Source: Thermogymnomonas acidicola JCM 13583 (GTDB lineage: Archaea > Thermoplasmatota > Thermoplasmata > Thermoplasmatales > Thermoplasmataceae). From it: a stretch of DNA of 64,000 nt. Where the stretch lies: the NCBI RefSeq assembly GCF_001316105.1, contig NZ_BBCP01000004.1:1-64000 (forward strand), in the 5' to 3' direction. The notes under the pieces were generated by a model. The model saw only the letters and a program-made list of their open reading frames with translations, searched no databases and had not been told where the DNA came from. The translations under genes and the position numbers were made by a program. Positions 1 through 64,000 of the stretch are shown here, piece by piece (within the stretch, counting starts at the first letter, position 1; each line of letters starts with the position of its first letter).

Positions 1-3000
1 GAAAGTATTCAGGTATTTCGATTTCTACATATGCATAACTACGTAAAATAGAACCTAAGTAGGATTGAAAGATTGCATCCCAATCCGGTTCTATCTTTCA
101 ATCTTGTGTAAAATAGAACCTAAGTAGGATTGAAAGTCTATAACGAGGACGAGGTACTTAACGAGGCGCTTGTAAAATAGAACCTAAGTAGGATTGAAAG
201 ACCGTCACGCTCCAAGCGACCGCCGGTGCGCCTGGTAAAATAGAACCTAAGTAGGATTGAAAGTTTGCCATACCATTTCAGACCGGCCCCTGCTAGGGCC
301 AGGTAAAATAGAACCTAAGTAGGATTGAAAGGAGAAGGGCCTTTCCGATCTCTTTCTCATCGAGGGCCTGTAAAATAGAACCTAAGTAGGATTGAAAGTG
401 CACGCCTGCACCCATGGATAAAAAGGTTTTCATTTGTAAAATAGAACCTAAGTAGGATTGAAAGTTCTACTGATACTCTCTGCAAGTTCAAAAAGTGTAG
501 TAAAATAGAACCTAAGTAGGATTGAAAGGAATTTTATGCACGAATTGTAATTATGTGGTAGGCAGTAAAATAGAACCTAAGTAGGATTGAAAGAAAACAA
601 TGAGGAATTACAGATCGATAGAGAGAAAAGTAAAATAGAACCTAAGTAGGATTGAAAGAAAAGATAGGAAGGCATTTTCATAATGGTGATAAAAAGTAAA
701 ATAGAACCTAAGTAGGATTGAAAGTGGGAAGCCGATACGAGAGGGGGGCAATTTGCATCAGATGTAAAATAGAACCTAAGTAGGATTGAAAGGTACACTA
801 CTCATCAAACTCACCTTCTAGGTCTACGTGTAAAATAGAACCTAAGTAGGATTCAAAGAAGAATTCCTAGGGAGCGGGCCTTCTCTATTATGGAGGGGGG
901 GTAAAATAGAACCTAAGTAGGATTGAAAGATCCTCCTTAGCCTCCTCGATCTCCTGTTTGATGTCGTAAAATAGAACCTAAGTAGATTGAAAGACCATTA
1001 TGACCACTTATTTTTATTGTGACGGGTCGAGTAAAATAGAACCTAAGTAGGATTGAAAGAAGGAAAAAGAGGGGGGGTTGGGCCCGATCAATGGAGAGTA
1101 AAATAGAACCTAAGTAGGATTGAAAGGACGAAGATTGAGCCCCCCCATTTCCAGAAATGCTTGAGAGTAAAATAGAACCTAAGTAGGATTGAAAGTGACT
1201 GTGTCAGCTTGACAACCAGATGGTCAGTTGCAGGTAAAATAGAACCTAAGTAGGATTGAAAGAGAAGCGATCTGACCCTATTGTCTCCCTTTCTCCATGT
1301 AAAATAGAACCTAAGTAGGATTGAAAGCCATTTTTATTTATATCTTTTGTCGCACACAGACGCGTAAAATAGAACCTAAGTAGGATTGAAAGGAGGCCGT
1401 GCCAGAAATCTTGCGAGTCCTGTTCGAATAGGTAAAATAGAACCTAAGTAGGATTGAAAGGGAACAATCGGCGCTCTCGATAATCGCTTTAATTTCTGGT
1501 AAAATAGAACCTAAGTAGGATTGAAAGATGGTCGCGTACACTGTCCCGCTGGCCCTGAGGCGAAGTAAAATAGAACCTAAGTAGGATTGAAAGAAATTCG
1601 TCTTCGGCTTCGTCAATGCAACCGGATCGAGGTAAAATAGAACCTAAGTAGGATTGAAAGATCGATAAGAATGGCCATAAGATGAGAACCACGATGTAAA
1701 ATAGAACCTAAGTAGGATTGAAAGGCTCGGCGAAGAAAAAATTTCGTCGTCCTCCCTCGAGTAAAATAGAACCTAAGTAGGATTGAAAGTTCTATCGAGT
1801 CAGTCGAGAGAATATCGAGAGGATGCAGTAAAATAGAACCTAAGTAGGATTGAAAGCCAAATGTCCTCCGAATCGACGGAAACGAGGGGGGGGTAAAATA
1901 GAACCTAAGTAGGATTGAAAGCTACGTCCAATCTTATGGACTTTGCCAATCCTATAGTGTAAAATAGAACCTAAGTAGGATTGAAAGATATTCGGGCTCT
2001 ATTCCCTCGATGTAGGCCAGCATCGTAAAATAGAACCTAAGTAGGATTGAAAGGAGGCCGTGCCAGAAATCTTGCGAGTCCTGTTCGAATAGGTAAAATA
2101 GAACCTAAGTAGGATTGAAAGGGCTATTGATCGACCGGTTTTTTTCCTGTACAAATCGGTAAAATAGAACCTAAGTAGGATTGAAAGAAATAGTGGGGGG
2201 TCTCAATTTTTATCGGATAGTTTGAGTAAAATAGAACCTAAGTAGGATTGAAAGCCAACTATTCGATCCTCGTCGTTCCAGGTCAGTTTGGGTAAAATAG
2301 AACCTAAGTAGGATTGAAAGAATGGTGCATGCTATTCCAACTGCCTGGGCGCAGGGGGTAAAATAGAACCTAAGTAGGATTGAAAGGTGACGGTCGATAT
2401 CTTATCCAGATTGAAAATCATGTAAAATAGAACCTAAGTAGGATTGAAAGTGAGAAAATAATGTTAGCCCGCTCCATTGGATCGCAGTGGTAAAATAGAA
2501 CCTAAGTAGGATTGAAAGATCCTATGGCCTCAATGACTTCCTCGACGACCTCCTCGTAAAATAGAACCTAAGTAGGATTGAAAGTTTGCCATACCATTTC
2601 AGGGCTGCGCCCCCGAGGGCTGGTAAAATAGAACCTAAGTAGGATTGAAAGCCATCTAATCCCGGATCTCCTAGAGGCCGGGGGGGGTCTGTAAAATAGA
2701 ACCTAAGTAGGATTGAAAGCCCTTTTTCATCCCAGCCATGGGCATGTAGCAATTTTGGGTAAAATAGAACCTAAGTAGGATTGAAAGCGAAATTCGTATT
2801 GGTGGTACGAAATTCGGAAAAAAGGGTAAAATAGAACCTAAGTAGGATTGAAAGTAACATAATATTGAGACAACCCCCCCAGCCAATCAAATTGTAAAAT
2901 AGAACCTAAGTAGGATTGAAAGGCTTTATCACACTTTTTGATGCAGGTGCAATCATGAGTAAAATAGAACCTAAGTAGGATTGAAAGTAGAATTTCATGC

Positions 3001-3906
3001 CTCTGCCTCCGCTTCGTATTCTATGTAAAATAGAACCTAAGTAGGATTGAAAGTCTTATTCAGAGGAAAATGAGCCGCAATATGCAGGTAAAATAGAACC
3101 TAAGTAGGATTGAAAGTTCCATACTGCATGCAGAAGGATTGCAAGTGCAATAGTAAAATAGAACCTAAGTAGGATTGAAAGTTGGGGGGGATGCCTCCCG
3201 GACAGCCGTACTGATCGCAGGGTAAAATAGAACCTAAGTAGGATTGAAAGTTCTCAAAGAATCAAAAGAGAGATTCTGGAAGATAAAGGTAAAATAGAAC
3301 CTAAGTAGGATTGAAAGAAAAGTATCCGAAACTCCTTCATGCCCATGGCTGGGATGGTAAAATAGAACCTAAGTAGGATTGAAAGGTTTCGTTCTGGGTT
3401 CTGGACTGGTCGGTAAGAAACGTAAAATAGAACCTAAGTAGGATTGAAAGATTTATACTGATACTGATAGCTTTTTGTTGTTAACAAAGTAAAATAGAAC
3501 CTAAGTAGGATTGAAAGAGAAGGAGAAGTGGAAAGCTAAGATCCGGGGGCCGATGTAAAATAGAACCTAAGTAGGATTGAAAGAATATGAACTTTAGGAC
3601 CTCTTCCCACACAGGTGCAAGTAAAATAGAACCTAAGTAGGATTGAAAGAAAAAAAATGGAAAAGAAGACGGCACACGACCAGATAGTAAAATAGAACCT
3701 AAGTAGGATTGAAAGCCGGATGACACGGGCGGTAAGATCCTTATTGAGATAGTAAAATAGAACCTAAGTAGGATTGAAAGGCAATAGGACATGTTCATTA
3801 TTTGTCCATCGAATGAAGTAAAATAGAACCTAAGTAGGATTGAAAGCGCATTCATGCTCCAGTCTAGGAGTATGCTTGTTGGGCAGGAAAATAGAACTTG
3901 AAAAAG
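1..3906 (+). CRISPR. CRISPR array 1 (type I-D associated), cut by the left window edge
   Basis: Fifty-eight complete copies of a 29-bp direct repeat that begins GTAAAATAGAACC and ends GGATTGAAAG. The first is at 43-71 and the last at 3818-3846, with the tail of another repeat at 1-5. I count 59 spacers of 34-42 bp, most of them 35-39 bp. A decayed copy at 3886-3906 keeps both repeat ends but has lost the middle, which marks the leader-distal end. The ATTGAAAG 3' end is typical of crRNA 5' handles, so transcription should run rightwards from a leader outside the window. Variant repeats occur at 830 (ATTCAAAG end) and 966 (one G missing). The cas operon converges on this end from the right. One spacer is present twice and two spacer pairs share target sequence. 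Confidence 0.98.
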
Positions 3907-4014
3907 ACTAGAGGAAATTGAGCTCCGGCCATCCTACAGTGAAGATCAAAAGTTCACACAGTGACATTTGACATTATCCATAGATGTTCTGCTCTAGGCA
4001 TGGATTACTCCGTC

Positions 4015-4278
4015 TCATATCACGTTCTCATGTCTAACTCTGCTCTCGCCGATAGTTATCCTGCGCACCGTTTTCCTGCTCCTCAGGATAAATATATCGA
4101 GAACCTCGCTCTCTCTATCAATCTCACCCTTCAGTTTATCCAGCAGTATTCTCAGGTTTCCCAAAGTTATATCACCCATGAAAACAGAGTTCTGAATGTG
4201 TAAAAGGTAAGGTTTGCAGATCTTGGATATCCTCGCATCCTTTGAGGCATTGACATCATAGACAAGGACAACGAACAT
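4015..4278 (-). CDS. cas2: CRISPR-associated endoribonuclease Cas2
   Basis: An 87-residue protein beginning MFVVLVYDV, the Cas2 first beta strand with its conserved Asp, followed by the small ferredoxin-like fold typical of the family (usually 85-100 residues). Cas2 joins Cas1 in the spacer integration complex. It is the last gene of the leftward cas operon. GAGGAG precedes the ATG, and the cas1 stop lies 2 bp upstream, so the two are probably translationally coupled. The reading frame is intact. The ORF on the opposite strand here is a shadow. Confidence 0.93.
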   Translation of the reverse strand: MFVVLVYDVNASKDARISKICKPYLLHIQNSVFMGDITLGNLRILLDKLKGEIDRESEVLDIFILRSRKTVRRITIGESRVRHENVI

Positions 4279-4280
4279 GC

Positions 4281-5250
4281 CTATCTCCTCGCAACGTAAG
4301 GTTTGTATGGTTCACCCTCAAGGATGTACCTCTCCAGCTTGTACAGCTCGAGCCTGATGATGTGCTTGTTCGAAACGTACCTCGCTAGCGATTTTGAATA
4401 TACTGTCTTTTCCATCTCTTCACTGAACCTGCTGAGCACCATCCGCCTCCCGCTTCGTTCAGAAACACTCCGCCGTTGGACACAAAGTGCTTGTCTGGCT
4501 TGAGCTCCTTCCTCCTTATCATTGACACTATTACAGAGTGGCCAAGTATGGGCTTGAATATTTCAGCCACATCTAGGGCCAGGCTGGTCCTGGATGTGGA
4601 CGGCTCGTGTAAGAAGCTGACTGTAGGGTCAAGGTGTGTGCAGAATATTTCAGAGGAAACCGTGGAATAGATCAGGGAGTTCACGAAACTTATGAGCGCG
4701 TTTCCGAAGGACATCGGTGGCCGCCTGCTCCTGGTTCCGATCCTGAACTCTTCTGGCAGCACTGTGTCCAGGGAATCAAAGTAAGAATCCGCTATGTTTC
4801 CCTCGATCCCCATCAGTCCCGGGATATCGGTGGCTGACAGGACATCACGGAAGCTCACCCTGATCCTGGGTGCCCCCCCGTGACGCCTCAGGTTCACGTT
4901 GTAGTTCCTGGCTGCACCTATAACGAAGGCCCTGGCGAGGTGCATCCTCGATCCCGGGTCCAGGAACCTAGAGAACTGCATGATCCGCACCTTACCGCTT
5001 ATCAGGTAGTTCTCTGGCAGGATGCTCGATATGTACCTGCCTGAAGAAGTCATGAGGAACACAGGTATCCCTGCCCTGGATAGGAGCTGGATTGCCGGCT
5101 TCGTTAGGGTTGCGTTGCCTGTGATCACCAGCGAATCAACATCGTTGAGCGGTATCTCGGATTCACCGTCCCTGCTCTTCAGTACAAGGCTCTCGTCTTT
5201 CCTTGAAATGATGCCGTTGGAATTTATGTAGTATGGCCTCAGTCCCTCAC
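4281..5250 (-). CDS. cas1: CRISPR integrase Cas1 (frame broken twice)
   Basis: Metal-dependent integrase that inserts spacers together with Cas2. The uninterrupted core (5128 down to about 4450) carries IEGNIADSYF with the metal-binding Glu, SFLHEPS with the His and LALDVAEIFKP with the Asp. Restoring one G in a GGG run near 4449 opens the normal C-terminus (RRMVLSRFSEEMEK onward) and gives a stop at 4281. At the N-terminus the expected strand RPYYINSNGIISRK is in frame, but no start codon is. Restoring one G near 5243 gives a GTG start at 5250 that overlaps the cas4 stop as GTGA. Reconstructed length is about 323 residues, normal for Cas1. The start is inferred. Confidence 0.9.
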
Positions 5251-5783
5251 CTCCCTCCCCCCCAGCAGAACTCTACGTAGCTGCAACCCCCCCTCCTGCA
5301 GAACCAGTTCCTCTTCGCCTGGGGTATTTCAGAGACAGTCATACTCTCGATCTTCCGGTACGCTTCCTGAAGTTCCTGAAGGTGTTCAGGCAGGGCTATC
5401 TCCACCACCTTCCTTGAGCCAGTGAGGTGAAGTATTCCCCTGGCCTCCACGCCGTAACCTGAAAGGAGGCAGTTGAGGTAGTGGGCAAGCTGGAGCACGT
5501 CTGCTTTGAGGGCCTTCCTGCCCCCCCTCTTGTACTCATGCACCAGGGCGGTGCCATCGGGCAGGATCTCAAGGTTGTCGATGACGTTGGAGCCCACTTT
5601 CACCCTCGAGAATCCTGGGTGTTCCCTGTTCTCTGCCAGGTACTTCCCTTCCATTACGAACTCCGTGCCATCCGTGATGTATATGTTGTGTACCGATAGC
5701 CAGAGGCGCCTGTCGCAGATCTGTGAATAGCTCACGTCTGTGCCCCCCCTTATCTCCTCTGGCCTCAACCTCTCAACTCCCAA
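5247..5783 (-). CDS. cas4: CRISPR-associated exonuclease Cas4
   Basis: A 178-residue RecB-like nuclease with an iron-sulphur cluster that trims prespacers and helps select the PAM. Cys23 (in SYSQICDRRLW) and Cys162, Cys167 and Cys173 near the C-terminus are the four cluster ligands. Between them come the nuclease motif VHEYKRGG and the QLAHY motif. Gene order cas4-cas1-cas2 is that of the adaptation module. The start appears to be TTG at 5783, inside the end of cas3d, so translation is coupled. A G7 run after residue 11 adds what looks like a surplus Gly but keeps frame. Confidence 0.9.
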   Translation of the reverse strand: MGVERLRPEEIRGGTDVSYSQICDRRLWLSVHNIYITDGTEFVMEGKYLAENREHPGFSRVKVGSNVIDNLEILPDGTALVHEYKRGGRKALKADVLQLAHYLNCLLSGYGVEARGILHLTGSRKVVEIALPEHLQELQEAYRKIESMTVSEIPQAKRNWFCRRGGCSYVEFCWGGGR

Positions 5784-7598
5784 GCTGCACCCGATAACTC
5801 AGCCTCTCTGGATACCCGGTGACGTTCACTATGGCCTTCACGAGATCTTTTGCCTGTGTGGGCAGCCCGCCGCATGCGTTGAGGAACCTGAACGCTCTCT
5901 CCAGGCTGTCCAGCATTTCCCGCCTCTCCTTTCCGTATATCTCCTGGAAGGTCATGCTCACCTCCCTGGTAGACACATCCGTGTATGGGAGTCCTGTTAT
6001 CCTCACGTCGAAGCCCCGGTCCGGCTTATCCTTAAGGCCGGTTACCACAATGCCATGCTCAGTCTTCAGGTAATCCGCGTTCTGCATGAGCCAGAGGGCA
6101 TCATACCTGTACTGTTCGCTGGCCCCATCTCTACTGTCGCCCATCATGAAGTTGATCTCCTCCCTGTCTCCTATGAAGTACCTGAATGTGTCCATGTAAT
6201 CGGAGAACCAGCTGCAGAAGCAGGAGAGCTCCTCGCACTCCTCCACCTCCGCCTTCTTCCTCATCTCGTTGATCTTTGCCACTGCAGCCAAGGACCTCCT
6301 GACTCCGGTCCCGAACCTGCTGTCACTGGCAGAGACGGACTCCTCCACAAGCGTGTCCCTGGCGTCCCTCGTGAAGAACTGCAGCAGCACACCAGCGTAT
6401 ATCCCCCCCACGATCTCTGGCTTCAGGCTTGTTCCTTCCTCTCCGATCTCCTGTGATAGCCTCTCGACAACGTTCATCCCGTCCGCTATCTTGCCCATGG
6501 CCCTGTCAATGATGGCCTGGTCTCCCATTGCTATTATCAGGCGGCTCCTCTCCCTGATGCCCCCCCTCCCCGACCCTGCCCGCCCTCTGCCTCAGGTTGT
6601 GGCCGTAGTATCCCCCCCGGGAAATGATGAAGTTCATGAAGTCCCGCGGCGGGTTGTGGCCCTGCTCAACTATGTTTGAAGCAATGACTATCCTCTTGCT
6701 GAAGCAATTTCCGAGGGCAGCCTCCCTGTCACTCCACCTTGATAGGTCCATTCGGTTGAGCAGGCAGATATCTCCGGGTGAAATCCCCCCCTCTCAACCA
6801 TCATGTCCCTTGCCTGGATGCAATCCCTGATGCTGTCCAGTATCAGGAACCACTTCCCCCCCTCCCTAATGTCGTCCAGGTGCTGTTTGATGGTGTCAAG
6901 GGCCCCCCCCTCAGGGTGGAGATCGTACCCAATGGGGCCACGTATGAAATCACTGCCGGCCTTCTCCACGTTCACTATCTCGATCTCGTCATCGCCCACC
7001 AGTCCCCCCCTGAGAACGCTTACGACCTCTTCCTCAAGCGTTGCGGAGCTGATCAGGAACTTGATCTTCCTGCGTAGGAGTGAGATGAGTGCCAGCAGCC
7101 GGTACTTCTGGTCCCTGCTGTACACGTGGAACTCGTCCAGGACTATGCACCTAAGCCCCTCGATAACGAGGTGTGAAATGTGGTCCGACCGGGACCGGGG
7201 GGGTGGCCTGTAGAAGTTCGTCAGTATGAATAGGAGGAGGGTGGGGGGGTTCGTGAAGACCAGCGTTGAGTTGGAGACCATCTTCGTTATGGTGTATTCC
7301 CTGCCGAGATTCCACTTCACAGCGTTCTCGCGCACTGAAGATGCAGTGATCCTCTCGACGCCTGTCATGCTGGCGCTGAACTCCCTGAAGTTCTGGTCGA
7401 TCAGGACGTTGTTCGGCATCACTATGAAACTCCTGTAAACGTCACTGTAGAGCCTTGAGAAGGCCCTGGTCTTGCCCGCCCCTGTGGGGGGGCCTGCAGC
7501 ACGAGTATGTTTTTCTTTGAATCCAGGAAACCAGCCACTATTTCTTGGAAGGAACGGTCAACGTATTCCTCTCCCGATTCTATCAGCTGGCATGCCAT
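5773..7598 (-). CDS. cas3d: Type I-D helicase Cas3d (no HD domain; frame broken)
   Basis: Superfamily 2 helicase that unwinds target DNA after Cascade binding. In order it carries a P-loop (APTGAGKT once a 7-base run near 7485 is read as five), a DEFH box (VLDEFHVYS), an SAT-type motif (LISSATLE) and motif VI (QRAGRVGR). About 250 residues of C-terminal domain follow. Further breaks lie at C/G runs near 6787 and 6565. No HD nuclease domain precedes the helicase, as expected for type I-D, where the HD belongs to Cas10d. The start MACQLIES at 7598 overlaps the end of csc1. Reconstructed length is about 608 residues. Confidence 0.88.
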
Positions 7599-8278
7599 GA
7601 CACGCCCTCTGAGTAGAGGTCCCTGAACTCCTCCACGGTCACCGGGCCAACGACGAAGTACTGGATCACGGCGTGCTCCGAGTAGCTGAACTCCCTCCCC
7701 TTCAGCGCTTCGCGCTTCACTGAGAGTATCTTTGTCAGCGTGTAGAGGTTCAGGTAGCACCTCATTTTCTCCGGTTCTATTTCCTCCACCTTCAGCATGC
7801 CGGTCTTACCCGTGCCCACCCTCAGAACGTTTGGCAGTTCCCAGCGGCCGTCGTCAAGGATCAGGCATAGAAACGGTTGCCGGGCTTCATTGGCTGCTGA
7901 AAGTAGAAGTTCTTGTACATTATGCCACCGACCTTTATCAGGGGGGGGTGCTGGTTTGAGCCGTTGTAGTCGATGCCCTGCATCGTGTTCCTCGTTATCT
8001 GCTTGAAAAACTCCGTGTAACTGCTATCCATTCCAGCAAGGTACCCGGGCACGGCCACGGAGAACCAGAAGCTGTATTCCCTCAGTTCCGAATAGTTCGG
8101 CACGAACTTCCCCGGCTCCGGGGGGGCTTCGCCCACCCCTAGCTGGTGCAGCATGGCGTACTTCAGGGCTATGTCCCCCCCGATAAATGGGGGGGAGGTC
8201 CTGTTGCCCCCTCCCACTTGGCTGGTAGTAGTAGTTAACCGGCTCCAGCACCGTGAGCCTTACACCGCGTACCCTCAT
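7583..8278 (-). CDS. csc1: Type I-D Cascade subunit Cas5d (Csc1), frame broken
   Basis: Reconstructed 231-residue Cas5-type subunit that caps the crRNA 5' handle. It starts MRVRGVRLTVLEPVNYYY, a ferredoxin-like first strand, followed by IGDIALKYAM, a pattern I associate with Csc1. Breaks lie at the C and G runs around 8178-8225 and at a short C run near 7855. The ATG at 8278 overlaps the csc2 stop (ATGA), and its own stop overlaps the cas3d start, so the cascade genes are tightly coupled. Assignment rests on position between csc2 and cas3d plus the N-terminal motif. Homology-model confirmation was not possible here. Confidence 0.78.
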
Positions 8279-9225
8279 TGTGACCTCCAGAATTCTGCCC
8301 AGTCCTGCTCCATCTTGGATATCATCTGCTCCGCCACAGTCCTGAGCTCGTCCCTGTTTGCTGCCAGATGCCTTGCGTCCGAAATCAGATTCTCCAGGCC
8401 CTCTCCCGTAAGGAGGCTGTCACCGTAGGCTGCCTGCATCTGCTCGATGATGGTCTTCTCAGGGTTCCAGGAGCCGCTCTCCCAGCACTCTTCCATTACG
8501 GAGTAAGAGGTCACCCCCCCCTGTCGCCTTTCGAGAATCCCACCGCGACAACGGTGTTCTGCATGTTGTCCCCCCCGAGTATCGATGTCCTTGCGCCGTA
8601 CCTTGTGGTCTTCAGGGTGGTTGCGATGACCACCTTCAGCATGTCCAGCGATGCGTTTTCGAGCGATATAAAGCGCACGAACTTCACGCCAGGCTTCACG
8701 TACTGTGTGTTGTATATTGCGTTCCTCTGCACGTTGCCTGCTCATCCATCAGGATGGTGCCTGTATCCGAAAGGGAGTTGTGGGTCAGCCTCTCGGTGAT
8801 GGCACCCATGGGCTCGTAGCTGTAGGACCAGTCATAGTAGCACCTGGACGCTATAGATGCTGCCTCCCTCCCGCTACCTGTGCTGGAGTCTCCATATATC
8901 AGGCTCACCGTTCTTGAGCAGCGATTTTGCGCTCACCGCATTCCTGTGGTAGTTCTCCGGCACTGCGCCAGCCCACCTGAACAGTGTGAGGGCTGTGCCA
9001 CGCTCCGCGCCCCCTCCACTTGGGACCAGGAACGACTACCCTGTCGTACCCGAAGAACATTTCCGATGTGGTCTCAGTCGGTTCATTGTTCCTGCATATA
9101 AAGAATGACTTGGTCTCCGAGACCACAGCCACCTTCATGAACAGCCCACTGTTCCTCCTCAGATCCAGATCGCCCACTGATTTCTTCAGCAGGCCTGCCT
9201 CAACAGCTTCTGACACACTCTTCAT
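8275..9225 (-). CDS. csc2: Type I-D Cascade backbone Cas7d (Csc2), frame broken
   Basis: Reconstructed protein of about 316 residues, the likely crRNA-binding backbone subunit. The pieces read MKSVSEAVEAGLLKK, then VVSETKSFFICRNNEPT, a central GDSSTGSGREAAS loop, YVKPGVKFVRFISLENAS and a C-terminal helix ending EQDWAEFWRSQ. Breaks occur near 9005, 8735 and at a C7 run near 8517. The start is ATG 9225, preceded by GGAGGT in the short gap after cas10d. The stop overlaps the csc1 ATG. Length and position match Csc2. A divergent Cas7 of another I subtype is less likely given Cas10d upstream. Confidence 0.78.
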
Positions 9226-9241
9226 TTTTACTCAACCTCCC

Positions 9242-12162
9242 TCATTCTCCCATCACGTACTCAAACTCGAACGCATCGATCAGGTAGGACTTCATGTTAC
9301 CGGTCGGTGGGCGACCGTGGAAGTCCTTTTCTATCATCTCCAGGAACGTCCTGGAGAACTCCCTTATCTTCTCGCTGTCCAACCGAACATAGTGCTTCGA
9401 GTCCGGCTTGTCCCTCTCAGCCTGGAGGCCTTTGTAGAGGTGACCCTCCACGAACTCCAGGTAGTTCCCTAGATCCACTTTTTCCTTTGCTCCCACCACA
9501 GTTTCTGAAAGAGCCTTCTCTAGCACGTCAAGACTCTCCCTCAGCATCCAGGACCTCTGAGAGCCACTCATGTCGAATCTTGGCGGCCAGAGCTCCCTTG
9601 CTATCCTCGCAAGTTTCTTCACGCTTTCCACACTCACACCTCCTTTCACTCCACCAAAGCCCCCCCTCTCCGCATACAGTTCCACCTTGGCCTTCAGGTG
9701 GGGCGGGAACCTGAACCTTCTGGAAGACGAACCCCCCCTGCCCGACTCGCCCCCCCTGTTCTCCTGGCTCCTGACGGCGTCCATGCAGTACGAGAAGAGG
9801 CTGATTGGTTCCCTGATGAACTCCCTCAGTATCTCTGCCTCCTGGTCGTACCTGTTCTTCGATGAGCTCCTTGATATGTTGGCCAGGAACCCGATGTCCT
9901 CAAGGAAAGCCAGCACCTCCTGCAGCTTGTTGTACCTTACCCTGGAGATGCCAAGTTCATCCAGGACAAAGTTGTTCACTGCGTAGTTGAAGATCTCCCT
10001 CTGCTGGAGGGCCGGTGGAGAGTGAGAATCTATTACCTGCACCCTCAGCTTGGTGCCTGAAGCCAGTCTTATGGCTTCCTCGTACAGCCTTAGGGCATCC
10101 GATGTCGTCTCAGGCTGGTCCACAGCCAAGAAGTATGAGGTGTCCTGCCGGAGGGGCCCTTTCCTCCTGCGAAGCGAGACCACTATTTCATCTATCCTCT
10201 CTGCCGCCCAGTTCTCCGCCTTCTGGTTGCTGGCCAGGTAGTTGAGGATCCTGTAGAGGTCGAAGAAGGGTATTGGGCCCGGGAAATCGAAGAACACAAA
10301 GACCGACCCTTCTCTGGATTCGCCCAGCCCGAGCTTTTTCCTTAGGAAAGATTCGAGCACATACCTCCCGTCAACAAGGGAGTTCTGGATGGCGGAGGTG
10401 ACGACCCTGTTCGTGAATATCGCGTTTGTCCTCAGCCCGTACAGGTTTTCCTTTATGGCCTCCGTCTCTCCCGGGTATCCATCTATCATGGACATGTTCC
10501 TCTTGTCGGGCACATCCGGAAGGTCCACAGAGGATGGGCCCAGGATTATTCTGACGATTTTCAGCAGGTTATCCTTGAACCCTGTCTCTGACGTCTCTGA
10601 GGACAGCTCTCTTGAGACCTCTGCTGCAAGGGCGTGCCAGTCTATTCCAGAGGCCTGTACAGCTAGGTCGTCGGGAATGCCGATCTCGGCTGCAACCGCC
10701 TTCCCGTCTAGGCCGGACAGGGCAACTACCAGCGGGATTAGAAGCGGATTTTTCCTCTTGTTAACCTCTTTTGTTTCCCTCAGGAGGGCATTGATGACAG
10801 CGTTTCCGCCTTCCAAGCTGCAGAGAGAGTCAAGCAGTTCCTTGACTTTCTCGAACTCCCCCTCCCTGACCTGGGAGCCTATGAGCTGAACTATTCGTAT
10901 AAGTATTACTTTTTTCATCTTCTCCGTGTCGGATATTAGGTCACTCACACCTTCAGTCAGGTTCCTGTAGCTCAGCGGCTTGGAGCCACGGGGAGTGAGG
11001 CTAACCTCCAGGTCTCCCTTGAACTCACGGTTCACTACGTCCCGGTACCTGGCAAGCGCTTCCATGGCATCCTGCGGCACAGGCTTATCCTCAGGCCTGA
11101 GGGCCTGTTTCAGCTTTTCAGGCTTGCCAGCGACCTCCCGCAGAACCTCCTCAGTGATGTAGACCATCTGCTTTCCAGGGATGTTGATCCTCCTATCTGT
11201 GAACTCTATGCTGTCCGCGATCTCCATCATCTGGCCAGAGATGTACTCAGCTAGGCTCTCCGCCACCTTTTCTGGCTCGATGCTTATCCTCGACCTGGCA
11301 ATGTAGTATATGGCATCCGGAGTGCTCCAGAGGTAGTGGCCACCAGAGGAACTTATGATCTCCACTACTGTGTTTCTCAGGAGTCTGTCACAGCGACAAA
11401 GTACGTTGAGCCCAGCGGCGTCTTGAATACAGAGTAATCTGTGAAGAGGTTCACCTCCAGGAACTTTAGGCTCCTGAACCACTGGTCGGATGCTATATTC
11501 AGGGGGGGCTCGGCAAATTTGCTGGATATCTTGTCGGCAAGCGATGAGAAACCAGACTCAAAGGTAAGCATAGGATTGACCTGCACCCTGGAACTCAGGG
11601 CATTGAATTTCGTGTCCTCCTCCGTTGAGAATGCGATCTGATAGATGTCGTCCGTCGACATCGACACCTCGCTGAGTGTATCATGGAAGTACATGTTCAC
11701 AAGGTCGGAGAGGCTGTCCCTAGAATCCTTCATCCTGTAATCGTCACCCGTGAGCTTGACGTAGTCATGGAATAGGTAGCCGAGGAGTGCCCTCTTCAGC
11801 CTGAACGACAGCTGAAGGCGCCAGTCCCCCCCTGCCATCGGCGCTTGGATCCGTGGGCCCTCTCTCAACCCTATTCTTGATCCTCTCAATGAGGTCTGGG
11901 TTCATTGCAGGGTTGCTGAGAAAGGTGTCGAGTATCTTCAGGGCACACTGCTCCCGAGAGGATGTGGCCTATGTACGGGAGGTCGTACTTCCTCTCCCAT
12001 GATGCCCGTGAAGGGTCTTCCCATTCGCCACCCTTCGCCGTTTGGTTCCAATCCTCTTCGTTCCATATGCGCGCCACCACCTTCTCCACGAACACTGGTA
12101 CGCACTCTGGACCGACGGTTCCCTGTACTGTTTGGGATCTGCCTTACATTCGTCTCTTCCAT
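9242..12162 (-). CDS. cas10d: Type I-D large subunit Cas10d (Csc3) with HD nuclease domain, frame broken
   Basis: Signature protein of type I-D, combining a Cas10-like large subunit with the HD nuclease that other type I systems place in Cas3. The reconstructed protein is about 970 residues. It starts MEETNVRQIPNS at 12162, where the cas6 TGA is directly followed by ATG. An N-terminal all-helical part contains YIGHILSG and the HD signature GYLFHDYVKL (around 11770). A long C-terminal region runs uninterrupted from about 11390 to 9242. Frame breaks lie near 12110, 11952 (one G missing), 11827 (C7 run) and about 11390. I see no intact GGDD palm motif in the long C-terminal part, as expected for Cas10d. 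Confidence 0.85.
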
Positions 12163-12877
12163 TCAGCTCACCTCCCAGCACCCCAGACCCAGGCCTGTCT
12201 TCGATCCCAGGCCCCCGGTAGTAGAGGAGCAATATGTCCGATGGGTTTCCCGTTATCTTTCCGGCGAGGTTAAAGCATGTCGTTATTGAGTTTTTTCCTG
12301 CGTTCGAAGAGATCCTTGCAGTCTTCCTGTGCGATTTGAAGATCTCGATCTTCACCCGGGGGGGCTCCTGCACGCCCAGCTTGTTCTTCAGAAACCATTC
12401 AGTTGTGAGGTTCAGGTTCTCCTCGATCCTATCGGGGGGGTCAACAACATATTTCCTGCCATCACTGAAGTCCCTGATCAGAACGGGCGAGAGGGTCCTG
12501 AACTCGAGTTCTCCCTGCATCTCATTCTGCTCTACCTCCTTCACTGACTTCACTGTAAAGCTTGTATCCGCGATCTTGAGTACCGGGTTAAGGGCCAGCC
12601 CAAGCTTAAGGTACTCCAGCAACCTGTCGTCCAGAGTCCTGAAGACAAGGAACCCCCCCCTGTCTATCTTCAGGCCGTTGATGCCGGTCGAAACATCCCT
12701 GGATATTATGTTGCTGAAGGTGAAAACCGAGAAGCTAGAAGGCACATGCAGGGGGGGCCTTACCTTCTGCTGGTAGATACCGAGCCTAGAATAGAGGGAC
12801 ATTGCAAGGTAGTAGTTGTACTCGTACGGGATCATCTTGCCTGAGGTGCGCTCCATGGTGATCAATGCTGTTTTCAT
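12163..12877 (-). CDS. cas6: CRISPR RNA endonuclease Cas6
   Basis: Processes pre-crRNA within the repeat to leave the 8-nt 5' handle. It begins MKTALITMERTSGKMIPYEY, typical of Cas6 (beta strand, then helix NYYLAMSLYSRL). Removing one C near 12205 restores the C-terminal glycine-rich loop GLGSKTGLGLG and a stop at 12163 immediately before the cas10d ATG. Without the correction the frame runs on into cas10d. Reconstructed length is about 237 residues, normal for Cas6. It is the first gene of the operon and is divergent from the CARF regulator. Confidence 0.87.
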
Positions 12878-12923
12878 ACCGATAAGAATATTATCTAGGT
12901 TTGATATAAACTATTCGGTGCGG
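12878..12923. promoter_or_regulatory. Divergent cas operon / CARF regulator promoter with inverted repeat
   Basis: The 46-bp gap between cas6 and the CARF gene holds TATA-like AT-rich elements for both directions (TTGATATAAA at 12901-12910 for the rightward gene). It also holds a perfect inverted repeat GATAA-5 bp-TTATC at 12881-12895, flanked by ACC and GGT at 12878-12880 and 12898-12900. The symmetric site overlaps where the cas transcript should start, so it is a plausible operator for the adjacent CARF-HTH protein. This is inference from layout. Confidence 0.5.
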
Positions 12924-13709
12924 ATGGACGAAAAAATTTCTTCGTTGAAACATGATCCGGAAAGGAGGAAGCAAATCTCAGTGGTCTCATTCGTGGGATT
13001 CCAGAAACACCTCGTAGCAGGATTCTTTGAGCAGGCCCATAAGGCATTTCAATTTGATTCCGGGACCATACACCTGTTCCACAGCAAGGATGAGGACCTG
13101 AGTGCTGAGCAGTTCGCCAGGTATTCATCTGTAAGGTCAGCACTTGACAGAGTTCTTAGGCAGGATTGGTCCGGGTTCGAGGTACGAGAAGTCACTCTGA
13201 GGAATATCTGGGATATCAGAGAGAGTATGGGCCATCTCGATAAGATAAAAGACGAGTCTTGTCTCGTCAACTTGAGCGCAGGACCTTCCGTGTTCGCTGC
13301 ATCAGCTATCCTCTGGGGACTGAGGAAGGGTTCGCTCCTCGTGGGACACGTGGTTGAGAGGAGGGAACAATCACTCAAGGATCTCGGGGGGGAAGAGAGC
13401 AACATATCCATATTCTCTTTCATCGATCTGAGGCCTTATTACAGCTACGTTTACCTTGACCATATGGACAAAATGATACTGAAGGCCATTGCTTCCGGCA
13501 GCCAGTCTAGTAACGAAATACTGAGATTTGTCCATAGATCCCTGGAGGAGCATTGGAGGATTTCCCTGAGGCTGATCCAGATGAGGCTGAACTCCCTTGA
13601 GCAAATGGGGGGGCTCATAAGAAGTTATAGATCAGGAAAATCAAAGAATTACCTGGTATCTGATAACTTGACCAAGATCATAGACATCTCAGGTTTTCTC
13701 GGTACATAG
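12924..13709 (+). CDS. CARF-HTH transcription regulator, Csa3-like
   Basis: A 261-residue protein with an N-terminal CARF (Rossmann-like) domain: strand SVVSFVGFQKHLVAGF and the ligand-loop motif CLVNLSAGPSVFAASAIL, equivalent to the nucleotide-binding loop of CARF proteins. A C-terminal winged helix runs from LDHMDKMILKAIA to KSKNYLV. Csa3-type proteins regulate adaptation genes and may sense cyclic oligoadenylates. I chose ATG 12924 because upstream in-frame codons lie inside the promoter. It is divergent from cas6 and directly upstream of array 2. The frame is intact. Whether it represses or activates cannot be read from sequence. Confidence 0.82.
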   Translation: MDEKISSLKHDPERRKQISVVSFVGFQKHLVAGFFEQAHKAFQFDSGTIHLFHSKDEDLSAEQFARYSSVRSALDRVLRQDWSGFEVREVTLRNIWDIRESMGHLDKIKDESCLVNLSAGPSVFAASAILWGLRKGSLLVGHVVERREQSLKDLGGEESNISIFSFIDLRPYYSYVYLDHMDKMILKAIASGSQSSNEILRFVHRSLEEHWRISLRLIQMRLNSLEQMGGLIRSYRSGKSKNYLVSDNLTKIIDISGFLGT

Positions 13710-13857
13710 AAAGCCAGGATAACATAATTCCCTTAGAATTCCAGAACCTGGTGCGCAGAAAGCCAAGATCTTTTCAGAACCCCCAGGGCACCCTAAGTAA
13801 GGATTCAAGGGTCTCGTGCCTAATTATGCTGAACTGATACGATTAATTTCAAAGATA
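13710..13857 (+). promoter_or_regulatory. Presumed leader of CRISPR array 2, with a decayed repeat
   Basis: A gene-free AT-rich stretch immediately upstream of the first repeat of array 2, the expected leader position because the degenerate repeat lies at the opposite end. At 13791-13810 the sequence CCCTAAGTAAGGATTCAAGG matches the 3' two thirds of the array 1 repeat with a few changes. It reads as a relic repeat or a leader anchor. No promoter is clear beyond the AT-rich TAATTATG near 13820. Confidence 0.5.
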
Positions 13858-14149
13858 GTAAAATAGAACCTTAGTAGGATTGAAAGTCGAAAAGATGGAA
13901 TGCCTTCCTAACGCGCCTGGCAAGTAAAATAGAACCTTATTAGGATTGAAAGGAGGACTTCACGGACAATCCCAGGAACACAAAAATATGTAAAATAGAA
14001 CCTTAGTAGGATTGAAAGTTCACCATGTCATCCTCGAACCACCTTTCTACGGAGGGTAAAATAGAATCTTAGTAGGATTGAAAGTTTGAGGGCAATCGCG
14101 GACCTTTTGCCTCTCATGTGTAAAATAAGAACCTTAGTAGGGTTGAAAG
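13858..14149 (+). CRISPR. CRISPR array 2, short, variant repeat
   Basis: Five repeats starting at 13858, 13924, 13990, 14056 and 14120 with four spacers of 35-37 bp. Most copies differ from array 1 by CCTTAG in place of CCTAAG. The second has TTATT, the fourth has GAATCTT, and the last (14120-14149) has an extra A plus an A to G change. Degeneration at the right end and the GATTGAAAG 3' end give the same rightward orientation as array 1. It lies downstream of the CARF gene and presumably shares the type I-D machinery. Confidence 0.95.
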
Positions 14150-14321
14150 ATAAGAAATAGATCTGCAAGCAGTAACGGGCCTAAAATATCGCTATTAGAA
14201 TGGAGCCCCCCCTGTGTGATTCAAGGTTCCAGGGAAAACGGGGGGAAAGCTGTCCAGGATTACCTTAAAAGGGACTCAGGAGAGACTGAAATTGACACCG
14301 CTTCATTTCAACAGATAGTGA

Positions 14322-15078
14322 CTACCCCTGCACAGAACCCATGTCACCCAGATAACCCATGTCTATTATCCCGAACTCCTCAGATATCGAGAATATCCTG
14401 AACTTCTTCGGATCGACCTTCCTGAGGGCCGGGGGGGTGAAGTGCTCCTCAGATATGAGGGACGTGAGCACGTCCGTGCCTGAGGAGTAGAAGCTCATTG
14501 ATGGAGTGATTATGACTCCCTGCTCCGCATTGACCGGGAAGGCGGGCATCTTAAAGACTCCCCCCTACTTTGTCCCTCAGCACCACCGATGGGTGCTCGT
14601 GGCCCAGGATCGTTATCTTCTTCAGGCCCCTGTCCCTGTCTCCGTGGTAGATGAAGTACCTGTCCGTCTCATACGCCTCGTGCATCCTGATCCCCCTCCT
14701 CGACAGGATGGTCTGGAGGTAGTTGTCGTGGTTCCCCCCCCTCACGAAGACCAGTTCCACTGTCCCCCCCTGGTAACGGTCTATGAAGTGGAGTATGTCC
14801 TCCCACTCCTGGGGGGGCAGGTTCCTGGAGAACTCCTGCTTGAAATCCCCGTTGATTATGATCTTCTCCGGCGAGTACCTTTCGATGATCCTGTCCACCA
14901 GGCCCTCCACATGCTCCCTCTGCATTTTGGGCAGGAAGAGGCCGTGGAGGTTCATCTCCTCCTCGAACCCCCCCAGGTGCAGGTCCGATATGACGCAGGC
15001 ATTCTCGTCCCTGAGGTAGAGGCAGTAGAGGTCGGAGATGAAGACGTCCTTAATCACCTGGATCTCCTTCACAACCAC
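14322..15078 (-). CDS. SbcD-related archaeal metallophosphoesterase (frame broken)
   Basis: Calcineurin-like phosphoesterase of about 252 residues. Metal-binding motifs occur in order: ISDLHLGG, INGDFKQEFS, GGNHDNYL and LGHEHPS. The organisation fits the archaeal SbcD-related / PdeM-like family, which hydrolyses phosphodiesters. The true substrate is unknown. A C-run at about 14563 breaks the frame after LRDKVG. The second piece continues with MPAFPVNAEQ to a TAG at 14322. The annotated start is GTG 15078, only 2 bp from the divergent ATG of the next gene, so the real start of one or both may lie further in. Confidence 0.78.
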
Positions 15079-15080
15079 CG

Positions 15081-15585
15081 ATGGGAAAAGGGAATAAACA
15101 CTTTGACATTCCAGATCCGGTGCAGCTTGCTCTCTTCATAGACAGGGACGGGACGATAAACAGGGACTGCCCCCCCTACTGCCACGACCCCCCCAGGGAC
15201 CTCCATATCTATGAAGACGCGGTGGAGGTGATGGGGTTCTTCCAGTCCCTGGGTTTCATGATCGTCATAGTGACCAACCAGTCCGGCATCGGACGGGGGG
15301 TACTTTTCCGTCGAGGAGATGGAGGAGTTCAACTCCCACCTCCTGTCCTCGCTCAGGAAGAGGGGGGGTGTGAGGGTCACCGCTGTGTATTACTGCCCAC
15401 ACAGGCCCGAGGAGGGGGGGTGCAGCTGCAGGAAGCCTGCCACCGGCCTGGTGGAGAGGGCCGCCAGGGAACTCAGCATAGACCTCTCCAGGTCATTCAT
15501 TGTGGGGGGGGACAGGGACGACGTGGACGGTGAACTGGCCAGGAGGCTCTCAATGCCCTACATGATAATGGTCAGGGACGTTTAA
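15081..15585 (+). CDS. gmhB: HAD-superfamily GmhB/HisB-N-like phosphatase (frame broken)
   Basis: Reconstructed protein of about 165 residues with HAD motif I FIDRDGTIN, motif II VTNQSGIGRG, the zinc-binding CPHRPEEG...CSCRKP segment characteristic of heptose-bisphosphate phosphatases, and acidic motif IV GDRDDVD. The family removes a phosphate from heptose bisphosphate or histidinol phosphate. Substrate here is uncertain. G-runs near 15295 and later cause shifts. ATG 15081 may be too early: GTG 15120, just before QLALFIDRDG, is an alternative. Confidence 0.75.
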
Positions 15586-15671
15586 GTACAGGGCTTTGCT
15601 GGCTGCATAGGCAGATCCATCCCGTCTCCCAGGAGCTTCAGAAAATGGTGGACTGACATGCTTTCCGGAAT

Positions 15672-15695
15672 CCCCCCCGAAAAATCTGGGGGGGG
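15672..15695. terminator. C-run / G-run hairpin between convergent genes
   Basis: C7 at 15672-15678 and G8 at 15688-15695 can pair around a 9-nt AT-rich loop, midway between two convergent genes. It could act as a bidirectional terminator. Run lengths in this window are unreliable, so the stem may really be shorter. Confidence 0.3.
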
Positions 15696-15704
15696 CCCAG
15701 GGCC

Positions 15705-17660
15705 TCAGGACGCGCTCTGGGCCTGCCTCCTGAACTCCTCTATTGCGGTCTTTATCTCCTCCACGGATGCCGAATCCTCAAGGGTGCTTATGTCCCCCCC
15801 GGGCAGCTGTCCCAGGGCCACCGCCTTCACGACCCTCCTCATTATCTTCCCGCTCCTTGTCTTGGGCAGCTTAGTGACCACGTGTATCTCCTCCGGGACG
15901 TATATTGGCCCCAGGTCCTCCCTGATCCTCTTCCTTATCCTCTGCACCACGTCCCTGTCGTGCGCGAACTCGTCCTTTATAACCACGAACGCAACGATGA
16001 CCTCTCCCTTCACCGGATCCGGCCTGCCGAACACAGCGGCCTCAGCCACCTCCTTGTACGAGATGAGCGCGTCCTCCACCTCGATGGTGCCCAGGCGGTG
16101 GCCGGACACGTTCAGGACCTCGTCTGCCCTGCCCAGGAGCCAGTAGTAGCCGTCTTTGTCCTTCACGCAGTAGTCGCCGCAGAAGTAGTTGCCGGGGAAC
16201 CTCTCGAAGTATACCTTCTTAAACCTCTCCGGGTCCCTGTAGAGTGTGAGGAACATGCCGGGCCAGGGCCTCCTGTATATTATGTAGCCCTTCTGCTCCG
16301 GCGGCAGCTCCCTCCCCGATTCGTCAACAACCACCGGGTCGACGCCAGGCATCGGGAACGTGGCTGACCCTGGCTTCAGGGGGGGCACGAGTCCCAGGCC
16401 CAGCTGCGGCGATATCATGAAGCCTCCGGTCTCCGTCTGCCAGTATGTGTCTATTATCGGGCACCTGGAGCCGCCTATGTTCTCGTAGTACCACTTCCAG
16501 GCAGCAGGGTTTATGGGCTCGCCGACTGTGCCCAGGGTCTTCAGGCTCGAGAGGTCGTGCATCTTCGGGTACTTCTCCCCGTACCTCATCAGTGTCCTTA
16601 TGGCTGTGGGCGAGGTGTAGAGGATGTTCACCCTGTACCGCTCGACTATCTCCCAGAGCCTGTCAGGGGGGGCCGGGTAGGTGATCGAGCCCTCGTACAT
16701 TATGGAGGTGAGGCCCAGGATCAGGGGGTGCGAACACGATGTAGCTGTGGCCCGTGATCCAGCCTATGTCTGCGGCGCACCACCACCTGTCGTCCTCCTG
16801 CGGGTCGAAGGCCCACCTCAGCGTGTTCGCCACCCAGACCGAGTAGCCGCCGTTGCCGTGCAGGGCACCCTTGGCTTTCCAGTCGTGCCCGAGGTGTAGA
16901 GTATGAAGAGCGGGTCGTTGGCGTCCATCCACTCCGGTTCCACGTAGTTCATCCCGTCCTTGACAACGTCGTGCCACCAGACGTCCCGGCCCTCCTCCAT
17001 GTTCACCTCATGGCCTGTGCGCTTCACAACGACCACTGTCCTAACGGTAGAGGTCATTTCCAGGGCCTCGTCCACGGTCTTCTTCAGCTCCACTATCTTC
17101 CCGTTCCTGAAGCCTCCGTCGGCGGTTATGACCATCGTTGCCTCGGAGTCCTTTATCCTGTCGGCAAGGGCCTGGGCACCGAAGCCCGCGAAGACGAATG
17201 AGAACACTGCACCTATCCTGGCGCAGGCCAGCATGGCCACGGGCGCCTCTAGGATCATGGGCAAATATATGACGACCCTATCTCCTCTCCTTATACCTAG
17301 GTCCTGCAGGGCCCTGGCGAAGTTGTTCACCCGCCGGTACAGGCCGTCGTATGTGACTATCTTCTCCTCTCCGTTCTCCGCCACCCATATGTATGCGGCC
17401 TTGTTCCTCCTGTGCTGCTTCAGGTGCCTGTCCAGGCAGTTGTATGACACGTTGAGCTTGCCGTTCACGAACCACCTGTAGAATGGGGGGTTTGAATCGT
17501 CCAGCACCCTGTCCCATGTCCTGAACCAATCCAGTACCTGGGCCTGTTCCGACCAGAACTTCTCCGGCTCGCGCAGGGACCTCTCGTAGACTTCCCGGTA
17601 CCTGTTCATGTGCGGTGTGTAATACTCGCCTGTGGGCAGTATGCCCTTCTCTTCATCCAT
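15705..17660 (-). CDS. acs: Acetyl-CoA synthetase (AMP-forming), frame broken
   Basis: ANL-superfamily ligase that makes acetyl-CoA from acetate, ATP and CoA via acetyl-AMP. Motifs in order: P-loop YTSGTTGKP, then DIGWITGHSY, YWQTETGG, the hinge GRADEVLNVSGHRLG and the C-terminal SGKIMRR with the regulatory lysine. About 650 residues, standard length. Two breaks: one A missing just after the P-loop (about 16880) and one surplus C in FAPLILGL (about 16725). The start is ATG 17660, with GTATATTC as TATA box about 20 bp upstream. Together with the acetate permease at 24.8-25.4 kb it suggests acetate assimilation. Confidence 0.95.
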
Positions 17661-17755
17661 ATTTGAATATACACTTTTCTGTATATTATGGTTGCCCAGG
17701 CTCCGGATTCAGGGTTCAGATAGTGGTAAATCCACCCCCCCCGCGATACGGTACC

Positions 17756-18363
17756 ATGGCCCTCATAGCACTGGTCAGGCACGGGGGAGAGCGAGGCGAA
17801 CGTCCTGAATATTGTCACTCACGAGGAGGGCAAGTACCACCTCACGGAGCGCGGGAGGGAGCAGGCCCTATTCATCTCCAGGACACTTGCGGGCCTGGGC
17901 TTCAGGAGGGTCTACAGCAGCCCGCTGCTCAGGACCGTGGAGACCGCGGAGATCATTGCAAGCCACCTCGGCCTCAGCGTGGAGGTGGATGCCAGGCTCA
18001 GGGAGACGGACATGGGGGGGCCCTATGCGGGCATGAGGGCGGATGAGATCCCCCTGGGGGGGGCCCAGGGAGGAGATGCCCATAGAGAGCTGGGCCTCGC
18101 ACGTTGAGAGGATGCATGAGGCCATTGACAGCATGAGCGAGGCGAGCATAGTGGTGAGCCATGCTTTCCCCATAAGGGCCTACCTGGCCAGCGTGATGGG
18201 CCTTGGTGAGGAAGAGTCCTACGGCATAGAGGTGAGGAACGCGTCGCTGAGCGTGGTGGACAACAGGACATTTGAGGTCATAGCGATCGGGTCCTTCGTG
18301 CTCAGCGGGAGGGTCCGGAAACTTATAATAGAGAGGAACAGCATGCCGGCTGTGGATCTATGA
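17756..18363 (+). CDS. Histidine phosphatase family protein (frame broken)
   Basis: Reconstructed protein of about 200 residues in the phosphoglycerate-mutase-like superfamily. It has an N-terminal VRHGES (the phospho-acceptor His; reading needs removal of one G at the 17784 run), the second arginine motif YSSPLLRTVETAE, and the C-terminal catalytic VVSHAFPIR. The substrate cannot be told. Bacterial relatives include cobalamin phosphatase CobC and broad acid phosphatases. A G-run near 18058 breaks the frame again. The next gene starts about 20 bp downstream. Confidence 0.75.
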
Positions 18364-18384
18364 TACCGATTCAGGAGGGGGGGT

Positions 18385-20408
18385 GTGAGGGACGCCGAAC
18401 CACCTTGCGGGCCAGAAGAGCCCGTACCTGATGATGCACGCGGATAACCCTGTTGACTGGTACCCGTGGGGGGGGAGGAGGCATTCGAGAGGGCCAGGAG
18501 GGAGGATAAGCCTGTGTTCCTGAGCATAGGTTACTCCACGTGCCACTGGTGCCATGTCATGGAGAGGGAGAGCTTCAGCGACCCGGAGGTGGCCAGCGAG
18601 CTGAACAGGACGTTCGTGTGCATCAAGGTGGACAGGGAGGAGAGGCCAGACATAGATGCCACCTACATGATGTTCTGCCAGCTGGCCAACGGCTCCGGGG
18701 GGGGTGGCCACTGAACGTTGTCCTCACCCCCCCGTCCGGGAAGCCGCTGTTCGCGCTCACCTACATACAGGGTGAGCAGGCGCGGCCAGATGGGCATAAT
18801 CGACTTCGCCAGGGCTGTGAGGGAGCTCTGGCAGGAGAGGAGGGACGAACTGGAGGGCAGGGCAGATGAAATACTGAAGGAGCTGCGCTCCAGGGCACCA
18901 TCGGGAGGAGGCGACATCGACCCGTACGTGATCCAGAGGGCTGCCGAGGCCCTGGCCATTTCGTACGACGAGGTGAACGGCGGCTTCGGGTCAGCACCAA
19001 AGTTCCCCACGCCCCACAACCTCATGTTCCTGGTGCTCAACTACTTCAGAACCGGCGATGCCAACAGCCTGAGGATGGCCAGGGAGACCCTCAGGACCAT
19101 AAGGTGGAGGGGGGGCATATTCGACCAGGTTGGCCACGGGTTCCACAGGTACTCCACGGACCAGGCGTGGGTGATACCGCACTTCGAGAAGATGCTCTAC
19201 GACCAGGCCATGCTCATGATGGCCTATTCCTGGGCCTACTGGGCCTCGGGCGACAATGATCTTAAGGAGACCATATACGAGGTCGATGGGTTCCTGCAGA
19301 GGGAGATGAAGGGCCCGGGGTATTACTTCACCGCAATCGATGCGGACAGCGAGGGGCAGGAGGGGGAAGTTCTACACATGGAGCTCGGCGGAATTGAAGT
19401 CCATTCTGGGGGGAGCGAGTATGCTGACTTCGCCTCCACCTTCAGCGTGAGGGAGGAGGGCAACTACCTAGAGGAGGCCACGGGCAGGAACACTGGCAGG
19501 AACATACTCTTCTCCCTCTCGCCGCTCCAGAGAGACGGGAGGATAGAGGGGGGGTGGAGGAGGAAGCTCCTGGAGGCCAGGGAGAAGAGGGTGAGGCCGG
19601 CCACCGATGACAAGGCCTTAACGGATAACAACGCACTGCTTGCTGCAGCGTACCTCATGGCCTTCAGGGCCACATCAGATACCGTGTTCAGGGACAGGGG
19701 CCTGGAGATAATATCCGCCATAGACAGGTACATGGTGAAGGGCGGCGTCCTCATGCACTCCTACAGGGACGGCGAGGCCTCCGTGCCCGCGTTCCTCGAC
19801 GATTACGCATACCTGTCCCTGGCCCTCCTCATGGCATACGAGAGCACCATGGAAACCGCTTTCCTGGACAGGCTGGTGCGCACTGTGGAAGAGATGAATG
19901 GCCTCTTCTGGGACAGCAACGGTGGCGGCTTCTTCAGGAGCAGGGAGGGCCAGGGCAACCTGGTGAGGATGAAGGAGGCCTATGACGGTGCGGTGCCGTC
20001 CGGAAACTCCGTGGCATCGTACGTGCTCGCTGCCCTGTACTCTCTCACGGGCAGGGAGGAATATGCTGATATGGCCTCCAGGGCGCTGGGGTGCTTCAGG
20101 GCCGAGATCGAGAGGGGGGGCCGGAGTACCACTGCTTTGCCCTGATGGCCCTGGACCTGCTGCGCTCCCGAACATACTGTGCGGTCATCTCCTCAACAGG
20201 AGGCGGCTGGGAGGAGCTCCACAGGAAACTCTTCAATGCCTTCAGGCCGAACCTGTTCGTTCTGCTGCACTCCGGCCAGGTGGACCTGCCCAAAACGGAG
20301 ACCATACCGGTGTCCGACAGGCCCCCCCTGGTTTACCTGTGCACCTCCACGGAGTGCATGCAGCCCACGGCCAGCGCGGAGGCCGTGCTGCACGCGTGCA
20401 CACCGTGA
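18385..20408 (+). CDS. Thioredoxin-domain / six-hairpin protein of the YyaL (DUF255) family, frame broken
   Basis: Reconstructed to about 674 residues, the usual length of the YyaL/SPATA20 family. An N-terminal thioredoxin-like domain carries TCHWCHVM and [10 protein letters not shown] large helical glycosidase-like barrel follows, with [35 protein letters not shown] and [11 protein letters not shown]. The catalytic activity of the family is not established. GTG 18385, preceded by AGGAGG, becomes in frame with [11 protein letters not shown] once one G is removed. Further breaks lie near 18475, 18710, 18770 and 20115. It is convergent with proS, with an 7-bp gap. Confidence 0.88.
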
Positions 20409-20415
20409 TGCCCGG

Positions 20416-21835
20416 TCAGTAAGGCCTGCCCACTGTTGTGAGGAGGCCGTCCTGGCCGCAGACCACGCACCTCCCCCCCCTCTTCTTCTCGTTCTCCACG
20501 GTCCCGAGGACCTGGAGCTCGGCCTCCCTTTCCAGGCGTCGGCGCAGTCCTTGGAGCCGCACCAGAAGGTAGAGACCAGCCCTGACTTCCCCCCCCTGGC
20601 CTCCTTCATGTCGTTGAGTTCCACTGTCATGGAGAGGAAGTGCTCCCTGGCCCGCCTCATGATCTCCTCCTTGACATCAGCGAGGGCCTTCCTCAGGTTC
20701 TCCTGCATCTCGCCCAGGGGGGGAACGACCTCCTGCCCCTTATGCTCCTGAGAGCCAGGGTGACCTTCCCCTCCGAGACCTCCCTCTCGCCTATCTCGAT
20801 CCTCACAGGCACGCCGCGCATCTCCCAGTCGTTGTATTTGTACCCTGGGGGGGTGTAGTTGTCCCTGTCATCCACCCTTACCCTGTAGCCCAGGGCGGAG
20901 GCCCTGGAAGCCACGTCCCTGGCGAATGAGAGCGTGTCCACCCTATCGGAAGGTATCGGTACCACTATGAACTGCACGGGCGCTATGTCAGGCGGCAGTA
21001 TCAGGCCCTGGTCATCGCCGTGTATGCCTATCACCGCCGCAAGGAGGCGCTCGCTCATGCCGAATGTGGTCTGGGAGACGTAGTGGTGCTCGCCCCCCCT
21101 CTCATCATCGTACACTATTCCGTAGTTCCTGGAGAAGTTCTCGCCGTACTGGTGTATCGTGCCGATCTGCAGCGTCCTGCCCCCCGGCATGACCGTGTCG
21201 AAGGCCAGAGTGTACATTGCGCCCGGGAACTTGTCCCAGTCCGGGCGCCTGTCGATCCTGTAGGGGGGGAGGCACAGAGCATCGGTTATCTCGTTCCATA
21301 TGTCAATGTATTCGCGCATCTGCCTCTCCGCGTCCTCGTAGTCCCTGTGGGCCGTGTGGGCCTCGAAGAAGTGTATCTCCCTTATCCTGATGAAGGAGCG
21401 TGTGTGCTTCGTCTCGTAGCGGTATACGTTCACTATCTGGTATATCCGGAGCGGCAGGTCGGAGTGAGAGCGTATCCAGAGCGGGAACATGGAGTACATG
21501 GCGGCCTCGCTGGTGGGACGCAGGGCCATCTCCACCTCCAGGGGCTGCTTCCCTCCCCCCCTGGTAACCCAGAAGACCTCGTTCTCGAAGCCCGCCACGT
21601 GCTCGAACTCAACGCTGAGCTGGTCACGGGTTATGAGGAGCGGGAAGCTGACCTCCTGCATGCCCCCCCTGCTGTCCACGGCCCTTCTTATTATCGTATC
21701 TATGTGCTGCATTATCTTCAGGCCGTAGGGGAGCCACACGTTCATGCCCTTCACGGGGTAGCGCTTGTCGCTGAGGCCTGCCAGGTCTATGATCTCGTTG
21801 TACCACTCGCTGAAGTTGGACTTCCTGTTCTCCAT
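20416..21835 (-). CDS. proS: Prolyl-tRNA synthetase, archaeal/eukaryal type (frame broken)
   Basis: Class II synthetase charging tRNA-Pro. Motif 2 is seen as [18 protein letters not shown], the substrate loop as [12 protein letters not shown], and motif 3 lies towards [21 protein letters not shown] with the anticodon-binding domain. The C-terminal zinc-binding extension diagnostic of the archaeal type ends [17 protein letters not shown]. Breaks lie at the run at 20717 and in the C-terminal region near 20520. Start [11 protein letters not shown] at 21835 was chosen because a TATA element (AATTTAAA, 21861-21868) lies the right distance upstream for a leaderless mRNA. About 473 residues. Confidence 0.93.
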
Positions 21836-21868
21836 TCTGGGCCTCAAATATCAAGGCAGTAATTTAAA

Positions 21869-22195
21869 CTCTCCCCCCCTGGGGATTCCGTGGAGGTGTG
21901 CCACTCCATGCAGACTGGGCAACCAGTGTGCCAGGCCTCCCGTGGGGACGGTTCAAACAGGAAGGGCCATACCGGCCCTGGTCGTCTCTCAAGTTAATCA
22001 GGCAAGACGGTAACACCACCTTCGGACCGGTCCACCTGTGGCCCCGGTCTGCACGCCATCCCGTCTGCCCCCCGTCCGGCCCCGGGCACCGCTGTGCCCC
22101 CCCCATTACCTAGCATACTGGTGCATCACCTACCCACTCCCCAGTGTCTCACTGCAAATTAGAGGTATCCAGCAGTGCGGTGCCCCCCCGGCAAA
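21869..22195. other. Gene-free GC-rich gap
   Basis: About 330 bp between the divergent proS and M20 peptidase promoters. Reading frames are short and show no recognisable motif. Several G/C runs and short palindromes (GGCCATACCGGCC near 21964) are present, but I find no tRNA, repeat or protein signal. Confidence 0.5.
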
Positions 22196-22223
22196 GTATT
22201 AAAGTGACGAGCGATGTACTCTC
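22196..22223 (+). promoter_or_regulatory. TATA box of leaderless M20 peptidase gene
   Basis: GTATTAAA at 22196-22203 lies about 24 bp before ATG 22224, so the transcript should start at or next to the start codon. Confidence 0.55.
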
Positions 22224-23438
22224 ATGATATCCGCGGACCAGCTCCAGCAGGACAGGCAGCTCATCATTGACTGGGCAAGGAGGATCATACCGATCAGGGC
22301 GATATCTCCAAAGAGTGGCGGGCGGGGGGAAAAGGAGAGGGCCGACGAGATCTGCAGGATACTTTCCGAGATGGGCATAAGCAACTTCACCAGGTATGAT
22401 GTTGAGGACGACACCGGGACTGTGAGGCCCAACATCGTTGTCAGGGTGGGTGACAGGCCCAGGACGCTCTGGGTGGTGGCCCACATAGACACCGTGCCGG
22501 AGGGGGGGACCTGGGCCTCTGGACATACCCCCCCATTCGCGGCCACGGTGGAGGGTGACAGGATCTACGGGCGTGGCACGAACGACAACGGCCACGCAGT
22601 CTTCCTCTCCCTGCTGCTCCTGCAGCATGCCAGGGTGGGGGGGAGATGAGGTACTCGCTGGGCATAGCGTTCGTCTCTGACGAGGAACTCGGTAGTACAT
22701 ACGGGATACAGCACCTCCTGAAGCAGGGGGGGGTGTTCAGGAAGGGCGATATCATAATCGTGCCGGACGCGGGCAGCGAGAGCGGCCTGCAGATCGAGGT
22801 GGCGGAGAAGAGCATACTCTGGCTGAAGTTCACCGTCAAGGGGAAGCAGTGGCACGCCAGCATGCCGGACAACGCCGTGAACGCGCTGAGGGAGGCTTCG
22901 AAGCTGATCACGGAGCTTGACAGGGTGCTGCACGAGAAGTTCAGCGCATCGAACACGCTCTTCCAGCCACCAGTGTCCACGTTCGAGCCGACGAAGCATG
23001 AGAAGAACGTGGACAACATAAACACGATACCGGGCACAGAGGTCTTCTACTTCGACTGCAGGGTGCTGCCCGTGTACGACCTGGACTTCGTCCTGGACAC
23101 GGTGCACGACGTGGTGAAGGAGTTCGAGGCCAGGTCAAAGGCAAGGGTCACGTACGAGGTCATACAGAAGGAGCAGGCCCCCGCCGCCGACGCCGGAGAA
23201 CAGCGAGGTCGTCAAGCTCCTGAGGGAGGCGATCAGGAAGAGGCTGGGCGGTGAGCCTGCGGTCATAGGCATAGGCGGCGGCACCTGTGCAGCCTTCTTC
23301 AGGAAGGAGGGCATGGACGCTGCAGTCTGGGGGGGCACCGAGGTCCCGACCACGGCGCACAGGCCAGATGAGTATGTGGTGATAGGCCACATACTGCAGG
23401 ACAGGGACGTGATAGAGGAGATCCTGTACGGCAGGTGA
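22224..23438 (+). CDS. M20 family metallopeptidase (ArgE/DapE/CPG2-like), frame broken
   Basis: Zinc-dependent amidohydrolase of about 404 residues. Metal and catalytic motifs: VVAHIDTVPEG, GRGTNDNGHAV, the general-base pair SDEELGSTYG, and a distal metal ligand in TTAHRPDEYVVIGH. The dimerisation domain lies between (FTVKGKQWHASMPDNAVNA). Breaks at the G7 run near 22640 and near 23185 divide it into three pieces. Substrate is not identifiable (peptide, acyl-amino acid or succinyl-diaminopimelate type). Confidence 0.87.
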
Positions 23439-23491
23439 CGCCCGGGCGGGGGGGTGAAAGGGTTATATCCGCCCTCCAGTTCCGCGGAGGG

Positions 23492-23919
23492 ATGGAGGGA
23501 CACTATCCTGAGGTGGAGGAACGCAGGAGGCGTGCTGTCCTCTACACCGATATCGCCATTGCGTTCTTCATCCTCTCGCTCCTTGCTGACATATTCTTCC
23601 TGGCCTTCGGCCCTGGGATCATCGAGTTGAGCGTAAAGGGTTACCAGGCGCTTCCCCCCCTGCCATACTGGAGGAGGTCAGGGAGATAGAGTACGGAGCA
23701 ATCGTGCTCGGCCTCACCGTTACTTCCATATGCCTTGCTTTCAGCGTGGCCATAAGGTCCCGGGTTATCGCCTCACGCTACATGGAGGCACACGCCCTCG
23801 ATTCAGTGCTCCTCTGCATCGCCGCTGTGCTATTCGGCGGCCTCTTCGGGGGGGGCATATTCCTGCTCCTGGCCAGGTCTGACCTGCTGATACTGGGCGA
23901 CCCGTCCAACAGTTTTTAA
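23492..23919 (+). CDS. Small integral membrane protein, function unknown (frame broken)
   Basis: Reconstructed 142-residue protein. A charged N-terminus (MEGHYPEVEERRRR) is followed by a hydrophobic segment (AIAFFILSLLADIFFLAF), a polar middle, and two more hydrophobic segments (YGAIVLGLTVTSICLAFSV and VLLCIAAVLFGGLFGGGIF). A C-run near 23655 breaks the frame. GGTTATATCC at 23461-23470 is a TATA box about 25 bp before ATG 23492. I recognise no family. Confidence 0.6.
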
Positions 23920-23941
23920 TGCATCTAGCGCTGGGCATGGC

Positions 23942-24764
<823 letters not shown>

Positions 24765-24769
24765 GGGTT

Positions 24770-25371
24770 TCAGGACTTCCTCCTCATTATGCCCGGCCCC
24801 AGCGGCAGCATGCCAGGCTGATGGAGTTCATGACTATGGCGAAGCTCGTGTATGCGGCGAATGTCGCTGCGAGGATGCCGAAGTAGCCGCCCACATGGGT
24901 AAGGGCAGTGCTGGAGTATACTGCGCCTGCGCCCAGTGTCACGAAGGCAAGCCAGAGGGTCAGGAAGACCAGGTTCAGGGCCAGGTTCAGCAACATGGCG
25001 CCTCCCCCAGAGGTACAGGGTGAGTATGCCCCCAGAGTATCAGCGACCAGCCAACCGCAACCGAGGGGGGGAGGACTGTCAGGACCTTCAGGTCAGCCAG
25101 GATCTGGAGGAGTGCGTAGAACTCCCAGAACGCGCCGTAGCTGGTGAAGGCTGTGAAGCCGAAGGTGTTCCCCCCCTCCTCATCTCCCAGGATCCAGCGA
25201 TCAGCTGTCCCAGGCCGCCGTAGGCAGCGGCCAGTGCACAACGACGTTCGCGCCGCTGGCCGGTATTAGGCCCGCGTTCACAAAGCTAAGGAGGAAGGTG
25301 GTGAACGCAAAGGCCGCCAGGCCCAGCGGGGCGGGATCAGCGCTCAGCGCCTTTGAGAACGGGTTTTCCAT
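24770..25371 (-). CDS. satP: Acetate uptake transporter, GPR1/FUN34/YaaH (SatP) family, frame broken
   Basis: About 200 residues with six predicted membrane segments. N-terminal PAPLGLAAFAFTTFLLSF and central TFGFTAFTSYGAFW are hallmarks of acetate/succinate-proton symporters. Correcting a shift near 24808 gives the expected C-terminus LPLGPGI. Other breaks lie at runs near 25010, 25065 and 25170. It should import acetate, which Acs then activates. Convergent with the SDR, with a 5-bp gap. TATTTTATATAC at about 25414-25425 is the probable TATA box. Confidence 0.88.
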
Positions 25372-25485
25372 GCTGTCTGTCAGTCAGACCACCTGCATGA
25401 TCAGGCTGTCGGCTGTATATAAAATATTCCATAAGTTATACTTTTGAATAGCTGTTTTGAAATCCACCTAGGTATTCATATCCAC

Positions 25486-25671
25486 TCAGTCCATGAGGCG
25501 TAGCGCCTTCACCTTCATGCCTGTCCTCCTCTCGTAGATCGATTCGAGGGTATCGCCGGTCTCCTGCATCTCCCTGCAGAGCTCCACGGACTCCTCATGG
25601 GAGAGTTCAACCTTTCCACCAGAGCGAAGGTAGACCACGATCCTCGGGATGTCGCTGCAGTCAAAGCCCAC
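25486..25671 (-). CDS. Small hypothetical protein, 61 aa, coupled to the GH15 gene
   Basis: GTG 25671 lies inside the last codons of the glucodextranase gene, an 11-bp overlap that suggests translational coupling. The predicted protein begins GFDCSDIPRIVVYLRSGGKV and continues with an acidic helical part and a basic end (MKVKALRLMD). Its codon use resembles the neighbours. No family recognised. It could instead be a C-terminal continuation of the GH15 protein if a frame error lies near 25665. Confidence 0.5.
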   Translation of the reverse strand: MGFDCSDIPRIVVYLRSGGKVELSHEESVELCREMQETGDTLESIYERRTGMKVKALRLMD

Positions 25672-28045
25672 CGTCCCTCACCTCCAGGGCGAAGTCCTGC
25701 CCCCCCTCCCACTTCCCTGCGGCTGGCCAGAAGAATGTGAACTCCACGCTCTTCCAGTCGCCTGGCTCGATGTCGACGTAGTGCACGCCCAGGGGGTTCT
25801 GCCTGCTTTCGATGTCCCCCCAGCATCCTTCCAGCCGTCGTGGCCGGAGTGCAGCACGAACGGGTACTGGCACTGCACCCTCAGCACCTTACCCCTGGGC
25901 ATCCAGGTGGAGCGGTTGTAGAATGTCCAGATGTGCAGCCTGGCCTGCACCCTGTCCCTCACGTAGCGCCTGTACGTTGAGAGGGGGCATGTCCATGACC
26001 CTGCCCCCCTCTCTATGGAGAGGGCCAGCTTCAGGTATTCCGCGTGTGCCCAGGCCAGTGGCATGGCGGAGCCAGACGGCTTGCCGTTGTAGAGGCCACG
26101 CTGCGGTATGTCGTCCGAGTCCCAGACCTGCTCCGGTATCATGCCCCCCCCGGGACTGGCCTGCGCCTCCATTGTCTGGAGGAGTGCCATTGCCTCTCTC
26201 GCGTTGCCTGAAGCGAGCTCGTAGTGCCCTCTCTCGCCTGCGAGGAGCGGCCAGCCCCCCCTGCCGGTGCCCGTGCCGTCGAAGGGCGAGCCGTCATCGT
26301 GCTCCCCCCCATACCCGTCATGGTTGTACCTGTGCCATACAGGGCCCGTTCTCGTTTCCGTGCGGAGCAGGCGGTCTATGACCTTCACAGTATCCACAAC
26401 CCTCTGGTCCGCGGGAGACCTGAGGCCGAAGCGGACCAGCGCGAGGGCATCTGTGCTCACTATCTCCTCCGCAGGTATCTCGGAAGAGCCGGGGGGGGCC
26501 TGTTCTTCACCGGGACGTAGCCCTTGATGGCGGAGGGAGCGAAGACCTGGCCCGTATCTGGCGGGCTTATCCGGACATAGTAACCGCTGACGCCCACCTC
26601 TCTCGCCAGATCGGTGCCGGACACGTATGTCCAGCGCTCTATGTTCGAGTTGAAGAAGTCGGCCACGTCCCTCATGTACTGTGCCTCCTCAGTCTTTCCG
26701 AGCTCCTCCGCGAACTCCGATCCCGCTATGAGGGCAGCGACCTCCACGGCGAGGGTGAATGGAGAATAGCCGCCATTCTCCTCCCACCTGTCCTGCTGCG
26801 TCACCGGGCCGTAGGTGACTATGAAGGAGCAGGCCCTCCTCACCATGTCCCAGTAGTCCGCAGGCCGTATCTTCGCGAGCGCCTGAGCAGGTCAGCCAGG
26901 AGGATGGGGGGGAAGGCGGTCTCGTCCATCTGCACCCCTGACCAGTAGCCCGAGCCGTCGAGCCAGAGGTTCTGGTACCAGTGGCCGTCAGGTTCCTGTG
27001 TGGACCTCAAAAACTCCAGGGCCTTGACAGCGCCCTCGTCGTCGCCGATGTAGTGCAGGGCCATGGCTGCCTCCACCATGTCCCTGGGCCACACCAGGTG
27101 GTATCCACCCATGTCATCGTCGGACTTGGAGTTGCCCCAAGGGATCGAGAGGGACGCTATTATGGCGCCCCTGAACTGCGACTTCGCTTCATGCACCCTC
27201 AGCACCGATGCGCTTATCCTACCTAGCCTCACATGCGGGATGTCCTTGCCCTCATAGTACCTCCTCCAGTCCCGTATGCACTGCTCCATGGATCTCTGGA
27301 AACCCCCCCTCTGCAGTGAGTTCCTTGCCTTCAACGCCGCCTCCGACGGGGTCTCGCCGAAGCCCAGGGCAAGCACGAACTCCCTCGAGCTGCCAAGTGA
27401 AGCGCCCATGGCCACGTTGCCGTTGTGCGCCTCCGTGTACTTCCATGTGATCGAGTGGTTCCTGCTTATGTCCTGCCAGGGGTCAGAGATGCCGACGAAG
27501 CCCACGGACATGTCGGTGAAGCCCGTGGACGAGAGCAGCGCCATGGATATTGGGCCCTTCTGGGCGAAGAGCGCCGGTATGCCCTTGTACTCCGAGACCC
27601 ATGCTGTGTTGCCGTAGCCGCCGTTCATGATGTGCGGTGCCAGGAGCACGTACGGCGTGAGGCCCTTGTCCCTGGGCTCGAACCTGACGTGCTGGAGGAG
27701 CACATCGACCTCCGGGTCCGCCATGACGGTCTTCTCTATGACGTACGACGAATCCTTCGCGGTGTTCCTTATGGAGAATACCGGGATGCCGTCCTCCACC
27801 ATCTCTATGCTGTGCTCGGTATCCTTCCTCTCCTCGGAGAAGTACGAAGGGCCGGCCACCAGGAACTGCAGGTCCCTGGTGTTCGCTATGTCCACCCTTG
27901 GGTAATACACCTCGTTCACTATTCCATGCGATATTGTGAACCAGACCCTGCTCAGTTCGGACATCGATGTGCCCACAGCGTCCTTGGCGCTGGAGGTCCA
28001 CCGAGGTACATGCCTGGCCATCCCGGGGCTTCCATGGACGTGCAT
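25661..28045 (-). CDS. Glycoside hydrolase family 15, glucodextranase/glucoamylase-like (frame broken)
   Basis: Exo-acting alpha-glucosidase of about 794 residues. The N-terminal beta-sandwich domain starts RHVPRWTSSAKDAVGT and contains LSRVWFTISHGIVNEVYYPRVD. The (alpha/alpha)6 barrel carries GYHLVWPRDMVEAAMAL (catalytic region) and TQEPDGHWYQNLWLDG. The region after about residue 640 (HIWTFYNRSTW to DFALEVRDGGL) looks like the beta-rich C-terminal domain of glucodextranases, making it longer than simple archaeal glucoamylases. Breaks near 26895, 26490, 26148 and 25818. ATG 28021 (MARHVPRW) is an alternative start. Confidence 0.88.
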
Positions 28046-28123
28046 TGAGGAAGGTGCAATTAACGTTTGTGAAACGCCTTGCTATGGGAAATGAAATATA
28101 CACACCAGTTATGTGGTTACCGG

Positions 28124-28196
28124 GCCCGAGTGGGGTAACTTGGATATCCTGGAGGCCTGCGGAGCCTCAGATTCGGGTTCGAATCCCGGCTCGGGC
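28124..28196 (+). tRNA. tRNA-Arg (GCG)
   Basis: Cloverleaf of 73 nt. Acceptor GCCCGAG pairs perfectly with CTCGGGC, the anticodon stem GAGGC/GCCTC encloses loop CTGCGGA (anticodon GCG, reading CGC), and the T arm contains GGTTCGAATCC. CCA is not encoded. An AT-rich stretch ATGAAATATACAC about 30 bp upstream may be its promoter. An AT-rich island begins directly downstream. Confidence 0.95.
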
Positions 28197-28694
28197 GTTG
28201 AGCTAAGTTCGTTACCATATCAAGAGCTACATTTTTTCAGTTCCGGTCGCTCTCCAAACTCAGGAGCATAGAATCGAACCATACTTCAAGAATCTACGTA
28301 CATGGAGTATATAGTGTAAATACTAAATTCCATTATGTATCTTATTTGGGTTCCTTCTGTAAATTTGCACTACCCTCATTTATCGGCACCTCGTTTCTAG
28401 GTTTGCCCAAAAACTCCCATAGATGGGAGATGAAATTTCTTCCATATTAAAGGTCCAAGTAGATAATCAACCGGTAACCCTGTTAACACAATTGATACCT
28501 ATGTACTGTCCATTCTGCACTGGTGAAGCCTTTCTATTTGACAGAGGTTTAACTTTTTCCACACAATTCTTCGCGGCGAACAATTCAAGATGCCTCTCAT
28601 GACTAGGGCCCAACTGAACCTACTTCAACTATAAGCCTGTTGTCTAATCCCTGGAGATAAATTTTTAAAAATTGATTTAATCGATTCCAACTCA
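28197..28694. other. AT-rich gap without supported genes
   Basis: About 500 bp, visibly richer in A/T than the flanking genes, with many stop codons in all frames. A 33-codon frame at 28501-28602 contains a CPFC pair but nothing else to support it. ATTTTTAAAAATTGATTTAA near 28660 is promoter-like but no gene starts there. Confidence 0.5.
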
Positions 28695-30093
28695 TCACAA
28701 AGAGATGCTCTTGTTCTTCTTGGAAAGGCTGTAAACAACTGCCAGTCCAATGATGATCCAAGCAACTACCATGTACGCCGGTAGGTTCAAGGGATATGCA
28801 GGCACCGGATATATTGTACTGAATATTGCGAAGCCAATGAATCCCAGAGCTAGAGCTGGGATTATAACATGCATTGTTATGTTCATCATTCTTTCCTTTC
28901 TGGAGAAGAACGGCAGACTCAGAGTTGCAAGCGCATGTTGTAGCATGAATGCGATTGATGCTGCGCCTTCAATAACTAGGGCACCGACAAACGGACCAAA
29001 TATGAGGCCAGACACAACAGATATGATAAAAGATAGAACTGCCACCGCTAAGATAGCCACATAGGGAGTGCCGTACTTCGGATGAACCCTACTTATGACT
29101 TTTGGAAGGATGTTGCTGTCCCTTGAAAGGTAGTAGAGCATGCGTGTCAGAGAATTATTTATTGCTATACCGAAGTCGAAGAAGCTGTTCAGAACTACAG
29201 CAACGAATATCCATCCGCCGAATGGGCCAAGGTATTTGAAGTATTCAATTACCCCCCGGATCAGGTGAATTTCCAAATGAAGATATGTTGTTAAGACCCC
29301 CCCACCCAACGGTTAAGGCGTAAGCATTTAGTGCTAGGGGGGGGATTACAACTAGTAGCCATCCATATATGATTGCTTTTCTGATAGTAGTGTTAGGCTG
29401 TTTAGTCTCCTCACCCAATGCAACAACGGAGCCAGTGCCACCGTAGGAGTAGAGACCAAAGAGCAGACCAAGACCAATCAGTGAAAGATCATTGTGCACG
29501 GGACTAGCAGTGAATACTGACAGGGTGTTGGCGTGACCAAGCCTAAAAATTATGATCACTGCCGAGATTGTGAGCACAGCAGTCTCAATGAAGCCCGTGT
29601 AAGCTGCATAGTTAAGTGACAACCTAACACCTCTGTAGACGAAAACTGTGCTGAATAGCAATGGAATGAGTGTTATCGGTATCCAGATATAAGTTACGCT
29701 GGTGATTGAGGGAGTGAGCAGATACACGAAAGCTGCGAATGACAGAAGTGCAAATCCTGTATAAGTGAGAAATTCGTTAAAAAAGAACAACCACCCAGTC
29801 ATATCACCTGTAACCTTCCCCAGTCCTGCCCTTGCGAATGCAGAATAACCTCCAGCACTTGCCACCTTCTTACTGAACTGGTAGTTGGTATTGAGCCAGA
29901 GCAAGACTATCAGAGGGGGGGCCAAAAGAAACACCAATGGAGTAGATCCTTCAGCCACCAGCGCGGTACCTGTAATGAGGATCGCCACCTCAGCTGCAGG
30001 TGCCACATGGCTGAAGCTCTGAAATATTCCGTGCCAGAGACCTAGCTGATCCTTCTTGAGCCTGTTGCTTATGTTTTCTTGAGAAGCCGCCAC
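28695..30093 (-). CDS. APC-superfamily amino acid permease (frame broken once)
   Basis: Reconstructed to about 465 residues with some 12 hydrophobic segments. The N-terminal GLWHGIFQSFSHVAPAAEVA is the APC substrate-site helix. SAGGYSAFARAGLGKVTGDMTGW and the GEETKQPNTTIRKAIIYGW loop follow. The C-terminal half begins near FKYLGPFGGWIF. The break lies at two C-runs at 29253-29305. Base composition is clearly more AT-rich than the neighbouring APC gene at 31-32.4 kb, suggesting later arrival. Substrate unknown. TATA ATTATTAT near 30118 suits ATG 30093. Confidence 0.87.
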
Positions 30094-30975
30094 GCTGCAA
30101 AATGTTCTATGTCTATAATAATTCTTGCATTTTTTTAGCCACTCATTGGGAACTCTATAAAAATGAAGGGCGAATTTCTGCTAGATAAATAGGGTATGAG
30201 TTGAAATATATCCGGACATTATTAAATCGGACGCCCGATCTTCAAAAGTTTCTCCGCAAACCAAAGCAAATAGGTGCATGAGTTAATTCTAACCATATAG
30301 GGTTTTTCAAGTCTTCTCAGGGGGTCTGAAAAAGATATTGAATCTTATCGATAGGAAGTTTGATTTTACTGATGCAACGGGTATGCTTTGCAAGCCTAAC
30401 GGTTAACATCAGACATTAAATCTAAAAAGTGTCAAGAAATAGGTCTTAAATGCCTGGACGATGTTAAATATGGGCCCTGGATCACCTTGCCCATAAATAC
30501 CTCAAATTCTCCGACAAAAAGTGTTCCTTATTTAATTTACTTTGAGCTGGGCAAGATTCTCTGTTATCAAGTGAGATAGAGGTGTCTTATATTATGGCGA
30601 TCAGCGATCCATCGTTCCACGCACACCCATGTAGTTAATACTTGATGTTAGAATGAGGTTGTAAAAAACTCGCTTTCATAGAAATCCACAGCATTATAAT
30701 CGCGCCTGACTCCATTAGTGATCTCAGGAGAACCTTGAGCTGTTTTGGAAAAGTGATACTCCCTAAAATAATATGCAATCATCAGTTTAAACTAAAAAAA
30801 GAGGTCTTAAATTAGAGAGGTAGATTTAAGCTGTCAAAAGGCCCCAATTTGACTCAACACCAGACTAATATTCTTTTAAGTTAAATGGCCAAGTTGAAAG
30901 GGTGAATTAATAGTATCATCATATCCAGCCATTCACGAACATTTTTCTCCTGGACGAGAATTTAGAGACATAGAT
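30094..30975. other. AT-rich, gene-free 880-bp stretch
   Basis: No open frame of meaningful length on either strand and no RNA gene seen. Composition matches the adjacent AT-rich permease gene, so both may belong to one acquired segment. Faint peptide-like stretches interrupted by stops suggest decay, but I cannot assign them. Confidence 0.5.
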
Positions 30976-32404
30976 TTACCTCTTGCCAGCTGCCGTTTCC
31001 AACGGTGCACGCGTCCTAGATTGCCTGGTCCTCAGCTCTATGTAAATGAGGCCGGCAACCATCCATGCAACGAACGAGTACGCAGCAACGAGCACAGGGA
31101 TGCTTATGGATATGAACGATCCATAGAATATGAAGGCCAGGAAGCCTATCGCCACCGCGGTCACTGCCATGTTCACGTAACCGATCCTCTTCTCCCTGTC
31201 CCTGAGTATCTTCGGTAGAGATGCGTTTGCCATTATGTGCACAAGGATCGATCCGAGGGTGCCGGCAACGCCCGTGAACAGGAACGCATTGAAGCCTCCC
31301 ATGAGGACAGTCGATATGGCGGCAATCAGGAAGCTCGCTATGGCCATAACGCCTGCCGCAACGTGTGGAGTCTGGTACCTGCTGTGCACCCTCGATACCT
31401 GCTCGGGGGGGAAGAAGCCGTCCCTGGTCATGGCATAGAGCACACGGGGAGGAGCTGTTCGTAAAAGTCACCTGGTCTGTCAGTATGCTGTTGATGTAGA
31501 AGACCGTGATGAGGATGGCGGCCCATATGCCTATCCTGGAGTAGGCCAGGGATATCCCGGGGGGGACAAGGGCATTGGCATACGAGGCCATGTCGTTGAT
31601 GCCCCAGGCAACCGTGAAGGCGTAGGCGGCGAAGACGAAGAAGACGCCAAGTATTATGATCGTCAGGACAATGCCTCTCGCTATCGTCCTCCTGGCGTCC
31701 CTGGTCTCCTCACCGAGCGGGGGGGTTGACGTGCCGAAGCCGGAGAATGCAGTGTACATGAAGAGGACGCCGAGTAGGACGCCGGAGAGGCCGCCCGCAG
31801 CGTGCGATGGGCTGAACACGCTCACCGTGTTTATGCCAGGCCTGGATATTATGAGCCAGAGGCCTATGAAGATCACCACAGCGATCTCCATGCTGGCCAT
31901 CACTGAAGCATACCTTAACGAGCCCTTGACGCCCAGCACGGAGACTATGTAGCCGAACGCAATCGTACCGGCAAGGAGCGGCAGCCAGAGGTACCCGGAA
32001 AGGTTGATGTTGAACACGTTGCTCAAAAGCGCTGGCACGAATACGGATATGCTCAGTCCGATGAATGCCAGCGACGTGACCTGGTAGAACTGGTACGACC
32101 ACCCGGTGTATGCGCTCACGTGCTTCCCGAAGCCCAGCTTGACGTATTCGTAATAACCGCCAGCGCCTGCCACGTGGGTGGAGAGCCTGTTGATTATGTA
32201 GGCGTTCAGGCCCACAATGACCAGGGCGAGCACGGCTGTCAGGGGCAGAGACCCCCCCAGTGCGAAGGCTGCCGCTCCTGTCATCGTGGCCACCGCAGCA
32301 CCCGCAGGGGGGGCCGAGGCCGCAACTCCCTGGAATATTACCTCCCTGATCGAGAGCGCGTCCCTCTTCAGTCCCGAACCTGTCCGATGGTTAGTGTCAG
32401 TCAT
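30976..32404 (-). CDS. APC-superfamily amino acid permease (frame broken once)
   Basis: About 476 residues and 12 hydrophobic segments. N-terminal IREVIFQGVAASAPPAGAAV is the helix 1 substrate-site pattern. THVAGAGGYYEYVKLGFGKH and PLGEETRDARRTIARGI are conserved APC loops. One surplus G near 31448 shifts the frame after TFTNSSS. The restored frame continues RVLYAMTRDGFFP. Composition is GC-rich like the chromosome, unlike the AT-rich relative beside it, so this is not a recent tandem duplicate. Substrate unknown. Confidence 0.88.
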
Positions 32405-32860
32405 AGTCTAGCAGTCATAACGTCTGGCTTATAAAAATTTCGTATAGGCCAGAGAAACACGGATATCATGAAAAAGTCTTCAATGATATGTTTAATGAGT
32501 TATATTTTATTCAATAAATTAATCGGACTCATAAATGCGTGGCCAGGGACTGTTCCCGATCTCCACTCCAGCACCGGTCTCACCAAAGGTTATGATGGCA
32601 TCCGCCTCTGAGGGGGGGAGGCACGCCTCTGGCCTTGAACCGTGAAAGGGTTAGGCCTTTCATTCCGTTGTGAGGGCAGCGTGGCCCATGCACTGGGATG
32701 CCGTGGGCCTGTGGTCTCCGAGGTTACAGTACTGCGGTTTCGCGGAACTGTTGCCATTGCCGGGGGGGAGTCTTGGCCAGCTGTGTTTGCCCTCTCCGGG
32801 CCGGGATGCAGTGACACTTTCTCAAAAACCTTTTAATCAAGCCTTATAACGAGAGACCAC
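32405..32860. other. Gene-free gap upstream of carotenoid genes
   Basis: The first 140 bp are AT-rich promoter-like sequence for the divergent APC gene. The remainder is GC-rich with only short, motif-free frames on both strands. TTTTAATC at 32831-32838 and CTTATAAC near 32842 are possible TATA boxes for crtZ. Confidence 0.5.
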
Positions 32861-32883
32861 ATGGTTCAGAAAGTGAAGCCTGA

Positions 32884-33367
32884 ATGATAATCAACTACTT
32901 TGTGGATGTGCCTGCCTCCCTGGCCGGTTTCCTCGGCATGGAGGCCATAGCCAGGCTCATGCACAAGTACGTCATGCATGGCATCCTCTGGCCCCTACAC
33001 ATGGACCACCATATAGAAATGGGGGCACAGGTTCCAGAGGAACAATTTCTTCGCGCTGTTCTTCGCAGCCATTGCAGTGTCGCTCTTCGTCCTGACCCTG
33101 AGGACCGGGAATGCGGCCTTCGCATCGGTGGGTTTCGGCATGGCCATGTACGGCCTGGCGTACCTGATAGTCCATGACATGATAATACACAACTATTACC
33201 TCCACCTGCGGAACAGGAGGCACTCCAGGTACGTGCAGAACCTCATAGCGGTGCACGAGCTCCACCACGTCAACGACGGCAGGAACAGGGGTAGGAACTG
33301 GGGCTTTCTGTTCTACATACCTGGCATTGACGAGGTACCGTGGAAGAAGGGTGATGGGCAGAAATGA
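32884..33367 (+). CDS. crtZ: Beta-carotene hydroxylase CrtZ-like (frame broken once)
   Basis: Di-iron membrane hydroxylase of about 161 residues that adds 3-OH groups to carotenoid rings. All four histidine clusters are visible: HKYVMH, HMDHH, HDMIIH and HELHH. Membrane segments lie between them ([17 protein letters not shown]). Reading one G fewer at the G5 near 33021 joins the two pieces ([12 protein letters not shown]). The stop overlaps the crtI start as ATGA. An 8-codon leader frame (32861-32887) overlaps its ATG. Confidence 0.88.
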
Positions 33368-34904
33368 GGGCCGTCGTTGTCGGTGGCGGCTTCGGTGGCC
33401 TGGCATCGGCGGCAGTGCTTGCAAGGATGGGCTTCCAGGTTACGGTCGTGGAGAAGAACTTTGCCCTGGGCGGCAGGGCCAGGGCGTCTCCGAAAAGGGC
33501 TTCACCTTCGACATGGGGGGGCCATCCTGGTACCTCATGCCCGAGGTATTTGACAGGTTCTTCCAGGCCATAGGTTTCAGGAGGGAGGACTTCTACGGAC
33601 TGAGGAAGCTGGATCCGTCGTTTGAGGTCGTGACTGACAGCGCCAGGATAAAGGTCAAACCGGATGCCGGGGGGCGAACAGGGCAACCCTTGACTCGCTT
33701 GAGGAGGGTGGTTACTCCAAGTTCATGCGTTACCTTAGGGAATGCTCGGAGATCTACAGGAAGACTATGTCCTCCCTACTTTACAGGCCTTACAGCGGGA
33801 TGAGGAGCATGCTGTCTCCCTCAGTCCTAAGGGCAGCCCTGGGCATGAGGCTCTTCTCCAGCATGCAGGAGATGAACTCCTCATACTTCAGCAGCAGGGA
33901 GATGCTCTACCTGACAGGCTTCTCATCGGTGTTCCTGGGCGGGGACCCGTCCAGCATACCCGCTGTTTACTCGATGGTGAACGCATCCATATTCGGCGAT
34001 GGCGTTTTCTACCCCCCCGAGGGCGGCTTCGCGTCCGTGGTAGGCGCACTGGCGAAGGCCGGGCAAAGGCTCGGCGTGAAGTTCGTGACCGGCGAGGAGA
34101 TAGTGGGCATAAGAGCCTCCGGCAGCCGTGTCACAGCGGTTGAAGGGGGGGATCACGAGACATACTGGGGGGGAGATCTGTTCGTCTTCAACGCGGATTA
34201 CCACCACGTGGAACAGGACCTCCTTGAACCCGGCCTCAGGAGCTACAGTGATGCCTACTGGGCCTCAAGGGATGTTTCGCCCTCTGCGCTCATTGCCTAC
34301 ATAGGCCTCTCAGGAAAACTGGGACTGAACCACCACACAATCGTGATAAAGGGCGACTGGGAAGAGCACTTCCAGTCGATCAGGAAGAGGTCCTCTGGGA
34401 TCCCGGAGGACTTCGCCTTCTACGCCAGCGCCCGTTCGAAGTCTGACCCTTCTGTGGCCCCCCCAGGGCTGTGAGAACCTATTCCTCCTCATACCTGTTT
34501 CGGTGAACTTTCAGGAGTCGGATACGAACAGGGAGCGCACCGTCCAGAGGGCACTGGAGAGGCTGGAGGAGATCACCGGGGAAGGGATAAGGCAAAGGAT
34601 CGTGTATATGAAAACGTACTGCAGGAGGGACTTCGAGAAAGACTACAATGCGTTCCTTGGCTCCGCATTCGGCCTCTCACAGACCCTGGGTCAGACAGCG
34701 GGGCTGAGGCCAGCCATGAGGAGCAGGAAGCTCAGGAACATGTTCTACGCTGGCCAGTACACGCATCCTGGCATCGGAGTGCCCATGACGCTCATATCGG
34801 CACAGGTGCTTGGATCACTCATTAGCGGGTCCAGCTACTGGCCTCAGAAGCCCGCCTTGAGGACAGGAACCTTGCGGAGACGTCGTAGGCAACTGCGTAG
34901 TTGA
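33364..34904 (+). CDS. crtI: Phytoene desaturase CrtI-like (frame broken)
   Basis: FAD-dependent oxidoreductase of about 510 residues that desaturates phytoene towards lycopene. It has the N-terminal dinucleotide fold VVVGGGFGGLASAAVLARMG, GGRARVFSEKGFTFDMGPSW (restored), FNADYHHVEQDLL and a C-terminal FAD-contact region FYAGQYTHPGIGVPMTLISAQ. Breaks at about 33482, 33516, 33668 and 34465, all at G/C runs. The 3' end overlaps the convergent lycopene cyclase gene by about 80 bp. Translationally coupled to crtZ. Confidence 0.9.
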
Positions 34905-35555
34905 GGAGCAGCGAGAAGACATACTCGAACTCCTCCACCGGGATGCCTGCCACCCTTATGCCGGTTATCGCCCCCCCCTACCGTAAGTGAATATGGGGGC
35001 AGTGACCATCAGGTGGTCGAAGAACACGAAGGGTATGTAGGAGACCACAAGGAAGGCCCAGAGGGACTTCTTAACAAGCAGCCGTCTGTCAACTATCAAG
35101 CCCAGGGCAAGGGAGCCTGCTGAGAAGAAGGAAGCAACAGACGTGTAGCTCCTGGAGGTGTTCAAGACTCCGAGGATAACTAAGAGGACGATGGATATGG
35201 ATGCTGCTGCCACCGTTCCCCCCCTGCATGGCAGTGTGCCCTTCACGTAATTATCGAGGGCCTCGAATATCAGGAGTGTGCTGAAGGGCACCACCAGGAA
35301 GAAGGCAACCTCCTCCACCGGGATGTAGAAGAAGTATATACCGAGGACGTGTGCCGGGTCGAACTTCCATGTTCCGAAGACCACAGCCAGCTCGTCCCAG
35401 AGGATGTAAACGGGTGCGACAGCGGCGATCGACACGATTAGGGGCCTGTACCGCCTCACCCTGGAAAATGGCGTGAGGAAGGATATGGCGGCTACAGGGA
35501 CGAATATTGCCAGGAGTATCTCCGCATAGGCCATGTGGCCACTCAGTATCTCCAT
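34822..35555 (-). CDS. crtY: Lycopene beta-cyclase, CrtYcd-type fused membrane protein (frame broken)
   Basis: About 244 residues. Two similar halves each end in a PVEE motif (YFFYIPVEEVAFF and AGIPVEEFEYVF), characteristic of the bacterial-heterodimer / archaeal-fungal type cyclase. Each half has about three membrane segments. It cyclises lycopene ends to beta-ionone rings, giving the CrtZ substrate. A C7 run near 34975 shifts the frame. The corrected C-terminus ends at TAA 34822, inside crtI on the other strand. ATG 35555 lies within the last codons of crtB. Confidence 0.87.
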
Positions 35556-36479
35556 ACTGCTGTTCCCACAGCGTTCATCACAACCTTCAGGAAGATGCGC
35601 CTCCTGCGTGGCTTCACCTTCCTCTCGAACACGACCATGGGCTGCGCGTAGATCTTCCTTCCAGTCCACACGTACATATCCTCCGCGGTCTTCACCGCGA
35701 TGAGGGACCTGAAGGGGATGTAGCGGAATCCAATCCTCGCCATCCTGTCCCACCGGAAGAACCTGTCAAGCTGGAACCTCATGAACCTGGAGAAGGACTC
35801 CCTCTTGTGGCAGGCTGTCTCCTCAAGGAGGTCCGACAGGCCGAACGACTGCATCTCCTCCACCGGCAGGTAGGTCCTGCCCAGTGAGTTGTCCTCATCC
35901 ACGTCCCTGATGAAGTTCAGGTACTGCATGGCCCGGCCAAGCATCGCGGCAAACGGCTCAGCCTCCACAGGGAGGCCGAGGACCCTGTGCATCATGATGC
36001 CGACGACCTCCGCAGAGCCGTAGATGTACTCAAGGAGGTCGTCTATCGTGCGGTAACTAGTCCTGGTCATGTCCATTTCCATTGACCGGAAGAAGGCCCG
36101 CACGTACTCGTCCCCCCCTATGCCCTTCCTCTCCATCAGGGATACGAAACCTTCCACTATTCCGTTGCTGCTGCTCCCCCCCGTCCTCAGGCACCTCTCA
36201 AACTCGCTGCGGAACTGGTAGAATGCCTCCCTCCTCTGGGGGCACGGTGTCAACAAAGTTGTCCGCTGTGCGCACGAAGGCGTACAGGTTGACACGTCCC
36301 TCCTGATGGGCCCGGGGGAAGAATAGGCTTGAATTGAAGTATGTTGTGCTCCCGCTCCTGAAGATTTCCGTGAAGTGGGCGTCCAATGCATCATGCCCTG
36401 TGGCCCTACAGGTGCCACTGGCCCACGGGCCACCGTTCCCGACTGCGAAGTGGTTCTCCTCGGTCCTGGATGTCTCCAC
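35543..36479 (-). CDS. crtB: Phytoene synthase CrtB-like (frame broken)
   Basis: Class I terpene synthase of about 310 residues condensing two geranylgeranyl diphosphates to phytoene. The first Asp-rich motif lies in FVRTADNFVD. The second is NFIRDVDEDNSLGRTYLP. TYFNSSLFFP and YGSAEVVGIMM support the family. Breaks: one surplus C near 36240 (VDTVPQRREAFY restored) and the runs near 36110 and 36180. No ATG is in frame at the N-terminus. GTG 36479 is favoured because TTTATAAAA at 36500-36510 is correctly spaced for a leaderless mRNA. Confidence 0.85.
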
Positions 36480-36499
36480 GCAGTTAGCTATACCATGTT

Positions 36500-36510
36500 T
36501 TTTATAAAAT
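36500..36510 (-). promoter_or_regulatory. TATA box of crtB-crtY operon
   Basis: ATTTTATAAAA at 36500-36510 is centred about 26 bp upstream of the proposed GTG start of crtB. It is the only strong AT element in the region. Confidence 0.55.
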
Positions 36511-36598
36511 GGTGTAAAGTATTCCTTTACATTTCGGAGGGCTGGCCAGCGGCTGACCCCGTCACAGAAGAAGGGCGCCATCAGGCCGTCTGGCCATG

Positions 36599-37131
36599 TT
36601 ATAACTGGGTGCGCTGTCCCTCACACCGGACAAGGTGCATGCGCCTGGCAGCGTCCAGCACCTGCGTACCGAGGTCTGTCAGGCCCAGTTCCCTGTCCAC
36701 GAGACCCATGGAGACGAGGTGGCCCGTTGCCCCCCCTGCACTGACCACCCGGTCCTCCCTCCTGCACAGCAAGGCCAGTTCCTCCGGGCTGAGGTGCATG
36801 GCGTATGCCTTCGGGGGGGTTATGGATTTCAGGGCGAGCTCCCCCCCTTCCTGTTTATCATGAAGTAGGTGTGGTGCTTGTGCACCTCTGCACTCTTCTT
36901 GAGCTTGGCCTCCGTCCTCTTTATCGACGTGTTCCTGTATATGTCGAGCAGGCCCATCTCCCTGAGCCTCTCGATGTGTCGCCTGACCCTCTCCTGCGGG
37001 ATCTCTGTGTACCGTGTTACATTCTTCGCATAGTCAACGCGTGCGACCTGAAAGTGCCTCAGGACACGGAGTATCTCGTAATCGTTGAGGAGTTCGGCTA
37101 CCTCTGCACCATAGTCATGGGCCTCTGCCAT
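36599..37131 (-). CDS. Winged-helix regulator, DUF2250-like (frame broken)
   Basis: Reconstructed to about 177 residues. The N-terminal half (LLNDYEILRVLRHFQVARVD, then ERVRRHIERLREMGLL) is a winged helix of the DUF2250 type. The C-terminal half contains MHLSPEELALLCRRED and DLGTQVLDAARRM, possibly a second helical DNA-binding or dimer domain. Frame broken at a C-run near 36845. Its location next to the crtB operon, in the same direction, makes it a candidate regulator of pigment genes, which is inference. TATA TTTTATACC at 37155-37163 fits a leaderless start at 37131. Confidence 0.7.
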
Positions 37132-37163
37132 TAAGGATGCGATGAAACAATGAGGTATAAAAG

Positions 37164-37899
37164 GTACTGCCGGGTGCCACTGATGGGGGGGAATACGGTC
37201 GGAGGAGAAGCAACCACAAGACAGATTCAGCATTTTCTCCCCCCCAAACGGGAAATTCCGTGTGTGCACGTGTATGGGTGCACGGCTCAAAAAGACTGGC
37301 CTTGTAAGAGGATGCCAACACAGTGCAGACTCGTGACGATGCGATGGTACGTTTGGCCAAATACACCAATGCTAGGAACAGGACTGCAGTCTTGGATGCG
37401 TGGCGCGGGTGCCAGGGTGCCCTGCCCGGCTCAACTCAGTTGCTACGCGGTCCGTTACCGGCAAAAGCTAACTACCTGCTGACACACACCACACGTGGAT
37501 GGCGTGCTGCCTGTTTCCTTCATGGAATAGTGCGGCCCCCCCACTGTTAACCGCCCGAGTGGCGGGCTTCCCCCCCAACCCCCCCCTCATTGTGCCTGGA
37601 ACTGAGATGGTCCTATGGCACAGGCACTGCTGAAATACACCCACCGGTTCTGGGGGGGAGGTGCATCCAGCGGTCTGCCAGACTGGGCTGAGACCTGCAG
37701 CTGGACTGTGGCCCAAGCACGCGGTGTGTACCCTCAGTGCACGCTGTCATTCCGCCGAAGGATGTGCGTACGTTCCCTGTAATGCTCGGGGTTGGCCTGA
37801 CCATTCTGGAAACATGTGGGCCAGTGATGCACTAGGTGCACATATGCCACGCTGGCAGGTACAGCCAGGCGCATCGCCGTACACAGCTCTCCAGCCAGT
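37164..37899. other. Gene-free GC-rich stretch (decayed)
   Basis: About 740 bp with only short motif-free frames, frequent stops and several G/C runs. I see no RNA gene or repeat. It forms the right-hand continuation of the carotenoid region and the left part of a degenerate island ending at tRNA-Cys. Confidence 0.5.
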
Positions 37900-38563
37900 T
37901 CAACTGAGGAATTCCATGCTCACGCTGTACGAAATCTGCTGGTTCCTCTCGTCTACTGGGACCAGGCCAACATAGGCAAGCTTCGTTAAGTTAAGGCTGA
38001 GAGTGATGCTGACTTCACCGTTTTCCCACTCCCTGAGGTAGACTATGTTGGGCCTCAGTATCATGGTGAGGAACTTCGCGGACTTCACAACGGTGAGTGT
38101 GTGCTGGAATTCGTAGATGCAGATCCTCTGTTACTGGCCCAACCAGCCCACCGTTATCGGTATCTCCTTTGCTGTTGAGTTGTTTCCGATATTGGACATG
38201 GAGGCACCGTTGATCTGGAAGGGTAAAGAAGTGTAAGGCTATCCCGTGCTTTGCCCTGTTTTGTGTACGTAGAGAGGATCGTCAGGGTTGACAGGTTTCT
38301 GTGGCTCTCTGTGTAGAGGCCAAGGTTTACCGACGTGGGGGGGTTGGTGGCCCTGGAGATGGTCTACGACGCTGTGTTCCCGTTAAACTAAGTGTGATGT
38401 TCTCAGCCCCCCCTTATCCTGTCAGGCCGGGTATGCGTTAAACCCCCCCTATGCCCATAGGGCGGTAGGATGTGTCTTAGTATGCCAGGAAAGACGCTAA
38501 GCAAGCAAGGGTCGCCACTACCACGGCAAACGTGGTGGCCCTCATCGGCTTGATTTTATGCAT
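37900..38563 (-). pseudogene. Decayed gene for a secreted, beta-rich protein
   Basis: Starting at ATG 38563 the frame reads MHKIKPMRATTFAVVVATLA then a short hydrophobic run, a typical signal peptide, ending at an early stop. In shifting frames the same strand continues with AENITLSLTGTQ, then NLGLYTESHRNLSTLTILST, INGASMSNIGNNSTAKEIPI and a last open segment (38088-37900) containing REWENGEVSITLSLNLTKL. The alternation of polar and hydrophobic residues suggests an extracellular beta protein. At least one in-frame stop (after VGWLGQ) is not at a homopolymer, so it looks genuinely dead. Family not recognised. Confidence 0.45.
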
Positions 38564-39265
38564 TCACGCATAATAACCATTCAGCCCGGGTGGCATCCGG
38601 GCAGGCCAGCTTTTTACAGATTCCACCGGGGGAGCGATTGCCTGTGGGGGGCATGCCGGATGATCACTTATGGACCGCCATGGGAAATGTTGAGTTAAGG
38701 TTTCATCCCCCCCTGATCTGGGTGTGCTGCGCAGCCAGACCGATCTGTCAGGACATCACGTTTGCATGGGCAACCGCTGCTGCACACCCAACATCTGTCA
38801 TGTCATTGCAGCTACCATGATGGATGTTCAGAAATGGCCGAGAGATAACATGTACCCATAGTACCTCCTGTTCCCCCCCGGCCCGAAGGATCAGGTTACG
38901 CTAGCCCGGCGCCTAAAATCGGCAGGCCCCCCCGTGGGACAGGCCAGCCACGAATCCCGGTCTTTCTCTATCTATGTGGAAGCGTGTACAAAGCAGGTCA
39001 TGGGGGGGTTCCATGGGGGGGGAATGGTTCATCCGCGTTCTGTACAGGTAAAAGGCCAGTTGCTGCAACAGGCCCCACCGGATCGTATCGCTCCCTGAAT
39101 TCCGACCGGTACTATGTCCAGCACACGCTGGCTGACCCGCTGTCCGGATACAGGAATGCCTTCACGATCCCGTGCAGTCTTCCCTTGCCTCTGGTAGCAT
39201 TGGGAGTGAGACCAGGTCCAGGGGGGGATCCGGAACAAAAATGAAAAATGGTTGTGATTGTATTA
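38564..39265. other. Gene-free GC-rich stretch (decayed)
   Basis: About 700 bp without a supportable frame. It contains many G/C runs and short palindromes. No tRNA-like or protein-like signal was found. Confidence 0.45.
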
Positions 39266-40319
39266 TCACGCCTCGGATGGCATAGTCTCTGCTGGCTTCT
39301 TCACAGCGCGTGCTATGTATGTCCATACATACACGACAAACAGTTTGATAAGCAGTGATAAGGCGGCCACATAGAGCAGTCCGACAGGGTGTTGCCAAGT
39401 GACGTGGAGAGTGCGCCGAACTTGTTGGCTACGAGTATTAGGTATATGCCTGAGGCCATGCCAACAAACCACCATGCCAGAGGCCCGTTCTTGTCCAGGC
39501 TCTTCTGGTACATGCCGAGGAGCGTTGCGTGAAGTGTCTGTGCTATAAATATGTCACCGAGTAGCCGGAGTGCAATCGCATAGGTGTCACTGCTCTCCAG
39601 GGCGAACACAAAGCCCAGTGCCAGGAGCTTGAACCCCACGGAGGTCCATTTCACAATCCTGGTCTCCGTCTCTGGCTTCAGGTCTTCCTTGAACTCCTTT
39701 ATTATGTTCCTCACAAGGAGGTTTGACTGGGATATTGCCATGACAGCGGTCGGTACGAGCCCCCTATGAATATGCCCAGCAGGGTGAACCCCACAAACCA
39801 CGAGGGCATTGTGTACCACATTAGGGCAGGAACCACCAGAGCACCGTTTTTAGTCGACAGGAAGAGGTGCAGTGCGGACGGGACCGCAAATATCAGGACC
39901 CCGAACAGGGTGAGCAGGAACAGGCACACACCGTACATAGGTAGAATTGCCGAGCTGAGACGGACAGTCTTGACATCCTTTGAACAGAGGACTCCGTTTA
40001 TTGCGTGTGGGTAGAAGTAGAGTGTTAGTGCGCTTAGTACAAAGGGGGGGCTTATGCAGGCGTTTATCAGTTTGGGCGGTAGGGTCTCGACACCGAGTTT
40101 CATGAGGCCACTGCTCGCGTGGTAACTGTTTGCGCTGGAGAAGGCTGTCGCGAAGCGGCCATGTATGGACAGCGGCACCGCGATCACAACGACCACGACA
40201 GAGGACAGAATGAGCGCGTCCTTCATGACCGCCGTCAGGGCAGCCCCGCGGAGTTCGCTCCAGATCGTAAAGGCTGCGAGCACAACGAACGATATGAACA
40301 GGGCGATCTCAGTGACCAC
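39266..40319 (-). pseudogene. 5'-truncated sodium:solute symporter (SSF family)
   Basis: Two frames joined near 39760 encode about 350 residues with some nine hydrophobic segments, plus a third frame for the end (below about 39420). Family signatures: TAVMAISQSNLLVRNIIKEF, PETETRIVKW and FYPHAINGVLCSKDVKTVR. A complete SSF protein has about 13 helices and 480-550 residues. The first helices are absent: upstream of 40319 the sequence is AT-rich with stops. The missing N-terminus is a real truncation and not a run error, so it is probably non-functional unless an unusual start is used. Confidence 0.7.
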
Positions 40320-40639
40320 GGTGTAGTCAGAGAAGTAGTGAATGAATATTCCTTCGACCCGACGATGATACTACCGCTATCATATCGCAAGCAAACCCTG
40401 TAAATTCCTTCCCTGGGATATGATCCCAATGGTTCCATTTCTCGCACTTCTCATGTCGCGTGGGAAAAATGATCTCCCCCCCATGCGCATTTATTATCGG
40501 TAAGTGCGAGATCTGGAACCCTATAATGAAAGTGTTTGGAAATATGGAAAATAAGGCTCCGCGAAAGATCAAGAGGCTGTTCCATTTCCCATTAGGGGGA
40601 CGGAATCCTGGGATCCGTCCCGTATGTTTTCATAGAAGT

Positions 40640-41147
40640 TCTTCCATTTTTTTGATCTGTCCGTTCCCGTATTTTTCTAAGTTCCTCCTCTTTCATCTAG
40701 ATCTCTACTGGAGTTTGCGTCCTACGCCCCCCCATGAAAACATAGTTGAGTTTTCCTCCAATATTCACCCTTTTTTGGGTACACCTTTCCGACACGGAAA
40801 GGAGAAAACATGCTTTGAGTCTAGAGGTGTGCCATTTTCACTGCATTTAGACTTGTGGATATGGATGCCTCCATAGTCCCTTCTTATCTCCAGTTCCCTT
40901 ATCTTATCCTGGACTGCACCCTTAAACTCTTCAAAGTTACCCGTTGTTAAAGTGATTATTGTTTTTGGATCCCTGTTGGGGGGGTACTCAAGCCATAGGC
41001 CAAAATTTCCAAGATAGATGCTGAAGTCACCTGGGATCTCACCTTAAGATTCTCATACCACCTTTGAACCCCCCCCTTGTTTTTCAATAATTTTCTATGT
41101 GTTGTAACGGGGGGGTTGATACGTGCATAACCACAGAAGTATAACAA
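40640..41147 (-). pseudogene. Archaeal tyrosine integrase relic
   Basis: In shifting frames the minus strand reads an archaeal phage-integrase-type N-terminal (SAM-like) domain: VQRWYENLKVRSQVTSASIL, then TTGNFEEFKGAVQDKIRELE. Fragments KRVNIGGKL and RTQTPVEI follow, as in the linker before the catalytic domain. The catalytic R-H-R-Y domain is missing. Stops not tied to homopolymers show decay. It begins 23 bp from the 3' end of tRNA-Cys, the classical integration site. AT-rich relative to the chromosome. Confidence 0.55.
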
Positions 41148-41169
41148 TTATTGCACCATCTTTAGTAAA

Positions 41170-41240
41170 GGATAGGTAGGGATTCGAACCCTAGTAGATG
41201 GGATCTGCAGTCCCACGCATAGCCACTCTGCCACCTATCC
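41170..41240 (-). tRNA. tRNA-Cys (GCA)
   Basis: Minus-strand cloverleaf of 71 nt: acceptor GGATAGG/CCTATCC, anticodon stem TGGGA/TCCCA around CTGCAGA (anticodon GCA), T arm GGGTTCGAATCCC. No CCA encoded. An integrase relic starts just beyond its 3' end, so this tRNA probably served as an attachment site. Confidence 0.95.
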
Positions 41241-41285
41241 GGGATAGGAATAATCTGGGGGGGTTATAATAAACTTAGGAGTCCT

Positions 41286-42248
41286 TTACTGGGCCTGTGA
41301 CTGCTTGATGCGTTCGAGCATCTGTATCCTCTTCGCAGGGTGCGGGTGGTCGGAGAAGAACGCTGCGAACCTCGAGACCTTCATTGTCTTCCACTCCTCC
41401 AGGAGCTGCCTGTAGTCCTTGATTTCGCCCTGGTCCGGGTTGCTTATGAAGAGCATCTCCGCAACGCTGCTGCTCGTGTTCCTGTTCCTCCTCCTGAAGA
41501 GCCTGTGTGTACCGGATGCGGCAACGATCTTGGCCAGGCCAGTCTCCAGGTTGTCAGCGCCGCCCGGCACTGTGAGCGCAGAGTTGGCGTCAGCATAGCT
41601 CTCACGCATCCTGTTGAAAGCAAGTATGAAGAACCTGAACAGGAACGAGAGGACTATGGCTATGATAGCGAAGAGCAGCACTATGCCCGCGTTCCTCTCC
41701 CTGCTCCCGGAGAAGAGGAGGAGGTAACCGAAGTAGAAGAGGAGCGTGGGTATCAGGCCGATGGCCAGGAGCATCTCCACATCGTGGTGCCTCAGGTGCC
41801 CGATCTCGTGCCCGAGGACAGCCTCTATCTCCTTCTCGTTCAGTATCCTGAGGAGGCCCCCCCTGGTCACTGCAACCCTCTTACCCGCTATGGGAGAGCC
41901 GTAGGCGAAGGCGTTGGGCATGTCCACCTCCGCGATGTATATGTCAGGCTTCCTCATGTTGTTGTATATGGCCACCCTGGTAACCACGGAATCGAGCATC
42001 TGGTATTCCGGGTCGCTCGGCGACAGTTTGTGTGTGCGGTAGGCCATACCTATGATGTACGGCCCGAAGAGCCACTGCAGTATGTCTATGAATATGAAGA
42101 CAGGAAGCAGGAAGATGAGGAGGGCGAGGAAACCTATCCCGTAGCCCATGTACTGCTCTATCCCGTACACTATGGCGGCTGCCAGCAGGAATATGGCCAG
42201 CCCGAGGGCCACACTGCCCAGCCTGAGCTTTGCCGAGATAAGGTCCAT
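41286..42248 (-). CDS. htpX: Membrane zinc metalloprotease HtpX (M48)
   Basis: Complete 320-residue protein in one frame. Zinc motif VLGHEIGHLRHHD with the downstream Glu ligand in MRESYADANSAL. Two N-terminal membrane segments (LGLAIFLLAAAIVYGIE and FLALLIFLLPVFIFIDIL) and two central ones. It degrades misfolded membrane proteins. C-terminal SDHPHPAKRIQMLERI is typical. A perfect inverted repeat lies between its TATA box and start, suggesting repressor control. Confidence 0.95.
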   Translation of the reverse strand: MDLISAKLRLGSVALGLAIFLLAAAIVYGIEQYMGYGIGFLALLIFLLPVFIFIDILQWLFGPYIIGMAYRTHKLSPSDPEYQMLDSVVTRVAIYNNMRKPDIYIAEVDMPNAFAYGSPIAGKRVAVTRGGLLRILNEKEIEAVLGHEIGHLRHHDVEMLLAIGLIPTLLFYFGYLLLFSGSRERNAGIVLLFAIIAIVLSFLFRFFILAFNRMRESYADANSALTVPGGADNLETGLAKIVAASGTHRLFRRRNRNTSSSVAEMLFISNPDQGEIKDYRQLLEEWKTMKVSRFAAFFSDHPHPAKRIQMLERIKQSQAQ

Positions 42249-42255
42249 ATTTCCG

Positions 42256-42280
42256 ATATCGAAAGTCGATATTTAAACAT
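42256..42280 (-). promoter_or_regulatory. htpX promoter with perfect operator-like inverted repeat
   Basis: ATATCGA-AAG-TCGATAT (42256-42272) is a perfect 7-bp inverted repeat with a 3-bp spacer. It directly abuts the TATA box GTTTAAAT (42271-42278, minus strand), 8 bp upstream of the ATG. A protein bound there would block transcription start, so it resembles a repressor operator. Confidence 0.55.
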
Positions 42281-42336
42281 ATCACGCACCGGTGCGCCGC
42301 TACAGTGGCACAGTATATAAGGTTCCATACGATCGC

Positions 42337-42864
42337 ATGCGAGTGGCGTTCAGGTCGATCTTGTTCTGCTCTTCCGTGCCAGCGGATGTGCCTGGCATGC
42401 TCAGGAAGCCGATAGTCAGGAGGCACAGGGAATGCGTTGAGCTCGATATCTCCATACCCACCCCCCCTCTTTCTAGCATCCCAGCTTGCTGCTCCTCCTG
42501 CTACGTCTTCTCGGAGGGCAGGGTTGCTGACACGGAGGGCCCGGATATCCGGGAGGCCATCTCCTCCGCCAGGTTCCTGTTCTCAATGGAACGCTACTGG
42601 GAGGCGCACAACGTTCTCGAGGGCCTGTGGCGTGAAGAAAGGGGGGGAAAGAGGCGGGATGCCCTGCAGGCCATAATCCTGGTGGCCGCTGCGGGAGTGA
42701 AGGTCCAGATGGGTCAGGACAGTGCGTGCAGGGGGGGCCTGCTGAAGAGAGCCCAAGCGCTGTCCGAGCGTCTGGGCCTCACCTCAGAGGCAAGGCTCAT
42801 CGATATGGAGTACCCATTCACCTTTCCGGAGGATATTGCCGGGTTTGTGCTTTCGGGCCAGTGA
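42337..42864 (+). CDS. DUF309 domain protein
   Basis: A 175-residue frame. The C-terminal half carries the DUF309 signature: SARFLFSMERYWEAHNVLEG followed by LWR, then ALQAIILVAAAGVK. The fold is a small helical bundle of unknown function. The N-terminal half is poorly conserved and contains a C7 run at about 42466, so it may be partly misread. TATA CAGTATATAA (42311-42320) is about 20-25 bp before ATG 42337, indicating a leaderless mRNA. First gene before asnS on the same strand. Confidence 0.72.
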   Translation: MRVAFRSILFCSSVPADVPGMLRKPIVRRHRECVELDISIPTPPLSSIPACCSSCYVFSEGRVADTEGPDIREAISSARFLFSMERYWEAHNVLEGLWREERGGKRRDALQAIILVAAAGVKVQMGQDSACRGGLLKRAQALSERLGLTSEARLIDMEYPFTFPEDIAGFVLSGQ

Positions 42865-42916
42865 GTGCATTGAGTGCAGACAAAAGTAATTTAAGATGCC
42901 TGCAATCGGAACAGGA

Positions 42917-44228
42917 ATGACTCACATCTCCGAGTTGCTCAACGATGACAGTGTGGGGGGGAAGCGTTTCACCATAAGGGGGGGCTGGGGTCTACAGGAT
43001 AAGGAGCACCGGGAAACTGACGTTCGTCGTCATGAGGGACTCCACAGGAATAATACAGGTCCTGGCCAGGGGAGACAGGCTGGATGAGAACACGTATAAA
43101 GAGATAGAGGGCATGACAGTGGAGAGCAGCTGCGAGTTCACCGGCACGGTGAGGAAGGACGAGAGGGCCGTGACCGGATACGAGATGGACGCAGAGTCCT
43201 TCCGCCTCTACCACAGGAACGAGAACTTCCCCATAACAAGGGACAAGGGGGGGGAGGAGTTCCTCCTGGACAACAGGCACCTCTGGCTCAGGAGCAGGGA
43301 GATGACCTCTGTCCTCAAGGTAAGGTCCACGATATTCAGGGCCTATTCTGACTTCTTCTACGAGAACGGCTTCTACCAGGTACAGGCGCCCATGATGGTA
43401 TCGACTGCAGTTGAGGGGGGGGCTCAACGCTCTTCAAGGTGCCGTTCTTCGATGAGGAGGTGAACCTCACACAGAGCTCGCAGTTCTACCTGGAGACCAT
43501 GATCTTCAGCCTGGAGAACGTCTTCACGCTGGCGCCCAGTTTCAGGGCGGAGAAGTCCAGGACCAGGAGGCACCTCACAGAGTACTGGCACGGCGAGGCG
43601 GAGTGTGCCTGGGTGGACAACAGCGGCATGATGGACATCGAGGAGAGGATGATCGTATATATAGTGAAGAGGGTCCTCGAGGAGAACAGTGATGACCTCG
43701 CTGAACTGAAGAGAGATGTATCGAAGCTGGAGAAGGTGAAACAGCCGTTCCCGAGGGTCAGGTACGCGGAACTCATGAAGATGGCCGCAGGCTGGGGGGG
43801 CCTGGGCCTGAAGTACGGAGATGACCTTGGAGCGGATGAGGAGAGGGCCATAACGGTGCACTTCGACAGGCCAGTGTTCGTAACGCACTATCCTGCTTCG
43901 CTGAAGGCCTTCTACCACAGGCCGGACCCGGAGAACCCGTCAGAGGTCCTATGCCACGACCTCCTCGCCCCTGAGGGTTACGGGGGGGAGATCATAGGCG
44001 GTGGGGGGGAGAGGATATGGGAACTCGATGTGCTCCTTAAGCGCATGGAGGAGAACGGCCTGAGGCCAGAGGACTATTACTGGTACATCGACCTCAGAAG
44101 ATACGGCAGCGTGCCCCCACTCTGGCTTCGGGCTGGGCATGGACAGGCTCGCCATGTGGGTCATGGGCCTCGATCACATAAGGGACGCCATACCATACCC
44201 CAGGACCGTGAGGCGCACAAGGCCTTGA
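42917..44228 (+). CDS. asnS: Asparaginyl-tRNA synthetase, archaeal type (frame broken)
   Basis: Class IIb synthetase of about 435 residues. An OB-fold anticodon domain opens with the restored [20 protein letters not shown]. Class II motif 1 region is [18 protein letters not shown]. Motif 2 contains [19 protein letters not shown]. Motif 3 becomes [17 protein letters not shown] after reading four instead of five C at about 44116. A G8 at 43414-43421 must be 6 to give [13 protein letters not shown] 42917 chosen because TAATTTAAG at 42885-42894 is correctly spaced. AsnRS rather than AspRS is inferred from the EGGS and HSGFGLG context. Confidence 0.85.
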
Positions 44229-44230
44229 AT

Positions 44231-45257
44231 ATGTCGTACCGGGACATGCGCAGGGCCCTGAGGCTCGAGGAGACCGAGGGCATACCGGTCTGGTTCATGC
44301 GGCAGGCCGGCCGCTACATGCGGGCCTACCGGGACGTCAGGAAGAGGTACACGATAAGGCAGGTCTGCATGCTGCCCGATGTCGTCTCTGAGGTCATGGA
44401 AGCGCCTGTCCAGAGGCTAGGGGGGGTTGATGCCGCAATCCTGTTCTCGGACATAACCCTGCCCCTGGAATACATAGGCATGCACGTGGAATTCCAGGAG
44501 GGCATCGGCCAGTGGTCTCCGGCCCGGTGCCCTGGGGGGGCAGGGAGGTCGAGGTCAGGCCAGACGTGTTTCCCCTGAGGGGGGGAGCGTTGAGGCGTTC
44601 AGGAAGAGGGACCCCCCCGATGTGCCGGTCATAGGCTTCTGCGGTGGCCCCCCCCTGACCGTGCTATCATATGTCCTGTCCACCGGGACGGACCGGGAAC
44701 TCGAGGTAACAAGGAAGTTCATGCTAACAAGGAGAGAGGAGTTCATGGAGGCCATCTCGAACATATCTGCGGCGCTCCTCCAGGCGGCGAGGGAGCAGGT
44801 GTCCGGTGGGGGGGTGGATGCCGTGCAGGTCTTTGACAGCTGGCTCGGAGCACTCTCACCCAGCACGATCAGAAACTTTTACCTCGAAGCACTGCGTGAT
44901 TTCGTCTCATCTGTCAGGGAACTTGGGAAGCCCGTCATCTTCTTCTCCACAGGCACTTCCGGCTACCTGGAGGTCTTGAGGGAACTTGACGCTGACATAT
45001 ACAGCCTGGACTGGCGGGTTGACCTGGCCAGGGCGTCCAGCGTGCTGAGGGACAGGGGGGGCATACAGGGCAACCTTGATCCCTATGTTGTCTCTGCCAG
45101 CCGGGAGGAGTGCATCAGGGAGGCCATGGAGATAAAGGAAAGGATGAAGGGGGGGAGGGCAGGATACATATTCAACCTGGGCCACGGCGTGAGGCCGGAC
45201 ACGGATGAGGAGACGCTCAGGGCGCTTGCTGAAACTGTTCATGGTGGTGGTGCATGA
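44231..45257 (+). CDS. hemE: Uroporphyrinogen decarboxylase HemE (frame broken)
   Basis: Cofactor-free decarboxylase converting uroporphyrinogen III to coproporphyrinogen III. The N-terminal signature [19 protein letters not shown] is unmistakable. GFCGGPLTVLSY and DSWLGALSP follow, and [13 protein letters not shown] is the C-terminal signature. About 341 residues. Breaks at the G7 runs near 44535 and 44583. It starts 2 bp after the asnS stop and its own stop overlaps the hemH ATG, so it is operonic. Confidence 0.93.
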
Positions 45258-46148
45258 GGGAAGCGGTAATACTCATGGCATACGGCAGCCCCCCCACAAA
45301 CCCTGATGACATAATGGAATACCTCAGGGACATATACCATGGCCACGAGCCGCCGGAGTATGCAGTGAAGGAGAACGTCGAAAAATACCGCATGGCTGGC
45401 GGCGTATCGCCGTCCAACAGGATCATAGAGAGCGTGAGGCAGAAACTCGAGGCTAGGCTGGCCAGGGAAGGCGATTTCAGGGTCATGCTTGGCTTCAAGC
45501 ACTGGAGGCCGTCAATAGAGAGCGCGGTTAGGGAGGCCAGGGACTGGGGGGGGCCGGGATCATAAGGGCCATCATGCTCTTCCCATTCCCATCAGACAAC
45601 GTGGAGGAGTCTTATCTGGAGCCCCCTCAAAGCATCGCTCTCTGCAGTCGGCTACGATGGCCAGATCGAGTTCATAGATGCCCTGGACAGGGCAGGTGAT
45701 AGGTTCTATGACATGTGGGCTGAAATTGTGAGACCCCTGGTGGGCGGTGCCCATGTGCTCTACGATGCCCACTCGCTCCCGCTGAGGGAGAGCGGCGAGG
45801 AGGCCTATGTGGGCCATTTCAGGAGGAGCGCGGAGAGAATATCGGAGATGCTCGGCCTCGACAGGTACCTGTGGGGGGGCTTCCAGAGCATAGGCAGGTA
45901 CGGGGGGGACAGGTGGCTCCGGCCGTCGGTCTATGATGTTACCAGGGACATCAGGGAGGGGGGGAGAAGGTCCTGGCCGTGCCGGTCGGGTTCGTCTACA
46001 CGCACCTGGAGGTCCTCTACGACCTGGACTACGAGTTTGGCGGCAGCTGGTCGCCAGGGGGGGAGTTAGATATGAGAGGACGCCATTACCGGACGACAGG
46101 GATTCGTTCATAGAGCTGCTGAGGTCCCTGGCCACTGGCGGTGATTGA
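45254..46148 (+). CDS. hemH: Ferrochelatase HemH (frame broken)
   Basis: Inserts ferrous iron into porphyrin. N-terminal ILMAYGSPPTNPDDIMEYL is the ferrochelatase start signature. YDAHSLPLRESGEEAY holds the catalytic His region and VPVGFVYTHLEVLYDLD the conserved Glu helix. About 296 residues. Breaks at 45545, 45625 and 45962. Protoporphyrin versus coproporphyrin preference cannot be decided. No later oxidase or HemQ is in the window. Confidence 0.88.
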
Positions 46149-46149
46149 T

Positions 46150-47082
46150 ATGGAACCCGGAATAACTGCGTTCGCGTACGGCATGGAGGACTACATCAGG
46201 GAGGTTGCCAAGAAGGACACGGAGAGCGATATAGGCATCTGGAGCAAGAAGGAGGGCGAGAGGATCGTCACGTACCTCACAGCGACCAGGTACCCGGAGA
46301 AGCTGTCGTCCCTCACAGATGCCATGTACCCTGCGGACTTCGTCCTCCTCCCCCCCGCGGTGAAGCCGGACAGGAACATGGCGGAGGTCATGGTCGCAGC
46401 ATCCCTCTCGGGCAAGCCCGCACTCGTCTATGCCCCGGATGGGTCCGACATGGATACCTTCAGGAACTATGCCAGGGCTGCAGGCCTGAAGGTCTCGTCA
46501 GTACTCCAGGGAAGCCCGATGGAGGTGCAGGCGCAGGTCCTGGAGATGAAGTCCCCCCCAAAACCTGAGGGGCCGACCACAGTCATAGTAGACCACTTCT
46601 TCACGGTCAGGAGCGTTGGAACTGTGGCTCTTGGCTTCGTGCTCCGCGGCACGCTGAGGAGGCACCAGAGGCTGAAGGTCTCCCACGTCAAGAGGGAGGT
46701 GCAGGTCAGGTCAATACAGGTGCACGACATTGACCAGGAGGAGGTGCCCCCGGGCACCAGGGTGGGCGTGGCACTCAAGAACATAGAGACTGAGGAACTC
46801 AGGAGGGGGGGTGCGCTCCTCACGGAGGGTGATGTTGAGTATGCGGTCGAATTCAGTGATATCAGGTACCACCCTGCCGTAAGGGAGAGGCTGAGGGACG
46901 GACAGGAGGTCTTTGCCATGGAGAGCATGCAGTACCAGAGGGGTTTCTTCAGTGGCTCGGTGAGGCTCGACAGGGAGATCGCTGTGGTGAAGAGGAAAGT
47001 ACTCTTCGGGCACCCAAACATGTCACCCAGGGTTGCCGGTACCCTTGACCTGGGCCATGCGCCTGCTCTTTCCCTCGATTAG
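46150..47082 (+). CDS. EF-Tu domain 2-containing protein without a G domain
   Basis: Intact 310-residue frame starting ATG 46150, 1 bp after hemH. Residues about 140-225 match translational-GTPase domain 2: HFFTVRSVGTVALGFVLRGT, then QVRSIQVHD and GTRVGVALKNIETEELRRGG. A domain 3-like part follows. The N-terminal 130 residues have no P-loop or NKxD, but contain GIWSKKEGERIVTYLTATRY and MAEVMVAASLSGKPALVY. Related archaeal proteins look like EF-1A/SelB paralogues stripped of GTPase activity. Role unknown. Co-transcription with haem genes is notable. Confidence 0.7.
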   Translation: MEPGITAFAYGMEDYIREVAKKDTESDIGIWSKKEGERIVTYLTATRYPEKLSSLTDAMYPADFVLLPPAVKPDRNMAEVMVAASLSGKPALVYAPDGSDMDTFRNYARAAGLKVSSVLQGSPMEVQAQVLEMKSPPKPEGPTTVIVDHFFTVRSVGTVALGFVLRGTLRRHQRLKVSHVKREVQVRSIQVHDIDQEEVPPGTRVGVALKNIETEELRRGGALLTEGDVEYAVEFSDIRYHPAVRERLRDGQEVFAMESMQYQRGFFSGSVRLDREIAVVKRKVLFGHPNMSPRVAGTLDLGHAPALSLD

Positions 47083-48355
47083 CGCCTTTGTGCCTATGTC
47101 GTGCCTCACGTAGTACCGGCCTGACACCCTCCAGAGGTTTCTTTCCACCTTGTCCGATGCCTCAGGTATGCTGTCCGCTGTGGCAATGAGAGCGAGGGAC
47201 CTGCTGGTGCTCATCTCCACCCTCTCAGGCGTCCCGGACACTGCGGAGTAGTATATGTCGAAGTCCTCTGGCATGCCACTCCTGTCCACGGTGAGGGTAC
47301 CCGGCTCGGGCTTCTCCCCCCCATAGCCCACAGGGACGATGTACTTGAGGCACGTGGCCTCCGTCCGGAAACGCGGCGGGGACAGCAGGGAGCCGTCCGC
47401 AATGGCCAGGAAAGTGTCGAGGAGGTCGCCATCGAAGACCTTCAGGACGTTCATGGCCTCCGGGTCACCGAACCTGGCGTTCACCTCTATCAGCACCGGG
47501 CCGCCTGAGGTCTCCATGAACTGCCCGTACATGATGCCTTTGAATGGCCTTCCCTCCTGCCCCATGGCCCTCACAACACTCCTCATTATGGACTTCGCCC
47601 TTTCCACAGAGCCGGAGATGAAGGGGGAGGCCGTGGTCCCGGTCGGAGATGGAGCCCATGCCACCGGTGTTCGGCCCCCCCCTGTCGCCCTCGTATGCCC
47701 TCTTGTAGTCCTGCACAACCGGCATGAAGTGTATCCTGCTCCCGTCGCAGAAGCCCTGCAGCGAGAACTCCTCGCCCTCAACCTTCCTCTCGACGAGCAC
47801 CTTCCCGTCCCTGGTGACAACCTCCAGGGCGTATTCCATGGCAGCCTTCATGTCGGGGGAGCTGCTCCCCCCCCACGACCCTCACTCCCTTTCCGCCAGT
47901 CAGGCCGATGGGCTTCACCGCCACAGGGAAGTCCAGGTCCCTGAAAAGGTCCCTGACCTCTGCCTCTGAGGCGAGAACATGGTGTTCTATTGACCCACCT
48001 ATGGAGTGCCTCTGGAGCAGCCCCCCCGCATGTAGGCCTTCGAGCTCTCGATCTCTGCCGCCAGCCTGGATGGGGAGGCCACCCTGATGCCCGCATCCTG
48101 CAGTGCGTCCGATACTCCCGCTGCGATTACGGGGTCAGGGCTCGCGAACGCTGCTTCCGCGCCCACCTCCCTCGCGTACCTCACGACCTCAGGTGCGCTC
48201 GTCTCATCGCCTATCCTGAAACCGGCCGTCAGGGATGCTATTGATGGGTTCCGGTTCTTCATGAAGGCGTAGAGGGTGGCACCGGCCTCCGCCAGCCTCC
48301 TGGCTATTGCGTCCTCCCTCCCACCGCCACCAACAAGGAGAAACTTAACTGACAT
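47023..48355 (-). CDS. purD: Phosphoribosylamine-glycine ligase PurD (frame broken)
   Basis: ATP-grasp enzyme of de novo purine synthesis, about 440 residues. N-terminal VKFLLVGGGGREDAIARRL, ATP-binding VKPIGLTGGKGVRVVG (restored), RKVEGEEFSLQGFCDG, GPNTGGMGSIS and VLIEVNARFGDPEAMN. Breaks at about 48022, 47875, 47685, 47625 and 47327. ATG 48355 overlaps the end of scpB. The 3' end overlaps the convergent EF-Tu-like gene by 60 bp. Confidence 0.92.
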
Positions 48356-48825
48356 CCTTCCCCCCCTCACCCTGCTGCTCCTTTATCTCGAACCTCTCAT
48401 AGAAGGCTTTGGTTAGCCTCACCCTCTCGCTGTTCCTGTACCTGCGTGTGTATATGAGGCCCTTCTTCTTCAGGGACTGGAGCACAGACTTGTAATCGCT
48501 GCCCACCACGTACCTGAGCTCGCCCCCCCTGAAGCAGCCCGGTGCTTGGCTATGTAGGCCAGCGCATCTATCTCGCTCCTGCTCATCTCGGCCTCGGCAA
48601 CGGGCATTGCTAGCTCCACGTACTCGCTCTTCAGGGCCATCCTGTACCTGTGCCCTATCCTCCTTATCTCCATGGCGGTGCCGTCGCCTGAGTACTGTTT
48701 GACGAGCTGCCTCAGCGCCTTCCTCACAGCACCCTCCTCCTCGCCCACGAGGGAGGAGAGGTCGGACACGCTGAGGGGCTGCCTAGTGGCGAAGAGCAGG
48801 GCCTCCAGCTCCTGATGAGGTCCAT
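48345..48825 (-). CDS. scpB: Segregation and condensation protein B (ScpB), frame broken
   Basis: Winged-helix kleisin partner of the SMC complex. Reconstructed 160 residues: LEALLFATRQPLSVSDLSSL, then VEEEEGAVRKAL-like GEEEGAVRKALRQLV, YRMALKSEYVELA, and the second winged helix SRSEIDALAYIAKHR with VGSDYKSVLQSLKKKGLIYT. One G missing near 48815 and a run at 48524 break it. ATG 48825 sits about 27 bp after AAATTAAAT (leaderless). No scpA or smc is adjacent, unlike many genomes. Confidence 0.82.
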
Positions 48826-48844
48826 CAGGCCAGTTAGGCGCCCG

Positions 48845-48912
48845 GGATAGATTTAATTTACCCAGCCAGTGCTGCGGAAATGTACGTTTGCACGATCCCT
48901 TAATATATGTCT
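48845..48912. promoter_or_regulatory. Divergent scpB / NCS1 permease promoter
   Basis: AAATTAAAT (minus strand, about 48850-48858) serves scpB, and CTTAATATATG (48899-48909) serves the rightward permease gene. Both are at distances expected for leaderless or near-leaderless transcripts. Confidence 0.5.
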
Positions 48913-48939
48913 TGCCGATACGATGTCAGGTGCGAACAC

Positions 48940-50268
48940 ATGTTCGGGAACAGCTCCCGGCCACACTCACTGAATGCTGGAGAGAGCGAGACTGCACGTG
49001 GGGGGGAAATTCCACTGCCCTCTTTTACATATGGTTCGCCTCGAACGTGACCATAGGCGACTTCGCCCTGGGCTTCATACCCATTACCATGGGCCTCTCC
49101 ATCAGCCTTTCCATTGCATCATTCCTCATGGGCACACTGCTGGGAGGTGCCCTCCTAGGCATCATGAGCGTTACGGGCTCAAGGACAGGAGTGGCGCAGA
49201 TGGAGCAGGCTAAGGGTGCCTTCGGCAGGCTTGGGGGGGGCAGTCATGTCAGGCCTGCAGTGGCTCAACACGCTGGGATGGCTCACAGTGAACACCATAC
49301 TGGCCTCTTATGCCATATACTACGCACACGTTTCCCTGGCCTACGAGGTGCCCCCCCTTGCGGTCGTGATTGTGGTCGTGGCCCTGATATCATTCTCGGG
49401 TTACAGGGCAATCCACCTGTTCGAGCTCGCCATGTCCTTCGTACTCGGGGGGGCCCTTGCAGTGTTCATCACCCTGCACACTATCACCTCTCCCCTCATC
49501 TCCGGTTACCACGCCTCGGGCAACCAGGCTGTGGCGTTCGGCGTCACCCTTGCCTCGTCCTTCTCATACATAATGTCCTGGGGGCCGTACGCCTCAGACT
49601 ATTCCAGGAACATGAGGGAGGAGAGTGGGCGCTCCGGAGTGTTCCTGTGGTCATTCCTCGGGTCCGTGGTCGCATCGTTCTGGATGGAGTGCGTGGGTAT
49701 GCTTGTGGCCATAGCATCCAGCGACGCTTCGGGCAACCCGGTGCTGGACCTTGCAAGGTACTGGGCCCTACGCTGCCATAGGCTGGTGGCCATCTTCCTC
49801 GGCGGTCTCTCGGCAAACTCCATAAACCTCTACTCCAACACCCTCTCCCTGCGCTCCCTGGGGGATGAAGGTCAGGCGCTCCTACCTCGTGGCCATCGCG
49901 AGCGCTGTGACCTTTGCCCTCTCCGTGGTGGGCTTTGCCGTGTTTTACCAGTTCTACGAGTCTTTCCTCCTGCTCCTTGACTACTGGATAACGCCCTGGC
50001 TTGCAATAATGATAGTGCACAGCTTCACCAGGGTCGGAAGGGACATGTCCAACCTTCCGGTGAACAGGTGGGCCGTGCTCTCCTACATACTGGCCATAGC
50101 GGTCTCCGTGCCCTTCATGGACCCGGGCGTGCTGTTCGAGGGCCCGGTGTCCAGGGTGCTGGGCGGTGTTGATATAAGCTACTACGTGTCCTTCGTCATC
50201 GCCGCACTGCTCTATTACTTCACCATGGCCAGGTACCGCAATTCTACGGAATACAGCGCTGCCAAGTG
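48940..50268 (+). CDS. NCS1 family nucleobase (cytosine/purine) permease, frame broken
   Basis: About 440 residues and 12 hydrophobic segments. FYIWFASNVTIGDFALGFIP is the conserved NCS1 helix 1. GLQWLNTLGWLTVNTIL and SWGPYASDYSRNMRE are further substrate-site motifs. ATG 48940 requires reading five rather than seven G at 49000-49006. Other breaks lie near 49230, 49765 (GPYA restored) and 49860 (four rather than five G, giving LGMKVRRSYLV). Substrate probably a purine or pyrimidine base. Confidence 0.87.
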
Positions 50269-50301
50269 AAAGCATAATATGAGCATGTGGGTTAGAGGTG
50301 C

Positions 50302-50776
50302 GTGGCAGTGATATCTGACGGCCAGATCCAGGAGATGGCGAGGAACGGAATGATCGTGATCGAGGGGGGGTTCAGGGAGGGAAACCTGACACCCAACGGC
50401 TACGACCTCACGGTCGGGTCTGTGAAGGCCGGGGGGGAGAGAGGCAGATGAGGCGGAGGTGGCGCCTATGGGCCACTTCCTGGTCTCGACGCTTGAATAC
50501 ATCTACATACCTGAGGGCTACTGCGCGGAGATCTGGATAAGGTCCAGCTTCGCCAGGAAGGGCGTCATCGGCTCCTTCGGCTTCATCGATTCGGGCTTCA
50601 GGGGAAACCTCACACTATCCTTCTTCAACGCCGGGCAGGAGAGCATAAGGATCAGGAGGGGCGAAAGGGTGGCCCAGATGGTCATAATCAGAATGGAGAG
50701 GCCGCCGGACAGGGCCTACGGTGAGAGGAGCGGGAACTACCAGGGCAGCAGGGGAGTGGTCGAGAGCAGGCTCTGA
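50302..50776 (+). CDS. dcd: dCTP deaminase-like nucleotide hydrolase (frame broken)
   Basis: About 157 residues. N-terminal SDGQIQEMARNGMIVIE, LTPNGYDLTVG, and the catalytic trimer-interface motifs IWIRSSFARKGVIGSFGFID and GFRGNLTLSFFN, where the Arg-Ser-Ser and the downstream Gly loop are characteristic of Dcd/dUTPase folds. A terminal GERVAQMVIIRME strand is also present. Frame breaks at a G7 run near 50433. GTG 50302 (or 50308) is the start. It provides dUTP for dTMP synthesis. Confidence 0.85.
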
Positions 50777-51705
50777 TCACCTCCTCACGGGCACATCGTA
50801 CTCCATGAGCTCCCTGCTCAGGTAGCTCTCCGGGAATATCCCCCCCGTGGCCTCCGATTCCAAGGCACCGAGGTCCGATACCCTGGGGGGGCTGTAGTGG
50901 AACAGGAAGAACCTCCTCACTCCCGCGTCCCTGGCGATCTCGGCGGCCTGCCTCGAGGAGCTGTGCCCATACTCGTTGACCTTGGGCTCAAGCGAGGAAT
51001 CTGTCGTCGTCTCATGTATGAGGACATCTGCGTCCCTGGCGAATTCAGCCATGTCTGCCATGGGCCTCGTGTCACCCGTGTAGACCACCTTCCTCCCCCC
51101 TTCCTTATGCCGCCCTTCACGTCCTCGATTGTGTAGACCTTGCCCCCCCGTATTCGATTGAGCCCTGCTCCCTGAGCCTCTCCAGGAGGCGTGAAGGTAT
51201 CCTGAGTTTCTCGGCCTTCTCCCTGTCTATCCTCACCATGTCCTTCTCCTCGAAGGAGTAGGCCAGTGCAGGCACGGGGTGGTCGTTCCTGTGCGTCCTC
51301 ACAACGAACTTTCCAAGGTCATAGGCCTCACCGGCCCTGAGCTCGTGTATCCTGACCTGGAAGCCCAAGGTGTAGTAGCCCACATTCAGTGCGTTGGAGA
51401 GTATGCCAATGGCCCCCCCAGCAGGGCCGTATATGTCCAGCGGTTCCTCCCTGCCGTTGAACGACATGCTCTGCACCAGGCCCAGGAGGCCCAGGAAGTG
51501 GTCACCGTGGAAGTGCGTTATGAAGACGTTCCTTATCCTCATGAAGGAGAGCTTGCTCTTCATTATCTGCTTCTGCGTGCCCTCCCCGCAGTCCAGGAGG
51601 TTGAACACCTCGTCTATCTGGAGGCCTATGGACGGCATACCCCCTCCCGGGCGTGGGCCACGACCCGCCGGTACCGAAGAAGGTGATCCTGATGTTCGAA
51701 GCCAT
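50777..51705 (-). CDS. rnz: Ribonuclease Z (tRNA 3' endonuclease), frame broken
   Basis: Metallo-beta-lactamase fold enzyme trimming tRNA 3' trailers, needed because the tRNAs here lack encoded CCA. About 307 residues: ITFFGTGGSWPTPGRG, LLDCGEGTQKQIM, the metal motif ITHFHGDHFLGLLG, VVYTGDTRP and ADVLIHETT. HSSSRQAAEIARDAG with its His, and FLFHYSPRVSD. Breaks at 51650, 51415, 51147, 51100 and 50890. Its TGA abuts the dcd TGA on the other strand (TGATCA). Confidence 0.92.
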
Positions 51706-51747
51706 CCCACACAGATCGGCGGGGGGGCGGTAAAATAGGTTGCGTTC

Positions 51748-52137
51748 CTACTGCTGCAGCAGCCTCTGCTTTGCCTTCTCCTGTGCGTAGCCCAGCTCCT
51801 CAACGCTCCTAATGCCCCCCCCGCTCCTGTACAGGAACTCCCACAGGTACGTGTCCGCGTGCACGCCCAGGCTCACGAATAGCCTCTCGAACTCAACCCT
51901 CATCTGCCTCCCCCCCCTCCTGTCAAAGTCGGTGAGGATTATGACCTCCCTGAACTCCTTGGCGACCTCCTCTGTGAAGGCCACCAGGCTGTTGCCGCTG
52001 TTCATGGTTATTATCTCTCCCCTGAAGTCGAGGCGCCTCAGCATGTTCACGTCGTTCCTGCCCTCAACAATGATAGGCACCCTTAAGTTCTTGGCCCTGT
52101 ACTTCTCAAGAACCTTGAGTATCCTGGGCTCCCGCAT
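51748..52137 (-). CDS. Archaeal Toprim domain protein (UPF0292-like)
   Basis: Intact 129-residue frame. Toprim motifs: the Glu in VPIIVEGRNDVNMLRRL and the D-x-D in IILTDFDRRG. Small stand-alone Toprim proteins of this kind are predicted nucleases or nucleotidyl-transferases related to RNase M5 / primase folds. The exact role is unknown. It lies 43 bp upstream of rnz on the same strand, which may hint at RNA processing. Confidence 0.82.
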   Translation of the reverse strand: MREPRILKVLEKYRAKNLRVPIIVEGRNDVNMLRRLDFRGEIITMNSGNSLVAFTEEVAKEFREVIILTDFDRRGGRQMRVEFERLFVSLGVHADTYLWEFLYRSGGGIRSVEELGYAQEKAKQRLLQQ

Positions 52138-52249
52138 CTCATGCGATCAGGGCAATGGAAGGCAATAAACTTTTTCAGGTGTGTGATGCTTCTCCCCCCC
52201 TGATATTGCGATGCAGAAATAAAAATAATAAAAATAGTTTCAGATTGGG

Positions 52250-52705
52250 TCAATTGCCAGACTTGTCACCTGTCCGCAGGTGCATCAATGAATATTCTAC
52301 TAGGTTGTTAATTGTTGAGCCAGGTGGCACATCGTTGAAGTCTATGATACCCGAAACATCATTTGTTGGTTTTATCTCATACTCCTCAATGGTGTGATAG
52401 ATCAGGTTTGCAAGGCCTTTGACCTGGATCAGACCGGATACGTTAACGGGTGCGCCTGTGGGGGGGAAATTCATAGCCACACCCATATCCGTGGTCTGTC
52501 TGGTCAGGCATGGTGGGATTACTGTAACAAAAAACCATTGTCTGCACGGGTCAGGTCGTAATATTCAGGGGGCGTTACTGCATTGGCCGGGTGAAAATAG
52601 GGATTTATTGCAACTCCCGAAGTAAGAAGTATAGTTACAAGAACAAGAACGGTGAGCCCGGCTCTAAGGAGCAGAATGACACTTCCTTCCTGTATATTTC
52701 AGTAA
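52250..52705 (-). CDS. Predicted secreted or membrane-anchored protein, unknown (frame broken)
   Basis: Joined frames give about 150 residues. A hydrophobic N-terminus (LLLRAGLTVLVLVTILLTSG) is followed by a polar domain with NPYFHPANAVTPPEYYDLTR, FFVTVIPPCLTRQTTDMGVA and a last part with GSTINNLVEYSLMHLRTGD. No standard start codon is in frame near 52700, so the 5' end is uncertain. A GAAATATAC element lies there. Somewhat AT-rich. Family not recognised. Could be decayed. Confidence 0.45.
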
Positions 52706-52760
52706 GGTAAAAGAGGAGTATCACACATAAGATCTTTCAAGAATTATGTAAAGAAAGTTT

Positions 52761-52787
52761 AATATAAATTGCCCTATTGGGCCAGCC
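52761..52787 (+). promoter_or_regulatory. TATA box of ybjQ-like gene
   Basis: TTTAATATAAATT around 52758-52770 is centred about 24 bp before ATG 52788, indicating a leaderless transcript. Confidence 0.55.
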
Positions 52788-53156
52788 ATGGCGGAGATAA
52801 CTGCTGTCACTTCCGACTACGTGCCCGGCAAGAAGATCGTCAAGGTCATCGGCACGGTCTGGGGGGGCATAACAGTGAGGAGCAGGGGGGGGCTCGGCGG
52901 CAACATTATGGCGAGCCTGAGGAGCCTGGCTGGCGGGGGGGAGATAAACGAGTACGTGAAGATGCTAAACGATGCCAGGAGCGTCGCTGTGCAGAGGCTC
53001 ATGGACAGAGCGTCTTCGATGGGCGCGAATGCGGTGATATCGCTGCGCTTCGATTCCTCCGATATAGCGCAGGTCATGACGGAAATAGTTGCATACGGGA
53101 CTGCAGTTGTAGTGGAGGACGGCTCCAGCGACGCAACCTACGTGAAGCTGGACTAG
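52788..53156 (+). CDS. YbjQ/DUF74 family protein
   Basis: Intact 122-residue frame: ITAVTSDYVPGKKIVKVIGT and VWGGITVRS at the N-terminus, a loop with Gly-rich runs, then ARSVAVQRLMDRASSMGANA and VISLRFDSSDI, the YbjQ pattern. These form pentameric beta-barrels with a suggested metal or ligand pore. Function unproven. Its TAG overlaps the lhr TAG on the opposite strand (shared CTAG). Confidence 0.85.
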   Translation: MAEITAVTSDYVPGKKIVKVIGTVWGGITVRSRGGLGGNIMASLRSLAGGGEINEYVKMLNDARSVAVQRLMDRASSMGANAVISLRFDSSDIAQVMTEIVAYGTAVVVEDGSSDATYVKLD

Positions 53157-55890
53157 TCCCAGAAGCGCCTGTTGCGGGCGTAGTCCACCTCGGCGTTCAG
53201 GATGGCGCGGAGGAGGTCCTCCTCCGATGCGTAGGTAACCTCAAGGAGCCTTGATGCGGTCTCAGGGCCTATTCCCCCCCTGGCTGCCAGAACGATGAGT
53301 GCATCCGTGCCCCCCCTCTCGCGCACTATGTGCGCGTTCTTCACGAGCCTCCTCCTCTCCCTCTCACTTAACTTCGAGAAGTCCCTGTACCCGTTCTCCG
53401 CCTCGAATGGCGAGAGGGCGGCGACCAGGGAGCTGCCGCAGGAGGGGCACCTGACGGATTTCACGTCCCTCACTTTCACGGTCCTCACGTTGCCGCACAC
53501 GGTGCAGACGAGCCTCATCTCCTCGTTCAGGAGCCTGTTCTTCACAGTCTCCAGGATTGCCCTTGTGGGCTTGAGCGGCGCAACCCTCTCCATGTAGTGG
53601 GAGAGGAAGACGTCCGACGAGCCTGCGGCCCACTGACATGCCTGACCCTGATCCGGCCTGACCTGAGGCCCTGTATGAAGCCATGAGGCCGGCATGTCCA
53701 TGTAGTCGTGCACGAGTTTTCTCACCGAGTCGGTATAGAGTGGCGTGTCCAGGTAGGCCTCTATGATCTTCTCCAGCCTCACCCTGCTTATGTCGGCATC
53801 CCGCGAGATCACGCCGAACTTCCTGGCCTCGTAGAGGAAGACACTGGAGAAGAACCTCGAGCGCCTGGCCACTGACCTCACGTGGGCCTCAACGTTCTCT
53901 GGCTCCACCGACCTGATCACCCTCTCCACGTCCTCCGGCCTGAACCTCCTGGACACACGGAAGTAGATGTGGTATGGCGAGTAGTCCATCTCCACACTCT
54001 CACCGGTGACCTGCGTGAAGATGCTGGACAGGATCTCGGCCAGGGCAAAGTTTCCCCCTGGTCCCGAGGAGCACCTGCACTATGATCTCCGGGCCCCCCC
54101 TGACCTCTATGAGTACCTCGTCCAGGGTGGCCAGGCTGCCGGAATACCATTCCTCGAGGCGCTGCCTCGATTCCGGGTCCACAGCGTCCTCTATGTGCCT
54201 TGCCTTCCTGTTCTCCGAAACCCTCCTGACAACGTCAGGGAGCACAGGTATGTCTTCCCCCCCGGACCACTTGGGTGCAAGCGCGGCGGTGGGGGAACCT
54301 CTCCACAAGTATGCGGTCTTCGTCGACCCTCACGGTCCTCCATGTCTCGCCGCGCATGACGAAGTATGTCCCGGGCTCGATCTCGCTCACCACATACCTC
54401 TCGTCAAGTGTGCCAACGAACCTGTTGGACCCTATGTCGATTACCCTGTAGTTCTTCTCGCTGGGTATCATGCTGATGTTCTCTATGAAGTAGGTGAGGT
54501 TTCCCCCCCTGCCCCCCCTCGAGACGGACTCACCGTCGAACCTCAGCTTGCCCGTGGAGGAGAGGAATTTCACAACATCCAGGAATTGCTCCTCGGTCAT
54601 GTTCCTGAACGGGTACGCCCTCCTGAAGAGTGAGAAGAGGTGTGTCCAGTGGTCGCGCCCGAGCACCCTGATCTCCGATATGAGCTGGTTGGCCAGCGTG
54701 GCCATCGAGTTCTCCATGATCCTTATGTCCTCCGTGTGGCCGGTGAAGGCGTACCCTATTATGGCGGCTGCCTCCTCCAGTTCCACCACGTCGGAACAGA
54801 CAACGTAGCCTTTAGATACCCTGGTTATCCAGTGCCCTGACCTCCCAACCCTCTGGACGAGCTTGTTTATCTGCCTGGGCGAGTTGAACTGCAGCACAAG
54901 GTCCGCGGTGCCTATGTCTATCCCGAGCTCCAGGGAAGAGGTGCATATCAGGGCTTTGAGCCTGCCCTCCTTGAAGTCCTGCTCCGCTCTCTCCCTTGAC
55001 TCCCTTGAGAGCGACCCGTGGTGGACAGATACAGGCGGGTCGCCCAGGAGCAGGCGCAGCCTGAAGGCCATGTCCTCGGCCACGCTCCTTGTGTTCGTGA
55101 ACACCAGGGTGCCCCTGTGCTTCTCGATCAGCTCCCAGATGAGGAGGATTGCGCCTGCATACTGCTCGTCGCAGCCCATCTTCTCCGCGACCTCCCTGGG
55201 GGGCCTTCGGCGGAACGATGGCCCTTATGTCCAGCCTCTTCGATACCGGGCTCTGGACAATCCGGGCACCCCCCCTGACCGGGTCCAGGTAATGGGCGAG
55301 ATCTCCAGGGTTGCCCACTGTGGCCGAGAGGCCGATCCTCTGGTAGTCACCTGCCACCTCTCTGAGCCTCTCCATGACCAGGGCGAACTGAGCGCCCCCC
55401 CTCTCGTTCTGGGCCATCTCGTGCAGTTCATCGACAATGAGACACCTCACCCTGGAAACGATCTCCCTCAGGCCCCCCCTGCTGGACAGCATTATCTGAA
55501 GCGATTCCGGAGTGGTGATCAGGATGTCCGCCGGTTCCTGGCTATCTCCCGCCTGTCAGCCTCTGTTATGTCGCTGTGCCTCACCTGCACCCTGAGGCCC
55601 AGGTCTGTTGCATAGCCCGTTATCCTCTGCATGAGGTCCCTGTTCAGTGCCCTCAGGGGCGTCACGTATATGACTTGCACCGGTTCTCCCGGTTGCTCCA
55701 GGATCCTCTGCAGCACAGGCACAAGGGCGGCCTCGGTCTTTCCAGATCCTGTGGGCGAGAGGATGAGGGCGTTCTCGCCGGAGAGTATAACAGGGAAAAC
55801 ATCCCTCTGAAGCTCCGTCAGCTCGCTTATGCCCCCCCTCCTTGCCAGTGTCTCGAGGATCCTCGAATCGATGGATATCAAGGCCACCAA
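53153..55890 (-). CDS. lhr: Large helicase-related protein Lhr (frame broken)
   Basis: Archaeal superfamily 2 DNA helicase of about 912 residues. P-loop ILSPTGSGKTEAALVP, VIYVTPLRALNRDL, DELH box CLIVDELHEMAQ, LSATVGNP, ICTSSLELGIDIG and QRVGRSGHW. C-terminal winged-helix and Lhr-specific domain, with a zinc-ribbon-like CTVCGNVRTV...CPSCGSS near the end. Breaks at about 55535, 55475, 55200, 54295 and 54055. Roles in replication-coupled repair are known in other archaea. A 27-residue acidic gene lies 61 bp upstream on the same strand. Confidence 0.93.
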
Positions 55891-55951
55891 AACCTCAAAA
55901 AGTATACATTTTTTCTAATCGAACACCTTTCGCGTTCACCATGAAGGTTGA

Positions 55952-56035
55952 TCAGAAGTCATCGTCGTCGTCTTCGTCGTCGTAGTCGTCGTCATCGTCG
56001 TAGTCCCTTCTCTTTGAGTATGTGACCAACTTCAC
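55952..56035 (-). CDS. Asp-rich 27-residue micro-protein
   Basis: GTG 56035 to TGA 55952 encodes a basic, aromatic start (VKLVTYSKRRDY) followed by a tail of Asp with single Tyr and Glu interruptions, ending in Phe. It is not in any homopolymer run. TATAAATATG at 56061-56070 (minus strand) is about 30 bp upstream, as expected for a leaderless gene. The mixed use of GAC and GAT argues against a simple triplet expansion. No known family. Could be a short nucleic-acid-mimic or a chaperone-like tail. It may be co-transcribed with lhr. Confidence 0.5.
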   Translation of the reverse strand: MKLVTYSKRRDYDDDDDYDDEDDDDDF

Positions 56036-56134
56036 ACCTCCGCAATCCGAAGGGAGAACCCATATTTATACTTTTCAAGGGCGCCCTGGAGGCCATCAAA
56101 GCTCTAATATATGCGGTAACGGTACGGGAATGGC

Positions 56135-56296
56135 ATGGCGGAGAACCTGGCTAAGGTGGAGATCTCAAAGGACGGTGAGATATACTACGCGAAAATCATA
56201 CTGCCCAACGGTGACGTTGTAACGCTTGAAAACGAGGACTTCGAGGAGGTTCTCGAACAGATAGCCAACGACCTGCAGGACAGGTACGGCTCCTGA
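56135..56296 (+). CDS. Small acidic protein, 53 aa
   Basis: ATG 56135 to TGA 56296. MAENLAKVEISKDGEIYYAK then a strand with a PNGDVV turn and an acidic helix (ENEDFEEVLEQIANDLQ). It looks like a complete beta-beta-beta-alpha mini-domain. TAATAT at 56105-56110 is 25 bp before the ATG (leaderless). Frame intact. Family unrecognised. It is followed after 7 bp by tRNA-Ser on the same strand. Confidence 0.65.
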   Translation: MAENLAKVEISKDGEIYYAKIILPNGDVVTLENEDFEEVLEQIANDLQDRYGS

Positions 56297-56303
56297 GGCA
56301 TCT

Positions 56304-56388
56304 GCGGGGGGGATGGCCCAGAGGTACGGCGGCAGCCTGCTAAGCTGTTTCTCGTATGAGAGCGTGGGTTCGAATCCCACTCCCCGCG
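56304..56388 (+). tRNA. tRNA-Ser (GCT), with apparent three extra G in the acceptor stem
   Basis: Class II tRNA: D arm GCCCAGAGGTACGGC, anticodon stem GCAGC/GCTGT around CTGCTAA (anticodon GCT), long variable arm TTCTCGTATGAGAGC, T arm GTGGGTTCGAATCCCAC, acceptor 3' side TCCCCGC. The 5' side must be GCGGGGA, four G, but the sequence shows seven (56306-56312). The tRNA would be non-functional as written, so the run is almost certainly overcounted. Confidence 0.92.
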
Positions 56389-56462
56389 CTTTAATTTTCA
56401 GCATGCGTTGAGGCCTGGTGTTTCCTGGCGCTTTCGCCTGTAGCCTGTGGACTGGAACATGC

Positions 56463-56819
56463 TCATGGCGGAGGTGCCTGGGCAGGGGGCTTCCACACCA
56501 CGGTCATGATGCCGCCGATGATGCTCACCACCAGGCCCATTATGTAGCCACCGGAGGTACCGAGCCAGCTGAGAAAGCCGAAGAGCATTATCAGGCCCCC
56601 CCCGAGTAGCCTGTGCCTCTCCGGGTACCTGAGGGCAAGGAGGCCGAGGGCAATAATGACCACCCCCCCAACGGCCGTGCCGGCCAGTACCAGTGACAGG
56701 CCAGCCGTCTTATGGAGTATCCCTGTTATAACGTAGACGAGGTAGAGGCCCACTGCCACCACTATCACACCGCCTGCCACAGCGGTGACCGCTGAGTCCA
56801 CAGGCCTGCTCTGCTGCAC
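56463..56819 (-). CDS. Four-helix membrane protein, unknown
   Basis: Intact 118-residue frame with four hydrophobic segments: AVAGGVIVVAVGLYLVYVIT, AGLSLVLAGTAVGGVVIIALG, GGLIMLFGFLSWLG and IMGLVVSIIGGIMTVVW. A short basic loop (RYPERHR) and a Pro-rich C-terminus (KPPAQAPPP) complete it. Resembles small archaeal DUF6114-like membrane proteins, but assignment is tentative. Confidence 0.7.
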   Translation of the reverse strand: MQQSRPVDSAVTAVAGGVIVVAVGLYLVYVITGILHKTAGLSLVLAGTAVGGVVIIALGLLALRYPERHRLLGGGLIMLFGFLSWLGTSGGYIMGLVVSIIGGIMTVVWKPPAQAPPP

Positions 56820-56919
56820 CCGTGGTCATGGGGGGGATATGGTAAATCTACTTTTCCCAGTCCTGTACACTCCCCTTGCAGCAGCCCGGGCACATGCTGA
56901 AGGGGGGGAGGCGAGGTGT

Positions 56920-57641
56920 CTATTGCAGCGTGATCGTCCTGGAGACAAAGGACTGTGGTGCTGTGAACTCTATCTGTGCCGAGGCGCCGGTCTCAGGAGT
57001 CACCTGACCCTCCACAGAGGCTCCCTGGGATATGTTGGTGCCGAAGGTGTTGGTCACGTTCAGTATTATCGCCGCCTGGTCGTCGGGTGAGAGCACAGGG
57101 TACTTCGATGTCATGGAGCTGCTCGGATCCTTTATCACTATGACACCGAACGATGTTGGGTTGTTGTGCGACCTGCCCAGCTCCGACCACACGGAGAGGC
57201 CGAAGAGGTTATCCGACCCCCCCGTTGAGGATATGTCAGCGAATATGCTCTGGTTGTAGACCAGTATGGCGGTGGTCCCGTCTATCGTCAGGGTTAGGGT
57301 GACGTTGGCAAGGTTGACAGGTGACCCCCCCCGGAGTTTGTTGTCACTATGATGGCAAGGTAGGTTATGCCGCCGCTCTCGGGCGGGTTCGCATAGTCGT
57401 AGCCCAGCACCTCAGTTGTGGCTATGCCGCTGGACACCTGCTGTATCGTGTTGGAGCCAGTGGACGTGGCCTTCTGCTGCAGTATGCCGGCAGTGTGTAT
57501 CAGCACAGAGGCCGCCACAGCAGCCACAAGCACCATGGCTATGAACACTATCAGGACGCCTATCCCGGTCTCGGAACGGTCCTCCTCCCTGAGGGAGAAC
57601 GCCTTCCGGATCAGCCTCCTGACCATTCTGAAACTGTTCAT
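56920..57641 (-). CDS. Archaellin / type IV pilin-like surface filament protein (frame broken)
   Basis: About 240 residues. N-terminal [20 protein letters not shown] is an archaellin class III signal: charged leader, then Gly and a long hydrophobic helix ([16 protein letters not shown]). A polar, Thr/Ser/Asn-rich beta domain follows, with [17 protein letters not shown], then [15 protein letters not shown] and a C-terminus ending ISRTITLQ-like. N-glycosylation sequons (NVT, NIS) are present. Break at a C8 run near 57333 and one at 57222. No other archaellum genes adjacent. TATA near 57695-57706. Confidence 0.78.
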
Positions 57642-57848
57642 CTTCCTTTACCTCGCAGGTCTTTCTGTAAGTCCTTGTGTATATTCACTGGCAAGTATTT
57701 AAACGGGCCAGCGTATGGTATGCGAAATTTTTCACGGGCGCACCCATAGCCAGCGGGCCCTGCGCAACAGCACCTCACACATACATATGAAGGTGACAAC
57801 CAGTCTGCAAAAAACCGTTTTGAATGCTCCCGGGCATAGACAATTACC

Positions 57849-58718
57849 ATGCTGACCAGTGAGGATAAGAAGTTCATAGTGGAGAGTGTCAGGAAGGGGG
57901 GGTACCGGGTCGTGGATCTGGCGAAGATGTTCAACGTCACGCCCAGGAGGATACAGCAGATACTGAAGGAAGACCTCTCGGGCGACAGGCCCCCAGAGGA
58001 GGTCCTCGAAGCTGAGCGAGGAGGACGCGCGTGAGATAGACGAACTCTGGAACAACTACAAGATAGGTTCCAGGACGATATTCTACCTGCTCAAGAGCAG
58101 GGGGGGGAGGCGGGTGTCTTACTACCAGGTCTACAACTACATGCGCACCAAGAACATGATAAGGGGGGGGAAGGTACAGAAGGAGAGGGCCGAGAGCGAG
58201 GAGGAGAGGGAGCCACCGCTGTCGACCGTCTACCTTGACTACCACCAGACGTCCATAGACCACCCGTACGCGGTGGCCTGCATCGACCTCTCCACCAGGA
58301 AGATCGTGTCCATGAGGGAGAGCAGGAAGATCACGAAGGAGCTGGTGCAGGAAGTCCTCGCGTCACTCTTCGAGTTTGCGGCGAAGAACGGCCTGAAGGT
58401 GGGCAAGATCATCATGAGGAGCGGCGTACTCACCATCCTCTATGCGGCTACGGAGATACAGAGCTTCATAAAGGCCAACGGTGTGGCCGAGGTGGAGGCG
58501 GACAAGGGGGGGGCAACAGGGTACACCTCTCGCTCTCAAGGCTCTGGCAGAACTACGACAGGTTCAGGTGGGGGGGGTTCAACCACTCTGAGAACTTCCT
58601 TTACTGGTACAACAACAGACCCGTTATAAGCAGGTTCCAGAACCGCGTGACCACGCCAAACGAGATAATATCCAGTTTCCTCTCCTCCAACCAGGAGGAG
58701 GCAGGCCACATGGACTGA
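57849..58718 (+). CDS. Transposase-like HTH/RNase H-fold protein lacking the DDE triad (frame broken)
   Basis: About 288 residues. N-terminal HTH (KGGYRVVDLAKMFNVTPRRI) and a second HTH (LWNNYKIGSRTIFYLLKS), as in IS481-like transposases. A retroviral-integrase-like fold follows: YLDYHQTSIDHPYAVACID and STRKIVSMRESRKITKELV, then WYNNRPVISRFQNRVTTPNE as in the C-terminal WYN-RPH motif. The position of the second Asp (usually RSDNG) reads MRSGVL, and the usual VERF Glu is absent. Catalysis is therefore probably lost. Breaks at 57897, 58010, 58510. No flanking inverted repeats found. Confidence 0.7.
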
Positions 58719-59066
58719 GGAGCGGGCCTCACTGGTCTCCCTTTGCATGTCCTCAGGGAGAGCCGTTGCGGCCCTTCATGCGACAGTTAAGGCGGCAACC
58801 AGGCCGTGGGGGGGCCATCGTTCTGCAGCGTGCCCTGATGACCCCGAGCTTTACAGGCAGGCACTGCGCATTTGGTGCATCCCGAAATGGGAGGGTTGCC
58901 AGGGGGGGTCCGCCCACGTGCAGGTTGCTGAATTGCAGTGATGTGTGTGCCGCTGCACCGCAGGTGGCATTCTCAGTTTCCTGCCCATACGGCAATGCCA
59001 TATTTCCGGCCATGTTTTTAAGCAGCCCCGATATCCACAGGTGTGCGTGGAGGAGAGGTTAAGAGG
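58719..59066. other. Gene-free GC-rich gap
   Basis: About 350 bp. The longest frames on both strands are Cys/Arg-rich without motifs and are probably shadow frames. TTTTTAAG near 59016 may be the cobY promoter. Confidence 0.5.
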
Positions 59067-59614
59067 GTGCCGGATGTGTGCGTCATAATGGCGGGTGGAC
59101 GCGGCACCAGGCTCTCCAACCCTGACAAGGCCCTCATAAGGATAGCGGCCGGACACTACTCGAATGGAAGGTAAGCCACCTCCGCAGGCTGGCACCCGTG
59201 GTCGTCTGCTGCAGCCTGCACGCGGCCCGCACGGTGGCATACTGCATCAGGAAGGGTTACAGGGTCTACCTGGCACCCGGCCGCGGGTACCCGGAAGACC
59301 TGTCACTCCTCCTGAGGCGCCTGAAAGGCCTCTCCGTACTGGTGGTAGGAGTGGACTTATACATCCCCACCGCGGCCCTGGATCTCCTCATATCCTCAGA
59401 GGACGGCGGGGGGAGTGCATAACTGAGGCCACATACAGGGGGGGCAGAACGTGCCCCCCCTGGCACTGTTCTGTAGGGAGAGGAGTGATGGGGGGAGGAG
59501 GGCTATTCAGAGGTCCCCCCCCTGGACACGTTCGACATGGCCAACATAAACACACCTCATGACCTCGAGGAGGCGAGGAGGCTGTGGAGCAGGCACAGGT
59601 CAGGGTACATGTGA
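59067..59614 (+). CDS. cobY: Adenosylcobinamide-phosphate guanylyltransferase CobY (frame broken)
   Basis: Archaeal enzyme that transfers GMP to adenosylcobinamide phosphate, the non-orthologous counterpart of CobU. Nucleotidyl-transferase start VCVIMAGGRGTRLSNPDKAL, then a Rossmann-like domain with RLAPVVVCCSLHAARTV, and a C-terminus DMANINTPHDLEEARRLW typical of MobA/GlmU-like folds. About 182 residues. Breaks at 59152, 59405 and 59445-59515. Start GTG 59067. The end overlaps the convergent cobS gene by 58 bp. Confidence 0.82.
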
Positions 59615-60341
59615 AGGCGTGCGAGGATGAGGAAGGAAACGGCAAAGGATATCCTGCCGATCTCACCCGTAAGGCCAAGGACATCGCCGTTGAAGCCGCC
59701 GAAGGCCCTGTGCAGGAATAGAGATGCTGCGATGGAGGAGGCAACGGCCACCAGGAGCGAGTAGGCGCCCGGCCCTGGGAACAACAGGGCGAGGACCAGC
59801 TGCGGCAGCGTGTTCGCCAGGACAGATGGGGGGGCCCTGCGCCTGTCCAGGGATTCCCTGAAGGACTGACCCATCCCACGGCCGAACGGCCTGCCGTGCA
59901 GAGCGGAGAGCACCATGGAGGACTTCGAGGCCATCTCCGCCAGGAGGAAGGCGAAGAAAGGGAACGGTGTGGAGGAGAAGGCTGACAGGAGGGCACCGTA
60001 GAGTATTACGAAAGTCACGATGCCCCCCCGGTCCCTGTCCTGCCGTCCTTCAGTGCTGCCCTCCTCTCCTCCACAGTACCGGTCTTCATGAGCGCGTCGC
60101 CGCAGTCTATGACGGCATCGGCATGGTGGTATCCGGTAAATATGAGGAGGAGCGCCACAGACAGCGATGATGCTGCAAGCTGGCCAGTGATGGGTGAGAG
60201 GAGCATGGGCAGGGCACCTATGGTGCCCGTGACCAGGGAAACTGCGGAGAAGTAGAGGACGTACGTGTCAGAGAACCGGAAGCTGCCCGCAGGTATCCTT
60301 GTGAGGAAGGAGAGGGCAGAGCGGAAACCATCGAGTGCCAA
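59557..60341 (-). CDS. cobS: Adenosylcobinamide-GDP ribazoletransferase CobS (frame broken)
   Basis: Membrane enzyme joining GDP-cobinamide with the alpha-ribazole lower ligand. About 261 residues and several hydrophobic segments: ALSFLTRIPAG at the start, the DGCGD-like GYHHADAVIDCGDALM motif, GGIVTFVILYGALLSAFSS and GGFNGDVLGLTGEIGR, the CobS C-terminal signature. Break at a C7 run near 60025. The only minus-strand gene of the cobamide cluster, facing cobY. Confidence 0.9.
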
Positions 60342-60460
60342 TGAGACCTTGATCGTTGACCACTAAAAAATGCTTCATTCCCCAATTTACAGACGCATGG
60401 CACGGCCAGGAGCAGGGATCGCAGGCAGTGAGCAGGGCAACCATTTTATCGTGGCCAGCG

Positions 60461-61478
60461 ATGGGCCAGGTGCTCCTCACAGTGAGGCCGCAGAGGCATG
60501 TGGAACACGGGGGGGGAGGCGCCAGGGGGGGAGATGGTGTCCTAGACCTCAGCGTGAACCTGAACACCGTATCGTTCAGTCACACAGGCAGGTACCCTGA
60601 CCCTGACAGGGTGAGGGCAGAGAAGAGGGTGGCGGAATGGCTTGGCCTTGAGCCGGAGAGTGTGGCTATAGTCCCGGGTGCCACCTGGTTCATACACAGG
60701 GTCATGCCAGAGTTCACGGGAGAGAGGCCACTGATCATAGAGCCATCCTTCAGCGAGGTGCAAAGGGCACTGGCCCTTAGGCACAGGCCTGTGAGCCTTT
60801 ACGACCGGACTCTGGAAAGGTACCCCAGGATCGTGAGGTCCGTTGGGCCCACAGCAGCGGTGCTTACAGTACCGGCGGCGCACACTGGCTCCATCATCGG
60901 CGGGGGGGAGCGGTCAGGAGCCTGGAAACAGAGGTGAACGGCCCCATCTTCATTGACGAGAGCTTCATGTTCTTCACGGGCCTCGAGGCTATGCCAAGAG
61001 GGCTTCCAGTTCTTCCGGCACTGTTGCATTCAGGTCACTCACGAAGGTGCTGGCGAGGCCGGAGATGAGGCTCGCCATTGTGACTTCAGGAGAGGAGTTC
61101 CTGGAGGCTGCGAGGATGCTGGCAGAACCCTGGTCATTGTCGGAAGAGGCTGTGGACTTCCTGCTCAAAGTCCCGTTGCCGGACCTCGATGGGCTTTCAC
61201 TGGCCTACAGGGAACTGAGGGAGAGGCTGGTTGAGGGCCTGGAGCGCATGGGGGGGATGAGAGTCATAGGCAGGCCGTCGGCAAACTACCTGTCCTTCAG
61301 TGTCCCTGCCGGGATAACAGCAGAGAGGTTCCGGGAGAGGATGCTCTCCCTGGGCATAGCGGTGAGGAGGGTGGAGATCTACGGGGGGGCTGAGGCCATA
61401 AGGATGGCCGTGCCCGATGCCGGGAACCTTGACAGGGTCATGGATGCCCTCCGCAGGTCGGCCGGTGGTGGCAGCTGA
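60461..61478 (+). CDS. cobD: CobD-like L-threonine-O-3-phosphate decarboxylase (PLP), frame broken
   Basis: PLP-dependent aminotransferase-fold enzyme giving aminopropanol phosphate for the nucleotide-loop arm. About 340 residues: LDLSVNLNTVSFSHTGRYPD, VAIVPGATWFIHRVMPEF, and the PLP-lysine region FRSLTKVLARPEMRLAIV, followed by FRERMLSLGIAVRRVEIYGG. Breaks at about 60508, 60910 and 61005. Assigned CobD rather than HisC because it is directly upstream of, and contiguous with, cbiB and cobT. ATG 60461; TATA CATTTTATC about 15-20 bp upstream. Confidence 0.8.
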
Positions 61479-62430
61479 TGTCACCCATCCTGCCCGTGCT
61501 GCTGCCCCTGATCATCGTTGCGGCAGCCCTGGCGTATGACCTGGCGTTTGGCGAGTACCCGGAGGCCGTCCACCCCCCCGTTGTCTGGATCGGGAGGCTC
61601 GAAGCGTACCTTGACAGGTTCTTCAGGGCCTACGGGGGCAACGTTCGGCAACGGCCTGGCGTATGCCCTCTTCTGCCTCTTTGTGGTGGGAGTGGTGACG
61701 TTCGCTGTGCTCCACCTTGCATACCTGAGCCTGGTCTCCACGGTGGTCGTGTCCGCCTTCCTCCTCAAGTCCACGTTTGCCATAAGGTCAATGCTGCAGC
61801 ATGTCAACGGTGTCCTCGATTCCCTTGATCGGGGGGGAGACGTACAGGAAGCGCGGATGAGGCTCTCCAGGCTGGTCAGGAGGGACACTTCCAGGATGGG
61901 GGGGTTTCCCACATATCATCGGCGTTGATAGAGAGCCTGGCCGAGGGCCTGGTCGACGGGGGGGTGCTCGGCCCGTTCCTCTTCTACGGCCTCTTCGGCA
62001 TAATAGGCGCCATGGTATACCGGGCTGCCAACAACCTCGACTCCACGGTGGGCTACAAGGACAGCACCTACATACTCTTCGGAAGGCCAGCCGCGCTCAT
62101 AGACACCTTATTCAACTACGTACCGGCGAGGGTATCTCCGGCCTTCATAGCCTGGCGGGGGGAGGCCACTGGCAGGAGGGCCAGGGGATCGGCCATAGAG
62201 TTCGCTGGCCTCACAGACAGTGCGAACGCTGGGTGGCCCATGAGCGCCATGGCCAAGCTGCTGGGCGTCTGGCTGGAGAAGCCGGGGGAGTACATAATAA
62301 ATGAGGGTGGCCGGAACCCCCCCACCCCCCCTCTGACGTGAGGGATGCAGTGAGGATCTTTGTCCTCTCCTCCCTCCTCTTTATCTTCATCCTGGCCATG
62401 CCCATTGCGCTGGTAAGGGTGGTGGTCTGA
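61478..62430 (+). CDS. cbiB: Adenosylcobinamide-phosphate synthase CbiB (frame broken)
   Basis: Membrane enzyme attaching the aminopropanol phosphate arm to adenosylcobyric acid. About 315 residues with LAYDLAFGEYPEAVHPPVVW, GNGLAYALF, RLSRLVRRDTSRM, the conserved DGVLGPFLFYGLFG (read here with one surplus Gly), VYRAANNLDSTVGYKD and DSANAGWPMSAMAKLLGV. The stop TGA is directly followed by the cobT start. Breaks at about 61638, 61830, 61900 and 62328. Confidence 0.92.
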
Positions 62431-63416
62431 CTGTCCGATTCGATATTCGTCCTACTGGCAGGGACAACAGAGATATCCACAGTGCCCGGAATAACTGCGG
62501 CTGGCCCGAACCCTGGGGCAACATACCTCACCCCCCCCACGGTGGACAGCGAGATAGTGGTGGCCGGCTCACCGCTGAGCATAGACGTGCCGCCTGCAAC
62601 CCCCCCAGATGGCATACCGACACCGGCCATATTCACAAGGGCGTGCCTGGACCTCACAGGCACAAGGAGGCTGGTTGTTGATGCTGGCCTCAGCGACACC
62701 CCCAAGGTGCCGCACCTGCACACGGGCCTGGGCACAGCAGGTGATCCGAGGCTGAAGCCAGCGTGCCCGAAGTTCCAGGAGGCCTTCGCCTACGGGCGCT
62801 ACATAGCCTCAACACTGCTCAGGGGGCTACTCTAACATCTACCTGGCGGAGAGCGTGCCAGGTGGTACGACCACTGCAATGACAGTGCTCCGCCTCTGCG
62901 GCCTGGACTTCAGGAGCAGCAGCTCGATGCCTGACGACCCAACGGAACTGAAGGAGAGCGTTTACAACGACACTGTTTCCAGGATAGCCAGGAAAACGCT
63001 CTCACCCGGTGATGCGGTGAAGGAGGCGGGCGACTACATGATGTGCGTTGCCCTGGGCATAATATCCGAGAGCGATGGGGGGGTTATCCTGGCAGGGGGG
63101 GACACAGATGGCCTGCGTATCTTACCTTGCATCAAGGATACTGGACAGGCACGGGCTGCCTGTAATAACTACCAGCTGGGTGCTCCAGCACAGGTACCAG
63201 GACATAGCCAGGGTGGCTGGAAACGTGCAGGGCGTTGATGTTAGGGCCGACCTCTCCAGGCACCCCCCCGGCATAAGGAAGTACTCCGAGGGGGGGCACG
63301 TGAGGGAGGGCGTGGGCATGGGGGGGGCGGCCTACTTCATAGCGAAGTCCTCGGGCCTCTCTGACCTGGAGATCATGGAGGAGGTGGACACCCTGTACTC
63401 CTCCATGGTCCCGTGA
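62431..63416 (+). CDS. cobT: Nicotinate-nucleotide:lower-ligand phosphoribosyltransferase CobT-like (archaeal type), frame broken
   Basis: Activates the lower ligand as alpha-ribazole phosphate. About 327 residues: FVLLAGTTEISTVPGITAAG, HTGLGTAGDPRLKP, AESVPGGTTTAMTVLRLCG, AGGTQMACVSYLASRIL and the C-terminal GVGMGGAAYFIAKSSGLSD. It belongs to the archaeal CobT-like family. The only in-frame start next to cbiB is CTG 62431, directly after TGA. A wrong base (ATG) or a real CTG start are both possible. Breaks at 62828 and near 63103. Confidence 0.82.
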
Positions 63417-64000
63417 AACACGAGCCTGGCAGCCTCAGCTGCATCCTCGGGCCGTGTGCACGGCATTTCCCTGCTGGCACCGTTAAGGCTTACCCTCACA
63501 ACCGACCCGTCGTAATGGAGTTCCATCTGCCCGCCTCCCATCTGGCACCGTGCATGGCCAGGATCTCCTCGATCCTCCATGTGTCCCTGCCAGTCACCCT
63601 GACCCTCAGCCCGCTGAGGTCCCTCCTCACCGGAACGAATATGCCGTCCCTGACTGTGAACCCTGTGTCGTAAACCCTCTCCAGAATGTCCGTCCTTAGT
63701 ACCTCCTCCGGCCTGCCATGCGCAACGACCTGCCCTTCCTTCATGAAGGTGATCCTGTGGCACAGGGCTGCCAGGGAGTTCACGTCGTGCAGCACCACCA
63801 CCACTGTCTTCCCCATCAGAGATGCCTGCCTTATCAGGTCGTAGACAAGGAGCTCCCTGTCCACGTCCAGGAAGGCAGTCGGCTCATCCATCAGGACGAA
63901 CTCCGTGTCCTGGTAGAGGGCTGCAGCGATCATGACGAGCCTCTTCTCCCCACCGCTGAGCGTTGAGAAATCCCTGTCCATGAGGTGCGCTATGCCAGTC
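63332..64000 (-). CDS. ABC transporter ATP-binding protein, FecE/BtuD type (partial, frame broken)
   Basis: The right window edge cuts off the 5' part, including the Walker A motif. Visible: the signature LSGGEKRLVMIAAALYQD, Walker B VLMDEPTAFLDVD, H-loop VVVVLHDVNSLAALCHRI and a metal-chelate-type extension (GRPEEVLRTDILERVYDTGF). Followed by about 80 residues of extra domain. The location beside the cobamide genes and the FecE/BtuD type suggest import of cobalamin or cobinamide (or iron-siderophore). Break at about 63540. The 3' end overlaps cobT. Confidence 0.82.

What the first reader, a model, noticed from the sequence alone, without database searches (positions are those of the whole stretch)
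264..2622. Two spacers share the first 18 bases (seed) but diverge afterwards
Spacers 264-302 and 2585-2622 both begin TTTGCCATACCATTTCAG and then differ. Read on the minus strand, both encode LKWYGK, so the target is probably a conserved protein motif in two related viruses. The identical seed lies at the PAM-proximal end, where type I interference is most stringent. This suggests re-adaptation against an escape lineage at the same PAM, or two viral relatives sampled at one site.
Basis: partly seen in the sequence, partly recalled or inferred. Interest (0 to 1): 0.62.

Follow-up and report, generated by a model that had tools for sequence, protein, structure and literature searches.

The report
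Twin CRISPR spacers from related viruses
Two entries in an archaeon's CRISPR memory were captured at the same position of the same gene from two related but clearly different mobile elements (probably viruses), and several other entries in this and neighbouring species' arrays show the same ordinary pattern.

Summary
In detail: spacers 264-302 and 2585-2622 share their first 18 nt, far above chance. 'Diverge afterwards' is too strong. Read on the minus strand, ALAGAGLKWYGK and ALGGAALKWYGK match at 10 of 12 residues, and the base changes sit mainly at third codon positions. The pair are therefore homologous protospacers from two related elements, taken with the same start. The locus is a type I-D system, and a conserved leader fixes the array polarity, so the shared end is PAM-proximal and 264-302 is the younger spacer. 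It is not unique: s14/t39, s41/s50, s2/t52/t45, and pairs in or between relatives' arrays show the same thing. One recurrent target reads as DNA polymerase B motif C (IYTDTDSF). Overlapping spacers reveal their neighbours' flanks: GTA, GTT, GTA, i.e. the known type I-D PAM GTN. No protospacer was found in any searched collection, so the element and gene remain unidentified. 'Escape and re-adaptation' is not supported: the differences look like ordinary divergence, not seed or PAM escape. A good but ordinary example of a known phenomenon.

The parts
43..3846 (+). CRISPR array, 58 repeats GTAAAATAGAACCTAAGTAGGATTGAAAG, spacers 34-42 nt; the contig begins inside the array; degenerate last repeat at about 3885-3905 marks the trailer end
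   Evidence: leader end with tRNA-Asp and 60 more repeats on contig C22
264..302 (+). Spacer s4; minus strand LALAGAGLKWYGK; the leader-proximal (younger) member of the pair
2585..2622 (+). Spacer s39; minus strand ALGGAALKWYGK; the older member of the pair
930..965 (+). Spacer s14; homologous to spacer t39 of contig C22 with the same start, 34/36 nt identical, differences synonymous; minus strand DIKQEIEEAKED
2720..2758 (+). Spacer s41; minus strand PKLLHAHGWDEKG; homologous to s50 taken from the other strand
3318..3356 (+). Spacer s50; plus strand KYPKLLHAHGWD; 30-nt overlap with s41, 4 differences, all synonymous
137..171 (+). Spacer s2; overlaps t52 (contig C22) by 15 nt with 1 synonymous difference; s2 shows GTA just upstream of the t52 start; tiles YNEDEVLNEALYYWGA[I/V] with t52 and t45
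3451..3488 (+). Spacer s52; plus strand IYTDTDSFLLLT, reads as family B DNA polymerase motif C (YxDTDS); a spacer in relative G062 (L046_29, IYTDTDSFFVVN) starts at the same codon
   Evidence: motif assignment from knowledge of PolB
4015..4281 (-). cas2
   Evidence: ORF; PADLOC Cas2b E 8e-23
4281..5272 (-). cas1 (frameshifted near 4450)
   Evidence: cas1_HMARI E 7e-66
5247..5783 (-). cas4
6688..7422 (-). cas3' helicase, type I-D-like (partial)
   Evidence: PADLOC Cas3 CAS-I-D E 3e-9
7861..8259 (-). csc1 / cas5d (partial)
   Evidence: TIGR03159 E 2e-8
8511..9231 (-). csc2 / cas7d, split over frames by apparent sequence errors
   Evidence: PADLOC Cas7d E 5e-11 on one fragment
9242..11889 (-). 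cas10d, in two frames
   Evidence: PADLOC Cas10_Id E 5e-39 and 6e-15
11969..12877 (-). cas6
   Evidence: TIGR01877 E 2e-19

Best explanation
The two spacers are separate acquisitions, by a type I-D adaptation machinery, of the same PAM-defined site in a conserved gene carried by two related but diverged mobile elements, most likely viruses. The site is read on the minus strand as AL[A/G]GA[G/A]LKWYGK. Adaptation requires a GTN PAM, so the cut-out start is fixed to the same base whenever the PAM codon and its neighbours are conserved. The end nearest the PAM happens to cover the best conserved residues, and the spacers differ farther in at synonymous and small-residue positions. The older one is s39; s4 came 35 spacers later, when a relative was met. 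Shown: homology, reading frame, same start, type I-D, polarity. Inferred: that the targets are viral, that both sites carry GTN, and the two-encounter history.
For: Shared 18-nt prefix far above chance. The homology continues at protein level, 10/12 aa, with nucleotide changes 0/2/5 at codon positions 1/2/3. The same pattern occurs in independent pairs: s14/t39 (same start, 2 synonymous changes), s41/s50 (opposite strands, 4 changes, all synonymous), s2/t52/t45. In relatives: L049_2/L049_46 (same start, 10/12 aa) and L046_29 against s52 (same start, PolB motif C; a third PolB spacer, L047_19, starts one codon later). Type I-D effector genes are present. The leader is conserved in front of the array of relative G062, also with tRNA-Asp upstream. 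Three of three clean overlaps show GTN just upstream of the neighbouring spacer, matching the published type I-D PAM (PMC10212523, PMC9123187).
Against: No protospacer, gene or element was found in IMG/VR, INPHARED phages, PLSDB plasmids, GTDB genome contigs or up to 150 relatives. The viral origin and the PAM at this particular site are therefore inferred. Two spacers are a small sample for codon-position statistics, and the reading frame was chosen as the best of six. Two of the three PAM readings come from the array of a relative (G034), not this genome.
Confidence: 0.85

Rival explanations
1. Re-adaptation after escape: a virus targeted by s39 mutated, and the host re-acquired a spacer (s4) from the escape lineage at the same PAM, perhaps by priming from the partly matching older spacer.
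For: s4 is leader-proximal (younger) and shares the seed with s39, so the s39 crRNA could still engage the s4 target with 9 PAM-distal mismatches.
Against: Escape is expected in the PAM or seed, which are the shared parts. Differences are third-codon biased and multiple, as in long divergence. The s14/t39 and s41/s50 differences are all synonymous. Priming normally yields other sites near the primed one, not the same site (own knowledge), and has no data in type I-D (PMC10212523).
Confidence: 0.06
2. Both spacers come from one element that carries two paralogous copies of the gene (or a repeated domain).
For: Spacers alone cannot tell paralogues in one genome from orthologues in two.
Against: Several unrelated target sites in the array come in diverged pairs, which is simpler with two related elements than with duplication of every gene.
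Confidence: 0.06
3. Array-internal event: s39 or s4 is a chimaera or decayed duplicate made by recombination between repeats, mutation in the array, or mis-assembly.
For: The array does contain an exact duplicate (s21 = s31) and a partly repeated block (s20/t54, s22/t56), and the assembly has systematic errors.
Against: No other spacer shares the second half of either spacer. The changes follow codon structure, and flanking repeats are unchanged. Neither spacer holds a G/C run of 7-8.
Confidence: 0.02
4. Chance similarity of two unrelated targets.
For: A chance GLKWYGK-like string was found opposite a PRC-barrel gene of relative G060, showing that short motif matches occur.
Against: 18 identical bases at the same start: longest prefix in 500 simulated sets is 10-11.
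Confidence: 0.01

Closest known systems
Type I-D CRISPR-Cas adaptation with a GTN PAM (Synechocystis; PMC10212523, PMC9123187)
   Same: Cas10d, Csc1, Csc2, Cas3', Cas6, Cas4-Cas1-Cas2; 5'-GTN inferred from overlapping spacers; spacer start fixed by the PAM
   Different: Host is probably a Thermoplasmatales-like archaeon (inferred, no name given); cas genes broken by apparent sequencing errors; PAM inferred, not tested
Tiling and overlapping spacers against related archaeal viruses in Sulfolobales CRISPRomes (PMC6858448)
   Same: Several spacers overlap on the same viral region; closely related viruses targeted side by side
   Different: There the viruses are known; here the targets are unknown and homology is read from the spacers themselves
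Virus evolution against Sulfolobus islandicus spacers (PMC6452263)
   Same: Diverged protospacers of one virus family targeted by spacers of different age
   Different: Escape there is enriched in the PAM-proximal bases; here the PAM-proximal half is the conserved half

Membership tests
Type I-D CRISPR-Cas | Cas10d large subunit | tested here: met
   PADLOC Cas10_Id E 5e-39
Type I-D CRISPR-Cas | Csc1 (Cas5d) and Csc2 (Cas7d) | tested here: met
   Csc1 TIGR03159 E 2e-8, below its curated cut-off, the ORF being partial; Cas7d E 5e-11 on a fragment
Type I-D CRISPR-Cas | Separate Cas3' helicase | tested here: met
   PADLOC Cas3 CAS-I-D E 3e-9 on a partial ORF
Type I-D CRISPR-Cas | GTN PAM | tested here: inconclusive
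   3 of 3 clean spacer overlaps give GTN, one of them in this genome; no real protospacer available
Homologous protospacers in related elements | Homology along the spacer with codon-structured changes | tested here: met
   10/12 aa, changes 0/2/5 by codon position
Homologous protospacers in related elements | Protospacers located in homologous genes of two elements | tested here: inconclusive
   No protospacer found
Escape-driven re-adaptation | Changes concentrated in the PAM or seed | tested here: not met
   First 18 nt identical; mismatches at positions 19-38 only

The most novel reading that the evidence does not exclude
An older, partly matching type I-D spacer steers new acquisition to the very same PAM of a returning, diverged relative, so that conserved catalytic or structural motifs are re-recorded again and again (same-site refreshing of immunity), a form of priming not described for type I-D.
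Probability: 0.06. Interest if true: 0.6.

Novelty: new member of a known kind. Interest (0 to 1): 0.3.

Why it matters
It shows that an array with no known target still records the evolution of its enemies: pairs of diverged spacers reveal conserved coding motifs, reading frames, one recognisable gene (DNA polymerase B) and the PAM, without a single protospacer. That could guide discovery of the unknown viruses of these archaea. The biology itself is expected.

Tried and rejected
Exact 18-mer and degenerate back-translations in IMG/VR and GTDB contigs: one hit, L022, rejected because HAHGWD lies there in a frame overlapping another gene of a tailed phage, without further similarity. Composite peptide query of the four motifs in IMG/VR, GTDB, phages, plasmids and 150 relatives: nothing convincing. 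The G060 match GGTCTTAAATGGTATGGCAAG was rejected: antisense to a PRC-barrel-like gene beside a CDC48-like ATPase (gene names by eye). Plus-strand reading of the pair (FAIPFQ...) rejected: a stop in s4 and poorer agreement. PHROG 17441 (E 0.04) spans the artificial joint of my composite query and is not evidence. Array recombination, decay and chance were rejected as argued above.

Full report
What is there. The window begins inside a CRISPR array: 58 repeats of 29 nt and spacers of 34-42 nt up to position 3846. A second contig of the same assembly, C22 (4529 bp, L021), holds 60 more repeats preceded by about 570 nt with a tRNA-Asp gene. The roughly 110 nt just before the first repeat, and the tRNA, are conserved in front of the array of relative G062 (82% over 137 nt including the repeat, and 97%). 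This is the leader, so the window holds the old (trailer) half of what is probably one array, and spacers nearer position 1 are younger. That C22 and C4 join is inferred.

The two spacers. s4 (264-302) and s39 (2585-2622) are identical over 18 nt from the repeat, a string found nowhere else in the assembly. Simulated spacer sets never share a prefix of more than 11 nt. The halves beyond are still alike: 29 of 38 aligned bases in all, without gaps. In the frame of LKWYGK the peptides are ALAGAGLKWYGK and ALGGAALKWYGK; the seven base changes in that frame fall 0, 2 and 5 on codon positions 1, 2 and 3. This is what two homologous genes look like after divergence under selection on the protein.

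Not unique. An all-against-all comparison of the 116 distinct spacers finds further such sets: s14 and t39, same start, 34/36 nt, both changes synonymous, DIKQEIEEAKED; s41 and s50, taken from opposite strands, 30 nt overlap, four changes all synonymous, PKLLHAHGWD; s2, t52 and t45, which tile YNEDEVLNEALYYWGA[IV]DRMNEKSKK. The scores of the first three pairs (56-63) compare with at most 37 in shuffled sets. Arrays of relatives with nearly the same repeat do the same: L049_2 and L049_46 (AIGASEAGG[LV]I, same start) with L049_30 overlapping, and L046_29 starting at the same codon as s52, IYTDTDSF, with L047_19 (YCDTDSIH) one codon later. YxDTDS is motif C of family B DNA polymerases (own knowledge), so at least one target gene is recognisable and fits a virus or a related selfish element.

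The PAM without protospacers. Where one spacer starts inside another, the second shows the flank of the first. The three clean cases give GTA (t52 in s2), GTT and GTA (L049_3 and L049_6 in each other). The chance of GT in all three is about 1 in 4000 (own arithmetic, equal bases). The published type I-D PAM is 5'-GTN (PMC10212523, PMC9123187), and the cas genes beside the array are type I-D (Cas10d, Csc1, Csc2, Cas3', Cas6, Cas4, Cas1, Cas2). t45 against t52 would read TTG, but the G-run error and the I/V difference make that case unreliable. Detection favours same-start pairs because they overlap fully, so their frequency should not be over-read.

Mechanism. Most likely the adaptation machinery cuts at a GTN whose position is fixed by conserved codons, so related elements yield spacers with the same first base (inferred). 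Escape and re-adaptation would predict changes at the PAM or in the first 7-10 bases; the opposite is seen. Whether the old spacer influenced the later capture cannot be told from sequence, and priming in type I-D has no data.

Limits. No protospacer was found in any collection searched. The collection scans were exact matches to degenerate patterns, so diverged relatives could be missed, and metagenomes could not be scanned. The gene carrying LKWYGK is unknown, and 'virus' is an inference.

Data quality. G and C runs of 7 and 8 are in great excess and runs of 4 and 5 depleted (window: C7 93 against 3 expected, C4 64 against 197). The tRNA-Asp acceptor arm reads CCGGGGGGGC where G062 has CCGGGGC. 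I read this as a +3 error in the assembly. Seven window spacers carry such a run, s4 and s39 do not. I shortened these runs by three before comparing spacers. Several cas genes are also frameshifted.

Verdict.

Noticed in passing
whole window, e.g. 895, 1071, 5257; contig C22 tRNA-Asp (L021 4411-4486): Apparent systematic +3 error in G/C homopolymers (4 read as 7, 5 as 8), genome-wide (about 8200 match positions); seen directly at a tRNA acceptor stem by comparison with G062.
   Followed up: yes
1393-1431 and 2054-2092: Exact duplicate spacer s21 = s31 within the array.
   Followed up: no
1328-1363 and 1461-1498 against C22 spacers t54 and t56: Two spacers at the same spacing occur in both contigs with a different middle spacer (s21 against t55), suggesting a partial block duplication or strain variation.
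   Followed up: partly
3451-3488: Spacer s52 reads as DNA polymerase B motif C; spacers in two relatives (L046_29, L047_19) hit the same motif.
   Followed up: partly
L049 (G034 contig C291): Spacers L049_2, L049_30 and L049_46 all hit a GASEAGG[LV]I motif, a target family of its own in another genus.
   Followed up: partly
4281-9231: cas1 and csc2 are split over frames, probably by further single-base assembly errors, which may explain the 50% completeness.
   Followed up: partly
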